DNA from: Romanomermis culicivorax
Taxonomy: Eukaryota > Nematoda > Enoplea > Mermithida > Mermithidae
Assembly: GCA_963922205.1 (NCBI GenBank)
Contig: CAWUHX010000039.1
Location: forward strand, 1,178,001-1,242,000
Length of the DNA stretch: 64,000 nucleotides
Reading direction: 5' to 3'
Made by a program: the position numbers and the translations under genes. Position 1 is the stretch's first letter. Every line of letters starts with the position of its first letter. This document shows positions 1 to 64,000 of this stretch, in pieces. The notes under the pieces are model-generated. The model ran no database searches, was not told the origin of the DNA, and worked only from the letters and a program-made list of their open reading frames with translations.

Positions 1-1106
1 TGTTGGGCATAAAGATGGACAAAAACATCACAGCATCCCATAGTTTTGCCCGATTGCATTGCATAGCTTTGCCAATTGGGAATGGAGATTTTGAAATCAT
101 TAAATTTTTCACCATCATTAGCACAAAAATCGAGAATTGATTGAACAGAAGCAGTAATTTCTGGAAATGCAAGGCATTGGGAATCATATATTTTGAGTTT
201 TTATCCAAAACCCCAAGACCCCAGTGATTGTTGTTCCTGTACACTGGCAAATGTCCAAGATTCCATTTGTGATCTGGCGAAACTAGAGGCCCCTTAGTTT
301 TTTCCAAATCAAATTGCCAAATTAGAGGATCAATCAATAAGATATCAGGATTGTTTGAAACAACAACGTTCTTGAGACATTCAAAAATATTTCTGCCTGA
401 CAGCCAACTGGAGTTCGATTCCAATGGTAAAAGAAAATTTGGATCAGAATCATGAATGTTGAAATATTCATAGGATGATAAATAACTAGATGGATCTGCA
501 TTCATTTGATATGGCTTTATATCTAAAACATCAACTATTTCGTTAGCTGGTTCTTGCTTAGCCTAACAGTAACTACTGACAACTGACTGATTTACTTGTA
601 GAATATCACTAGATTCTAAAGATTTCTCAAGAGTTGAAACTACAGAAGTATCATAAGTACTATAGTCTACATCAGTTTTTTCCAAATACACTTTTGGACT
701 AAAAAGTTCTGGTAATTTTTTTTTGCGGGAACATATTTGGGATTTTTGTGTTAGGCTGTAACATGGTTGTAGAATCCTTTTTTTGTCAAAAAAATGATGG
801 ACATTGTTCACATTGAAAACGTAACTTTTTTGGTTCAACAATTTCACAAACTGGATGTTCTTCAGCCACATGGGCATTTACTTCTTTTATGGCATAATTT
901 GCGTTTGATGTAAAGTCACAAAAATGACATTCGAATAAATTTCCATTCATTTGCTGACGGTGATGCTGTGTGATTTGACGATTTACGCTAATTTTGGAAG
1001 TGTCACTGGCCTGATATTCCTGGTGGCAAAGTGGGCAAGCAACAGGGGCCGAAAGGGGAACTAAGAGTCCCACAAAAGTTTTTTGGCCTTGTTGAACCAA
1101 TTTCAG
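1..1106 (-). pseudogene. zinc-finger/Ulp1-like protease N-terminus of copy A, frame-broken
   Basis: Reading leftwards from about 1106 there are three C2H2 zinc fingers: CPLC...H, FECHFC...H and FQCEQC. A frame change follows near 786-877, then an acidic Ser/Thr-rich linker and Ulp1-like sequence. The His of the Ulp1 NNHWGLxVLD motif is kept near 225. Zinc fingers at the N-terminus of R2/NeSL-type proteins are thought to bind target DNA. Ulp1-like proteases are known in NeSL elements, where their role is unsettled. The ORF is open in pieces of about 100 residues only, so I call it a broken copy; no in-frame ATG is obvious upstream of the first finger. Confidence 0.65.
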
Positions 1107-1523
1107 TGTGTCAACAGCTGGAACTACAAGTTTAGATGCCCCATAATCCGATCTACCACCATAAAAAAATTTGTTACCTTCTTTTAATATATCCAGCTTC
1201 CTTTCCGACTTTATCAGCTCGCTGGTTGCCTGCTGAGGCAGCTGAAGACGAGAATGTCATAATATTTTTGAGCGGAATTGGCTGGTCCATCAGCCCAGGG
1301 CAGACAACATGGGATTTCATACATCCTCGGCCATGATACCTTTTGGTTGCAGTCAGTCTAGCAGGACGAGCAATCCAAAAGGGACGATCAAAAGCAAGCA
1401 ATCCAGGGTGGGTGATCCGGGACAAGTGATCCACCATGAATGATCACTCAACTAGCAAACAATCCGACTTTGGTCTGGAAACAGCTGACCTGGTGAGCAT
1501 CAAAAAATGTTAACACTAGCCGA
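1..1523 (-). mobile_element. U2-targeted non-LTR retrotransposon copy A, 5' part only
   Basis: This is the 5' portion of a NeSL/Utopia-like element reading right to left and cut by the window's left edge. Its 5' end abuts a U2 snRNA 5' piece at 1524. It holds about 400 bp of 5' leader (about 1107-1523), then zinc fingers, then Ulp1-protease sequence running off the edge. The same order is seen in copies E and G. The RT itself lies outside the window, so family assignment rests on homology to E, F and G. Confidence 0.8.
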
Positions 1524-1566
1524 GATACTACACTCTGATCTTAGCTATTACTACCCAACTGAAAAA
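1524..1566 (-). pseudogene. U2 snRNA 5' fragment at the 5' junction of copy A
   Basis: The minus strand carries a degraded form of U2 positions 1 to about 38, ending in AGTGTAGTATC, where the retrotransposon begins. The first 15 nt are eroded relative to the intact gene at 35964-36168. It is one half of a U2 gene split by copy A. Confidence 0.75.
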
Positions 1567-3467
1567 AGACAGTACAACAAGAGAAATAGACAGTAGCCAA
1601 CACAAAATATTTTATATTTGTTCTCCTTGATTGTTTTCCTCACTATCAGATTGCCCACATAAACGTTTCTCCATCAAAACAATAGTCGAGTCTGGTCTAT
1701 GCAAATTTATGAGGTGACACTTCCACCAAAACAATATACAGGGAAAAAACTGACAAAGGATCTATTTTTAAATTCTAGTGCTATGTAACACAACATAAAA
1801 GTTGTAGAACACCAAAAAATGAGAAGCTCATTTGTGATATGAATGACAGTGAAGGCAGGCTATTACAATTTGCAATCTCAATTTTACTGTGGAAGGAGTG
1901 ATTTGATGTTAATGTAAAAAATGATTTTTCACACGATTTCTGTCAAGGAATACAATTATTATCTATTGATTTTCCAAGCAGCAAACCATTGTGCCTTAAA
2001 ATCAATGCTTAGCCTGACAAGCCAGATATTGGAAGTTTATAATTTTACAAATTGGTACTTTTCATTATTCATTAGAAAGGAATGAATGACAGAACTATAA
2101 ACTACATTCAGACTATAGGGTTTCTCGACATGTATTTCCACTAATGGAATTTTTAAAATTCCCCGTTTCTTCAAATGACATTATTAGATTTCAAAAGTGT
2201 TGCTTACCTGGTATTTTTCAGTAAAATAATTCTTCCATTTCCTTGAGTTGATGACCCACTGAACAAATGTGCCTTTCGGACACTGGCTTGTTAGCAGTCC
2301 ACCTAGAATGAGATTATGGGAATAGACTGGTCCCTGGTCCATCCAGCATTTGGAATAACTTTGGTTGGTGTACCAATTATTCTGAAATAAATAAAATATG
2401 ACATGAGTGGCTTGTTAGTGATAGAGGGGGGAAAATGCCATAATTATGCAAGCTGACACAAATTTTCAGTCCCGATGGTTCATCTCGAAATAAAAAAAAT
2501 AAAATAGTAAAATAGCACAAAAATGCTAGACCAACCCGGAAAAGTCTATTCCATTTGTCCTTCTGCAAAATTTTTGATCATCCAGCAACTTTTCTACATC
2601 AGAACTACTCATCATTTTACCTTGTGTTTTCTATGCAAATTTATCATGTTGGCTCCCTCAAGTAAATCATACACAGAAAAACAATGGAAAAGTGTTTGTC
2701 GAAAAAACTGTTGTGTGTACTGCCTGCATACATCAGAATAGAGCAATACCTTAACAGAGAGAGACACCACCTGGCACTTCAGCTACACAATCCCTCAATG
2801 GACAGGTGCTAAAGTTGCATGTTAGGATAATTTTACATGATGGTTAACTATCTGAAAGTTTAAAGAATATTTTTGATTTTGAGTTTATTCATGCACAATT
2901 GTTTGAGCTTCTATTTTGAACCTAATTTCATGTGTTATGTTAGCAGAATCGATCATGTCAAAATGAATGGGGCTACTTTCATATTTTTCCAATTTTCTGT
3001 GAAATGCAATCTACAATCTACAGCAAATTATTTCAGAAAAAGTTCTCAGTTCTGCACATTTCATCTTCATAGGCATTTTTATGGAAAAGAGACTATAATT
3101 TACTTATCCACCTAATATAAGTGGAGAAGTCATATAGGTGGAAAACAAATACTATTTCAAATTTAAACGATTTTCTACTGAACTATGTATCACATCAAAC
3201 TAAAAATTTGTTACGTTTACTGAAAGATTTTACCATGCTCAATGTAAATGATAATCCTGATTTTTATTTATTTTTCAGTTTGGAAGCATTTAAAAAACAG
3301 ACTAAAGTAATAACTTCTGACACTAACCTGATTATATCTGGTGGCTTGATCTTGAAGTGGATTTTGTTTTAAACATCTTTTCTCCACTATGAAATTCATG
3401 TAGTCATATTATACAGCAGCGACTACAGCTTGTCTGTAGGTTTAACCCAACATTGTCTATAGAAGAG
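1567..3467. other. U2 intergenic spacer, no gene
   Basis: This stretch lies between the U2 5' piece of copy A and the U2 3' piece of copy B. It is homologous along its length to 7235-9660 and 12898-15323, but lacks the solo LTR found there. I see only short chance ORFs. A block beginning near 2350 (CATTTGGAATAACTTTGGTT) recurs in diverged form at 4206, 8811, 9869, 14474 and 15531, so spacer and element DNA have recombined. Confidence 0.6.
3113..3312. repeat. partial MITE-like copy
   Basis: Closely related to the complete-looking copy at 18404-18610; both contain a long shared internal block and end in TTTGGAAGCATTTAA. The left terminal repeat is not recognisable here. Confidence 0.5.
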
Positions 3468-3642
3468 TTGTTCCCGGCAGGGAACTGAGCCGAACCAGGA
3501 GGTAGTGCAACACCCGGATACCGGGATGACCAACTGCAGGCGTAGAGCAAGCCCTATGCACCGGCCAAGGTTCAAAAATCAGAATAATCTCATTGTGATC
3601 AGGTAGATCACATATCAGAGATTGAGCTGATAAGAACAGATT
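3468..3642 (-). pseudogene. U2 snRNA 3' fragment downstream of copy B
   Basis: The minus strand runs from ATCTGTTCTTATCAGC through the Sm-site region (GATTTTTGAAC) to the final stem-loop. It corresponds to U2 from about position 35 to the 3' end, with many substitutions. Copy B's 3' end joins it at 3643. Together with 7195-7234 it forms a U2 gene split by about 3.55 kb. Confidence 0.85.
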
Positions 3643-3790
3643 ATTTCATTGAAGGAAAGCATGCCACGACTTGAATACTAAACAAACATAAAGTGATGGC
3701 CATGAGGTTCAAAATGAGAAACAAATGCAAAAAGAAAAACAAACCATCAAACCAATGCGTATGAACCAGAAAAACATACAGTATCACACT

Positions 3791-4200
3791 TTAGTACAGA
3801 AAAACATTGACCAGATGCCTGAAACACAAATTCCCAAAAAAATTGTTCACATAAAACGACCAACTCCCCAATAACTTGCAAAGTTCAATGGTACCAGAAT
3901 GGTTCAAATGATACCTATCTTCTGCGAAAAAAAGAAGAATAATTATGTAATGATAAATGTTTGAGTAGATCAATCCAGGAAACACTTTTTAGAGATTGGT
4001 TTTCACAAAATTCACACAAATAGAGGAATTCAGATCTCCAGCTTCGGCAAGAAGAACCATGAAAATAAAGATCTGATTTTGATATCCAAAGACATTTCTG
4101 GAATAGGCCACTGTGCTTTGAATGCTGAGAAGAACATTTGAAATGGCCCAGTTGTTGTGGACATCTACTGTTCCAAATACCAAATACAATATCTGGCAGC
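3791..4200 (-). pseudogene. remnant of SGNH/GDSL-like ORF in copy B
   Basis: Overlapping short frames match the C-terminal half of the SGNH-like protein of copies F and G: FGTVDVxNNxAISNVLLSI, then DLLKHLSLHNYSSFF, then a frame-shifted DRYHLNHSGT. The N-terminal GDS block is absent. Several frameshifts are present, so no product is expected. Confidence 0.65.
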
Positions 4201-5444
4201 TCCCATTCAGCATTTGCCATAACTTTGATTGGTGTATCTATAATTTCAAAACAAATAAAGTATAACTTGAAATTATAGATTAAAAAAATGAAATAGTAGT
4301 AGCACATTGAATTTAAAATGCTAGGTGCAACCAAAAAAGTCAGTTGAATATAATACAGACTTTTTACTTACTAAAAGCCATTTTACTGTAGAAGAATGGT
4401 AGAATGTTCAATGAAAACAAGAAAGTCAAATTCATACAAAAACCATGCTTTTCCACTGTCGATTCGGACAGAACTGCATCAATAACTGAGTGCTACTCGA
4501 GAAATTTCACCAACCTAAAGTTATTGAAAGGAATTTTCAGCTGTTCTTTGGCAGCTCACTGATGAAAATATTTCTTCATTGTTTACACTAATGAGCTTGC
4601 TAGTTTTTCCCAATTGAACTTACTGCAATGTGACCGGCTGGATCGATAATTTCAAACTGACTTAAGTTTGTCTTTCATATACTGGCATTTCAAGAAAAAC
4701 TGAGTTTAGGACGAACTTGCAAATTTTCTAATTTTTAGAGTGTTCCAGTTTTAATCTGGCACTTGGAGAATACCCAAAATGGTGTGTCTCACATTCCCAA
4801 ATGAGGTTCAATTGTCCAGTCATTATATATCCTGGTATTACCAGGAAAGTGAGCTTTTAAAATTTAAAATTTCGAAATTCAAATGTCAAAATTTCTCATG
4901 AAACTTATCTAATTGCATGTAATTTGCGGGTATTGCAAGGTTAAATTCCTGAATAATGTTTATCAAGTGGCTGCTAAGTTTACTTTTTTCTATTTTAGTT
5001 TTTTTTAATAATCAGTATTATTAATTATTTTATCTAAATTATTATGAATTATCACCATATTTCACCTTATCCAAACCAGAAGCTGAGTTGGGGGCTCTTC
5101 TTAAGGCTTGCTGCACCTCCAATTTACTGAAAGGTGCTGAGAAATGTTGAAGGATGTCCCCCTGTCAAATAATGATGACACATTTTCATGATCAAAAGTT
5201 TGACGGGAAAAAATTTTTTCACTGGTGATCTTTAATTTGTTCAACTTCTACAGGATATTCTTTTCAATCGTTCCATCCAAAATTTTCTGAATGGCCAACT
5301 TCTTCAACTGAGTATACAATTTCTTGATAGTTGATGCTCCTACTTTTTGATTATCACAAATTAGGCTTCTTGAAATTAGATCTATCACCCGTTTTTCTTT
5401 GCCAGAATTTAGAAGAACTTTCATTTTGAAATCTTGTAATCACT

Positions 5445-6780
5445 GTGCTTGGTCTTGAAGGATTAACTTTTCACGAATTTTCTTTACATAGTTATTGCAT
5501 AGGATTTCAAAGTCCTGCCATCTACAGCCTATTTCTTGCCAACTATCAAGCTCTAACTGGGCCCATTTCTGCACCGCCTTTCCATCATTTTTTTGCCCAT
5601 TTTTGTTGGCATTGGAACCACCACTTTTTCGTTTTTATTCAATGCTCTAAACAGACCAAGTGCTTTTTTCTCCAATCGATAACTACTAAAAGAAGAGGTT
5701 GATTAGACATATAAACAAAAAAAAATTATATAGAATCAAATAGTTTTGCAAGATTGCATTGCATAGCTATGGGAATTGAGGTTCCAGAATTTGAAATTAT
5801 CAAATTTTTTGTCAGCATAAAATTCAAAAATTGATTGCGTTAGCATAAAATTCAAAAATTGATGGCACAGAAGCAATGATTCTTGTAAATGCAAGCCATT
5901 GAGAATCATAGTATGATATACATTTTGTGTTTTTATCCAAAACTGCAAGACCCCACTGATTGTTGTTTCTGTACACTGGCAAAAGTCCCAAATTCCATTT
6001 ATGATCTGGCGAAATCAGAGGTGCCTTAGTTTTTTTCCAAATCGCCAAATTAGAGGGTCTATCAATAGGACATCAGGATCCTTCGAAACAACAAAGTTTG
6101 TGAGATATTCGAAAATAATTCTGTCCAACAGCCAACTACAGTTTGATTCCAATAGCAAAAAAATTTGGGTCAGTATCACGAATGTTGAAGTATTCATAGG
6201 ATGATGAGTAACTAGATGGATCTGCATTTGTTTTATATGGCTTTATTTCCAGGTCATCAACTACTTTGTTAACCAGTTCTTGATCAGCCTCACGGTAACT
6301 ACTGAGGACTGAATGATTTAATTGTAGAGTATCACTAGATTCTATAGTTTTCCCAATGGTTGAGACTACCAAAGTATCATGTAAAACGGTAGTATTATAG
6401 TCTACATCAGTTTTTTCCCAATCCACTTTTGGACCAAAAAGTCCTCGTAGTTTTTCCTTAATGGTAACATATTTAGGATTTTGGTGTTTGGCTGTAACAT
6501 GCTTGTAGAATCCTTTTTTTTGTCGAAAATGATGGACAGAGTTCACATTGAAAATGTAACTTTTTTGGTTAAAGAATTTCATAAACTGGATGTTCCTCAG
6601 CCACATGGGTCTTTACTTCTTTTTGGCATATTTTGTGTTTGATGTAAAGTCACAAAAGCAGCATTTGAATATATTTCCCTCCATTTGCTGACAGTGGTGC
6701 TCTGTAATATGACGATTTATGCTAATTTTGGATGTGTCACTGGCCTGATATTCCCAGCTGCAAAAAGGGCAAGCAACTCG
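5445..6780 (-). pseudogene. zinc-finger/Ulp1-like ORF of copy B with His-to-Gln change
   Basis: The largest piece (6606-6136, 156 residues) covers the region after the zinc fingers. A shifted frame (6048-5824) holds the Ulp1 core. Where copies A and E read NNNHWGLAVLD, this copy reads NNNQWGLAVLD, so the presumed catalytic His is lost. A short duplication around TTTGTCAGCATAAAATTCAA (about 5810-5870) disturbs the segment before the catalytic Cys. Zinc-finger sequence upstream (6606-6780) is frame-broken. The tandem copy at 11108-12443 is the same. Confidence 0.65.
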
Positions 6781-7194
6781 GGCGAATAAGAGAACTAGGA
6801 GTCAAACCAAAGATTTTTGGCCCTGTTCAACCAATTCCCCTATATCAACAGCTGGAACCACAAGTTTGGATGCCAAACAGGGTGATCCATCACCAAAGAA
6901 AAATTAGTTAATTCTTTTTATTTTATCTGACGGCGTTTCAAACCTTACCAGCTCAGTTGTTGAGGCAGCTGAAGAGGTAATTGTTGTTAGATTTTCAAGT
7001 CAAATAGGCTGATCCATAAGACCTGGGCGAATGATGTGGGATTTTATCAACAATCCTGGACCATGAAACATTGGGTAGCAGCTGATCATGGGAGAGGAGC
7101 AATACAAATTTGATCAGAATATAGTGGACTACCAAGAGCACCAATCAAAAAATGTTCAAGGGAATCAAAACAAATCGATAAGACGATGGGCTAT

Positions 7195-7234
7195 GATACT
7201 ACACTTTGATCTTAGCTATTACTAGCTGAAAAGA
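7195..7234 (-). pseudogene. U2 snRNA 5' fragment at the 5' junction of copy B
   Basis: Minus strand AGCTAAGATCAAAGTGTAGT followed by ATC matches positions about 16-38 of the intact U2 gene; the first bases are degraded (CTTTTCAGCTAG). The retrotransposon starts at 7194. Confidence 0.85.
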
Positions 7235-7654
7235 GAAAAAGACAGTACAACAATAGAAGAAGACAGTAGCCAATACAAAATATTTTATATTTGTTCTCCT
7301 TGATAACTCCTCACTATCAGATTGTGCACATAAACGTTTCTCCATTAAAACTATAGTCCAATCTAGTCTATGCAAATTTATCAGGTGACACTTCCACCAA
7401 AACAATACACAGTGAAAAAACTGACAAAGGATCTACATTTTTGAATCTAATGCTATTTAACACAACATAAAAGTTGTAGAGCATCAAAAAATGAGAAGCT
7501 CTGTCCTGATATGAATGACAGTAAAGGTAGGCCATTACAATCTGCAATCTCAATTTTACTGGGGAAGGAGTGATTTGATGTCAGTGTGGAAAATGATTTT
7601 TCACATGATTTCTGTCAAGGAATACAATTATTATCTATTGATTTTCCAAACAGC

Positions 7655-8439
7655 TGTCAGAGGGTCAATTCCTCTGACCTTTGGCCCTCTATTCATTATA
7701 TTTTTATTTTCTAGAGCTCTTTGTTGTTAAAGTAGCTCCAATTTTTATTAAGTAAACAAACCGACAAAACGGTTTGTGCCACACATTTTTGGTCCAAAAA
7801 CAAATAAATGGTGGGCGCGAATGTTTTGCATAATACATGCAAGTTGATGTTAGGCGCATTGCAGTGTATTTTTTCATTCTTAATTCGTTTATTATTTTCG
7901 TCCGGCCGTTTTTATTATTGTGTCTTCGGAGAAGACTTGCGGCGACTGAGGAAGGATTGAGGACACATTCGCCGTTCGCATTATTGTTTGTTTTGATTTT
8001 CGCATCGCGGATTCATCTTGAGGACTCCCGCGGCCTGAGGAGCTTTTCGACGTTCAATCTTGATCAAGGAGATTAGTGAGTGGTTTTTCAGGAGTTAGGT
8101 AGACTGTTTTGTCTTTGGGCAAGCTTTCAGCTTAGGTCATGGATTAAGATACCTGAAAGTCCCTGGGGCTCTGTGCACAGGGACAAAAGGAAGGGTCAGC
8201 GACTTAGGGAGGAAATCAGCGTTGTGTGCGCACTTTGGCACTTTGCATTCCATTCATCACTTGCTCACTGTTGTATTTACACTTTTGTCATTTCCAAAAT
8301 AAATATCCTTGTTCCTCAAGTCTCTGTGATCTGCAGTAGGATTGTAATTAGTACCAGGTTAGCGTCAGGGGCCGTACCAGATTGGATCTCCCAAGAACCG
8401 CAGCTAGGTAGCCGAGGGCATACGACCGCATATACGACA
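7655..8439 (+). mobile_element. solo LTR (785 bp) in the U2 spacer
   Basis: It begins TGTCAGAGGG and ends ATACGACA, giving TGTC/GACA termini. It is flanked by the 4-bp direct repeat CAGC (7651-7654 and 8440-8443). The empty site is preserved in the homologous spacer near 1979 (CCAAGCAGCAAACC). A 4-bp target duplication fits Ty3/gypsy-type LTRs. An AATAAA near 8299, close to the right end, suggests plus orientation. It is unrelated to the LTR at 41158. The ORFs inside it are probably chance. Confidence 0.85.
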
Positions 8440-9868
8440 CAGCAAACTATTGTGCCTTAAAATCAATGCTTAGCTTGACAAGCCAGACATTGGAAGTTTG
8501 TAGTTTTACAAATTGGTACTTTTAATTAATCATTAGAAAGCAATGAATGACAGAATTATAAACTACTTTCAGACTATAGGGTTCCTCGACATGTATTTCC
8601 ATTAATGGAATTTTGAAAATTCTCTGTTTCTTCAAATGACATTATTAGATTTCAAAAGTGTTGCTTACCCGGTATTTTTCAATAACACAATTCTTCCATT
8701 TCCTTGACTTGATGACCCACTGAACAAATGTGCCTTTCGGACACTGGCTTGTTAGCAGTCTACCTAGAATGACATTATGGGAATATAATGGTCCCTGGTC
8801 CATCGAGCATTTGCCATAACTTTGGTTGGTGTATCAATTATTCTGAAATAAATAAAATATGACATGAGTGGCTTGTTAGTGATAGAGGGGGGGAAATGCC
8901 ATAATTATGCAGGCTGACACAAATTTTCAGTCCAGATGGTTCATCATGAAACAAAAAAAAATAAAATAGTAATATAGTACATTCCATTGAAAATGCTAAA
9001 CCCAACCGGAAAAGTCTATTCCATTTGTCCTTCTGGAAAATTTTTGGTCATCCAGCAACTTTTCTACATCAGAACTACTCATCATTTTACCTTGTGTTTT
9101 CTATGCAAATTTATCATGTTGGCTCTCTCGAGTAAATCATACACAGAAAAACAAAGGAAAAGTGTTTGTTCAAAAAAACTGTTGTGTGTACAGAATAGAG
9201 CAACACATTAACAGAGAGAGACACCACCTGGCACTTCAGCTACACAATCCATCAATGGACAGGTGCTAAGGTGCATGTTGGGATAATTTTACATGATGGT
9301 TAACTATCTGAAAGTTTATAGAATACTTTAGATTTTGAGTTTATTCATGCACAATTGTTTGAGTTTCTATTTTGAACCTAATTTCATGTGTTATGTTAGC
9401 AGAATCGATCATGTCAAAATGAATGGGGCTACTTTCATATTTTTTGCAATTTTTTGTGAAATGCAAACCTTTGATCTTGAGATATTTCTCTGAAAAAATT
9501 TACAGCAAATCAAAAAAAAATTCTTAGTCCTGCATTTTTCGTTTTCATAGGCATTTTTATGGAAAAGTGGCTATAATTTACTAAAACACGTCTCATTTTT
9601 TAAGCCAATCGTGTTTCTCAGCTGAACTGTACATTTTCATTGATTTGACATTTTAAGGTGAGCAAGGATGAAAAAAGACTACGCCATTGTTGATACTGTA
9701 CGGTGTTGACGATGAACAATAATGAACAAACCTCTATTCAACTGATCTTCCGTGTTTTTGTTTGTGCTCGCATGGCAAAGTTATCAAGAGATTTGCTTAC
9801 TGAACGATGATAAACGTGACCATCGTTTTAACTTGTAGATGTAAGCTGGTCATATCTGGAAACTCCCA

Positions 9869-12857
9869 TCCAGCATTTGCCATAACTTTGATTGGTGTAT
9901 CTATAATTTCAAAACAAATAAAGTATAACTTGAAATTATAGATTAAAAAAATGAAATAGTAGTAGCACATTGAATTTAAAATGCTAGGTGCAACCAAAAA
10001 AGTCAGTTGAATATAATACAGACTTTTTACTTACTAAAAGCCATTTTACTGTAGAAGAATGGTAGAATGTTCAATGAAAACAAGAAAGTCAAATTCATAC
10101 AAAAACCATGCTTTTCCACTGTCGATTCGGACAGAACTGCATCAATAACTGAGTGCTACTCGAGAAATTTCACCAACCTAAAGTTATTGAAAGGAATTTT
10201 CAGCTGTTCTTTGGCAGCTCACTGATGAAAATATTTCTTCATTGTTTACACTAATGAGCTTGCTAGTTTTTCCCAATTGAACTTACTGCAATGTGACCGG
10301 CTGGATCGATAATTTCAAACTGACTTAAGTTTGTCTTTCATATACTGGCATTTCAAGAAAAACTGAGTTTAGGACGAACTTGCAAATTTTCTAATTTTTA
10401 GAGTGTTCCAGTTTTAATCTGGCACTTGGAGAATACCCAAAATGGTGTGTCTCACATTCCCAAATGAGGTTCAATTGTCCAGTCATTATATATCCTGGTA
10501 TTACCAGGAAAGTGAGCTTTTAAAATTTAAAATTTCGAAATTCAAATGTCAAAATTTCTCATGAAACTTATCTAATTGCATGTAATTTGCGGGTATTGCA
10601 AGGTTAAATTCCTGAATAATGTTTATCAAGTGGCTGCTAAGTTTACTTTTTTCTATTTTAGTTTTTTTTAATAATCAGTATTATTAATTATTTTATCTAA
10701 ATTATTATGAATTATCACCATATTTCACCTTATCCAAACCAGAAGCTGAGTTGGGGGCTCTTCTTAAGGCTTGCTGCACCTCCAATTTACTGAAAGGTGC
10801 TGAGAAATGTTGAAGGATGTCCCCCTGTCAAATAATGATGACACATTTTCATGATCAAAAGTTTGACGGGAAAAAATTTTTTCACTGGTGATCTTTAATT
10901 TGTTCAACTTCTACAGGATATTCTTTTCAATCGTTCCATCCAAAATTTTCTGAATGGCCAACTTCTTCAACTGAGTATACAATTTCTTGATAGTTGATGC
11001 TCCTACTTTTTGATTATCACAAATTAGGCTTCTTGAAATTAGATCTATCACCCGTTTTTCTTTGCCAGAATTTAGAAGAACTTTCATTTTGAAATCTTGT
11101 AATCACTGTGCTTGGTCTTGAAGGATTAACTTTTCACGAATTTTCTTTACATAGTTATTGCATAGGATTTCAAAGTCCTGCCATCTACAGCCTATTTCTT
11201 GCCAACTATCAAGCTCTAACTGGGCCCATTTCTGCACCGCCTTTCCATCATTTTTTTGCCCATTTTTGTTGGCATTGGAACCACCACTTTTTCGTTTTTA
11301 TTCAATGCTCTAAACAGACCAAGTGCTTTTTTCTCCAATCGATAACTACTAAAAGAAGAGGTTGATTAGACATATAAACAAAAAAAAATTATATAGAATC
11401 AAATAGTTTTGCAAGATTGCATTGCATAGCTATGGGAATTGAGGTTCCAGAATTTGAAATTATCAAATTTTTTGTCAGCATAAAATTCAAAAATTGATTG
11501 CGTTAGCATAAAATTCAAAAATTGATGGCACAGAAGCAATGATTCTTGTAAATGCAAGCCATTGAGAATCATAGTATGATATACATTTTGTGTTTTTATC
11601 CAAAACTGCAAGACCCCACTGATTGTTGTTTCTGTACACTGGCAAAAGTCCCAAATTCCATTTATGATCTGGCGAAATCAGAGGTGCCTTAGTTTTTTTC
11701 CAAATCGCCAAATTAGAGGGTCTATCAATAGGACATCAGGATCCTTCGAAACAACAAAGTTTGTGAGATATTCGAAAATAATTCTGTCCAACAGCCAACT
11801 ACAGTTTGATTCCAATAGCAAAAAAATTTGGGTCAGTATCACGAATGTTGAAGTATTCATAGGATGATGAGTAACTAGATGGATCTGCATTTGTTTTATA
11901 TGGCTTTATTTCCAGGTCATCAACTACTTTGTTAACCAGTTCTTGATCAGCCTCACGGTAACTACTGAGGACTGAATGATTTAATTGTAGAGTATCACTA
12001 GATTCTATAGTTTTCCCAATGGTTGAGACTACCAAAGTATCATGTAAAACGGTAGTATTATAGTCTACATCAGTTTTTTCCCAATCCACTTTTGGACCAA
12101 AAAGTCCTCGTAGTTTTTCCTTAATGGTAACATATTTAGGATTTTGGTGTTTGGCTGTAACATGCTTGTAGAATCCTTTTTTTTGTCGAAAATGATGGAC
12201 AGAGTTCACATTGAAAATGTAACTTTTTTGGTTAAAGAATTTCATAAACTGGATGTTCCTCAGCCACATGGGTCTTTACTTCTTTTTGGCATATTTTGTG
12301 TTTGATGTAAAGTCACAAAAGCAGCATTTGAATATATTTCCCTCCATTTGCTGACAGTGGTGCTCTGTAATATGACGATTTATGCTAATTTTGGATGTGT
12401 CACTGGCCTGATATTCCCAGCTGCAAAAAGGGCAAGCAACTCGGGCGAATAAGAGAACTAGGAGTCAAACCAAAGATTTTTGGCCCTGTTCAACCAATTC
12501 CCCTATATCAACAGCTGGAACCACAAGTTTGGATGCCAAACAGGGTGATCCATCACCAAAGAAAAATTAGTTAATTCTTTTTATTTTATCTGACGGCGTT
12601 TCAAACCTTACCAGCTCAGTTGTTGAGGCAGCTGAAGAGGTAATTGTTGTTAGATTTTCAAGTCAAATAGGCTGATCCATAAGACCTGGGCGAATGATGT
12701 GGGATTTTATCAACAATCCTGGACCATGAAACATTGGGTAGCAGCTGATCATGGGAGAGGAGCAATACAAATTTGATCAGAATATAGTGGACTACCAAGA
12801 GCACCAATCAAAAAATGTTCAAGGGAATCAAAACAAATCGATAAGACGATGGGCTAT
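9869..12857 (-). mobile_element. retrotransposon copy C (duplicate of B), 3'-truncated
   Basis: This is the second tandem copy of most of element B. It contains linker, Ulp1-like and zinc-finger remnants (11108-12443) with the same His-to-Gln change, and no RT. Its 3' side joins spacer DNA (9660-9868) instead of a U2 3' piece, because the duplication boundary falls inside the element. Not functional. Confidence 0.75.
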
Positions 12858-12897
12858 GATACTACACTTTGATCTTAGCTATTACTAGCTGAAAAGA
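12858..12897 (-). pseudogene. U2 snRNA 5' fragment at the 5' junction of copy C
   Basis: Identical to 7195-7234 by tandem duplication; ends GTAGTATC at the element boundary. Confidence 0.85.
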
Positions 12898-13317
12898 GAA
12901 AAAGACAGTACAACAATAGAAGAAGACAGTAGCCAATACAAAATATTTTATATTTGTTCTCCTTGATAACTCCTCACTATCAGATTGTGCACATAAACGT
13001 TTCTCCATTAAAACTATAGTCCAATCTAGTCTATGCAAATTTATCAGGTGACACTTCCACCAAAACAATACACAGTGAAAAAACTGACAAAGGATCTACA
13101 TTTTTGAATCTAATGCTATTTAACACAACATAAAAGTTGTAGAGCATCAAAAAATGAGAAGCTCTGTCCTGATATGAATGACAGTAAAGGTAGGCCATTA
13201 CAATCTGCAATCTCAATTTTACTGGGGAAGGAGTGATTTGATGTCAGTGTGGAAAATGATTTTTCACATGATTTCTGTCAAGGAATACAATTATTATCTA
13301 TTGATTTTCCAAACAGC

Positions 13318-14102
13318 TGTCAGAGGGTCAATTCCTCTGACCTTTGGCCCTCTATTCATTATATTTTTATTTTCTAGAGCTCTTTGTTGTTAAAGTAGCT
13401 CCAATTTTTATTAAGTAAACAAACCGACAAAACGGTTTGTGCCACACATTTTTGGTCCAAAAACAAATAAATGGTGGGCGCGAATGTTTTGCATAATACA
13501 TGCAAGTTGATGTTAGGCGCATTGCAGTGTATTTTTTCATTCTTAATTCGTTTATTATTTTCGTCCGGCCGTTTTTATTATTGTGTCTTCGGAGAAGACT
13601 TGCGGCGACTGAGGAAGGATTGAGGACACATTCGCCGTTCGCATTATTGTTTGTTTTGATTTTCGCATCGCGGATTCATCTTGAGGACTCCCGCGGCCTG
13701 AGGAGCTTTTCGACGTTCAATCTTGATCAAGGAGATTAGTGAGTGGTTTTTCAGGAGTTAGGTAGACTGTTTTGTCTTTGGGCAAGCTTTCAGCTTAGGT
13801 CATGGATTAAGATACCTGAAAGTCCCTGGGGCTCTGTGCACAGGGACAAAAGGAAGGGTCAGCGACTTAGGGAGGAAATCAGCGTTGTGTGCGCACTTTG
13901 GCACTTTGCATTCCATTCATCACTTGCTCACTGTTGTATTTACACTTTTGTCATTTCCAAAATAAATATCCTTGTTCCTCAAGTCTCTGTGATCTGCAGT
14001 AGGATTGTAATTAGTACCAGGTTAGCGTCAGGGGCCGTACCAGATTGGATCTCCCAAGAACCGCAGCTAGGTAGCCGAGGGCATACGACCGCATATACGA
14101 CA
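13318..14102 (+). mobile_element. solo LTR, second tandem copy
   Basis: Same as 7655-8439, offset 5663, with the same CAGC flanks. It arose by segmental duplication rather than by a second insertion. Confidence 0.85.
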
Positions 14103-15531
14103 CAGCAAACTATTGTGCCTTAAAATCAATGCTTAGCTTGACAAGCCAGACATTGGAAGTTTGTAGTTTTACAAATTGGTACTTTTAATTAATCATTAGA
14201 AAGCAATGAATGACAGAATTATAAACTACTTTCAGACTATAGGGTTCCTCGACATGTATTTCCATTAATGGAATTTTGAAAATTCTCTGTTTCTTCAAAT
14301 GACATTATTAGATTTCAAAAGTGTTGCTTACCCGGTATTTTTCAATAACACAATTCTTCCATTTCCTTGACTTGATGACCCACTGAACAAATGTGCCTTT
14401 CGGACACTGGCTTGTTAGCAGTCTACCTAGAATGACATTATGGGAATATAATGGTCCCTGGTCCATCGAGCATTTGCCATAACTTTGGTTGGTGTATCAA
14501 TTATTCTGAAATAAATAAAATATGACATGAGTGGCTTGTTAGTGATAGAGGGGGGGAAATGCCATAATTATGCAGGCTGACACAAATTTTCAGTCCAGAT
14601 GGTTCATCATGAAACAAAAAAAAATAAAATAGTAATATAGTACATTCCATTGAAAATGCTAAACCCAACCGGAAAAGTCTATTCCATTTGTCCTTCTGGA
14701 AAATTTTTGGTCATCCAGCAACTTTTCTACATCAGAACTACTCATCATTTTACCTTGTGTTTTCTATGCAAATTTATCATGTTGGCTCTCTCGAGTAAAT
14801 CATACACAGAAAAACAAAGGAAAAGTGTTTGTCCAAAAAAACTGTTGTGTGTACAGAATAGAGCAACACATTAACAGAGAGAGACACCACCTGGCACTTC
14901 AGCTACACAATCCATCAATGGACAGGTGCTAAGGTGCATGTTGGGATAATTTTACATGATGGTTAACTATCTGAAAGTTTATAGAATACTTTAGATTTTG
15001 AGTTTATTCATGCACAATTGTTTGAGTTTCTATTTTGAACCTAATTTCATGTGTTATGTTAGCAGAATCGATCATGTCAAAATGAATGGGGCTACTTTCA
15101 TATTTTTTGCAATTTTTTGTGAAATGCAAACCTTTGATCTTGAGATATTTCTCTGAAAAAATTTACAGCAAATCAAAAAAAAATTCTTAGTCCTGCATTT
15201 TTCGTTTTCATAGGCATTTTTATGGAAAAGTGGCTATAATTTACTAAAACACGTCTCATTTTTTAAGCCAATCGTGTTTCTCAGCTGAACTGTACATTTT
15301 CATTGATTTGACATTTTAAGGTGAGCAAGGATGAAAAAAGACTACGCCATTGTTGATACTGTACGGTGTTGACGATGAACAATAATGAACAAACCTCTAT
15401 TCAACTGATCTTCCGTGTTTTTGTTTGTGCTCGCATGGCAAAGTTATCAAGAGATTTGCTTACTGAACGATGATAAACGTGACCATCGTTTTAACTTGTA
15501 GATGTAAGCTGGTCATATCTGGAAACTCCCA

Positions 15532-17690
15532 TCCAGCATTTGCCATAACTTTGACTGGTGTATCTATAATTTTAAAACAAATAAAGTATAACTTGAAATC
15601 ATTAAATTAAAAAAAATAAAATAGTAGTATAGCACATTGAATTTAAAATGCTAGGCGCAACCAAAAAATCGGTTGAATTTAATACGGAATTTTTACTTAC
15701 TGAGAGGCTTTTTACTGTAGAAGAACGGTAGAATATTCAATGAGAACAGGAAAAGCCAAATTCATACAAAAACCATACTTTTCCACTGTCGATTTGGACA
15801 GAACTGCGTCAATACCTGAGTGCTACTTGAGAAATTTCGCCAACCTAAAGTTATTGAATGGAATTTTCAGCCGTTCTTTGGCCGCTCACTGATGAAAATG
15901 TTTTTTCGTTGTTTACACCAATGAGCTTGCTAGTTTTTCCCTAATGAACTTACTTCCATGTGACCGGCTGCATCGGTCATTTCAAACTGAATTAAGTTCG
16001 CTTTGCGTATACTGGCGTTTCAAGAAAAACGTTGCGAAACTTTCTATTTTTTAGAGTGTTTCAGTTTTAATCTGGCACTCGAAGAATACTGGAGCTGGTG
16101 TGCCTCACTTTCTCAAACGACGTTCAATTCTCTAGTCAATAGATATCCTGGTATTACCAGAGAAGTGAGCTTTTAAAATTTAAAATTTCGAAATTCAAAT
16201 GTCAAAATTTCTTACGAAACTTATCTAATTGCATGTAATTTGCGGGTATGACAAGGTTAAATTCCTTTATAATGTTTACCAAGTGGCTGCTAAGTTTACT
16301 TTTTTGTATTTTACTTTTTTTAAATTAATTAGTATTATTAATTAATTATTTTATCTAAATTATTAGGAATTATCACCGTATTTCACCTTGTCCAAACCAG
16401 AAGCTGAGTTGCCAGCTCTTTTTAAGGCTCGCTGCACCTCCAATTTAGTGAAAGGTGTCGAGAAACGTTCAAGGAAATCGCCCTCTCATATAATGATGAC
16501 ACATTTTTATGATCAAAAGTTCGACAGGAAAACATTTTTTTAAAGTGATCTGCTATTTGTTCGACTTCTATAGGACACTGTTTTCGATCGTTTTCGCCCA
16601 AAATTTTCCGAATGGCCGACTTTTTTGACTAAGTATACAATTTCTGGATAGCCGATGCTTCTACTTTTTGATCGTCACAAATTGGGCTTTTTGAAATAAG
16701 AACAATCACTCGTTTTTCTTTGTCAGAATTTAGCAGAACTTTCATTTTGAGATGCGGTATTCACAGTGCTTCGTTTTGGAGGATTAACATTTCATGAATT
16801 TTCTTTACGTGGTTATTGGATAGAATTTCAAAGTCGCGCGATTTACGTTCATTTTCTAGCCAACTATGGATTCGAACCGGGCCCATTTTTGCACAACATT
16901 CCCATCACTTTTTTGTTTTCATTGTCCACCACTTTTTCGTTTTTTCACAACGCTCCTCGTAAAATAGACCAAGTGCCTTTTTTCTCCAATCGATAACTTT
17001 TTTGTCATCGAAAAGTAGTGGTTGATTAGAAGGAAGGCGTTGGGCATATAAACAAACAAAAACACCACAGGAACCCATAGTTTTGCATTGCATTGCTAGC
17101 GGAATCAGGGATCAAGGTTTTGAAATCATCAAACTTTTCGTCATTATTAGCATAGAAGGCAAAAATTGATCGTACGGAAGCACCAATTTTTTTTAAGGCA
17201 AGGAATCATAGTATGATGCAAAAATCTAAGACTCCATTTATGATGAGGCAAAATCAGAGGCCCCTTGTTTTTTTTTCCAAGTCGAATTAGAAGGTCGATC
17301 AATCAGACATCAGTATTATTCGAAACAACAAAGTTTTTGAGATAGTCGAAAATAATTCTGTCCGACAGTCAACTATAATTCGATTCCAATGACAAAAGAA
17401 AATTGGGGTCAGTGTCACGAATATTGGAATATTCATAGGATGAGAAGCTACTGGATGGATCCACGAATATTTGATATAGTTTTATGCCCGAGAATGATCA
17501 ACTATTTCGTTAGCTAGCTCTTGCTCGGCCACGGTCCAACTACTGACGACTAAACAACTTGATTGCAGAGTATCAGCGGGTTTTATAGATTTCTCGACAG
17601 TTGAGACCACAGAAGCATCCCAAAACCTTCCTCGAAAATGATGATGGGCAATGTTCACACATTAAAAACGAAAATTTTCTGGTTGAACGA
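15532..17690 (-). mobile_element. retrotransposon copy D, RT-less and diverged
   Basis: It has the same RT-less organisation as B and C but many substitutions and deletions. The spacer-like start (15531) is followed by the pre-RT linker (about 16380-17030), Ulp1 remnants (about 17050-17440) and a single zinc-finger remnant ending near 17690. Frames are short and broken; 16766-16996 and its antisense are not genes. No U2 5' piece is seen, so it is truncated at both ends. Confidence 0.65.
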
Positions 17691-18777
17691 CTGTTTTACA
17701 TCACTATATCTTAAGTGTACGCATATTTGGATCAATTTTTCGTTGATTGTATGATGGTTCGTGTCCCTGGTGGTTGTTATCCTGATGAATGGGTATTAAA
17801 CAGATTTATGATCCGTTTTCGGGAGACTGAACTTTATATTTTCAAAAATCAAAATGCCGGACTACGGGATTATAATAAAAATGTTTGAGAATAGTTTGAA
17901 ATAAAGAAGCTCGCAAGAAATTTGAAAGTAATTGGATCATTTGGCTTGGCATGTTGAGATTTGAAGAGCGAAAGAAAATTCGGATATTCAAGATCAACGA
18001 GCTATAACTGATTACGATTATTCCACACTTGCAAGATCGATCAATCATCAACCATCAAGTTTATTTCCTGTAAAGTTTTCGTTCACTTCCCAGGATGATT
18101 CGGGTTTGCCATTTTCTTCGGTCTATTGAAAATATTTTTGATCATTCAAGTTTGTAGCAGGATCTGAATAAACAGCTGTATCAATATTGCTTGTAGTTCT
18201 TGTGAAATCAATACCAATTTTCGCACAGCCGTCCGCAATACCCATCAATCTGATATTTTGACGTCAGCAAGAGTGGAGAAGGACTACACGTCTGCTGACA
18301 CTATATTGCGTCAACCCTCAACTGCATCTATCCAACTGATGTTCCATTCTTTGTTTAAGTATCCATAGCAAAGTCACCATAGGATTTGCATATCAGGAGC
18401 TGCTATAGTCTGTTTTTTCTGGAATTCTAAGTAATATAAGTGGAAAACAAATACTATTTCATATTTTAACAATTTTCTACTGAACTATGTATCACATCAA
18501 ACTGAAAATTTGTTACGTTGACCGAAAAATTTTACCATGCCTTATGTAAACGATAATCCTGATTTTTGTTATTTTTCAGTTTGGAAGCATTTAACAAAAA
18601 CGGACTGTATAGTCGTAACATCCATCTGATGGCTTGCATATCAGTTTGGCTTGATCAATGTCTTGAAGTGGATTCTGTTTTGAACACCTTTTCTCGACTA
18701 TGATATTCGTGTAGTCATACTATACAGCAGGGACTACAGCTTATCGCAGGTTTAGCCCGAGGAATGTCTATAGGAGA
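17691..18777. other. spacer between copy D and a U2 3' fragment, no gene
   Basis: Contains a block starting TTGACGTCAGCAAGAG (18256) that recurs as diverged copies at 24924 and 35451, plus a MITE at 18404. These shared blocks suggest U2 3'-flanking DNA. No credible ORF. Confidence 0.5.
18404..18610. repeat. MITE with TATAGTC ends
   Basis: Left end TATAGTCTGTTTTTTCTGGA; right end TTGGAAGCATTTAACAAAAA then CGGACTGTA. The inverted ends match those at 24585, 39931, 40437 and 60885. TA at both ends suggests a Tc1/mariner-type non-autonomous element. Confidence 0.6.
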
Positions 18778-18946
18778 GTTGTTCCCTGCAGGGAACTGGG
18801 CCGAACGTGGAGCTACTGCAATACCGGGACGATCCGAGGCAGGGGTAGAGCAAGCCCTATGCACCCACCAAGGTCCAAAAATCAGAATAATCTCGTTGTG
18901 ATCGCGTAGATCATGTATCAGAGACTAAGCTGATAAGAACAGATAC
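18778..18946 (-). pseudogene. U2 snRNA 3' fragment downstream of copy E
   Basis: Minus strand from GTATCTGTTCTTATCAGC to the terminal stem-loop (GTTCCCTGCAGGGAAC), including the Sm-like GATTTTTGGACC. Element E joins at 18947. The SGNH ORF of E reads through the junction and stops inside this U2 sequence. Confidence 0.88.
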
Positions 18947-19840
18947 TCTTTATTGAAACAGAATTATAACGAAACGCAAATATAAACTCGAACAATGATG
19001 GCCTTCCAGTATTGTGAAGGTTACGGAAATAGGCGGACACATAGAAGGCATGGGAGGCGAGGAGCTTGCACAATTCGTTGGTGCCCAATTTATTGAGGTG
19101 ATAGTTGTCGTTTGCAAAGAAAGAACCAAAACTATTGCTAGCCTCAAAATGCTTCAATATATTTATCGGAAAAACTTTCCGGAATGTTTGATTCTTGTTG
19201 ATTTCTTTCAAAATCGCACAATTTAAATCCAGTGCTTCCCTCGATGGAATGGAAAATATAAAAATGGGTTTTTGAAAATGAAGAACATTGTGTAGAAAAG
19301 CGATCACGTCCTGCAAACTTTGCAACACATTCGAAAAGGCTTTCCCATTCCGACAATCGACAGTGCCAAGACACAAAGCAATGCGCTGCACGCATGGAGG
19401 AACATGTCGGATGTTTTTCACCAGGGAAACCAAGTCGCTATATCCTTTACCCCACAAGCATGTGCCGACACACATTCTGGGATCATACAACAAATTTCGA
19501 ATTTGGCTGTCACCAATAATCCAGGCCGCCCGAAATTGATCTGGTTGGGGAAAGGTTGACAGCGGACTAACTAGCACGAGTTTCGATTGATGAGGGCTTT
19601 CCCTGATGCTCATATCTTTCCCCATAGGGGCAGATTCAACTACAGTAGAGGTAGTAGACGATCGATTGAGGTCCGGTGCTTTCCCTCGAAGGGCAGCTGT
19701 AACTAAAGGCTTTGATGTTCCGTCTAAAATTTCGCACACTTGCATAAAGAGAGACGGCAGACAGTCTGTTGGAACTGCTGCTCGCGAGTTTGGCAACATC
19801 TGGACCATATTCTCATTTTTGCCCAGTGCTTCCGCTATAG
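18918..19840 (-). CDS. SGNH/GDSL-hydrolase-like protein, downstream ORF of copy E
   Basis: This is an open frame of about 300 codons placed 3' of the RT ORF. The visible SGNH blocks are WIIGDSQIRN (block I, nucleophile Ser), CLGTVDCRNG at the block III position, and NDNYHLNKLGT with Asp and His at block V spacing. Esterase/SGNH domains are known in ORF1 proteins of some CR1/L2-type LINEs, but there they lie upstream of the RT. A splice-acceptor-like TTTTCCAG ends at 19841, so the exon probably starts at 19840; an ATG also lies just upstream at 19853 and others follow. The frame crosses the element end and uses a UGA inside U2 (18918). Enzymatic activity is inferred only. Confidence 0.7.
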
Positions 19841-20174
19841 CTGGAAAAGACATGCAATTGATAAAATTTGTGGATAAAAAGTGGCCATCATTAGGTTTCC
19901 ATGACGTAAAACAAGAACTATCAAGAGTTAGTAAGCAAAGTTAAAACGAAGGGAAGAGGATGTATTATAAGAAAGAAGTCAAGTGCCATTTAAAATAGTT
20001 GCATTAAAATCAAAAGTGGTAAAATTAGGTAAAATTTGTTAAAAAACGTTCGGCTTTGGTGCGAGGATGTGCTTCCAATAAATATCTTTTGAGAATTCCA
20101 CTGTCTCTCGCACAATAAACTTTTTCATCAGATTGAGATATTTTGGAGAAGTCCCTATGTGGTGCAAAACCCTA

Positions 20175-22571
20175 TCATTCAAATGATCCCATGAGCCCAA
20201 GGCCTATTGCATCGGCATAGACTCGATATCCCAACTTCTGAAAATTAATAACTTCTGGCTCGTACGCAATTTGTTTCCTGAGCCGAGCCTGCTTAAGTGC
20301 CTGCAGACCATTTTCGAAAGGGCAAGTCACATCAACAATGTCAACTACGTTGTCCGTCTCATTGATAACAACTAGGTCTGGGCGAACGTTCCTATTTGCA
20401 AGATTGCATACTGTGTTGATTAACACAGTGGCATTTCGATCGGTGTGCCGGACTGTTTTGGCTACACGATCCAGGATTGCATTGTGCCGCTGCAGGATTT
20501 CAGCACTAAGATGTGCCTTGCAGTGACATAGAATGTGTGGCAGCGTTTCCTGACTATATCCGCATCGTCGGCATTGTTGTTCCCTAGCAATGGTATTGGG
20601 ATTAGATGGACTGCAGTTTACTGGCAGCAAATTCAACCTTGCACGGTGGATGAATTTGAAGCCAAAAAATGATATGTATTCTCCATCTCTAGAGAAACTA
20701 TTGCTGGCTTTGTCTATACTGACACACTGCAGGACTTTGCCTTGATTCGGGAAATTTCGTGAGATTTCATAGTAGTGTGCCTCACCAATGGCTTTTCGAA
20801 TGAACTGGAAGGCTGCCTTCCGGGAACTTTCATCAAAAATATGTTATTCAAAACTAATTTAAGTACAAGTTTATGCGTAAATTATTTATGCGTAAATTGT
20901 ATATCCACATGTTTTTGGAGGGCCCGCATTGCTACTCGTGCACGTTTCAAAAGACTTTTTGAGTCACCACCATTTGAGGAGGCAAAGCTGTGGAATTTGC
21001 CAATTGTAACACCATTCAGAAAATCGCACAGCTCTGTTTTTGTCGGCAAGTTTTTGACCCAGCGTTCAGTTGTCTCAAGTAGCAGATTTTGCATGTAGTC
21101 CCGGATGTGTGGGCTTGGACTCGTCAAGAAACAGTATACACTCATAACTAGGTGCAGGTTTAGCTCCACCGAGGATAGTGTGAAGCCAAGGCCACCCCGG
21201 TCAATTGGAGTTGTGATAAAAAGTCTGGAGGCGTTTGTTGGTAAATGACAGATTTTTTGTATCGAATTGACAAGGCAGTCATCAAAAGTTTTAAAGTCGC
21301 CTTTTCTTGGTGATGAAAAGCGGAAAATGTATCCAAAACGGGAACAAATGAAAGTTTTTATAGCATCAAATTTCTGCCATGGGGCCAGCAAAGAAGTTTC
21401 GATAACTCTGACATGATTTACGGCTGCAACAATTTCATCTTGGGGTTGTGGAGTAATACCCAATCCTTGATCGGTACCCAAATAGCTGTAAGCGTCGTAT
21501 TTCATAAGCACTGGGATTACGCAGCAGTCAATAAAGTATTGACGCTTTACAATTCGCCCATTATTGAGGGTCATGGAAGCGCATTTTGACGCATTAAATT
21601 TCATGCCAGCTGAGCTAACCAATGAATTAGTATATTCAATAATTTCCTGCATGATCAAGTCGTCCTTGGCCATAATTACAAGATCATCAGCATAGGCCAA
21701 AACTGTGAACTTTTTCCCAAAGCGAGAGTAACCAGAGGGAGAAAATTTAGATTTTATACATCGGAGGATTCCCTCCATTGCTATATTGAAAAGTAGTGGG
21801 CTCAAAGGATCGCCTTGCTTGACTCCAGCTAGAATTTCAATATCCCGGGATTGGGCTCCTTTCGACTTAAATGAGGTTGTGTTTTGGGTGTAAATATCTT
21901 TGACGATGTCTCCAAAAAATGGCGGGAAATTCAGTTTGTCCAGCATCAGGGTTATGAGCTCATGAGGTACGCTCCCAAATGCATTGGCCAGATCCAACCA
22001 CATCACTGATAGATCATTCAGGTTGTTTCTCGCATGATGAATGATGTCTTCCATGATAAGAACATGTTCGGCGCAGCCTTCAACAGGTAAGAATCCTTTT
22101 TGTTCAAAACTAAAGATGCCATAATGGTCTGAGGATATTAAACTATTATGCAAATTAACAATACGCTGCATCAACAATAAGGCATAAAGTTTGTAGATTG
22201 TGATAGAAAGCAAAATTGGGCGCCAATTGTTCAAATCTGAAATATCGCTTTTTTTGTACAGCAAGATAGTGACTGCCTTTCTCCACGATTTCGCAACTTT
22301 CCTGGATTCATTTTTTCAAGATTTTGGCGCCTGAGCCAGTAAATTTAAAATCACGATATTTCACTTCATCCAGACCAGGAGCTGAGTTGGGGGCTCTTTC
22401 TATAGCTCGCTGGACCTCCGATTCAGTGACAGGTGCCGAAAAATGTTTGAGTAGATCATCAGGGATTGCATGACTTTTTTTAAACAAAGATGACACATTT
22501 TGAAAATCAAAAATTTCGATGAGAAAACACATTTTCAGTGATCTGCAATTTGCTTGACTTCTATAGGACAC
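20175..22571 (-). pseudogene. reverse transcriptase and endonuclease of copy E, frame-broken
   Basis: The frame at 22264-20882 (460 residues) holds the RT palm: LNNWRPILLS, DLANAFGSVPHELI, GVKQGDPLSPLLFN and the catalytic AYADDLVIMAKD. A separate frame (20636-20175) holds the CRRCGYSQETLPHILCHC zinc knuckle and the restriction-like endonuclease core, RPDLVVIN...DVTCPFE with downstream Lys. Between them a deletion of roughly 60 bp and a TTTATGCGTAAAT direct repeat (20873-20900) break the frame. The start of RT (22308-22571) is shifted again. An autonomous product is not expected. Confidence 0.85.
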
Positions 22572-23836
22572 TCTTTTCGGTCATTTTCTTCCAAGATTTT
22601 TCGAATGGCCGGCTTTTTTGACCAGGTATACAATTTCTGGATAGCAGATGCTTCTACTTTTTGATTATCACAAATGTTGCCATTAGGCTTTTTACAATTA
22701 GAACCATCACCGGTTCTTCTTCGCCAAGATTTGTTCTGGCTAGTAGAACCTTCATTTTGAGATGCGGTATTTACAGTGTTGCGTTTTGGTGGGTTAACGT
22801 TTTCATGAATTTTTTTGATTGCAACTATAGGCTGACTCACGTCCACCACTTTTTTGTTTTTATACAACGCTCCAAACAGACCAAGTGCCTTTTTCTCCAA
22901 TCGATAACTATTTGGTCATCGAAAACAAGTGGTTGATTAGAGAGAAGGCGTTCGGCATATAAACAAACAAAAACACCAGCATGCCATAGTTTGGCCCGAG
23001 TTCATTGCACAGCTATGGGAATTGGGTACCCAGATTTTGAAATCATCAAATTTTTCGTCGTCATTAGCATACAATTCAAAAATCGATCGCACAGAAGCAC
23101 TGATTTTTGTAAATGCAAGGCGTTGAGAATCATAATATGATATACATTTTGTATTTTTATCCAAAACTGCAAGACCCCAGTGATTGTTGTTCCTATACAC
23201 TGGCAACAGTCCAAGATTCCATTTATAATCTGGCGAAATCAGAGGTCCCTTAGTTTTTTCCAAATCAAATTGCCATATGAGAGGGTCGGTCAACAGGACA
23301 TCAGAATTATTTGAAACAAGAAAGTTTTTGAGATATTCGAAAATAATTCTATCCGACAGCCAACTAGAGTTCGATTCCAATGGCAAAAGAAAATTGGGGT
23401 CAGTACCATGAATGTTGAAATATTCATAGGATGATAAATAACTAGAGGGATCCACGTTTGTTTGATATGGCTTCATATCCGAATCATCAACTATTTCATT
23501 AGGCAGCTCTTGCTCGGCCACGCTGTAACTACTGACGATTGACTGATTTGATGGTAAAGTATCACCGGGTTCTATAGATTTCGCAGGAGTTGAAACTACA
23601 GAAGCATCAAGTAAAACAGTAGTTTTATAGTCTACATCGGTTTTTTCCGAATCCTTTTTTGGACCAAAAAGTTCTCGTAGTTTTTCCTTTGCCGGAACAT
23701 GTTTAGGATTTTCGTGTTTGGCTGTAACATGGTTGTGGAATCCTTTTTTAGTCGAAAAAGATGATGTACAATGTTCACATTGAAAACGTAGCTTTTCTGG
23801 TTGAAGAATTTCATTAACTGGATGTTCCTCGGCCAC
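22535..23836 (-). pseudogene. zinc finger, Ulp1-like protease and linker of copy E
   Basis: A 299-residue frame (23836-22937) starts at the end of the second finger (HVAEEHP equivalent). It contains one C2H2 finger (FQCEHC...H), a linker, and a Ulp1/SENP-like core with NNNHWGLAVLD (His about residue 219), ISYYDSQ (Asp about 236) and a Cys-rich catalytic region near residue 286. The last part appears shifted relative to copy G, which reads TMGCCGVFVC. A Lys-rich linker frame (22900-22535) follows. Family knowledge: Ulp1-type C48 proteases cleave SUMO-like tags; here the substrate is unknown. Confidence 0.75.
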
Positions 23837-23851
23837 TTGGGACTGGAACTC

Positions 23852-23945
23852 GTTGGAGAATTAGCTGTCCCTCGAAAGCAACTAGAGAGCGAGCCTTGGA
23901 CACCCGCCAGGAAAAAATTAGAATAATCTCGTTGTCATCGGATGG
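23852..23945 (-). pseudogene. decayed U2-like relic
   Basis: It shows scattered but ordered matches to the U2 3' half, namely CACCCGCCAGG, AGAATAATCTCGTTGT and GATGGATGAT on the plus strand, followed by a CTTTATT tail-like element end. Roughly half of the 3' fragment is deleted. The order of blocks supports the call; it would be missed by a strict search. Confidence 0.55.
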
Positions 23946-25240
23946 ATGATGCAATACGCTTTATTCGAGAATGTAATTTATCGAGTAAATTTACGCCACC
24001 TTTTATTAGCAAGAGAATAAAAAATGCCAATTTGCAAATACGAAAGTTGGATAATGATAGAGGAAAATTGAAATTACATGAAAAAAGAGATTTACGTAGT
24101 GTAAAAAAGTGAACAATTTTTGAAACTGTTGTGTATTTGAAGTATAATTGAATCATCGAAATTTTACGTTTCACGGATATTTGAGAAACTTTGTGATTCA
24201 AAACATCAGCTGAACCGAGCAGTTTTTGCACGTAATACAGTTCAATTGAGCAACTAAAAGCTCAAGCTGCATCATGGCTTGAATGTATTACAATTATTAT
24301 TACCACTGATTTGAGAAGAATCAAAAATAAAAAAATTGAGGATGGTCTCTATAATTGGGGTAATGAATTGCTCTATTATTTTGCCTGTTATTATCGGGCT
24401 GATGCATAACTGCGGATGTTCTAGCGCTAGAACGTGAACTTTGTGTTATTATTAGACGCGGAATTGAACTGCCGATTATGATTGGTTTTTCATTTTTTCC
24501 GCTTATCTTGTAAAGGGAACTTTTTCCCGGGGCGTTTTTCTCTGAAAAAAGCAACAATAAAAAAATCTTAGCCATATTTTGATTTATAGTCTGTTAATTA
24601 TAACATGCTTCTAAATAGAAAAGTAACACAAATCAGTAGTGTCGTCAAAATCGTTCACATAAAGTTCTTACTGTAAAATTCTTCACTCGAAAATTTGTTA
24701 AAGGTTAGGTCAGCAAGCTCACAAATTTCCAGTCCTACATGGTACAGCTTTTATTGGAAAATCGCAAAAATCTGTAATACTACTTGCTTTCCACTCCCAT
24801 TATTTGGAAGCTTTTCAAGGAAAACGGACTATAGAAGCCTTTTATACAGAAACGGGTTATAGTTCATACACATCACTTGACGGTGTCTCGGGTAATGGAC
24901 TTTTTTCATCAACGGGGTACTATGACGTCAGCAAGAACAAAGACCGACTATACTTGGACCATATTTACCTCTTTTGCTCACTTGAATGATTCTAGCGATC
25001 CTGCACATTTTTTGTGTTTGCAAACAGGCTCATAATAAGGTTTACATTGTGTCTGTAGTTTTAACTTCTGGCACTAGGCAAATTATGCCTGGCAGCTTGC
25101 TAGTTTGATCAATCTATTGGAGTGATTTCCGATTTGTCAATCTTTTGGGAAACATACTCTCAAGAAGCTCCTTAATCGCAGTAACCGTAGTTGTAGGACC
25201 AACTTGTTATCACTGAGACTCGAGCTTTTTGCGGATCTGA
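23946..25240. other. spacer, no gene; contains a MITE
   Basis: AT-rich, with short chance ORFs only. Toward the right it has U2 3'-flank blocks shared with 34877-34935 and 35625-35690 (CTGGCAC...AAATTATGCCTGGCAGC). The MITE lies at 24585-24833. Confidence 0.5.
24585..24833. repeat. MITE with TATAGTC ends
   Basis: Starts TATAGTCTGTTAATTATAAC and ends AAAACGGACTATA. The interior matches 39931-40179 closely (GACACAAATCAGTA-type block, then CACTCGAAAA). Confidence 0.7.
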
Positions 25241-25408
25241 TTGTCCCCCGCAGGGAACTGGGCCGAACCCGGAGGTACTGCAATACCGGGACGACCCGCG
25301 GCAGGGATAGAGCAAGCCCTACGCACCCGCCAAGGTCCAAAAATCAGAATAATCTCGTTGTGATCGGGTAGATCACGTATCAGAGATTAAGCTGATAAGA
25401 ACAGATAC
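25241..25408 (-). pseudogene. U2 snRNA 3' fragment downstream of copy F
   Basis: Nearly identical to the intact U2 gene from AGTATCTGTTC to the terminal stem-loop, with GATTTTTGGACC conserved. Lacks U2 positions 1 to about 32. Element F ends TTCAATAAAG immediately before it on the minus strand. Confidence 0.92.
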
Positions 25409-25558
25409 TCTTTATTGAAACGAATCATATATAACAACCTGAATACTAAGCAAATGTAAAGTGACGGCCATGTGGTTTATAAGAATGGAAAACGTGCGAT
25501 AAACACAGAACGAAAAACAAACATTCAAACGAAAAACAAGTGCATAAAAAAGCGGACT

Positions 25559-26382
25559 TTAGTATGGAAAAACTTGGGCCAAACGTCCTGAGTCACGCAA
25601 GTTACGGAAAAAATTGTTCACATAGAACGATCGGCTCGCCAATAACTTGCACAATTCGATAGTACCGGAATGGTTCAAATGGTACTTATCTGCTGCGAAA
25701 AAAGAAGAATAATTATGCAACGATAAATGTTTAAGTAGATCGATTGGAAAAACATTTTTTAAAGATTGATTCTCGCGGATTTCACATAGAATAGCACAAT
25801 TTAGGTCCCGCGCTTCGAAAAGTGGAACCGTGCAAATAAAAATCTGTTTTTGGTATCCAAGAACATTTCTAAAATAAGCAACTATGGATCGAATGCTAAG
25901 GAGAACATTGGAAATCGCCCGATTGTTGCGGACGTCCACGGTTCCGAAAACCAAGGCTATGAACCGTACAGTGCTGGGCACAGTATGAACCAATTTTACA
26001 GCCCCAGCAAGCTCGACAAATCCTTTGCCACGAAGGCAAGTCCCAACACAGCCACGGCTGTCGTATTGGACACCCTTGATTTGGCTGTCTCCGATCAGCC
26101 AACAGGGACGAAAGCTGTCAATTGCGGGAAAAGTGGCCGGTGGATGGGTACGATTTAATGCTTTCCCCACAGGGGCAGCGTCGCGAACTAGCGATGAACT
26201 TGGGGCAACTTTCCCATTTTTAGCAAATTCATTGTTCGAAATACCATTATTTTTGTTGGTCGAACCGACTAGACAGATAACTTTCTCTACGAATAAGGGC
26301 AAATCGTCAGTGGCGATGCCCATACGGAAATCGGCGAAGGGGCGGAGTAGTGCCGGATTTTGGGTTAGCACAGACGATACAG
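25559..26382 (-). CDS. SGNH/GDSL-hydrolase-like protein, downstream ORF of copy F
   Basis: Intact frame of about 274 codons downstream of, and separate from, the RT ORF (245-bp gap). SGNH marks are CWLIGDSQIKG (Ser about residue 95), LVFGTVDVRNN (block III position, about 143-150) and ADKYHLNHSGT (Asp about 228, His about 231). The N-terminal 80 residues are low-complexity linker. There is no ATG at the start of the frame: it opens after a TGA upstream of a TTTGTTTTAG splice-acceptor-like site with TACTAAC 20 nt before it. The first in-frame ATG is about 17 codons in. Trans-splicing of a leader or cis-splicing from the RT ORF would both fit. Activity is not shown. Confidence 0.75.
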
Positions 26383-26412
26383 CTAAAACAAAGCACTTTC
26401 ACCGTTAGTATG
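26383..26412 (-). promoter_or_regulatory. candidate 3' splice site before the SGNH ORF of copy F
   Basis: The minus strand reads TACTAACGG, then 12-20 nt later TTTGTTTTAG ending at 26383. Equivalent sites end at 30033 (copy G), 19841 (copy E, TTTTCCAG) and 54181 (copy H, TTTGTTTTAG). The exon side starts CTRTA in all. Conservation across diverged copies suggests function. The donor is not identified. Confidence 0.5.
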
Positions 26413-26627
26413 GCCGTCAGTGGTTAATGTTAAAAAAGTAAAAAAAAAATTTGTATTAAAATTAGATAGGGGTAAAATGCAAAAGTAAGCCAAAATTCCC
26501 AAAGTTAAAAGCGATTTAAAAAGGTGTCGATGGATAGAAATAAAATGAATTTTGGTAAAATAAATCAACCATTGAAGTAAAACGAGACTGAAGTTTACAA
26601 TCACAAAATAATGGTCAGGAACTAGAG

Positions 26628-28292
26628 CTACATGGCATGAGGCTTCTGGGCTAGAATGTGTTTCCAATATATGTCTTTGGAAAATTCAATAGTTTCCCGA
26701 ACAACAAATTTTTTCATGAGATTCAAGTATTTAGGCGAGGTCCCGAGGTGTTGGAGGACTCTGTTGTTGAATTTATCCCATGTTCCAAGAGAACCCACAA
26801 CTATGGCATCAGCAAGAACACGGTAGCCCAACGCCTGGTAGGCTTTCATTTCAGGCTCATAGACCAATTGTTTTTTAACCCGAGCCTGGATAAGGGAATT
26901 GATGCCATTTTCGAATGGGCAGGTTACATCAATAATGTCCACAGTTTTATCTTTTTCATTAATGACAACCAGATCGGGTCGAACATGCCGTCCAGCAACA
27001 TTGCACACTTGATTAGTGTAGATTTTGCAGCCCTGATTTGTGTGTTGGACAGTTTTAACCACACGATCCAGAACTGCATTGTGACGTTGCAAGATTTCAG
27101 AGCTTAAGTGCATTTTGCAGTGGCATAATATATGTGGTAGGGTTTCCTGCTTATATCCGCACCTACGACACTGCTGCTCACGAGGATTTCTGCCGGGATT
27201 AGATGGAGTACAATTCACCGGCAGTAAATTTAAGCGGGCACGGTGAATAAACTTGAAACTAGAGAATGAAATATACTTGCCATCTTTAGTGAAGCTATTG
27301 TTGGCCTTGTCCACTGCTACACATTGGAGGACCTTCCCTTGGTTGGGAAAATTTTGACATAGCTCATGATATTGTGCCTCATTTATAGCTTTTCTGACTA
27401 GCTGAAATGCCGTTTGACGAGAGTTTTGATCAAAAATATACGTTTTGCCCTTCAGCAATAATTTTAAGGCCATTTTTCCTGTAGATAGTAAACAGAACTG
27501 CAAGTTGATATGTTTTTGCAGAGCCCGCATGGCTACTCGAGCTCGTTTCAATAGACTTCTAGAATCCCCACCATTGGATGAGGCAAAAATATGGAATTTT
27601 CCAGTTGTAACACCATTCAGAAAATCACATAATTCCTCTTCAGAGGGCACTGTTTTAATCCAACGTTCTACGGTTTCACCTAATAGATTTTTCATATAAT
27701 GTTGTATTTCGGAACTAGGGCTAGTCAGGAAGCGGAAAATATTCATGACCAAGTGTAGATTCAGTTCTACGGATGACATCGTGAAGCCTAGCCCACCTCG
27801 ATCAATGGGGGAAGTAATGTATAGACGGGAAGCATTATTGGGCAGGTGGCACACACTACGCACTGTATTGACCAGATAATCATCAAATGTTTTAAAGTCT
27901 CCTTTTCTGGGGGAAGAAAATCGGAAAATATATCCAAACCGTGAGCAAACAAAACTTTTCAGTGCGTCAAGCTTCTGCCATGGGGCAAGGAGTGATGTTT
28001 CGATTCTTTTCATGTCTTTTACCCCTTGAATAATATCGTTTTGTGGCTGAGGTGTTACACCAACACCTTGGTCGGTCCCCAAGTAGCTGTATGCATCATA
28101 TTTCATAAGCACTGGAATAATGCAATGGTCAATGAAAAATTGACGTTTTACCAGGCGCCCGTTATTGAGGGTCATCGAGGCGCATTTTGCAGCATTAAAT
28201 TTCATGCCGGCTGAACAAACCAAGAAATTTGTGTATGCAACAATTTCCTGCATGATCAAGTCATCCTTTGCCATAACTACAAGGTCATCAGC
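26628..28292 (-). CDS. reverse transcriptase/restriction-like endonuclease, partial (copy F)
   Basis: This frame is open from the gap edge to TGA at 26628, about 554 codons. It begins inside the RT active-site box (ADDLVVMAKDD; the preceding Tyr-Ala is in the gap). RT palm/thumb sequence follows, then a CCHC-like knuckle CRRCGYKQETLPHILCHC (about residues 369-386 of the 548-residue ATG-to-stop part). The R2-type restriction-like endonuclease core is RPDLVVINEKDKTVDIIDV followed by KKQLVYEPE. In R2/NeSL-type elements this endonuclease nicks the target and primes reverse transcription. The target is inferred to be U2 from the junctions. No frameshift is seen. Confidence 0.9.
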   Translation of the reverse strand, partial: ADDLVVMAKDDLIMQEIVAYTNFLVCSAGMKFNAAKCASMTLNNGRLVKRQFFIDHCIIPVLMKYDAYSYLGTDQGVGVTPQPQNDIIQGVKDMKRIETSLLAPWQKLDALKSFVCSRFGYIFRFSSPRKGDFKTFDDYLVNTVRSVCHLPNNASRLYITSPIDRGGLGFTMSSVELNLHLVMNIFRFLTSPSSEIQHYMKNLLGETVERWIKTVPSEEELCDFLNGVTTGKFHIFASSNGGDSRSLLKRARVAMRALQKHINLQFCLLSTGKMALKLLLKGKTYIFDQNSRQTAFQLVRKAINEAQYHELCQNFPNQGKVLQCVAVDKANNSFTKDGKYISFSSFKFIHRARLNLLPVNCTPSNPGRNPREQQCRRCGYKQETLPHILCHCKMHLSSEILQRHNAVLDRVVKTVQHTNQGCKIYTNQVCNVAGRHVRPDLVVINEKDKTVDIIDVTCPFENGINSLIQARVKKQLVYEPEMKAYQALGYRVLADAIVVGSLGTWDKFNNRVLQHLGTSPKYLNLMKKFVVRETIEFSKDIYWKHILAQKPHAM

Positions 28293-28392
28293 NNNNNNNN
28301 NNNNNNNNNNNNNNNNNNNNNNNNNNNNNNNNNNNNNNNNNNNNNNNNNNNNNNNNNNNNNNNNNNNNNNNNNNNNNNNNNNNNNNNNNNNN
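28293..28392. other. assembly gap of exactly 100 N
   Basis: A round-number run of N, usually a placeholder of unknown size. It removes the 5' half of copy F. DNA to the right is in the opposite U2 orientation. Confidence 0.98.
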
Positions 28393-29020
28393 AGCTATAG
28401 TAGCTGCTCTACAGCAACTATAGTAATTTCATTGTAATTCCACTGTATAAGTATTAAAAACGTTATCGAGATTCACTCTTATCAGCTTGACTTACTGCAA
28501 ATTCATCTTCCTAAACGGAAGCTAGCGTAGCAAGTACTACTAGTCGCAGTTCTTCTAACCTGTCAATTTGGTACTATATCGAATTCTGCTCAAAAAAGTT
28601 GGCAACTCCGTATTCACTTCAAGATGTTGATCGGACCAAATTGCTGTGCAGGCTGCCGGGCACAATTTGTTTTGCGCCAAGAGTTAAAACTATAGTCGCA
28701 AGTTTCATCTCTGAGTATGTAAATCAACAAATAAAGAGCACGCAAAATCACTTGAATCGTATTCATTTCATCTGAACTGAGGTTTATATGATTCAAGACT
28801 ATTGTTGTTACTGCAGAAGTGTAGTCTCCCTTTGTTCTTGCTGAAGTTAAAAATTTTTAATTTATCGAAACATGTCATTTATCATCAACCTTCAAAAAAT
28901 TGTTTTCCGACGAGTGTGAGGTCGCAGTAATCGGTTTTTATAAAAAGCTTCTATATCAAAAAGTTTAAAAAAACATGTCACTGTAAGCTGTTAGTGTCAA
29001 TTTTTCCGGAGAAAAAAGTT
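28393..29020 (+). other. U2 3'-flanking spacer in plus orientation
   Basis: Homologous on the same strand to 59124-59420 (downstream of the plus-strand U2 fragment of copy H) and in reverse complement to 35640-35960 (downstream of the intact U2 gene). Shared blocks are TAGTAGCTGCT, AACGTTATCGAGA, and CAAATTGCT..GCAGGCT. No gene. Confidence 0.65.
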
Positions 29021-29054
29021 ACGTATCAGAGATTAAGCTGATAAGAACAGATAC
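29021..29054 (-). pseudogene. short U2 snRNA fragment (34 nt) at the 3' end of copy G
   Basis: The minus strand starts GTATCTGTTCTTATCAGC and stops at CTGATACGT, then unrelated DNA. Other copies keep 155-175 nt of U2 here, so the flank is truncated or misjoined. Confidence 0.85.
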
Positions 29055-29057
29055 TCT

Positions 29058-30032
29058 TTATTGAAACGAATCATATATAACAACCTGAATACTAAGCAAA
29101 TGTAAAGTGACGGCCATGTGGTTTATAAGAATGGAAAACGTGCGATAAACACAGAACGAAAAACAAACATTCAAACGAAAAACAAGTGCATAAAAAAAGC
29201 GGACTTTAGTATGGAAAAACTTGGGCCAAACGTCCTGAGTCACGCAAGTTACGGAAAAAATTGTTTCACATAGAACGATCGGCTCGCCAATAACTTGCAC
29301 AATTGCGATAGTACCGGAATGGTTCAAATGGTACTTATCTGCTGCGAAAAAAGAAGAATAATTATGCAACGATAAATGTTTAAGTAGATCGATTGGAAAA
29401 ACATTTTTTAAAGATTGATTCTCGCGGATTTCACATAGAATAGCACAATTTAGGTCCCGCGCTTCGAAAAGTGGAACCGTGCAATAAAAATCTGTTTTTG
29501 GTATCCCAAGAACATTTCTAAAATAAGCAACTATGGATTCGAATGCTAAGGAGAACATTGGAAATCGCCCGATTGTTGCGGACGTCCACGGTTCCGAAAA
29601 CTAAGGCTATGAACCGTACAGTGCTGGGCACAGTATGAACCAATTTTACGGCCCCAGCAAGCTCGACAAATCCTTTGCCACGAAGGCAAGTCCCAACACA
29701 GCCACGGCTGTCGTATTGGACACCCTTGATTTGGCTGTCTCCGATCAGCCAACAGGGACGAAAGCTGTCAATTGCGGGAAAAGTGGCCGGTGGATGGGTA
29801 CGATTTAATGCTTTCCCCACAGGGGCAGCGTCGCGAACTAGCGATGAACTTGGGGCAACTTTCCCATTTTTAGCAAATTCATTGTTCGAAATACCATTAT
29901 TTTTGTTGGTCGAACCGACTAGACAGATAACTTTCTCTACGAATAAGGGCAAATCGTCAGTGGCGATGCCCATACGGAAATCGGCGAAGGGGCGGAGTAG
30001 TGCCGGATTTTGGGTTAGCACAGACGATACAG
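29058..30032 (-). pseudogene. SGNH/GDSL-like ORF of copy G, frameshifted
   Basis: Same protein as copy F (GDSQ block intact) but split into two frames (30021-29518 and 29558-29058) by one-base changes near 29480-29540, such as GGATTCGAAT against GGATCGAAT. Extra bases near 29265 and 29304 also alter the C-terminus. The splice-acceptor-like AG at 30033-30034 is retained. Confidence 0.8.
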
Positions 30033-30276
30033 CTAAAACAAAGCACTTTCACCGTTAGTATGGCCGTCAGTGGTTAATGTTAAAAAAGTAAAAAAAAATT
30101 TGTATTAAAATTAGATAGGGGTAAAATGCAAAAGTAAGCCAAAATTCCCAAAGTTAAAAGCGAATTAAAAAGGTGTCGATGGATAGAAATAAAATGAATT
30201 TTGGTAAAATAAATCAACCATTGAAGTAAAACGAGACTGAAGTTTACAATCACAAAATAATGGTCAGGAACTAGAG

Positions 30277-32590
30277 CTACATGGCATGAGGCTTCTGGGC
30301 TAGAATGTGTTTCCAATATATGTCTTTGGAAAATTCAATAGTTTCCCGAACAACAAATTTTTTCATGAGATTCAAGTATTTAGGCGAGGTCCCGAGGTGT
30401 TGGAGGACTCTGTTGTTGAATTTATCCCATGTTCCAAGAGAACCCACAACTATGGCATCAGCAAGAACACGGTAGCCCAACGCCTGGTAGGCTTTCATTT
30501 CAGGCTCATAGACCAATTGTTTTTTAACCCGAGCCTGGATAAGGGAATTGATGCCATTTTCGAATGGGCAGGTTACATCAATAATGTCCACAGTTTTATC
30601 TTTTTCATTAATGACAACCAGATCGGGTCGAACATGCCGTCCAGCAACATTGCACACTTGATTAGTGTAGATTTTGCAGCCCTGATTTGTGTGTTGGACA
30701 GTTTTAACCACACGATCCAGAACTGCATTGTGACGTTGCAAGATTTCAGAGCTTAAGTGCATTTTGCAGTGGCATAATATATGTGGTAGGGTTTCCTGCT
30801 TATATCCGCACCTACGACACTGCTGCTCACGAGGATTTCTGCCAGGATTAGATGGAGTACAATTCACCGGCAGTAAATTTAAGCGGGCACGGTGAATAAA
30901 CTTGAAACTAGAGAATGAAATATACTTGCCATCTTTAGTGAAGCTATTGTTGGCCTTGTCCACTGCTACACATTGGAGGACCTTCCCTTGGTTGGGAAAA
31001 TTTTGACATAGCTCATGATATTGTGCCTCATTTATAGCTTTTCTGACTAGCTGAAATGCCGTTTGACGAGAGTTTTGATCAAAAATATACGTTTTGCCCT
31101 TCAGCAATAATTTTAAGGCCATTTTTCCTGTAGATAGTAAACAGAACTGCAAGTTGATATGTTTTTGCAGAGCCCGCATGGCTACTCGAGCTCGTTTCAA
31201 TAGACTTCTAGAATCCCCACCATTGGATGAGGCAAAAATATGGAATTTTCCAGTTGTAACACCATTCAGAAAATCACATAATTCTCTTCAGAGGGCACTG
31301 TTTTAATCCAACGTTCTACGGTTTCACCTAATAGATTTTTCATATAATGTTGTATTTCGGAACTAGGGCTAGTCAGGAAGCGGAAAATATTCATGACCAA
31401 GTGTAGATTCAGTTCTACGGATGACATCGTGAAAGCCTAGCCCACCTCGGTCAATGGGGGAAGTAATGTATAGACGGGAAGCATTATTGGGCAGGTGGCA
31501 CACACTACGCACTGTATTGACCAGATAATCATCAAATGTTTAAAGTCTCCTTTTCTGGGGGAAGAAAAATCGGAAAATATATCCAAACCGTGAGCAAACA
31601 AAACTTTCAGTGCGTCAAGCTTCTGCCATGGGGCAAGGAGTGATGTTTCGATTCTTTTCATGTCTTTTACCCCTTGAATAATATCGTTTTGTGGCTGAGG
31701 TGTTACACCAACACCTTGGTCGGTCCCCAAGTAGCTGTATGCATCATATTTCATAAGCACTGGAATAATGCAATGGTCAATGACAAATTGACGTTTTACC
31801 AGGCGCCCGTTATTGAGGGTCATCGAGGCGCATTTTGCAGCATTAAATTTCATGCCGGCTGAACAAACCAAGAAATTTGTGTATGCAACAATTTCCTGCA
31901 TGATCAAGTCATCCTTTGCCATAACTACAAGGTCATCAGCGTAGGCCAAAAATGTAAATTTTTCCCAAAACGAGAATAGCCCGAGGAGCTGAATTTTGAT
32001 TTTATGCATCGTAAGATTCCCTCCATAGCTATGTTGAAAAGCAGGGGACTCAAAGGATCGCCTTGCTTGACTCCCGCCAAGATGTCAATATCCCGGGACT
32101 GGGCTCCTTTCGACTTGAATGATGTTGTATTGTGCGTGTAAATGTCCTTGACAATGTCACCAAAAAATGGGGGGAAGCCCAGTTTGTCCAGCATCATAAC
32201 TATGAGCTCATGAGGTACACTCCCAAATGCATTCGCCAGATCCAGCCACATCACCGACAGATCATGCCGATTGTTTCTTGCATGGTGAATGATATCTTCC
32301 ATAATAAGGATGTGTTCAGCGCAGCCTTCAACAGGCAGGAATCCTTTTTGTTCAAAACTAAAGATGCCATAATGGCCTGAAGATGATAGGCTATTATGCA
32401 AATTAACTATACGCTGCGTCCACAATGAAGCATAAAGTTTGTAAATTGTGATCGAAAGAGAAATTGGACGCCAATTGTTCAAATCCGAAATATCACCTTT
32501 TTTGTACAGTAAGATAGTAGCTGCCTTTTTCCATGATTTCGGAACTTTTTTGGATTCGAGGCAAATATTAAAAATTTTGGTCAAGATTTT
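30277..32590 (-). pseudogene. reverse transcriptase/endonuclease of copy G, frameshifted
   Basis: The RT N-half (32584-31925) has LNNWRPISLS, DLANAFGSVPHELI and GVKQGDPLSPLLFN. A one-base loss near 31960 moves the AYADDLVVMAKDD box to another frame (32009-31437). Several one-base indels at 31283-31615 interrupt the thumb. The last 307 codons (31200-30277) with knuckle and RPD..D endonuclease are intact and match copy F. Each break is a single base relative to F or E. Confidence 0.88.
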
Positions 32591-34500
32591 AGCGCCTGAA
32601 TCGGAAAATTTAAAATCACCGTATTTACTTTATCTACACCAGGCGCCGAATTAGGTGCTCTTTTTATGGCCCGCTGTACCTCCAATTCAGTGAAGGGTGC
32701 AGCAAAACGTACGAGCAGATCATCGGGAATTGCACAACCTTTTTCAAACAACGAAGACACATTTTCAAAATCAAAATTTCGATGCGAAAAGACTTTTTCA
32801 AAGTGATCTGCAATATGCTCGACTTCTATAGGGCACTCTTTCCGATCATTTTCTTCCAAGATTTTTCGAATGGCCGACTTTTTTGACCGAGTATACAATT
32901 TTTGGATAGCAGATGCTTCTGCTTTTTGATTATCACAAAAGTTGCCATTAGGCTTTTTAAAACTAGAACTATCACTCGTTTTTCTTTGCCAAGATTTTTT
33001 CTGGCTAGTAGAGCTCTCATTCTGAGATGCAGTGTTTACAGTTTTCTGTTTTGGTGGGTTAACACTTTCATGAATTTTCTTTACGTAGTTACCGCATAAG
33101 ATTTCAAAGTCCCGCCATCTACGGCCGTTTCCTTGCCAACTATCAAGTTCTGCCTGTGCCCATTTTTGCACAGCATTTCCGTCACTTTTATGTCCGTTTT
33201 TAATGGCATTGGGAAACGTGACTTTTTTACTTACAACTACAGGCTGACTCACGTCCACCACTTTTTTGTTTTTATACAACGCACCAAAAAGACCAAGTGC
33301 CTTTTTTCTCCAATCGATAACTACTTGGTCATCGAAAAGAAGTGGTTTGATTGGAAAGAAGGCGTTCGGCATATAAACAAACAAAAACTCCACAGCATCC
33401 CATAGTTTTGCGCGACTGCATTGCATAGCTACAGGAATTGGGGATCCAAATTTTGAAATCATCAAATTTTTCGTCGTCCTTAGCATACAATTCAAAAATT
33501 GATCGCACAGAGGCACTGATTTTTGTAAATGCAAGACGTTGGGAATCATAATATGATATACATTTTGTTTTTTTTATCCAAAACTGCAAGCCCCCAGTGA
33601 TTGTTGTTTCTATACACTGGCAACAGTCCAAGATTCCATTGATGATCAGGTGAAGTCAAAGGGTCCCTTAGTTTTTTCCAAATCAAATTGCCAAATCAGA
33701 GGGTCGATCAATAAAATATCGGTATTGTTCGAAACAACAAAGTTTTTGAGATATTCGAAAATAATTCTATCTGATAACCAACTAGAGTCCGATTCCAATG
33801 GCAGAAGAAAATTGGGATCAGTATCATGAATGTTGAAATATTCATAGGACGATAAGTAACTAGATGGATCTGCATTCGTTTGATATGTCTGTATATCTAA
33901 ACCATCAACCATTTTGTTAGCCGGTTCTTGCTCCGCCTCACAGTAACTACTGACACCTAACTGATTTACTTGTAGAGTATCACTAGGATCTATAGATTTC
34001 TCAATCGTTGAAACTATGGAAGTATCATGAGTGCTATAGTCTACATCAGTTTTTTCCGAATCCAATTTTGGACCAAAAAGTTCTCGTAGTTTTTCCTTGG
34101 CAGGAACATATTTAGGATTTTCGTGTTTGGCCGTAACATGGTTGTAGAATCCTTTTTTTGTCGAAAATGATGATGGACAGTGTTCACATTGAAAACGTAA
34201 TTTTTCTGGTTGAAGAATTTCATAAACGGGGTGTTCCTCGGCCACATGGGCCTTCACTTCTTTTATGGCATATTTTGCATTTGACGTAAAGTCACAAAAA
34301 CGACATTTAAATAAATTTCCGTCCATTTGCTGACAGTGCCGCTGAGTAATATGGCGATTTATGCTAATTTTAGAAGCGTCACAGGCCTGATATTCCCGGC
34401 GGCACAGTGGGCAAGCAACACGGGGCCGAAAGGGGAACTAAGAGTCGCACCAAAGTTTTTTGGTCTTGTTTAACTAATTCCGGTGTATCAACAGCAGGAA
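32581..34500 (-). pseudogene. zinc fingers, Ulp1-like protease and linker of copy G
   Basis: The 226-residue frame (34326-33646) carries fingers FKCRFCDFTS...H and FQCEHCPSSFSTKKGFYNH, then an acidic linker. The first finger (CPLC type) lies upstream at about 34420 in a broken frame. The protease core is split: the His motif region at about 33600 is shifted by an extra T in a T-run near 33570, and the catalytic Cys motif TMGCCGVFVC (33329-33631 frame) is intact. This compares with the DCGxF motif of Ulp1/SENP enzymes. The Lys-rich linker continues in 33549-32581 up to RT. Confidence 0.8.
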
Positions 34501-34545
34501 CTACGAGTTTAGATGCCACATAAGGCGTTCCACCCCCATAAAAAA

Positions 34546-35963
34546 ATAAAAGAAAAAAGTATTTATAATAAGAACTAAATTTCCATACTTTTCGCTATTC
34601 TAATTTGCATACTTTTCCCACACTATCGTAAAGGTCAATTGATTATGATTGCCGGAAAAATGCAGCGTTTTCCGGGGCAAAAGTGCAGCCCAGCAGGCCG
34701 ATGATTCTAGACCCTTAATTTCTATGATAAAAACCGTAAATTGTAAAGTTTAACATTTTCTACAAACTTGAGAACATTGGTCAACAACGACGCAATCGAA
34801 CGCACGAAATTTGGGCGAAAAATCGTTCACAATCGATGAACATTGTTTCGAAGTCGGATTGCTGAAAGGGGCGCGTTTAACTCCTGACACAAAGCAAATT
34901 ATGCCTGGCAGCCAGCGCAGCAACTTGGTTTGATTTTTCCATATTATACTAGATTTTAAATACTACTTTTATATTCCATGTCAGGGTGTCTCGAAGGAAA
35001 TAATTTTCATCTATTTTTGATAGAGTTCATATCATAATCTGCATTCGTCTAACAACAAATTTATGATAAAAACAAAATGAAAGAAGGAAAGAAATGTAAA
35101 AAGAAATTTTGGGGAATTAAATTACAAGAACATGAAACAGTACTTGTTTTAAACTTTCGTTATTCTAAAACATTTAGATTTATAGCATTTAAAATATATA
35201 GTTTTTCTTCTTAAAAATAGATCGCGAAAATTAGTAATTTTGTATCTTTCTGTAATCTTCGTCCAACTGCATGTTGTGAATTCTGCTTTTCTCTATCTAA
35301 GAAAATCAACCATAGAAACTTGAAGTTACATGTTTTTTTAATTTTTTGGTCCAGGAGCTTTCTATAAAAAACAGATTTTTGTGACCTTATACTAATTAAA
35401 AAACGTTTTGAAGTTGATGAAGAACGGCATGTTTTCATCAATTTATTATTCTGACGTCAGCAAGGGCAAAGAAGAACTACAACTCTGCTGACGCTATACT
35501 CCGTTAATCTTGGTTCATATGAACCTCTGTTCAGATGAAATAGACCTGATTCGTGCTATTTCTTTGTTTCCATAGAACATTCACCATTCGATTTACATAC
35601 TGAGGAGTCAACATTTGTGACAATAGCTTCAACTCCTGGCACAAAAGAAATTGTGCCTGGCACGCTGCACAACAATTTGGTTTGATGATCAACATCTTGA
35701 AGTGAATTTCGAGTTGTCAACTTTTTAAAAAGAATTCGACCTAGTTCCAAGTTAAGAGGCACAAAGATGCACTCTGTGAAAGAAATATGGCTGGCAGAAC
35801 TTGCTATGCAAGCTCCCGCTTAGGGAGATGTATTTGGAGTGAGTCACGCTGATACGAGTGATTCTCGATAACGTTCTAACTTATATAGTAGAATGAGTTA
35901 CAGTTGCAGTATAGCGGCTAAATGGTTCACCTAGGTGAAGCTAGTTCATGTCGGAGTAATAAT
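34546..35963. other. U2 3'-flanking spacer, no gene
   Basis: Lies 3' of the intact U2 gene. It contains two diverged copies of the CTGGCACAAA..ATTGTGCCTGGCA block (34877-34935, 35625-35690) and the GACGTCAGCAAGG block at 35454. ORFs are short and not convincing. Confidence 0.55.
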
Positions 35964-36168
35964 TGTCCCCCGAAGGGAACTGGGCCGAACCCGGAAGTAC
36001 TGCAATACCGGGACGACCCGCGGCAGGGGTAGAGCAAGCCCTACGCACCCGCCAAGGTCCAAAAATCAGAATAATCTCGTTGTGATCGGGTAGATCACGT
36101 ATCAGAGATTAAGCTGATAAGAACAGATACTACACTTTGATCTTAGCTATTACTAGCCGAGAAGCGAT
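35964..36168 (-). ncRNA. U2: U2 spliceosomal snRNA, the only complete copy
   Basis: The transcript would start ATCGCTTCTCGGC at 36168. It has stem-loop I, then AGATCAAAGTGTAGTATCTG containing the branch-point-recognition GTAGTA, then TTCTTATCAGCTTAATCTC. The Sm-site sequence is GATTTTTGGA (about 36055-36065), followed by two 3' stem-loops ending near GTCCCC. Length is about 205 nt, close to the usual 185-200. U2 pairs with the intron branch site in the spliceosome. The first 40 nt and last 170 nt match the split copies elsewhere in the window, which reveals the retrotransposon target. I could not identify a proximal sequence element upstream. Confidence 0.95.
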
Positions 36169-38228
36169 GCGGATAGAGCTTGAACTACTCTCCACTATTC
36201 AAGATAAAACGCAAAAGATAAGGGCGCACTCATATCGATCGAAAAACGACGGCTGCAAAATGACGCAGAGGCGCACGTTTATGTATTTCTACACTGCTGC
36301 GTATCTTGTAAAACCAGATATATTATTTTCCTTCTGCATGGGCTGCATAGTCTGCACAGTATAAGCACATTCATTATGAAAAGTAAAACGTTCGAACAAA
36401 CAGCGTCTATAACGTACGTAGGAAACTGTCATTTATATTCATTTTGGACAGGACGCTGAATTTTATTAGTAGACCACAATGTATTAGTCGAGATGGATGA
36501 AGCATAACAAAAACAAACACAAAAGAAAATAATTTCCATTTATGACACGTTTGAAATATTTCGACACAAATTCAGAAACAGGACTAATTTTTAAAAAGAT
36601 AGAAAAGATTTTACTTTTTGCCGGAAATTTGACTTTACCAGGTTAACAAGTCCGAAAACTCACAACGAAAATGAAAATATTTTTATTTTTCATATTTATT
36701 TTGATCACTAACGTGTTATGATACACCTCGAGGGCGACCCTAACCATATCTACTTAACTTATTAGTTTTAGTTAGCATTCAATAGTTGTTACAAGCTAGA
36801 ATGCCTCATCTCGTAGTTTGATCAGTTGATGTCTGACATTGCCTCTTAGTATTTGACGAAAGGTAAAATTATTTTGGTTTTTTTCACAAAATTTTCTGCA
36901 GTCTTTACAAATTTTTGAACTTTGTGAGAATATTTTTTTGCACCCAGGAAATGATTGAAACGCCATCTGTTTGTATCAGGGACAGACATTGATAGTTGAA
37001 GAATCCAAAGCTTTGGTTGCTTTTCGATCTAACAAAATTAAGTGGAATGCTTTAAGAGTGATTTTTTGCATTGTGTCCGACTATGAAAAATAATTGAATT
37101 GAATGAAAAATTAGACCACTTATCAAGAAAATAGAAAAGACGAAAAGATTCATCTTCCAGCGTCCCAATATCAAAACTCAAAAAAATTTCTAGCGCTGCG
37201 CTTCGCGTCGAAAGTCTATTTACGAATAAATGTTGTTTCTCCTAAATTTATGAAACATCGTTGACTTCAAGCTGATTTTTCAGCTGGTTAGCAGGTTGAA
37301 AACATGCGCACATTGTTCAAGCATGAACATAACGGAAAAATCCAATTTCAAATCATGAAATCAGTCTTGAGAAGATCTATCTTCTAACGTTCGAGAGTAT
37401 AGGGACCCGAAAATTTTTCCAGCGCTTCTGAACATAAATGTAATTGGGGGGAGGCTGGGGGACCCCCTCGCGGCCAAGTTGGTCGAACCCTATACCCAAA
37501 TGTCGGGATCCCCACCCCCAACTTAGTCAACCCTATACCCACACCTCCAAACTCGGAAAAAAATTAGGAAAAAAGTGGCTTTCTTGGCTTTTTTGGGAAA
37601 ATTTTCAAAATTTTTTCGACTTTTTAAAAGATTTTTCGACCCTCCTTCCCAAAATTTTGGAAATGTTGGGATTCCCACCCCACAATTTTGGGTTTACCCT
37701 CCCCCAACTGGTCGGACCTCTTATAGGTATGCGCCAAGGCTAATGCAATTGCAGTCTATGATTCGCCATTTTGTCTAAGCATAGATATGGCAGCCGCCAA
37801 ATTAGCATGCAATCTAGATTTTCCTCGCTTTGATTTTTTTAAAATTTACGCTTCTATGAATTTTGGTTAATTTTCTTATCATAATCTGACCCGAAAATCA
37901 AAATTTTTGTTTTTTCTATACTTTTGATTAGGTTATGACTGCAGAATCATGAATATGTTCGGGAAAACTCAAAAATGCATAAACAAAGCATACGGTGGCA
38001 TTTTAAGCGCAAAACGATGTGCCAAAAATGGCGGAAAAATTTTGAACTCCTTCGCCGAAAGACCAAAGGTGTTTTGCCAAAAAAAACAGCTGACCACTGA
38101 CCCGAACGCACCTTTCCGACTTGAAAATTCCTATTTCTTTTCGCCATTCAGGGGAAGAACCCAAATTTTTTTTCGCATTTCCAAATAAGGTATGTATTCA
38201 TCATTAGAAAAGAAAAAGCTGTTACATA
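36169..38228. other. intergenic DNA, nothing recognised
   Basis: 5' flank of the U2 gene followed by AT-rich DNA. A GC-rich patch (37445-37740, many CCC/GGG runs) resembles in style 52220-52290. No coding frame with recognisable motifs. Confidence 0.4.
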
Positions 38229-38947
38229 CAGCGTTTTTTTGTGCACGGACATTTGTGCCAATTGGCACAAAAAAATTTTTTCTATTAGAAACATACTGAA
38301 AACTGCGGAAAGGCTTTAGGTCAAAATTTTGATAAAAAGTTAACGTTTAACGCATTAATTTGTTGTAAACATCGTGCCCAACTTATTTTTCAGCTAACCA
38401 TGTCAGTGAGATAAGAAAAAACTATGCAAGTAGTTCACGACAACGCGAAAAGAAATGGAATGCTGAGATAATTTAAATAACTCTAAAATTATTCAGAAAG
38501 TTCAAATTGATTCGATTTTCGGCTACATATTTTTGGCTGGAACATTGTACGTTTACCAACGATATCGAATTTTCTATTTGAATGAATCAAACACAAAAAG
38601 TAAGAATTTCAGTTTTAAATCCGAATGTGACTGAATGAACAGAGAATATTAATATTCAGAATTTATTTCCATTCATCTTTCATTTACAGCCTATACTTAA
38701 ACTTCGCTGCTACGATGCTGATACACTGTTCGAAGAGAACTCGTTCGCGTTCGGGTCAAATTCGAGTAGATAATATTTTATATTCATTGACTCGGCGCCA
38801 AGCGCCGGAAATTTGTTGCATTTACAGCCACTAAATCGTCTAAAAATCGAGGAAATTTAATGTTTGAACAGCCAAAATCAAAATTTTTTGTGCCATTCCA
38901 AATTTTTTTGTGCTAAAAACCATCTTTTGGCACAAAAAAAAACACTG
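38229..38947. repeat. hAT-like non-autonomous element, copy 1
   Basis: Begins CAGCGTTTTTTTGTGC and ends GCACAAAAAAAAACACTG, inverted termini of the CAGNG type seen in hAT transposons. 719 bp, no transposase. A diverged second copy follows after 5 bp. Contains the hairpin motif GGCGCCAAGCGCCGG. Confidence 0.6.
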
Positions 38948-38952
38948 GTTAC

Positions 38953-39792
38953 CAGCGTTTTTTTTGTGCACGGACATTTGTGCCAATTGGCACAAAGGGC
39001 CAAAAAAATTGTGCCAATGACACAAAAAAAAATGTTCACTCTAAAAACGTACTGAAAACCTTAAGAAAGTTTTGTGCCAAAAGTTCGATAAAAACTATAA
39101 CTAAAAATACTTTCACCGCATTAATTTGCACAAAAATCGTGCCTGCTTCATTTTCCCTAACCACGTCAGTGAGATAAGAAAAACTGATCTGGAGTTTCTA
39201 CGATCCGAAAAGAAATTGAATGCTGCGAAAATTCAGATATTTTTATAGACTTTTTGTCGTGAAGTTTTCCTTTACTTTTCGGCTTCCTTCCTAACAACTA
39301 TTAAAGATGAGATTAGGATGTCTTGTCTATAATTGCTTTCTCGTGAAAAAAGCTAAGTCGAAAGTCGCCTCGCATAAATTTTTGGTTGAATAATTGTGCC
39401 AAAAATGTCGATTTTTTTGTTTGAATCCAACACCAAAAATATAAGTTTCGGTTCTCAATCCAGCTGAATGAACAGAGAAAGTTAATAATTTCTATCTTTT
39501 AGCTAGTCATTGACAATCTCAAAGTCTGTTGCGACAATAAAAATATACTATTCGAATAGAATCCGCTTGCGTTTTCGAGACAAAGGAAAGTAGTTAATAT
39601 TAAACTCATTGAATCGGCGCGAAGCGCCGAGAACATTTTCCGTTTTCAGCCCCTAAAAACACTAAAAATAAAGGAAATTCAGCCTTGAACCAGTCAAAAA
39701 ATTTGTACCAATCGGCACAAACGCTCAAAATTTTTTGTGCCATCCCAAATTTTTTTGTGCCAGAAACCATGTTCTGGCACAAAAAAACACTG
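38953..39792. repeat. hAT-like non-autonomous element, copy 2
   Basis: 840 bp with the same inverted ends (CAGCGTTTTTTTTGTGC and GGCACAAAAAAACACTG). Collinear with copy 1 (GTCAGTGAGATAAGAAAAA, GGCGCGAAGCGCCG) but diverged. GTTACAT-like sequence borders the pair on both sides (38221 and 39796), so the original target duplication may enclose both. Confidence 0.6.
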
Positions 39793-39930
39793 CTTGTTAC
39801 ATGAAACAAAAAGCCGGATTGATCAATCCGCGCTCTTTTTTACAGTAACTGCTTCCGGAACCAGAAAAATAGTTACACCCGGACGTTCTTGCTTGTCTAT
39901 ATGATAGAAAGCGATGCGAGTATCGAGTAC

Positions 39931-40179
39931 TATAGCCTGTTTTTTATGAAATGCTTCCAGATACAAAAGTGACACAAATCAGTACTTTCGTCGAAATTGT
40001 TTACATAAAGTTCTTACTGTAAAATTTTTCACTCGAAAAATCGCTAAAAGTCAGACCAGTATGCTCACAAATTTCCAGCCCTACATGATATTTTGTTCAT
40101 CAGAAAATCGCAAAAATCTGAAATACTACTTGCTTTCCACCTTCATTATTTGGAGGCATTTCAAGAAAAACAGACTATA
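39931..40179. repeat. MITE with TATAGTC-like ends
   Basis: TATAGCCTGTTTTTTATGAA at left, GAAAAACAGACTATA at right; 249 bp, interior like 24585-24833. Confidence 0.75.
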
Positions 40180-40436
40180 GTGATTCATAAGGGGTACAAC
40201 AAAAATAATAATGACAATCTATTCTGGACTTAGAAATGTTATAAGCAAATATCATGAAAAAATTAAACAACACAAATGCAAATTGTTAATTAAATGCAGA
40301 GAAATTGTAAGAACAGGGGAAGATGCGCTCACATACTCTCCTTCAAAAAGGAATCAAAGTTAACTTCTGTTAAATATCTTAGCTGCAACCCCGAGGTTGC
40401 GGCCATAACTTTTTCTGAATGATGACTCGATATCCT

Positions 40437-40683
40437 ATTGTCTGTTTTTTTGAAATGATTTTGAATGGAGAAAGTGGAAAGCAAGAAATATTTAAGATTT
40501 TCACGATTTTGTGATAAACAATACATTATAGACGAATGGAAATTAGTGGGCGTACTGGCCTAACCTTTAACAATTTTTCGAGTCAAAAATTTGACAGTAA
40601 GAACTTTACGTAAGCGATTTTGACGACGATATTGATTTGTGTCACTTTTATATTTGGAAGCATTTTATAAAAAACTGACTATA
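40437..40683. repeat. MITE with TATAGTC-like ends, inside repeat X
   Basis: TATTGTCTGTTTTTTTGAAA to ACTGACTATA. It is inverted in interior relative to 39931-40179 and matched by 60885-61132, so it was present before repeat X was duplicated. Confidence 0.75.
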
Positions 40684-40938
40684 GCGTTCTGAATGGAAAA
40701 TGAATTTTTTCTGCAATTCAGGAATATATAATGAATTCTGTCGACTGGATCGAGTAATGATGGAGGTGGATTGCCAAAAGACTCATCATAGCTTAAGATA
40801 GATTCATTGATTACTTAGTATGTGATGACGGCATCAAAGTTCAATCGACGAACTTAAAGTCTCTGTAATTTTAGCTGTTATAACCGGTCATGATAAGACG
40901 AAGTTAGTATTGTCTTTGTGAATTTGCATTGAATATTT

Positions 40939-41130
40939 TCAATTATTCTGAATATCAAGTATTAGATGAGGATTCCAAACAACAGACGCATATTCCACGA
41001 TTGGCCTAACATAGCAAGTAAAGGCCTTGATTTTTAAGTTTAAGGGCTTTTGAAAAAAGCTCTCTGTGTGAATCACAATCCATGGCGCTTTGGAAACTAG
41101 GTACCAGATCAGGATGCTGTATAATATCAA
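40939..41130 (-). pseudogene. short LINE-type RT remnant in repeat X
   Basis: The frame reads LNLKIKAFTCYVRPIVEYAS then VVWNPH, a pattern typical of the C-terminal RT region of jockey/CR1/RTE-like LINEs (Y.RPILEYAS.VW.P). The same fragment is at 61600-61388. Only about 60 residues, no other domain. Confidence 0.6.
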
Positions 41131-41157
41131 GAATGTTTTGCCCCACCATTAAGAGCT
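41107..41157. repeat. 51-bp direct duplication flanking the LTR element, left copy
   Basis: GATCAGGATGCTG...TAAGAGCT, identical to 50409-50459. The unoccupied paralogue at 61558-61608 has it once. Confidence 0.9.
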
Positions 41158-42044
41158 TGTAACGACCAGATTTCTGTGAGGTACTTTACTTGGACCAATC
41201 GGTCGATACGGCGGGGCAAATACGGGGGACGGGGCGAACGGTTACAACAAACAACGGGTAATTCGACGGTCGCTTGAACGTCGACAAATAAAACGCGCTT
41301 CGAATAAAAACGGATGGGGGCCTCGGTTTAAATGCTTTCGAATAGTCGGCCGCTTGCAAATGTATAAAGACGGGGGCGAGCGCGGAAAAACACAAGAATA
41401 AGAATCAGAATATAATAACCAAAATCACGCTTTGCTTCTTCTTTTATACGGCGATTTTGGCCACTCCCTGGACGCTGCGGGAGGTCGAGCTTCTGTCCAT
41501 TTTCTTCCGCCAATCGTCGTTTCCGGCTACGCTTTTCATGCTTTCTTAACTACGCCTCTCTAATGCTTTTCTGGTACTGTATGCTTTCTGTGCTTTGCTT
41601 GCTTTCTACGGTGGGCTTGGCCACACCTCTGTGCTTCTGTGCATGCTTCCTGTATCGGTTTCTCTGTATATACTCGTTTTGTGGGGCCGCCGCTACTGTT
41701 ACACTTGAGACTACTGTACGGCGGGGCTTCTACATATTTTACTGTGTGCAGGTGTTGTTTACGATTTTTACTGGGGATTACGGTAGCTGTGGAATGTGTA
41801 GTTTAGTGTGGGTTCTAGGGGAACAGCTGCCGTTTGTGCAAATTAATTAGGGCATCTTAATTGGGCTACCGGGGTGTGAACGGATCAAAATAAAGTACTT
41901 CACGTAATTTTGTAGGAATGTTTGGGTGTGAATCCCAGACATCCTTGAGACGATAAAATGTGAAAAATAAAATAATATCTAATAAATGTCTATTACATAC
42001 AGTATGCTACATATTTACAGTACTGCTTTAGCAGGTACGTTACA
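41158..42044 (-). repeat. 3' LTR (887 bp)
   Basis: Termini TGTAACG...CGTTACA form a perfect inverted end. On the element strand it begins directly after a purine tract at 42045. It carries 27 bp (42018-42044) that the other LTR lacks at its outer edge. Short plus-strand frames inside (such as 41563-41850) are repeated in the other LTR and are probably chance. Confidence 0.9.
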
Positions 42045-42057
42045 TTTCCCTCCTTCC
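42045..42057 (-). promoter_or_regulatory. polypurine tract
   Basis: Element strand GGAAGGAGGGAAA immediately before the TGTAACG start of the 3' LTR; primes plus-strand DNA synthesis in LTR elements. Its position fixes the true LTR edge. Confidence 0.8.
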
Positions 42058-42075
42058 GGAGTTGAACGTCCTCGT

Positions 42076-45000
42076 TCAAGGCTTTCGGGGTTGAGGAAGG
42101 GTGGGGGTAGATTCGATAGTTGCTTTCCGAGGGTAGAAAGGGGTTGTCTCATTTACATGCACCGTAAATGTAATATTCTTATGGGGGTGTTTGAGTGTAA
42201 CATTGGGGTACATGAAATTCGTAACTGTATAGGGCCCGTTTTGGCGAGGGAGGAATTTGGGAGTCAGCCCTTGTTTACACGAATGATTTTTATAAAGAAT
42301 AAGATCACCTGCCTTGTAATGTATGTTCTGAGCGTGCTTGTTATACTGACGGGTATAGCGGGCTTGGGCTTTTTGCAAACTTTTCTGCACGGTTGAGAGT
42401 GCTTCTGTGAAATGCGATTTTACACGAAGGGCGTAATCATCTAAATCAACCATGTAGGACGTGGGGAGAAAATTTAAAGCTGCATCTGACGGCAGATTAG
42501 CTTGCCTACCGTGGAGTAATTCAAATGGGGGATATGAAGTGCTATCATTTTTATGGATGTTGATCGAAAAAACGGCGTACGGGAGATAAGTATCCCAATC
42601 AGTGTGATTTGAATTGATGTACATGCGAATATGGGTGGCTAGGGTTTGGTTGCAACGCTCAACTTCCCCATTGGCAATGGGATGGTATGGGGTGGTATGA
42701 ATTTTCTGAGTATTGCATAAACTGGTGATCCGTGAGAAAAGATCGGATACGAAATCGGTGCCACGATCACAATGGATGATTTTTGGGGACCCATGACGAC
42801 AAACAATTTTGGTTACGAATAGCTTGGCAATAGTGGCTGCAGTGATGTCAGGGGTTGGGAATGCCTCTACATACTTTGTGAAATAATCGATGAAAACGAC
42901 AATGAATCGGTTGCCGTCTTCAGTGAGGGGTAATGGTCCCATGCAATCAACACCAACTCGATCAAATGGGCCAGTTGGCTGAATTGGGACCAAGTTTGCA
43001 TGCACTTTGTGTCTAAGAGCTTTCTGTGTCTGGCATGGGTGGCAGGTTTTGCAGTAACGTTTGATATCACGGCTCATTTGGGGCCAAAAATATTTCTGTC
43101 TGAGCAAGTGTAAAGTTTTCCGGGCTGCAAAATGACCTGTGAACTTGCTGTCATGATGTGAGGTGATGAGATGCTGGACTTGGGACTTGGGAATGTATAG
43201 TTTTGCCTGTTTGTGGACTATACGGAAGAGAATGTTTTGATGTACTGCGAATTTGATAAGGGTAAGGGGGTGTTTTTGGGCGATTTTTGCTAAAATACTT
43301 TTGACAGTTGGATCAGTGCGTTGGAGTTCAGCGAAATTTTTCTGTTGCTCTTCCTGTTCAGTTGCTTCAGCTTCCAAAACCGAATTGATAGTGGATATTT
43401 CAGGGCGGGTTTCTAATTGGTCAATATCAAAGGATGGCTTTGCTGTCTGTGAGGGGAATCGAGAAACTGCATCTGCGTTGCGGTTAGCAGTGCCTTTCTT
43501 AGGTCGAATGTCGAGTTGAATACCAGATAGGGCTAATCCCCAACGGGCAATGCGAGGGGACGGGTTTTCCTTTTGTAAGACTGCCTGAACTGCTGTGTGG
43601 TCAGTGTGTACAATAACATGTTGCTGGAAAAGATAAGGGCGGAAATACTTGACAAATTCGACTACTGCAAGGGTTTCTAACTCAGTGATCGGATAGTTGC
43701 GTTCTGCGGGTTTCAATGTGCGGCTCCCAAAAGCAATGGGGCGATCCTGACCTTTACTATCTAGCTGACTGAGAATGGCGCCGATTCCGAGTTTTGAGGC
43801 GTCGGTTTGCAGAATAAACGGTTTTGTGAAATCGGGATGCTGTAGTATTGGGGCATGAATGAGTAATTCTTTTAGCTTAGTGAATGCATTTTGCTGTTCA
43901 GGGCCCCAGGAAAATTCTGAGTTCTTTTTGAGTAGCGATGTGAGTGGGCTAGAAACTTGAGAGCAATTTGGGATGAATCTACGATAATATGAGGGTAGGC
44001 CAAGGAATGACTTAACTTCTTTTGAGCTTTTGGGCGTGGGTATGTCATAAATGGCCTGTACCTTATGGGGATCTGGTGAGATGCCTTGCTGAGAAATGAC
44101 GTGGCCTAAGTATTGGACTTGGGGCTGGCAGAATTTGCATTTTTGGATGTTTAGCTTAAGGCCTGCTTGTGAGAATCGGGCAAGAATAGTGTCTAAACGT
44201 TCTAGCATTTGGGCATGGGAGTCTGCGAATACCAAAACATCGTCGAGATACACAAGGCATGTGTTCCATTGCAGACCCGAGAGAATAACATCCATTAACC
44301 TTTGGAATGTGGCTGGGGCATTGGTGAGTCCAAAAGGAAGGTAATTGAATTGATACTGGCCGGCTGAGCAATTAAAGGCCGTTTTTTCTCTGTCTGCTGG
44401 TGCTATGGGAATGGAATAGTATGCATTGGATTGGTCAAGGGAGGTGAAATATTTCATTCCACGGAGGGTGTCTAGAATTTCGTCTATACGGGGTAAGGGG
44501 TAGGTATCTTTTTTTGTGACTTTGTTGAGGCCTCTAAAATCAATGCATAAACGATGGCCTCCATCTTTTTTGGGAACTAAAACTGTGTTGGTACACCATG
44601 GGGAATTGCTTTGGCTTATGACACCTGCTTTTGCGAGTTGCTCAACTTCTGCTTGTATGATTTGCTTTTCTTTTGGGGAAGTCCGATAAAGTTGTCTACG
44701 TACGGGTTGGGAGCCATTGGTGTCAATTGTATGTGAAACAAGGGTGGTTCTACCTACATCCATTTTGGATTTAGCATATAATGTAGGGTACTTCGATAGG
44801 GCGCGTAGGAGTTGCGTTTTTTCGGTTTCTGTCAGGTCACTGGAGGTTAAATTAACGTTTTCTTTTAACCATGTGAATGTATCAAAACGGTTGGGCTGGT
44901 TTTGCGTTGAAGGGGTTAGATTAGCGGGAGCATTTTGTTTTGGGATGTAACAAGAGACTGTGCCAATGCATGTTCCAGGGTAAAGAATTTGAGCTGTTTC

Positions 45001-47544
45001 TTGCGTGTTTAGGACGGATACACGTATGCGACTGTTTTGGTTTTCTGAGATACAAGCTGCGAAATGGACTTTGGGATTCTGTTTGGGTTTTGGGGTGAAT
45101 TCAAGCTGTTTGACCTGTAAGTACGATTTGGGCAAGGGGACAGTAAATTCGGTTACGGTACGAGGTGGTAATTCTAATTTCTCATCTAAATAAGTTCCAC
45201 CACGAGTTGAAAGAGGGCTATATTCTAGGCCATCACAAGGTAGTATAACATTGCCAAATTTGACCTGTGATTTTTGATTGTTGATAGTGTATTCTGAAAA
45301 TCGACTGAGAAAGTTTTTGCCTAGAAGGATATCTGCTGTGCAATCTTTTTGGACATGGACCATGATTGTTTCCTGGATTGTTTGGGCTGTCACTGTGACA
45401 AAAGTGGTTCCTACAAAGTGAATCGGGAGATTATTTGCTGCTTTTGCTTGGACTAGCGGGGGTTTCATGTCTAACTGTAAAAGTTGCGCGACTCGGGAAT
45501 CAATGAGTGAGTAAACTGCACCAGTGTCAATCATGCCTTTTGTCATTAATTTGCCGTTAAGTGTAATCGGGATGTGAGGGGTATGTTTTTCAGGTACGTT
45601 TTGGGGTGGCTTATTTGATGCAGATTGCTGAATTTGATTGATGAGTTCGATTGCAGGAGTTCGGGGGGTATCGATATCGACAAGGACGTATTTCTGTTGC
45701 GTTTGTGCCCCACGACGATTAGCTAATTCTAAGAGAGCATGGCCGAATGATGGGGGAATGGTCTCATGTAAATGTCTGTTGTTTGATGGTATTTCGTATG
45801 CGTGTTCGTTTGTGGCTTGATGCTTTGGAGAGGGGAAATATTTTCGAAGAACGAGAAACAAATAAAAGACGCCTGCAATAACTACAGTAATAACGGCTAG
45901 ATTTATAATGATTTGCAGGGGTCCTTTGAGTAAATTGTTTAATCCGTCTGTGAGACTTTGGGTGGTACCGGTTATTACATGTTCTATGCCTTGACCGGTG
46001 CCAGAGAGTGTATTTCCGAGTGCTTGGCCAGTGCCTGAGATCATGTTGTAAACTGTATCGGAATTGAGAGACATTTGGGCGGTGTAATTGACAAGTTTTT
46101 TGACAATGTTTTCGAGTGTGTGAGTTTTGTAAATGTATTGTTTCAAAAAGAGTAAGTTGGTTGAGATAGTTGCAAGTTGATCATGAAAAATGGCAGGTGT
46201 ATTGAAATGGAAGAGGGAGAAATTTTGGTTCCAGACAATTTCTAAGGGTAAGTTTGTAACATGGGGGGATCCTGTTTCACTGACCCATGTGTTATTCTGT
46301 TTGTAAAGGGCTACATGCATGTGATGGCAGTCAACGGTTTGCGAAAAAGGGGTCAAATCGTTGCCTCCTGGATTTGAAAACATGAGTTCAGTTCCTACGA
46401 GAATGGGCAAAAGTTTGTAGCATGTTTGGTTGATTTTATGGTTGTAAAAGACTTTGGATGCGTTTACCTGCTTGCAGGGCCAGACTGTGAGGGCTTCTCC
46501 TGTAAATTCTGCTATTATGTCGGTTCGCTGTAGGAATGCACGCGCTCCAAGGGTTGCATCAAGACGCAAGATTTGCCATACGAGATCAAGGTGACGCTGT
46601 GCCTGTCTACATAATTCACTCCATACGTTTTTGAAATTTTGAATTTCGAATTCCTGTATTTTGTCTGCTAGATAGTTTAGTTTTGCATTGATGGGTTCAA
46701 AATCATCAAAATCGTATAGTGTAGTATGAGTTTCGTTGGTTTTTGGGGTTAAAAATGCGTTACGATGTGGGGTGCTTTTGTCTAATTGTACGATAATGCC
46801 TTGTTCGGTTAGAATGCTGTCTTGTATTTCTGGGCAATTGGGGTTCGAAAAAACTGTATTTTTGACCGAGAATGCACCTTGTAGTTCTTCTATTATCATG
46901 TGTGTTTGCGTGAGTTTGATGGGATGTGTATTTTTGTATTCGAAAGGGCATAAGTTTTCAAATGCTGTTTCATTCCAGATAATAGATCCGTCGGCTGTGA
47001 CACAATGACCTGATGTCGGTTTGCATGACCCTAGGTCGCCTAATGTACCTGTCATAGATTTTCCATTCCAAGATGCTATTTGTCCTATTTCTATGATGAC
47101 GTTAGTGACTGAGGTACAATGGTCTGTACAACACCATGTGTATTCTACGCTTAGGGAGTTATTTGTTGACCAAAATCCTGGTTGGGTTTCGTATAATTTT
47201 TGACCGTTGTGTTCTTTGTCTATAACGATTGCCTTACAAACATGTGGGGTTAGATTTTGCATTTCGGTTTGGTCGAAGACAATACCTTTTGATCCAAAAA
47301 ATCCTGTATTAGTACAAATTTTCCGTTTGCGAAAACTGCATTTGTATGCGTCTGTAATGTGGGGCTTAGTGGAGGGGATATAGATTTTTCCGAATGTCTG
47401 TACAGGTTTGTCTACTGTGGAAGGGGGCATACATGATACAAGTTTTGGTATGCTGACTGAGTGACCGCTCAATGAAGTTCCACACATCTGAAATTGGGCA
47501 CTACACGATGTGGGGATTATTATACAAAGAAAAATACAAAACAC
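42076..47544 (-). CDS. Env-like glycoprotein fused to protease-RT-RNase H-integrase polyprotein
   Basis: This is a single open frame of 1822 codons. Residues 1-16 are a hydrophobic signal-peptide-like stretch. Residues 17-540 are a Cys-rich ectodomain with several N-glycosylation sequons, a helical segment near 285-335 and GTGQ-type repeats at 503-530. A membrane segment lies at about 544-566, followed by a basic anchor and tail. Protease has IDTGA (673-676), RT has YLDD (1099-1102), RNase H has QTDAS (about 1247), and integrase has a HH-CC zinc site (about 1463-1504) and Asp1533, Asp1593, Glu1629 (35 residues between the last two). The glycoprotein has no confident relative; a chuvirus-like fold is a guess. 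The frame opens at GTG with no upstream ATG; it is +1 to gag and overlaps its end. It may be made by frameshifting or splicing. Confidence 0.93.
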   Translation of the reverse strand: MFCIFLCIIIPTSCSAQFQMCGTSLSGHSVSIPKLVSCMPPSTVDKPVQTFGKIYIPSTKPHITDAYKCSFRKRKICTNTGFFGSKGIVFDQTEMQNLTPHVCKAIVIDKEHNGQKLYETQPGFWSTNNSLSVEYTWCCTDHCTSVTNVIIEIGQIASWNGKSMTGTLGDLGSCKPTSGHCVTADGSIIWNETAFENLCPFEYKNTHPIKLTQTHMIIEELQGAFSVKNTVFSNPNCPEIQDSILTEQGIIVQLDKSTPHRNAFLTPKTNETHTTLYDFDDFEPINAKLNYLADKIQEFEIQNFKNVWSELCRQAQRHLDLVWQILRLDATLGARAFLQRTDIIAEFTGEALTVWPCKQVNASKVFYNHKINQTCYKLLPILVGTELMFSNPGGNDLTPFSQTVDCHHMHVALYKQNNTWVSETGSPHVTNLPLEIVWNQNFSLFHFNTPAIFHDQLATISTNLLFLKQYIYKTHTLENIVKKLVNYTAQMSLNSDTVYNMISGTGQALGNTLSGTGQGIEHVITGTTQSLTDGLNNLLKGPLQIIINLAVITVVIAGVFYLFLVLRKYFPSPKHQATNEHAYEIPSNNRHLHETIPPSFGHALLELANRRGAQTQQKYVLVDIDTPRTPAIELINQIQQSASNKPPQNVPEKHTPHIPITLNGKLMTKGMIDTGAVYSLIDSRVAQLLQLDMKPPLVQAKAANNLPIHFVGTTFVTVTAQTIQETIMVHVQKDCTADILLGKNFLSRFSEYTINNQKSQVKFGNVILPCDGLEYSPLSTRGGTYLDEKLELPPRTVTEFTVPLPKSYLQVKQLEFTPKPKQNPKVHFAACISENQNSRIRVSVLNTQETAQILYPGTCIGTVSCYIPKQNAPANLTPSTQNQPNRFDTFTWLKENVNLTSSDLTETEKTQLLRALSKYPTLYAKSKMDVGRTTLVSHTIDTNGSQPVRRQLYRTSPKEKQIIQAEVEQLAKAGVISQSNSPWCTNTVLVPKKDGGHRLCIDFRGLNKVTKKDTYPLPRIDEILDTLRGMKYFTSLDQSNAYYSIPIAPADREKTAFNCSAGQYQFNYLPFGLTNAPATFQRLMDVILSGLQWNTCLVYLDDVLVFADSHAQMLERLDTILARFSQAGLKLNIQKCKFCQPQVQYLGHVISQQGISPDPHKVQAIYDIPTPKSSKEVKSFLGLPSYYRRFIPNCSQVSSPLTSLLKKNSEFSWGPEQQNAFTKLKELLIHAPILQHPDFTKPFILQTDASKLGIGAILSQLDSKGQDRPIAFGSRTLKPAERNYPITELETLAVVEFVKYFRPYLFQQHVIVHTDHTAVQAVLQKENPSPRIARWGLALSGIQLDIRPKKGTANRNADAVSRFPSQTAKPSFDIDQLETRPEISTINSVLEAEATEQEEQQKNFAELQRTDPTVKSILAKIAQKHPLTLIKFAVHQNILFRIVHKQAKLYIPKSQVQHLITSHHDSKFTGHFAARKTLHLLRQKYFWPQMSRDIKRYCKTCHPCQTQKALRHKVHANLVPIQPTGPFDRVGVDCMGPLPLTEDGNRFIVVFIDYFTKYVEAFPTPDITAATIAKLFVTKIVCRHGSPKIIHCDRGTDFVSDLFSRITSLCNTQKIHTTPYHPIANGEVERCNQTLATHIRMYINSNHTDWDTYLPYAVFSINIHKNDSTSYPPFELLHGRQANLPSDAALNFLPTSYMVDLDDYALRVKSHFTEALSTVQKSLQKAQARYTRQYNKHAQNIHYKAGDLILYKNHSCKQGLTPKFLPRQNGPYTVTNFMYPNVTLKHPHKNITFTVHVNETTPFYPRKATIESTPTLPQPRKP

Positions 47545-47560
47545 CGGCCAATAGAATGTT

Positions 47561-49306
47561 TTAGTGGAGGCGGCGGGGTACTGTATATTTTCGTTGTGCT
47601 CGATTTGGCGTTGGGGCTTTTGGTGTTGTCGTTTTGCGATTTTGGGCTGGGGGGGGTGGCCGGTTTGAAATCTGAACGGTCTGTAAAACTTTAGAAGTTG
47701 AGTTATGGGATGGGGTTTGGACTTGCTTACTTGTGGGGGTCGGTAGCAATGTTTGGCGGGGGCGAAATTGGTAGGGTTCAGGGGTCAGGCCATGGAGAAG
47801 GGATAACAAGTTGCGGCCTGTTTTCGACGGGGTTTCGGGGGCGGTGGGCGGCGTAGTGTCTTGTTTTCGGGGGATCTTGTAGCCTACGGGGATGGTGGGC
47901 GGCGATTTTTCGATCTTTGCGGCTTCAGGCGTGGGGGGTGGTGACATGGCGCACCAATCGGGTACGTCCAGATCAAGGACGTATTCGTCACTACGGCGGT
48001 GGGTGTTGGGCATGATAGTTCCTAAAGTAGTCTGAGGGCCGTTAGTTATGGCGGGTAATTTTGAGTAAAATGCAGGGTCGTCAATGTCCATGAGGGGTTG
48101 GGGTTGCCTATACTCAATGCAATTTTGAATATTACGACTTTGCTGATTTGGGCAATACCTGCTTGTATGACCTCTCTGCTTGCATATAAAACATTGAAAA
48201 TTGGAGTGGGGTTTTGAAGGGCAGTTATCTGATCTATGTCCTGTTTGGGAGCAGTGGATGCATGGGCTTTTACAATCACGTGTACTGTGATTATTACGGA
48301 AACAGATTGTACATGATTTTCGGGTGCCTACTGATTTACAATTACGAGCTACGTGTCCGATTTGTCCACACTGGAAGCATGTGGGTTGCCTAGGGGTGGT
48401 ATTGTTCCTGTAAGCATTATTCCTGCTGAAAGTATTATTACTGAAATTGTTGTAGCTACTTTGTTGTGGGGGTTGAGGTTTTTGTTCGATCTGCAACTGT
48501 AAATCTTTTACTTGTTGTTCTAACTGATGCAAAAGATCCTGTTGGTCTGTATTTTTCGTTAGGGAAAAGATGGGTTCGGGTTTTGAGGGTATGAAAGGAA
48601 GGACGTTAGACTTTAACTCATTTCTAAGAATTTGCTGTTCAATGTAAGCTGCTTCGTCTGACATTTCTTTTAGAGTTGTGAATCTTCTATACTTAATTGC
48701 TTCCCTGATTTCGTTTTGCATGCCTTCTACAAAGAGGGGTTTTATGATCATTTCTCGTGCGTCTGTGTTAAAGTTAGGGTAGGCGAGGGTTGCGAGATGT
48801 TCTAGATCAAATAAGAATTCCGTTACTGTTTCTGATCGCTTTTGTTTTCTTTCGCGTAAGAATTGTTGATGTAGCTCATTATCTCTATTGTTTGGGAAAA
48901 ATGTCTGTAATGCGACTTTATACTGCTCGTATGTGTGGGGAGGGTTTTCGGAATTTGCTAAGCTTTTGAACTTTGCTAACGCGGCTCCTCCTAAATGAAT
49001 TTCTAAACATGCCAACTTTAACTGTACGTCTGTATCTTTCATGCCTTGGAGTGCCATGAATTGTTCTAATCTTTTGTTCCATTCACCAAAATGTTGGGTC
49101 ACGCCGCCTGTGAATACTGTAGGTTTCGCGTAGAAATTGTTTGCCATGTTATTACGAATGTTTGCTGTTCTTAGATCGTCTATTAGGGTAGGGTTTACTG
49201 TATTCTGATTCAATTGTGTGCGTAGGGTACGAAAATGTTCGGAAAACAAATCGTTTATCTGTTCTCTAACGATTTCTCCTAAATGATCTTGCGTTTGGTG
49301 GGTCAT
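47561..49306 (-). CDS. gag: Gag with four zinc knuckles
   Basis: 581 codons from ATG at 49306 to TAA at 47561. Residues about 60-225 resemble the retrotransposon capsid domain (FGEWNKRLEQFMALQG, then LQTFFPNNRDNELHQQF). A Gln/Asn-rich stretch precedes four CCHC knuckles at about 310-323, 332-345, 349-362 and 372-385 (CFQCGQIGHVARNC and variants), more than the usual one or two. The C-terminus is Pro/Thr-rich. The next ORF lies in the +1 frame and remains open upstream across at least 100 nt of the gag end, with no ATG of its own. Gag packages element RNA into virus-like particles. Confidence 0.93.
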   Translation of the reverse strand: MTHQTQDHLGEIVREQINDLFSEHFRTLRTQLNQNTVNPTLIDDLRTANIRNNMANNFYAKPTVFTGGVTQHFGEWNKRLEQFMALQGMKDTDVQLKLACLEIHLGGAALAKFKSLANSENPPHTYEQYKVALQTFFPNNRDNELHQQFLRERKQKRSETVTEFLFDLEHLATLAYPNFNTDAREMIIKPLFVEGMQNEIREAIKYRRFTTLKEMSDEAAYIEQQILRNELKSNVLPFIPSKPEPIFSLTKNTDQQDLLHQLEQQVKDLQLQIEQKPQPPQQSSYNNFSNNTFSRNNAYRNNTTPRQPTCFQCGQIGHVARNCKSVGTRKSCTICFRNNHSTRDCKSPCIHCSQTGHRSDNCPSKPHSNFQCFICKQRGHTSRYCPNQQSRNIQNCIEYRQPQPLMDIDDPAFYSKLPAITNGPQTTLGTIMPNTHRRSDEYVLDLDVPDWCAMSPPPTPEAAKIEKSPPTIPVGYKIPRKQDTTPPTAPETPSKTGRNLLSLLHGLTPEPYQFRPRQTLLPTPTSKQVQTPSHNSTSKVLQTVQISNRPPPPAQNRKTTTPKAPTPNRAQRKYTVPRRLH

Positions 49307-49535
49307 TCTTGGTTTACGTTGGGATTTCTGCTTAAATGCTTCAATTTTTGCTTCACGCTGTATTCGTTTAAATGTATCGCTTAATGCTTCGTTGGAGGGG
49401 GTTTCCAGTTTGCTTAATACGAATACCGTCTTACTGTAGGAAATGATTACTACTGTATTACTAATGCTTCTAAACGCCCGGATAAGAGTACACCTAACTG
49501 GGGGCAGGGAGTTCCACTGGTTAACGTAACGGTAC
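49307..49535 (-). other. untranslated leader between PBS and gag
   Basis: About 230 nt of the element RNA leader. No separate ORF. A splice donor for an env message, if any, would be expected here or in early gag; I could not pick one out. Confidence 0.6.
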
Positions 49536-49543
49536 GGTCACCA
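49536..49543 (-). promoter_or_regulatory. candidate tRNA primer-binding site
   Basis: Element strand TGGTGACCG begins 5 nt after the 5' LTR. TGG at the start complements the CCA end of a tRNA. The tRNA species is not established; the first eight bases are compatible with several tRNAs ending GGTCACCA. Confidence 0.6.
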
Positions 49544-49548
49544 AAATA

Positions 49549-50408
49549 TGTAACGACCAGATTTCTGTGAGGTACTTTACTTGGACCAATCGGTCGATAC
49601 GGCGGGGCAAATACGGGGGACGGGGCGAACGGTTACAACAAACAACGGGTAATTCGACGGTCGCTTGAACGTCGACAAATAAAACGCGCTTCGAATAAAA
49701 ACGGATGGGGGCCTCGGTTTAAATGCTTTCGAATAGTCGGCCGCTTGCAAATGTATAAAGACGGGGGCGAGCGCGGAAAAACACAAGAATAAGAATCAGA
49801 ATATAATAACCAAAATCACGCTTTGCTTCTTCTTTTATACGGCGATTTTGGCCACTCCCTGGACGCTGCGGGAGGTCGAGCTTCTGTCCATTTTCTTCCG
49901 CCAATCGTCGTTTCCGGCTACGCTTTTCATGCTTTCTTAACTACGCCTCTCTAATGCTTTTCTGGTACTGTATGCTTTCTGTGCTTTGCTTGCTTTCTAC
50001 GGTGGGCTTGGCCACACCTCTGTGCTTCTGTGCATGCTTCCTGTATCGGTTTCTCTGTATATACTCGTTTTGTGGGGCCGCCGCTACTGTTACACTTGAG
50101 ACTACTGTACGGCGGGGCTTCTACATATTTTACTGTGTGCAGGTGTTGTTTACGATTTTTACTGGGGATTACGGTAGCTGTGGAATGTGTAGTTTAGTGT
50201 GGGTTCTAGGGGAACAGCTGCCGTTTGTGCAAATTAATTAGGGCATCTTAATTGGGCTACCGGGGTGTGAACGGATCAAAATAAAGTACTTCACGTAATT
50301 TTGTAGGAATGTTTGGGTGTGAATCCCAGACATCCTTGAGACGATAAAATGTGAAAAATAAAATAATATCTAATAAATGTCTATTACATACAGTATGCTA
50401 CATATTTA
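49549..50408 (-). repeat. 5' LTR, missing 27 bp at its outer edge
   Basis: Same as 41158-42017 (offset 8391) at all positions compared. It should continue with the CAGTACTG...CGTTACA end present in the 3' LTR, but instead passes straight into the duplicated host segment at 50409. Confidence 0.9.
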
Positions 50409-52747
50409 GATCAGGATGCTGTATAATATCAAGAATGTTTTGCCCCACCATTAAGAGCTCCTAATTTGAATAAAATTGTGATTAACAGTATTTCCATTTA
50501 AATATTCTGTTTTATTCCATAAAATACCGGGTATATTAAACTAACGAATAATCAGGGTTATTTGTCTGCTAGCTGTAGAGCAATAGATCATTTCAGTACC
50601 CTCAAAAAAGAACTTATATCCCATTGGAAACGCTCATTTCGGAATTCGCTCAATTGAGAATTTGCCCACTTGGAAATACTTGAGAATTCGCTCAATTGGG
50701 AATCACTCACATGAAAAATTCGCTCAGTTGGGAATTCGCTCTTCAGCTCAATTAGGAATCACGCACATGAAAATACCCCGACCCCTTGGCCATATACACA
50801 CTATATCAAAAGTTGAGAACTCTTGAAAAACCCACAATGGAAAAGATGGAAGTCTTTTTTCAATTTCCAAGTTCCACAGCGTTCTGAAATTAATTAAACC
50901 TATTCATTTCTCCTGTAGAATTTTTGTATATACACTGCACGTTTTGCCAGCTCTGAGTTTTTACGCAGACTCCGTAGTCATTACTGTATTGCGTATCCGA
51001 AATTGGAAAGTGTTATCATTGCACCATTCGGAGCCACCGTTTTTTTTCCTCGAAGATTTTTTCCACATGAGAACCGGACCCAAAATTTTTTTCCTCATTT
51101 TCCAAAAATTTTCCTTATTTTTGAAAACGCTTATAATGTGGCTACGGATGCTTTTTTATGCATTTTATGAGCCTACCCAAGTATTTTGTTGTATTTGTAG
51201 TCAGAAACCTGCAAAAATGAGGAAAAAAATTGAGAAAATTAGGGTTATGTTAGTCAAAAAAAGCCAATGAAGAATATATTGGTGTTCTATAGGAGCAGAT
51301 AAAGCAAGTTAACGATAGAGTTGTCATGAATTTATCCGCTATCAATATTACTGTGATTCCGATTAGAATCATCTAATTTTATTTAGTTCTTGGTCTGGCG
51401 CGGAGCGCCGAAAAAATTTTTGGTTTTTCACTTTCTAAAACGCTGAAAAATCAATCTCTCCAGCAGACAATTCGTGAACAAAAGTTTTAAAATCGCAGTC
51501 TAAAATGATGTCTTCAATTTCCACTTTCAATAAACGCAAAAGTTCAGATTGCAAGCTTTTAAAAAATTCCAATCATCGAGAGAAAAAATGGAGAGAATTG
51601 ATGAATAATCTCTCCTTTCGGCGACATAATTGATTGTAAACGATTAGAAAATGAAACGAGCTAGCTTGATTGATAGAAACTGTTGAGCATTAATAAGTAA
51701 GTCGAAGTAAATATGCTAACGGCCGCGCCTGATAGAATATAGTTATCATTATACCCATGACCGGCGCGAAGCGCCGGAAAATTTTGAGATTTCGACCTTT
51801 TAATGTCCACCAAAACGCATCTTTTCGGTTTAAAGTTCCCTAAAATTTTTTCCACAGTGAGAACCATACCCAAAATTTTTTTCCATTTCGAAATTTTTTT
51901 CCTCAAAAGACCCCATTTGAGGAAAAAAACGGTGGCCAAAACTAACCTTCTAGCGCCGCCATCAACCGGAATTCGGAAATCATACTTTTCTTCGTTTTTT
52001 TCTGATCTTAAAGGAAAAACTGTTTTTTTCCACAGTTGCAGTTGTGGAACAAAAATTTGAAATTTTCATAGAATTGAGCATATTTCTTCATATGTTTAGG
52101 ACATAACTGTAAGACCTCCGACCAGTTGGCGGGGGCGGGGCTGGTGGAAAAAAGTCGAAATTTTTCCCAAAAAAGGCCAAAAAACATACACTTTTTTGCA
52201 AATTTTTTCATTTTTTACAAACTTGGGGGGTTAGATGATGTTGGGTACATGGTTGGCCAAGTTGGGAGGCCCCCAACCCCCCAAGTACAGGTATGGTTTA
52301 GGAGAAATTCAGTCATCGAGAGACCAAAGATTGTATTCAGGGTTTTTTTCACACCCAAATTTCGGGCTGTGCAACCAAATTTTTTCTCCCAAGTTGCACA
52401 GTGCAACTTGAGGCCTGACTGCTCTCTTAATTAGGTTATAGGGTTTTCTGTCCGGAGATGCATTGTTATGCATTCTAAAATGGAAAAAAAGTAAAAATTT
52501 TCTGGCACCGCGCGCCGGGTTTCAGTTCATTTATAATTTTCTATATTATTCTAGTGCGTGATTAAAAAAGGTCATTCTAGTTACTGTTTATAGGTTCTAA
52601 TTATCATCATATTAAGGACAAATGTTTGATCCTGTTTTATTTTTTGACGAATTTGATGAAAACTAACATTTTTCTTGACAATTTTCCAAAAAATTTTTCG
52701 CCATCTTCATGAAAATTTTGAGTTTTGACTTTCATGTGATTCAAATA
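50409..52747. repeat. host repeat X, right part
   Basis: The first 51 bp repeat 41107-41157. Then 50460-51010 matches 61609-62160, 51942-52020 matches 62297-62385, and 52244-52747 matches 62392-62896. About 900 bp in between (51031-51941) has no counterpart in the other copy and contains two further GGCGCGRAGCGCCG hairpins. Ends abruptly at the start of retrotransposon copy H. No gene. Confidence 0.8.
50636..50765. repeat. minisatellite of AATTCGCTCAATTGGGAAT-like units
   Basis: About five imperfect 18-25-bp units with GAATTCGCTCA cores; same array at 61786-61915. Confidence 0.75.
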
Positions 52748-53875
52748 TCCCCCATTGATCGAGGTGGTCTAGGCTTCACGATGTCATCCATAGAACTGAA
52801 TCTGCACTTGGTCATGAATATTTTCTACTTCCTGACTAGCCCTAGTTCCAAAATACAACATTATATGAAAAATCTATTAGCTGAAACTGTAGAACGTTGG
52901 ATTAAAACAGTGCCCTCTGAAAAGGAATTATATGATTTTCTGAATGGTGTTACAACTGGAAAATTCCATATTTTCGCCTCATCGAATGGGGGTGATTCTA
53001 GAAGTCTGCTGAAGCGAGCTCGAGCAGCCATGGGGGCTCTGCAAAAACATATCAATTTGCAGTTCTGTTTGCTATCTACAGGAAAAATGGCCTTAAAATT
53101 ATTGCTGAAGGGCAAAACTTACATTTTTGATCAAAACTTTCGTTAAACGGCATTTCAGCTAGTCAGAAAAGCTATAGACGAGGCACAATATCATGAGCTA
53201 TGCCAAAATTTTCCCAACCAAGGAAAGGTCCTCCAATGTGTAGCTGTGGACAAGGCCAACAATAGCTTCACTAAAGATGGCAAATATATTTCATTCTCTA
53301 GTTTCAACTTTATTCACCGTGCCCGCTTAAATTTACTGCTGGTGAACTGTAATCCATCTAATCCTGGCAGAAATCCTCGTGAGCAGCAGTGTTGTAGGTG
53401 CAGATATAAGCAGGAAACCCTATCACATATATTATGCCTCTGCAAAATGCACTTAAGCTCTGAAATCTTGCAACATCACAATGCATTTCTGGATCATGTG
53501 GTTAAAACTGTCCAAAACACAAATCAGGGCTGAAAAATCTACACTAATCAAGTGTGCAATGTTGCTGGACGGAATGTTCGACCCAATCTGGTTGTCATTA
53601 ATGAAAAAGATAAAATTGTGGACATTATTGATGTAACCTGCCCATTCGAAAATAGCATCAATTCCCTCATCCAGGATCGGGTTAAAAAACAATTGGTCTA
53701 TGAGCCTGAAATGAAAGCCTACCAGGCATTGGGCTACCTTGTTTTTGCTGATGCCATAGTTGTGGGTTTTTTTGGAACATGGGATAAATTCAACAACAGA
53801 GTCCTCCAACACATTGGGACCTCGCCTAAATACTTGAATCTCATGAAAAAAATTTGTTGTTCAGGTAACTATTGA
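52748..53875 (+). pseudogene. RT C-terminus and endonuclease of copy H, inactive
   Basis: Frame 52748-53146 (RT thumb) ends in TAA at a C-to-T-type change after DQNFR. Frames 53246-53533 (knuckle, CCRCRYKQETLSHILCLC with the His/Cys pattern altered) and 53552-53875 (endonuclease) follow. The endonuclease PD motif reads RPN instead of RPD, removing an acidic catalytic residue. A stop replaces the Cys codon after NTNQG. Confidence 0.85.
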
Positions 53876-54181
53876 ATTTTCCAAAGATATATATTGGAAA
53901 CACATTCTAGCCCAGAAGCCTCATGCCATGTAGCTCTAGTTCCCGACCATTTTTTATGATTGTAAACTTCAGTCCCGTTTTACTTCAATGGTCGATCTAT
54001 TTTACCAAAATTCATTTTCTTTCCATCCATTGACATTTTTTAAATTCGCTTTTAACTTTTGAAATTTTGGCTTTACTTTTGAATTTTATCCCTATCAAAT
54101 TTTAATGCAAATCTTCCTTTACTTTTTTAACATTAACCACTGACGGCCATACTAACGGTGAAATTGTATGCTTTGTTTTAG

Positions 54182-55035
54182 CTGTATCATCCGTGCTGAC
54201 CATAAAACCGGCACTACTCCGTCCCTTCGCAGATTTCCGTATGGGCATCACGACTAAGGATTTGCCCATATTTGTAGAGAAAGTTATCTGCCTAGTCGGT
54301 GGCAACAACGATACATCTGAAAAATGTTCGACCGACAAAAATAATAGTATTTCGAACAATGAGTTTACTAAAAATGGGAAAGTTGCCCCAAGTTCATTGC
54401 TAGTTTGTGACGCTGCCCCTTTGGGGAATGCACTAAATCATATCCATCCACCGGCCACTTTTCCCTCAATTGACAGTTTTCGACCCTGTTGGCTGATCAG
54501 AGACAGCCAAATCAAGGAAGTCCAATACAACAGCCGTGGCTGTGTTGGAACTTGCCTTCGTGGCAAAGGATTTGTTGAGCTTGCTGGGGTTGTAAAGTTA
54601 GTTCATACAGTGCCTAGCACCGTACAGTTCATAGCCCTAGTATTTGGAACCGTCGATGTCCGCAACAACTGGGCTATTTCGAATGTTCTCCTTAGCATTA
54701 GAAGCATAGTTGCTTATTTCAGTAATGTTCTTGGATACCAAAAACAGATTTTTATTTGCACGGTTCCACTTTTCGAAGCGCAGGACCTAAATTGTGCTAT
54801 TCTATGTGAAATCCGCAAGAATCAATCTTTAAAAAATGTTTTTCCGATTGATCTACTTAAACATTTATTGTTGCATAATTAATCTTCTTTTTTTGCAGCA
54901 GATAAGTACCATTTGAACCATTCCGGTACTATTGAAATGTGCAAGTTATTGGCGAGTCGGTCGTAATTTTTTTTTCTTTCTTTTTTCCGTAACTTGCGTG
55001 AGTTGGGACGTTTAGCCCATGTTTTTCCATACTAA
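54182..55035 (+). pseudogene. SGNH/GDSL-like ORF of copy H, inactive
   Basis: Opens right after the TTTGTTTTAG acceptor-like site (54181). It reads CWLIRDSQ where copy F reads CWLIGDSQ, has an extra stretch of about 14 residues near codon 37, and hits TAA after LLLHN before the block V region (ADKYHLNHSGT, split by the stop). Confidence 0.85.
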
Positions 55036-55187
55036 AGCCGGCTTTTTTATGCACTTGTTTATCTTTTGATTGTTTGTTTTTCATTCTGCGTTTATCACAT
55101 GTTTTTCATTCTCATAAACCTTATGGCCGTCACTTTACATTTGTTTAGTATTCAGGTTATTATATATGATTCGTTTCAATAAAGTGA

Positions 55188-55346
55188 ATCTGTTCTTATC
55201 AGCTTAATCTCTGATACGTGATCTACCCGATCACAATGAGATTATTCGGAGCATAGCGGGTGCGTAAGGCTTGCTCTACCTCTGCTGGGGGTGGTCCTGG
55301 TATTGCAGTATCTCCGGGTTCAGCCCAGTTCCCTAGGGGGGACACT
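55188..55346 (+). pseudogene. U2 snRNA 3' fragment downstream of copy H
   Basis: ATCTGTTCTTATCAGCTTAA through CTCCGGGTTC to the terminal stem-loop. The Sm-site region is damaged (ATTATTCGGAGC, with part of the GATTTTTGGACCTTGG segment missing). Confidence 0.88.
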
Positions 55347-55398
55347 TAATTCTCTGACCTGCCCTAGGATCAGATAGTGGATGCTAGCAGTTGAACTA
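55347..55398 (+). other. start of U2 3' flank, interrupted by the mariner
   Basis: Short flank ending GTTGAACTA. It resumes at 59122 (TAGTAGCTGC), matching the uninterrupted spacer at 28393, so the mariner inserted here at TA. Confidence 0.65.
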
Positions 55399-55419
55399 CA
55401 CTACCAGGTGAAACTAACC
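55399..55419 (+). repeat. left terminal inverted repeat of the mariner
   Basis: 21 bp, one mismatch (T against C) to the right end. It contains the stop codon (TAG on the minus strand) of the passenger gene. Confidence 0.9.
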
Positions 55420-57414
55420 CTCAAAAATTCGTGTCCTGGAAAAATCATTTCTCTACTAGACTCGTTCAAAAGTTTAAAATTTTCGGACAAAGCTTTTGTA
55501 TTTTCTGCAGATATTTTAGTGTACTCCAAAATTTCTTTCATGGTATTTTTCGTTTCAATCAGATTTGAATTTACTTGCTTCAATAAATCCTCTGATACCA
55601 ATGCTGATTTCGAGGGAATCGAAGTCGAGTTTTCATTCAGACTTTTGTAGGCACCAAAGACTGATAAAGCCAGGTTTGAGTCGTCACTGATAGTTGATGC
55701 TGGTGGACTACCTGTAGGAGAAAGCTGATTTTAAATTAAGCCAGTAATGCTTCTTATGAATTGATAAATGATAAAAAATCCAGTTTTCTGGTTTCATATT
55801 TTATTTTTTAATGCACAATTGCAGCAAGTCCAAAATTGCTGTTACATGAGAATTTACATGAGAAGTACATGAATTTACATGGAAATTTATCAGTTTCATG
55901 TGGAAATGTTAAACATTTTGAGAGAAAGAATTGTACTGGAACCCCTAGAATTTTTATGCTCTGCGTGTATGCATTTACCTATTCATTTAAAAAGTCAACA
56001 CAAGGCATAATGTACCTGTCCTTTTTCTTTTCTCAATTTTGCCGTTTTCTATTCTTTGCTTCTTCTGCTTTTTTGCTTCATCTTTTAATTTCTTTTACTC
56101 ATTTTTTCGTTTTTGTGAATTTTTTCTAAATTTTTTGAATTCTTTGTATATTTTTTAAATTTTTGTCAATTTTAAAATTTTTTTAAAAAATTTCTTCGAA
56201 TTTTTTTTTTTGCTCAATTTTTGTATTTTTCGGAAATTTTTTTATCTTTTGTAAATTAGCTTTTAGTGCAAATTTTTCTTTTTTTTAATTTTATTCTTAT
56301 TTTTTGTAAATTTTTCAATTCTTTTTCGGAAATTTTTTCAATATTTTTATTTCCGTAAATTTGTTTTATTTTTTTCAAATTTTGCATTTTTCTTTATTTT
56401 TTGTGAATTAAAATTTTTTTGTATTTTTCGTAAATTTTCTCAATTTTCTTTTATTTTTTTTGTAAATTTCTCTTATTTTTCGTAAATGTATTTTTCAATT
56501 TTTTCGAAGTTTTGTAAATTTTTTGTAAATAGTTTTTTTAATTCCTAGGAATTTTTTTTATTTTCTTCGAATTTTCTTTAATTTTTCGTAAATTTTTTCT
56601 ATATTTTTTTGAATTTTTTAGTTCGTTGTATATTTTTGAAAGCTTAACCCTTGGATAAAAAGTCCAAGGGCCCCCTTGGAAAATTCTTGCCGTGCATGTC
56701 TGATTTCCACTCTGATGTTCAGTACTTTATTCTTTTTATGCAGTTCATTTTCCTCTTCTGTTCTTCTTCCTCTTTCCCCTTTTTCAAAAACTAGCACGTT
56801 TTTTGATAAAAGCTGACCAAGAGGCCTGAAAGTGAGATGGGCGTCAAAGTACAACGGGCACCTGAATGGGATGGGGGCCAAGTTGAGGCAACAGTCTTAC
56901 ATCAGTGCTTTATATCTTATAAGAAATATATAAAATCATTTACCCCAAAAATATGTAAAATCCGTTTGGTTGGCTTCAATATGGACAGTTTTTGAGCAAA
57001 TGGCGTCGTCGGCTAATTCTGCTTCGGCTGCATTTCGTTTTCCTGGTTTAACTATAACTTTTTCGACAATAAAGTCCTCTACAATTCCCGTCCGAAAATA
57101 GTTCTGTTCAATTTTTTTAATTTTGCCGAATTCAGTCGAAATAAAAAGAATTTCGCCCCAGTAATCGCCATCGTAAGGTCTGGGAAGATGAGCTAAAACT
57201 TTGTCGCCTACAGTGACGTCGCCAGGGCACGAAAATATGGTCTATCGATTGAATTTGGTTTTTTATATTGACGAATACAATGCTGCTTGATTACGCAAGC
57301 AAGTCCATCTTCATCCAACTTGATCAGAAAAAATGTCGTCGATGATTTTTTCTGTTCCAATAGTGCTTTCCTCCTAACCGATACTCCAATATCTGTGGCT
57401 TGCTCATTAGACAT
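55401..57414 (-). CDS. passenger gene of the mariner, multi-exon, function unknown
   Basis: Exon 1 starts at ATG 57414 and runs to about 56944, where GGTAAATG is a donor. It encodes FFLIKLDEDGLACVIKQHCI and, after a one-base frame change near 57236, VGDKVLAHLPRPYDGDYWGE. This has a Tudor/chromo-barrel-like flavour and resembles leader regions of some BEN-domain proteins; neither is confirmed. The last exon (55711-55401), after CTCCTACAG, encodes a Ser/Thr-rich stretch then a helical coiled-coil-like segment (LVSEDLLKQVNSNLIETKNT) and stops inside the left TIR. One or more middle exons (perhaps around 56825-56650, Glu/Lys-rich) are unresolved. A role as accessory to transposition is conjecture. 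Confidence 0.6.
55980..56640. repeat. T-rich low-complexity tract (intron of the passenger gene)
   Basis: Continuous ATTTTT/TTTTTGTAAATTTT-style repetition over about 650 bp, with no coding content. It lies between the middle and last exons of the leftward gene. Confidence 0.8.
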
Positions 57415-57565
57415 TGTGACAAATTTTGTGAACGCACGGAAATATTTTTTCAGGAAAAATGATGCTTTCTCTTTTGTAGGTTTGATTTCTGTTTGTCATC
57501 TGTTTCTTTGTTGGACTGAGTATCTGTTGTTTTTCCGTTTCTTAATTACCAAAGTTTTTTCTAGC
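57415..57565. promoter_or_regulatory. putative bidirectional promoter of the mariner
   Basis: 151 bp separate the two divergent start codons. No TATA box is certain. Assigned by position only. Confidence 0.4.
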
Positions 57566-59106
57566 ATGACTGAAAAGCTCACTCGTATACCACTGTATTT
57601 TGTGGCAAGGATTATTTGTCTACACAAATTAGGCGTTTCGGTGCCTAGTACAAGACTTATTCTGGCGAAGGAGCACTGTTGTATTTCTGGGGCTATTCGC
57701 CTATTCATAAAAAGGTTTCAAGCCGTAGGTCACTTATATGACTTGAAGAGAAGTTGAAGAAAATCGAAGGTTCCAAACGTCACTAAAAAACTAATTGATC
57801 GACTTATGTATTCAAATAATGAATTTATTGCAAAGGACTTAGTCACAATTTTGAAACGGATGCATAATATTACACTTGATTGTTCAACTGTTCGTCGGAT
57901 TAGGAGAGAACTAGGTACAGAAGTCCACAGAATAATAATCTAATTTACACGCATAGAGTAGAAAATAGAAAAAATCTAAGACATTACATGCTTTTCAATC
58001 TCAAAATTTACAAGCATTCTCAGAAAGCAGACTCTAGTCTGTAATTGCACTAGAGTATACACACATGTTGCTCTGTAATATGTCATTTTTTCTGATATTT
58101 CTTCTTTGTTTTTCAACATTTGAATATTAAAATAATTTGTAAACAATTTTTTTCTCATGATTTTTCCTATTCAATCTAAAAAATGTGTAGGTTGGGTACG
58201 TTCAACTGTTAAATATTTGTCAAATGGTTCGAGACGTGAACAAAGAAAAAAGGATACTATTCGGCAAACTGGTATTGGAAGAGAAAATCGATTTAGACAC
58301 CATCGTCTTCACTGATGAATGTACAGTTCAACTCGAAGCACATAGGAAAAAAGCATATAGAAAACAAGGGGAGGACAAGCTCATTATTTTGAGAAGCGTA
58401 GCCAAGCACCCTGTGAAAGTAAGTTATTTTTTTTAGTTAGGTGATTAAATTATCTGAGGATGAGAGATGGACCAGTGAACAAAAATACTTTTGGGTCAAA
58501 GAAGTTTACAGTAAGACACGTGAAAGATTTTTGAGTTATCGCATATTTTTACCATTTTCTATTCAACTATTCACTTCTTATAGCCACAATAGGCAAAATG
58601 CACAATATTCTTTTGTCAAGGTTCATGTTTGGGCTGGAATCAGCTCATTTGGCGCCACAAAAATTTGTATTTTTGATGGACGGGACCAGATGGATAGTGC
58701 AATTTTTTGCAATATTTTGACGAATTTCTATTTACCTTTTGTCAAAAAATTTCCGGCAGCCATTTTGCAAATGGACAATGCACCAATGCACACGAGCCCT
58801 TTTTCTTCGAGTTTTATGGAAGCAAACCACGTTCAGCGCTTATGTTTTTGGCCGCCAGAATCGCCTGATCTCAACCCTATTGAAAAAGTTTGGCATCAAC
58901 TCAAAGAACATTTGCGAGGGCACATAAAACCACGTAATTTAAGTGAACTTATCGCAGGCATTATGAATTTTTGGTGCACTCAAATGACAAAACAACAATG
59001 TATGACATACATCAAAGGCATACCACGGATCGCTAGAGCTGTATTAGCATACCACGGATCGATAGTTCATTTTCAGGTCAAAGACGCGTCTGGCGTAGAC
59101 GGTTAG
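57566..59106 (+). pseudogene. Tc1/mariner DD35E transposase with two introns and one in-frame stop
   Basis: ATG at 57566. Exons 57566-57922, 58191-58418 and 58621-59106 join in frame at phase-0 GT-AG introns of 268 and 202 bp, giving about 356 codons, a normal size. The N-terminus has helix-turn-helix-like sequence (VPNVTKKLIDRL, STVRRIRREL). The catalytic triad is Asp in VFTDEC, Asp in QMDNAPMHT and Glu in SPDLNPIEKVW, with 35 residues between the second and third. A TGA at 57755 interrupts exon 1 and probably came from CGA. The normal stop lies in the right TIR. The second intron removes a frame-shifting insertion between HPVK and VHVWAG, which supports splicing. Confidence 0.88.
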
Positions 59107-59121
59107 TTTCGCCTGGTAGTG
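59101..59121 (+). repeat. right terminal inverted repeat of the mariner
   Basis: GGTTAGTTTCGCCTGGTAGT then G, inverted relative to 55399-55419. It contains the transposase stop codon (TAG at 59104-59106). Confidence 0.9.
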
Positions 59122-59123
59122 TA

Positions 59124-60640
59124 TAGTAGCTGCTATACTATAACTGTAATAATACCATAGTCATGCGGTACTGTATAGGACGTTATCGAGAATCCTTACT
59201 TCAGCTGGCATAGCAAGTACTACAAGTTACAGTTCTTTCACTGTGTGCATCTTTTTGCCTCTCAATTTGGGGCTATGTTGAATCCTGCTTAAACAGTTGA
59301 CAACTGTGAACTCACTTCAAGATATTGATCAAACCAAATTGCTATGCAGGCTACCAGGCATAATTCGCTTTGTGCCAGGAGTTGAAACTATAGTCACACA
59401 GGAAGAGAAAGAAAGAGCTGGAATCAAGTTGATTTCATGTGAACAGAGTAAATTGGGTGAAAACATGCCGTTTTTACCTTTCTTTTCTTATTCCACTTTG
59501 GTTTAATCATAAATCTGTTGTTAGAAGAATCCTGATTATGATAGGAACTCTATCAGAAACAGATGAAAATTATTTTTTGAGACAAGCTGCAATGATCGTT
59601 TTTATCCCAATCCTAGTATAATTTTAGGTCACTTTTTTATGACACATTCTCGACTAAAAGTTTTGCGATATTTCGGCGAGGTCGGTTGATGATTTTCTAG
59701 GCCAAAAGAAGGAAGCCGTCGTATTGTCTTAGATTCGATCGAATATAAATAGTAAAACTTATCGAAATATGTATTCTAATTGATTATTGAATGTTGCGAA
59801 AATTGATGGAAAGCTCCGTGGAATATCAAAGTAGTATTTCAAATCTTGTAGAATATGGAAAAATCAGTTCTTGATTTTCAATGGAATTTCAGGAGCGAAT
59901 TGTTTTAAAGTTTTAATGAAAACTTTTTACACCGAAATTTATGCGATTGATCATTTTTTAAAGCTGATATCGAACTTCTCGGATGGAATTTTGATCTACC
60001 GGAACTTGATATCGAACGTGATATAGATGTAAACCACAGCAAAATGGTCAAAATTTGACAAAAACTCAAACTGTGGGTGGGCCTTTCATCTTGTTCAGAA
60101 AATTTTGCTGATCATTTTTCAGCTATGCCCAGTCCGTGGAAACAACTCCTGATAGCAGTGGACACTGCCGCAAATTGGCCGATTTTGACAGAAGATATGC
60201 GCATTTGGCGAAAATGAGATATTTAGCCTGAAGGTAGACATGATAAAAGCCGCGGGTAAACTGCGGATGATGGTGGCCACCGAATTTACCCTACCTTTAA
60301 AATTTTCCTTAGGCTTAGGCTTAGGTTACAGCGCTCTTCCAAATATTTCGGCGTGGCCACGGCCAAATGGTTCGGCGTGGCCACCGCCAATTTCGGCATG
60401 GCCACTGTCATCTGTAAAAACTCCAAAGCCGCGCCTGAGCTACTAAATAAATAATGATGATTATTAACGTTTTCGCGCCAGAAAAATTTGAGATTTGGAT
60501 TTTTACTCGATTTACTCGTAACTTAATCAAAAATATGCAAATTTGAAGAAAAAAATTGCCATAGGACACCCTGTTTCCAGTCAAAATATTCGCTTTTAGG
60601 GAAAACCATGATTACTGTAGCTTATGTTGATAGGTTAGGT
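59124..60640. other. U2 3'-flanking spacer and unassigned DNA, no gene
   Basis: 59124-59420 continues the U2 3' flank of copy H (conserved CAAATTGCTATGCAGGCTAC block). 59500-59600 is an inverted relative of 34990-35070. Beyond 59640 I recognise nothing except the TTAGGC run and GGCGTGGCCA-type repeats at 60348-60410. Confidence 0.5.
60309..60326 (+). repeat. interstitial TTAGGC telomere-type repeat
   Basis: TTAGGC TTAGGC TTAGGT: two perfect units and one variant. TTAGGC is the nematode telomere unit. Three units can arise by chance, so it is only weak taxonomic support. Confidence 0.5.
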
Positions 60641-60659
60641 TTTTTTACGGTAGCTTATC

Positions 60660-60773
60660 ATTGGAAATGATCTTGTGTTTATTTTATTGTGGCCGCAGTC
60701 ATATCTCGTCCCATTTGTCCGCCGAACCCTTCTTTAGGATCAAGTAAAGTACAGTAGTGAAACTGGTCGTTAC
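60660..60773 (+). repeat. diverged end of an LTR related to the 41158 element
   Basis: The plus strand ends CAAGTAAAGTAC...CTGGTCGTTACA directly before repeat Y. The element-strand end of the 41158/49549 LTR is CCAAGTAAAGTACC...CTGGTCGTTACA. The upstream part is similar but diverged and the start is not found, so it is a fragment in the opposite orientation. Confidence 0.6.
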
Positions 60774-60884
60774 ACGCTCACATACTCCCCTTCAAAAAGG
60801 AATCAAAGTTAACTTCTGTTAAATATCTTAGCTGCAACCCCGAGGTTGCGGCCATAACTTTTTCTGAATGATGACTCCATATTC

Positions 60885-61132
60885 TATAGTCTGTTTTTTT
60901 GAAATGATTTTGAATAGAGAAAGTGGAAAGCTAGAAATATTTAAGATTTTCACGATTTTGTGATAAACAATACGTTATAGACGAATGGAAATTAGTGGGC
61001 GTACTGGCCTAACCTTTAACAATTTTTCGAGTCAAAAATTTGACAGTAAGAACTTTACGTAAGCGATTTTGACGACGATATTGATTTGTGTCACTTTTAT
61101 ATTTGGAAGCATTTTATAAAAAACTGACTATA
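60885..61132. repeat. MITE with TATAGTC ends, in repeat Y
   Basis: TATAGTCTGTTTTTTTGAAA to AAAAACTGACTATA; copy of 40437-40683. Confidence 0.78.
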
Positions 61133-61785
61133 GCGCTCTGAATGGAAAATGAATTTTTTCTGCAATTTAGGAATATATAATGAATTCTGTCGACTAGATC
61201 GAGTAATGATGGAGGTGGATTGCCAAAAGACTCATCATAGCTTAAGATAGATTCATTGATTACTTAGTATGTGATGACGGCATCAAAGTTCAATCGACGA
61301 ACTTAAAGTCTCTGTAATTTTAGCTGCTATAACCGGTCATGATAAGACGAAGTTAGTATTGTCTTTGTGAATTTGCATTGAATATTTTCAATTATTCTGA
61401 ATATCACGTATTAGATGAGGATTCCAAACAACAGACGCATATTCCACGATTGGCCTAACATAGCAAGTAAAGGCCTTGATTTTTAAGTTTAAGGGCTTTT
61501 GAAAAAAAAGCTCTCTGTGTGAATCACAATCCATGGCGCTTTGGAAACTAGGTACCAGATCAGGATGCTGTATAATATCAAGAATGTTTTGCCCCACCAT
61601 TAAGAGCTCCTAATTTGAATAAAATTGTGATTAACAGTATTTCCATTTAAATATTCTGTTTTATTCCATAAAATACCGGGTATATTAAACTAACGAATAA
61701 TCAGGGTTATTTGTCTGCTAGCTGTAGAGCAAGATCATTTCAGTACCCTCAAAAAAGAACTTATATCCCATTGGAAACGCTCACT

Positions 61786-61915
61786 TCGGAATTCGCTCAA
61801 TTGAGAACTCGCCCACTTGGAAATACTTGAGAATTCGCTCAATTGGGAATCGCTCACATGAAAAATTCGCTCAGTTGGGAATTCGCTCTTCAGCTCAATT
61901 AGGAATCATGCACAT
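61786..61915. repeat. minisatellite in repeat Y
   Basis: Same GAATTCGCTCA units as 50636-50765. Confidence 0.7.
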
Positions 61916-62896
61916 GAAAATACCCCGACCCCTTGGCCATATACACACAATATCAAAAGTTGAGAACTCTTGAGTGTCCCACAATGGAAGAGATAGAAGT
62001 CTTTTTTCAATTTCCAAGTTCCACAGCGTTCTGAAATTAATTAAACCTATTCATTTCTCCTGTAGAATTTTTGTGTATAAACTGCACGTTTTGCCAGCTT
62101 TGAGTTTTTACGCAGACTCCGTAGTCATTACTGTGATGCGTATCTGCAATGAGAAAGTTTTATCATTGCATGCACCATTCGGCGTATTCCATACAAATTG
62201 CGATGATGCAAGAATACGCAAGCTTGCATCACTATTCATATTCATCATTATCGTCATCGTTATGATAGGCATATTTACAGTTTGGATATTTTTAGCGTCA
62301 AAACTAACCTTCTAGCGCCGCCATCGACCGGAATTCGGAAATCATACTTTTCTTCGTTTTTTCTGATCTTAAAGGAAAACATACCTGTACTGTTAGGTAC
62401 ATGGTTGGCCAAGTTGGGGGCCCCCAAGCCCCCCCCCTCAAGTATAGGTATGGTTTAGGAGAAATTCGGTCATCGAGAGACCAAAGATTTTTTTCGCACC
62501 CAAATTTCGGGCTGTGCAACCAAATTTTTTCTCCCAAGTTGCACAGTGCAACTTGAGGCCTGACTGCGATCTCAATTAGGTTATAGGGTGTTCTGTCCAG
62601 AGATGCATTGTTATGCGTTCTAAAATGGAAAAAAGTGAAAAATTTCCGGCACCGCGCGCCAGGTTTCAGTTCATTTATAATTTTCTATATTATTCTAGTG
62701 CGTGATTAAGAAAATTCATTCTAGTTACTGTTTATAGGTTCTAATTATCATCATATTAAGGATAAATGTTTGATCCTGTTTTGTTTTTTGACGAATTTGA
62801 TGAAAACTAACGTTTTTCTCGACAATTTTCCCAAAATTTTTTCGCGATCTTCATGAAAATTTTGAGTTTTGACTTTCATGTGATTCAAATATTTTG

Positions 62897-64000
62897 AGTG
62901 TAAGGCAATGCTAGAAATTTTTGCCGCTTGAAAGATCAAAGTTCTTAGTCGCTTGCCTAGAGTTTGAATTTTAGTTTGTCCGACTGAAAATTTACTAAAT
63001 TCACTGATAAATCAAACCTTCTGTCTGGGAAATAAAAGGTGAAAAGATTAATTTTCCAGCGTTCTACAATATTGAAATCCAGAAAAAATTTTGGGCGCTA
63101 CGCGCCGAACTAATTTTTCTAGTCTAGTCATATAAATCTTTTCATTTTGTCTCCAAAACTCGGAAAATTGGGTTTTAAATGCCTAAAACTGACGCGGATC
63201 GAATGAAATACAGGAAAACTAGTTTGCGATGGTTTTTCCAGTAAATTTAAGCCAATTTATCGATTTTAGAGTGAGCAACCAAAAATTTATTTGTGCAACC
63301 AAAATTTTTCCCCAAGTTGCACATTGCAACCTGGCTTGTGCCAAAAAACCAGTGTGCATTCCATCCTTGAGCGGTCCCCAAAATTTTTCGGAAAAACCCG
63401 GAAATTTTAACAAATTTCAAAAATTTTTCCGAAAAACGTAGGGTCCGTAGAAAAACGTAGAAAAACGTCCCTCCATTACAGGAATGTTGTTGGGCTGAGC
63501 GTTCTTAAGCTTATTTGAATAATCGTTCCTTATCCGAATTCCGAATATTGGCAGTGGCTAGATGGACTCGAGTCCATCTAGCCACTGCCTCGAATTTTCA
63601 CTTGAGAAGTCCAATGTCGTTACTTAATTAACATATCCTTCTCCGGACTCTAATCTCTAATCATGAATGATATTCAACATTTTTTCAAGAGTAATTGTGA
63701 TTCCAAACGATCCTTATTCTTTCGCTCTTGGTAATTGTAGATGAGCAAATTCAAATGAGAAACTATCCAAATTCATAGTTAATAATATCGGGAAATATTT
63801 TCAAATTTTCCGGTTGTTAGAGGCTCAATTTCGAAAAAGTTTCAAATTTTTCCCGACTTTCATTTGAGGTGCTGCTGTAAAAATTAGGATGTTATTTTGC
63901 ACTCATTTTCGTCTAAAATTTTGGAGTTTTCGGCTCTTCGCGCAGACCATAAAGGCGGATTCATACTTCATCCGGCGTCCGGCAAGTTATTTTTAGCTTC
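62897..64000. other. intergenic DNA, no gene
   Basis: AT-rich, with short chance ORFs only. A GGGCGCTACGCGCCG hairpin lies at about 63090 and a perfect palindrome at 63550. Confidence 0.5.
63550..63589. repeat. perfect 40-bp palindrome
   Basis: GGCAGTGGCTAGATGGACTC followed at once by its exact reverse complement, with no spacer; flanking bases do not pair. Confidence 0.95.

What the first reader, a model, noticed from the sequence alone, without database searches (positions are those of the whole stretch)
42076..49306. LTR retrotransposon with the order gag-env-pol: glycoprotein fused upstream of protease
In retroviruses and env-bearing Ty3/gypsy or BEL elements the envelope gene normally lies 3' of pol. 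Here a signal peptide, a Cys-rich glycosylated ectodomain and a membrane anchor precede protease, RT, RNase H and integrase in one 1822-codon frame. Translation of the whole frame would place Pol on the cytoplasmic side of a membrane-anchored protein, which poses an unusual processing problem. Both frames are intact and the LTRs look identical, so this is unlikely to be a chance rearrangement. I know of no described lineage with this layout.
Basis: partly seen in the sequence, partly recalled or inferred. Interest (0 to 1): 0.93.

Follow-up and report, generated by a model that had tools for sequence, protein, structure and literature searches.

The report
Retroelement with envelope before polymerase
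This is a young, retrovirus-like mobile element that carries its cell-entry protein in the middle of one long protein, between the shell and the copying enzymes, instead of at the end as is usual, and relatives in the same genome share this layout.

Summary
The window (minus strand, 41158-50408) holds a Ty3/Metaviridae-type LTR element ordered gag - class III (chuvirus-type) env - PR - RT - RH - IN. Of 37 env loci examined (window, 30 cut out by an env profile, 6 more), 36 have env directly 5' of PR; one (L010) shows no PR. None shows env 3' of pol within the DNA fetched. Three copies with identical LTR pairs, from two lineages, carry gag-env-pol as ONE uninterrupted frame of 2409 or 2472 codons. 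Of the 73 copies nearest to the window's PR-RT, 52 lie in frames of at least 2470 codons. The window's two-frame split is a frame change in this copy near the gag-env border, so 'both frames intact' is wrong. Five lineages (env 38-56% identical to the window's) share the layout; env and PR-RT trees agree. Env is under purifying selection (dN/dS 0.05-0.17). Hydrophobic segments flank the ectodomain and none was found in gag or pol, which predicts cytosolic Gag and Pol and luminal Env, a flavivirus-like plan. Expression and processing are inferred. Class III env in gypsy elements is already in print; the order was not found in print, but the key paper (Chary and Hayashi 2025) could not be read.

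The parts
41158..50408 (-). whole inserted element (LTR - gag - env - pol - LTR), 9251 bp
   Evidence: LTR pair; flanks align to one continuous empty-site paralogue
49549..50408 (-). 5' LTR, lacking its first 27 bases
   Evidence: 860/860 identical to 41158-42017; sister LTRs start TGTAACG
41158..42044 (-). 3' LTR, TGTAACG...CGTTACA
42045..42057 (-). polypurine tract GGAAGGAGGGAAA next to the 3' LTR
   Evidence: sequence; role inferred
49531..49543 (-). possible primer-binding site (TGG... 5 bases after the 5' LTR)
   Evidence: position only; no tRNA match tested
47561..49306 (-). gag ORF, 581 aa: Retrotrans_gag and CCHC knuckles; residues 552-581 are read in a different frame from intact sister copies
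42076..47784 (-). env-pol open frame, 1902 codons stop to stop (1822 from GTG 47544), overlapping the end of gag
47497..47544 (-). internal signal-peptide-like hydrophobic segment (sisters L039 and L040 have M where this copy has V)
45913..47496 (-). env ectodomain (limits approximate)
   Evidence: conserved cysteines in alignments A1 and A2
46201..46740 (-). PF24664 Monjiviricetes_fusion core (class III-type fusogen)
   Evidence: E 9.1e-19; 14 of 14 alignment members; weak gB structure hits
45847..45912 (-). transmembrane anchor (limits approximate)
45595..45846 (-). env cytoplasmic tail / linker to protease
45301..45570 (-). aspartic protease (DTGA)
   Evidence: PF13975 8.4e-09; sequence
44095..44577 (-). 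reverse transcriptase
   Evidence: PF00078 5.1e-39
43525..43908 (-). RNase H
   Evidence: PF17919 and PF17917
42679..43194 (-). integrase: H2C2 zinc binding and rve core
   Evidence: PF17921 1.2e-21, PF00665 6.2e-09
41107..41157 (.). target duplication, copy 1 (51 bp)
50409..50459 (.). target duplication, copy 2 (51 bp)
61050..62047 (.). paralogous empty site without the element
   Evidence: 98.7% and 97.2% identical to the two flanks

Best explanation
A Ty3/Metaviridae-type LTR retroelement lineage, perhaps of a nematode, carries a chuvirus-type class III fusion glycoprotein between Gag and the protease of a single Gag-Pol frame. The native product is one Gag-Env-PR-RT-RH-IN polyprotein of about 2400-2470 residues. 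Proposed working: Gag is made in the cytosol. The hydrophobic segment after Gag acts as an internal signal sequence, the ectodomain enters the ER lumen, and the second hydrophobic segment stops transfer, so PR-RT-RH-IN is translated back in the cytosol. Signal peptidase frees the Env N-terminus. Pol reaches particles as an Env-tail fusion beside membrane-tethered Gag, and the protease then separates the parts. Shown: order, single frame, two-segment layout, several lineages, agreeing trees, purifying selection, young intact copies. Inferred: translation of the whole frame, membrane topology, cleavage, budding and infectivity.
For: Order gag-env-PRRT-RHIN in 8 of 8 ten-kilobase loci and env next to PR in 29 of 30 short loci. 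Single frame with identical LTR pairs in L036, L039 and L040; 52 of 73 scored copies in frames >=2470 codons, one of these with a stop noted inside the match. Two hydrophobic segments, flanking env, in one copy each of lineages A-D; basic residues exceed acidic ones after the anchor in 4 of 4. Env dN/dS 0.05-0.17 in the 21 distinct pairs of seven lineage-A loci. Env and PR-RT trees have the same branching. Four-base target duplications at L035, L037 and L040, read by eye.
Against: No transcript, protein or particle data were available. A 1:1:1 ratio of Gag, Env and Pol would be unusual (recalled), so a regulated product may exist. Structure prediction could not be run. In lineage A a methionine codon at the start of the signal segment could also start a separate Env-Pol product. 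Charge before the signal segment is mixed. 21 of 73 copies, the window included, have shorter frames.
Confidence: 0.66

Rival explanations
1. The layout is the same but expression is by splicing: env is an intron-like insert removed to make Gag-Pol, or Env(-Pol) is made from a subgenomic mRNA spliced from a leader donor to an acceptor before env.
For: Donor-like sites in the leaders of A-D, acceptor-like tracts before env in A, B and C, and near PR in B and D. Spliced env messages are usual in retroviruses and gypsy (recalled).
Against: The sites do not lie at matching positions between lineages, and their number looks like chance by my rough estimate (no shuffle control was run). No acceptor-like site near PR in A or C. 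Four copies picked because their frames (1834-1998 codons) were short enough to be env-less all still hold env; other short-frame copies were not looked at.
Confidence: 0.25
2. The window's two-frame form is native and Env-Pol is reached by programmed frameshifting from gag.
For: The env-pol frame is open 80 codons into gag in the window.
Against: Intact sisters L039 and L040, 97-98% identical in gag and env, have one continuous frame; the commonest frame among 73 copies is 2486 codons (25 copies).
Confidence: 0.04
3. Env is a passenger: only its open frame is needed to reach pol, and the glycoprotein has no function.
For: A stop in env would silence pol, so the frame would be kept open anyway.
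Against: dN/dS 0.05-0.17, conserved cysteines and two conserved membrane segments across lineages show selection on the protein, not only on the absence of stops.
Confidence: 0.04
4. Misassembly or chance rearrangement.
For: None found.
Against: 36 of 37 env loci on many contigs, several lineages, empty site in the window.
Confidence: 0.01

Closest known systems
Metaviridae (Ty3/gypsy) elements with env, including errantiviruses
   Same: gag, PR-RT-RH-IN, CCHC knuckles, TG...CA LTRs in intact sisters, 4-bp target duplications at three sisters. PMC13172572 (passages) says that some gypsy elements have type III fusion glycoproteins, so that env type is not new for gypsy
   Different: env lies between gag and protease in one frame. 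Env-like genes are described as downstream of pol in the passages read of PMC5408684 and PMC7642597 (Roo, Tas, Cer-7); for errantiviruses this is recalled
Atlas virus of hookworm (Belpaoviridae), PMC9094657, passages read
   Same: nematode element with gag, pol and env as one polyprotein (2828 residues), identical LTRs, captured RNA-virus fusogen
   Different: order Gag-Pol-Env, phlebovirus-type class II env, BEL/Pao pol
Anakin (mosquito BEL/Pao with chuvirus glycoprotein), PMC7642597, passages read
   Same: chuvirus-type glycoprotein captured by an LTR element
   Different: Pao pol; the passages that I read do not say where the glycoprotein lies in Anakin
Flavivirus-type polyprotein (recalled, analogy only)
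   Same: capsid, internal signal, glycoprotein, then replication enzymes in one frame
   Different: unrelated RNA virus; no homology claimed

Membership tests
Metaviridae / Ty3-gypsy LTR retroelement | PR-RT-RNase H-IN domains with Ty3-type RT | tested here: met
   Pfam; database hits with names include transposons 17.6 and 297, gypsy elements by recall
Metaviridae / Ty3-gypsy LTR retroelement | place among named Ty3 clades in a reference RT tree | not tested
   the tree holds database hits, not named reference clades
Metaviridae / Ty3-gypsy LTR retroelement | LTRs with TG...CA ends and 4-6 bp target duplication | tested here: met
   sister copies L037 and L040, L035 for the duplication; the window insertion itself is atypical: 51 bp, 5' LTR short by 27
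Metaviridae / Ty3-gypsy LTR retroelement | retrotransposon gag with zinc knuckle | tested here: met
   PF03732 and PF00098 over their cut-offs; Ty3_capsid PF19259 below its own; L036 too
Usual env-bearing layout (retroviruses, errantiviruses) | env 3' of pol | tested here: not met
Monjiviricetes/Jingchuvirales fusion glycoprotein | match to the family profile above its cut-off | tested here: met
   67.3 bits against 27; 14 of 14 A1 members match at E <= 0.01; 68 of 68 scored genome matches over the cut-off
Monjiviricetes/Jingchuvirales fusion glycoprotein | class III fold | tested here: inconclusive
   weak profile hits to gB structures; no structure model
Belpaoviridae (Atlas, Anakin) | BEL/Pao-type pol | not tested
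   no BEL/Pao reference was aligned; named database hits are of gypsy type

The most novel reading that the evidence does not exclude
A retrovirus-like lineage that uses a flavivirus-like polyprotein strategy: one ORF, internal signal and anchor, Env-tail-borne Pol co-packaged with membrane-tethered Gag, and infectious spread selected often enough to keep env at dN/dS near 0.1.
Probability: 0.45. Interest if true: 0.93.

Novelty: new variant of a known kind. Interest (0 to 1): 0.85.

Why it matters
Env 3' of pol is close to a rule for retroviruses and env-bearing retroelements (recalled; passages of PMC5408684 and PMC7642597 say as much). A group of several lineages of young elements under selection, with env inside the Gag-Pol frame, shows that the rule can be broken. 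It makes testable how Pol could be packaged through Env and how an internal glycoprotein is tolerated in a capsid-enzyme polyprotein.

Tried and rejected
Led nowhere: viral-contig scans with P0002, A1, P0005 and A2 and genome contigs with A1 gave no relative. The protein database with A2 (env plus PR) scored none; by the tool's length rule only proteins of about 421-1340 aa were candidates, so longer fusions were not tested. With env of P0002 it gave two env fragments, one from Romanomermis culicivorax. The SL1 search for a nematode host found nothing, but its control rang nowhere either. The splice-site scan was inconclusive. Text searches for the layout and its kin: (no paper). Among the papers listed, no title or abstract start shown names an element with env between gag and pol; I followed up only some, by passages, and lists were capped.

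Rejected: misassembly; frameshifting as the native mode; env-less spliced copies as the cause of short frames (4 of 4 picked still hold env); Troyka (two of five parts read: no env, CG...CG ends).
Full report
What is there. On the minus strand, 41158-50408, lies an LTR element with two ORFs: 581 aa (47561-49306) and 1822 aa (42076-47544). Searched in pieces against Pfam, the first is a retrotransposon gag with CCHC knuckles. The second holds Monjiviricetes_fusion PF24664 (9.1e-19), then aspartic protease, RT, RNase H, H2C2 and rve. The LTRs are identical over 860 bases. The 3' LTR starts at 42044 next to a polypurine tract, and the 5' LTR lacks those first 27 bases.

The insertion is real. The two flanks align to one continuous paralogue at 61050-62047 without the element, 98.7% and 97.2% identical; the insertion duplicated 51 bp. 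That is long for an integrase (recalled: 4-6 bp). Sisters L035, L037 and L040 show four-base duplications, read by eye; the other fetched copies could not be read for this because one end was cut off or not legible.

It recurs. With PF24664, 68 of 2320 first-look candidates in the window's genome (359 Mb, 595 contigs) were scored and all 68 passed the cut-off. Of the 30 loci cut out (two of them, L030 and L031, gave nearly the same matches), 29 have PR-RT directly 3' of env; L010 shows env but no PR. Gag was detected 5' of env in 15 of 30, and none showed another order; these loci reach only 1.5 kb to each side. Eight ten-kilobase loci (six re-fetched from the 30; L039 and L040 new) all read gag-env-PRRT-RHIN. 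Four more, picked for short frames, read gag-env-PR. With the window this makes 36 of 37 distinct loci. The other 36 scored env hits, and the unscored candidates, were not read.

One frame is native. L036, L039 and L040 have LTR pairs 100% identical over 856, 894 and 912 bp (in L036 and L039 the 3' LTR runs to the end of the fetched DNA) and a single uninterrupted frame from the gag ATG of 2472, 2409 and 2409 codons. A search with the window's PR-RT scored 73 of 9123 candidates, all at 99-100% identity, so it samples the youngest copies of lineage A. 52 of 73 lie in frames of at least 2470 codons (one of these with a stop noted inside the match), 25 in frames of exactly 2486; the other 21, the window included, are shorter. 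The window copy changes frame near the gag-env border relative to its intact sisters and has V where L039 and L040 have M at the signal segment. Not all sisters are intact: L035, L037, L038, L041 and L042 have stops or frame changes.

Lineages. Env identity to the window: L040 98%, other A rows 94-96%; B (L036, L008, L007) 55%; L005, here called E, 56%; C (L035, L021, L028) 41-43%; D (L012) 38%; P0004 47%; P0005 36%. Trees of env and of PR-RT, rooted at the midpoint, have the same branching, D,(C,(A,(E,B))). Several forks are below the starred level: E with B in env 93/92, A with E and B in PR-RT 94/93, and the deepest env fork 64/39, where long branches meet. The R. culicivorax fragment P0004 falls with B at 100/100. 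In a quick RT tree of 124 rows (the 120 best of 5452 database hits and six own rows; P0011 and P0017 dropped), A, B and C join P0012 and P0013 at 100, and D joins P0016 at 99. The own rows need three changes, so they are not shown to be one clade. The gene order around those database proteins is unknown.

Selection. Env dN/dS is 0.05-0.17 among seven lineage-A loci (eight rows, of which L038 and L024 are the same locus; 21 distinct pairs). L039 against L040: gag 0.12, env ectodomain 0.066, PR-RT 0.028. This is selection on the protein. Between lineages dS is saturated.

Topology. With a 19-residue Kyte-Doolittle window at 1.6, one copy each of lineages A-D has exactly two hydrophobic segments, one before and one after the ectodomain, and none in gag or in the pol pieces scanned (for D the end of pol was not scanned). 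Basic against acidic residues after the anchor: 3:2, 5:1, 5:2, 7:0; before the signal segment the balance is mixed: 3:1, 5:5, 2:3, 2:0. The model with Gag and Pol cytosolic and Env luminal is consistent, not proven.

Env identity. PF24664 matches 14 of 14 alignment members; BDV_G and herpes gB families match 8 of 14 more weakly. The profile finds gB-type structures at 7.5e-4, 2.2e-3 (molecule named ORF8) and 0.13, and also an unrelated ribosomal protein at 0.025. The single sequence found no structure.

Control. Another high-copy Ty3-like family of the same genome (L043) is one frame of 2278 codons from its first ATG but has no such hydrophobic segment; its 902-residue N-terminal piece has no Pfam match. 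So a single frame is not special here; the internal env is.

Literature. PMC7642597 (passages) describes BEL/Pao elements with chuvirus glycoprotein. PMC10084718 (passages and Results) reports no clear capture of such glycoproteins by Gypsy or Copia elements. [quoted passage not shown] Atlas virus (PMC9094657, passages) is nearest in plan: one Gag-Pol-Env polyprotein. PMC5408684 (passages) treats env as ORF3 after pol. Chary and Hayashi 2025 could not be read; PMC13172572 and PMC12859917, which cite it, were read in passages.

Host. Inferred only: a mermithid nematode or near relative, from P0004. Env-bearing elements can move between hosts, so this is weak.

Noticed in passing
window 1-36150: Several families of direct repeats recur at about 5.66 kb spacing; minus-strand ORFs there match RVT_1 and C2H2 fingers, which suggests a head-to-tail array of zinc-finger non-LTR retrotransposons.
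   Followed up: partly
window 52748-55250: An inverted copy of the 25-31 kb repeat sequences, 82-95% complementary.
   Followed up: no
window 58441-59106: DDE_3 transposase fragment, E 5.8e-16.
   Followed up: no
window 41107-41157 and 50409-50459: 51-bp target duplication with a 5' LTR short by 27 bases: an insertion unlike integrase products, perhaps by end joining.
   Followed up: yes
G000 C180 (404, 8769, 17134) and C25 (197813, 206184): Env hits at about 8.37 kb spacing, close to internal region plus one LTR (8391 in the window), suggest tandem elements that share LTRs.
   Followed up: no
L043: High-copy Ty3-like family with one 2278-codon frame and about 900 residues before the protease without a Pfam match.
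   Followed up: partly
P0005: An env relative filed as a Gammaproteobacteria MAG protein on a 1383-base contig, most likely a misbinned animal sequence.
   Followed up: no
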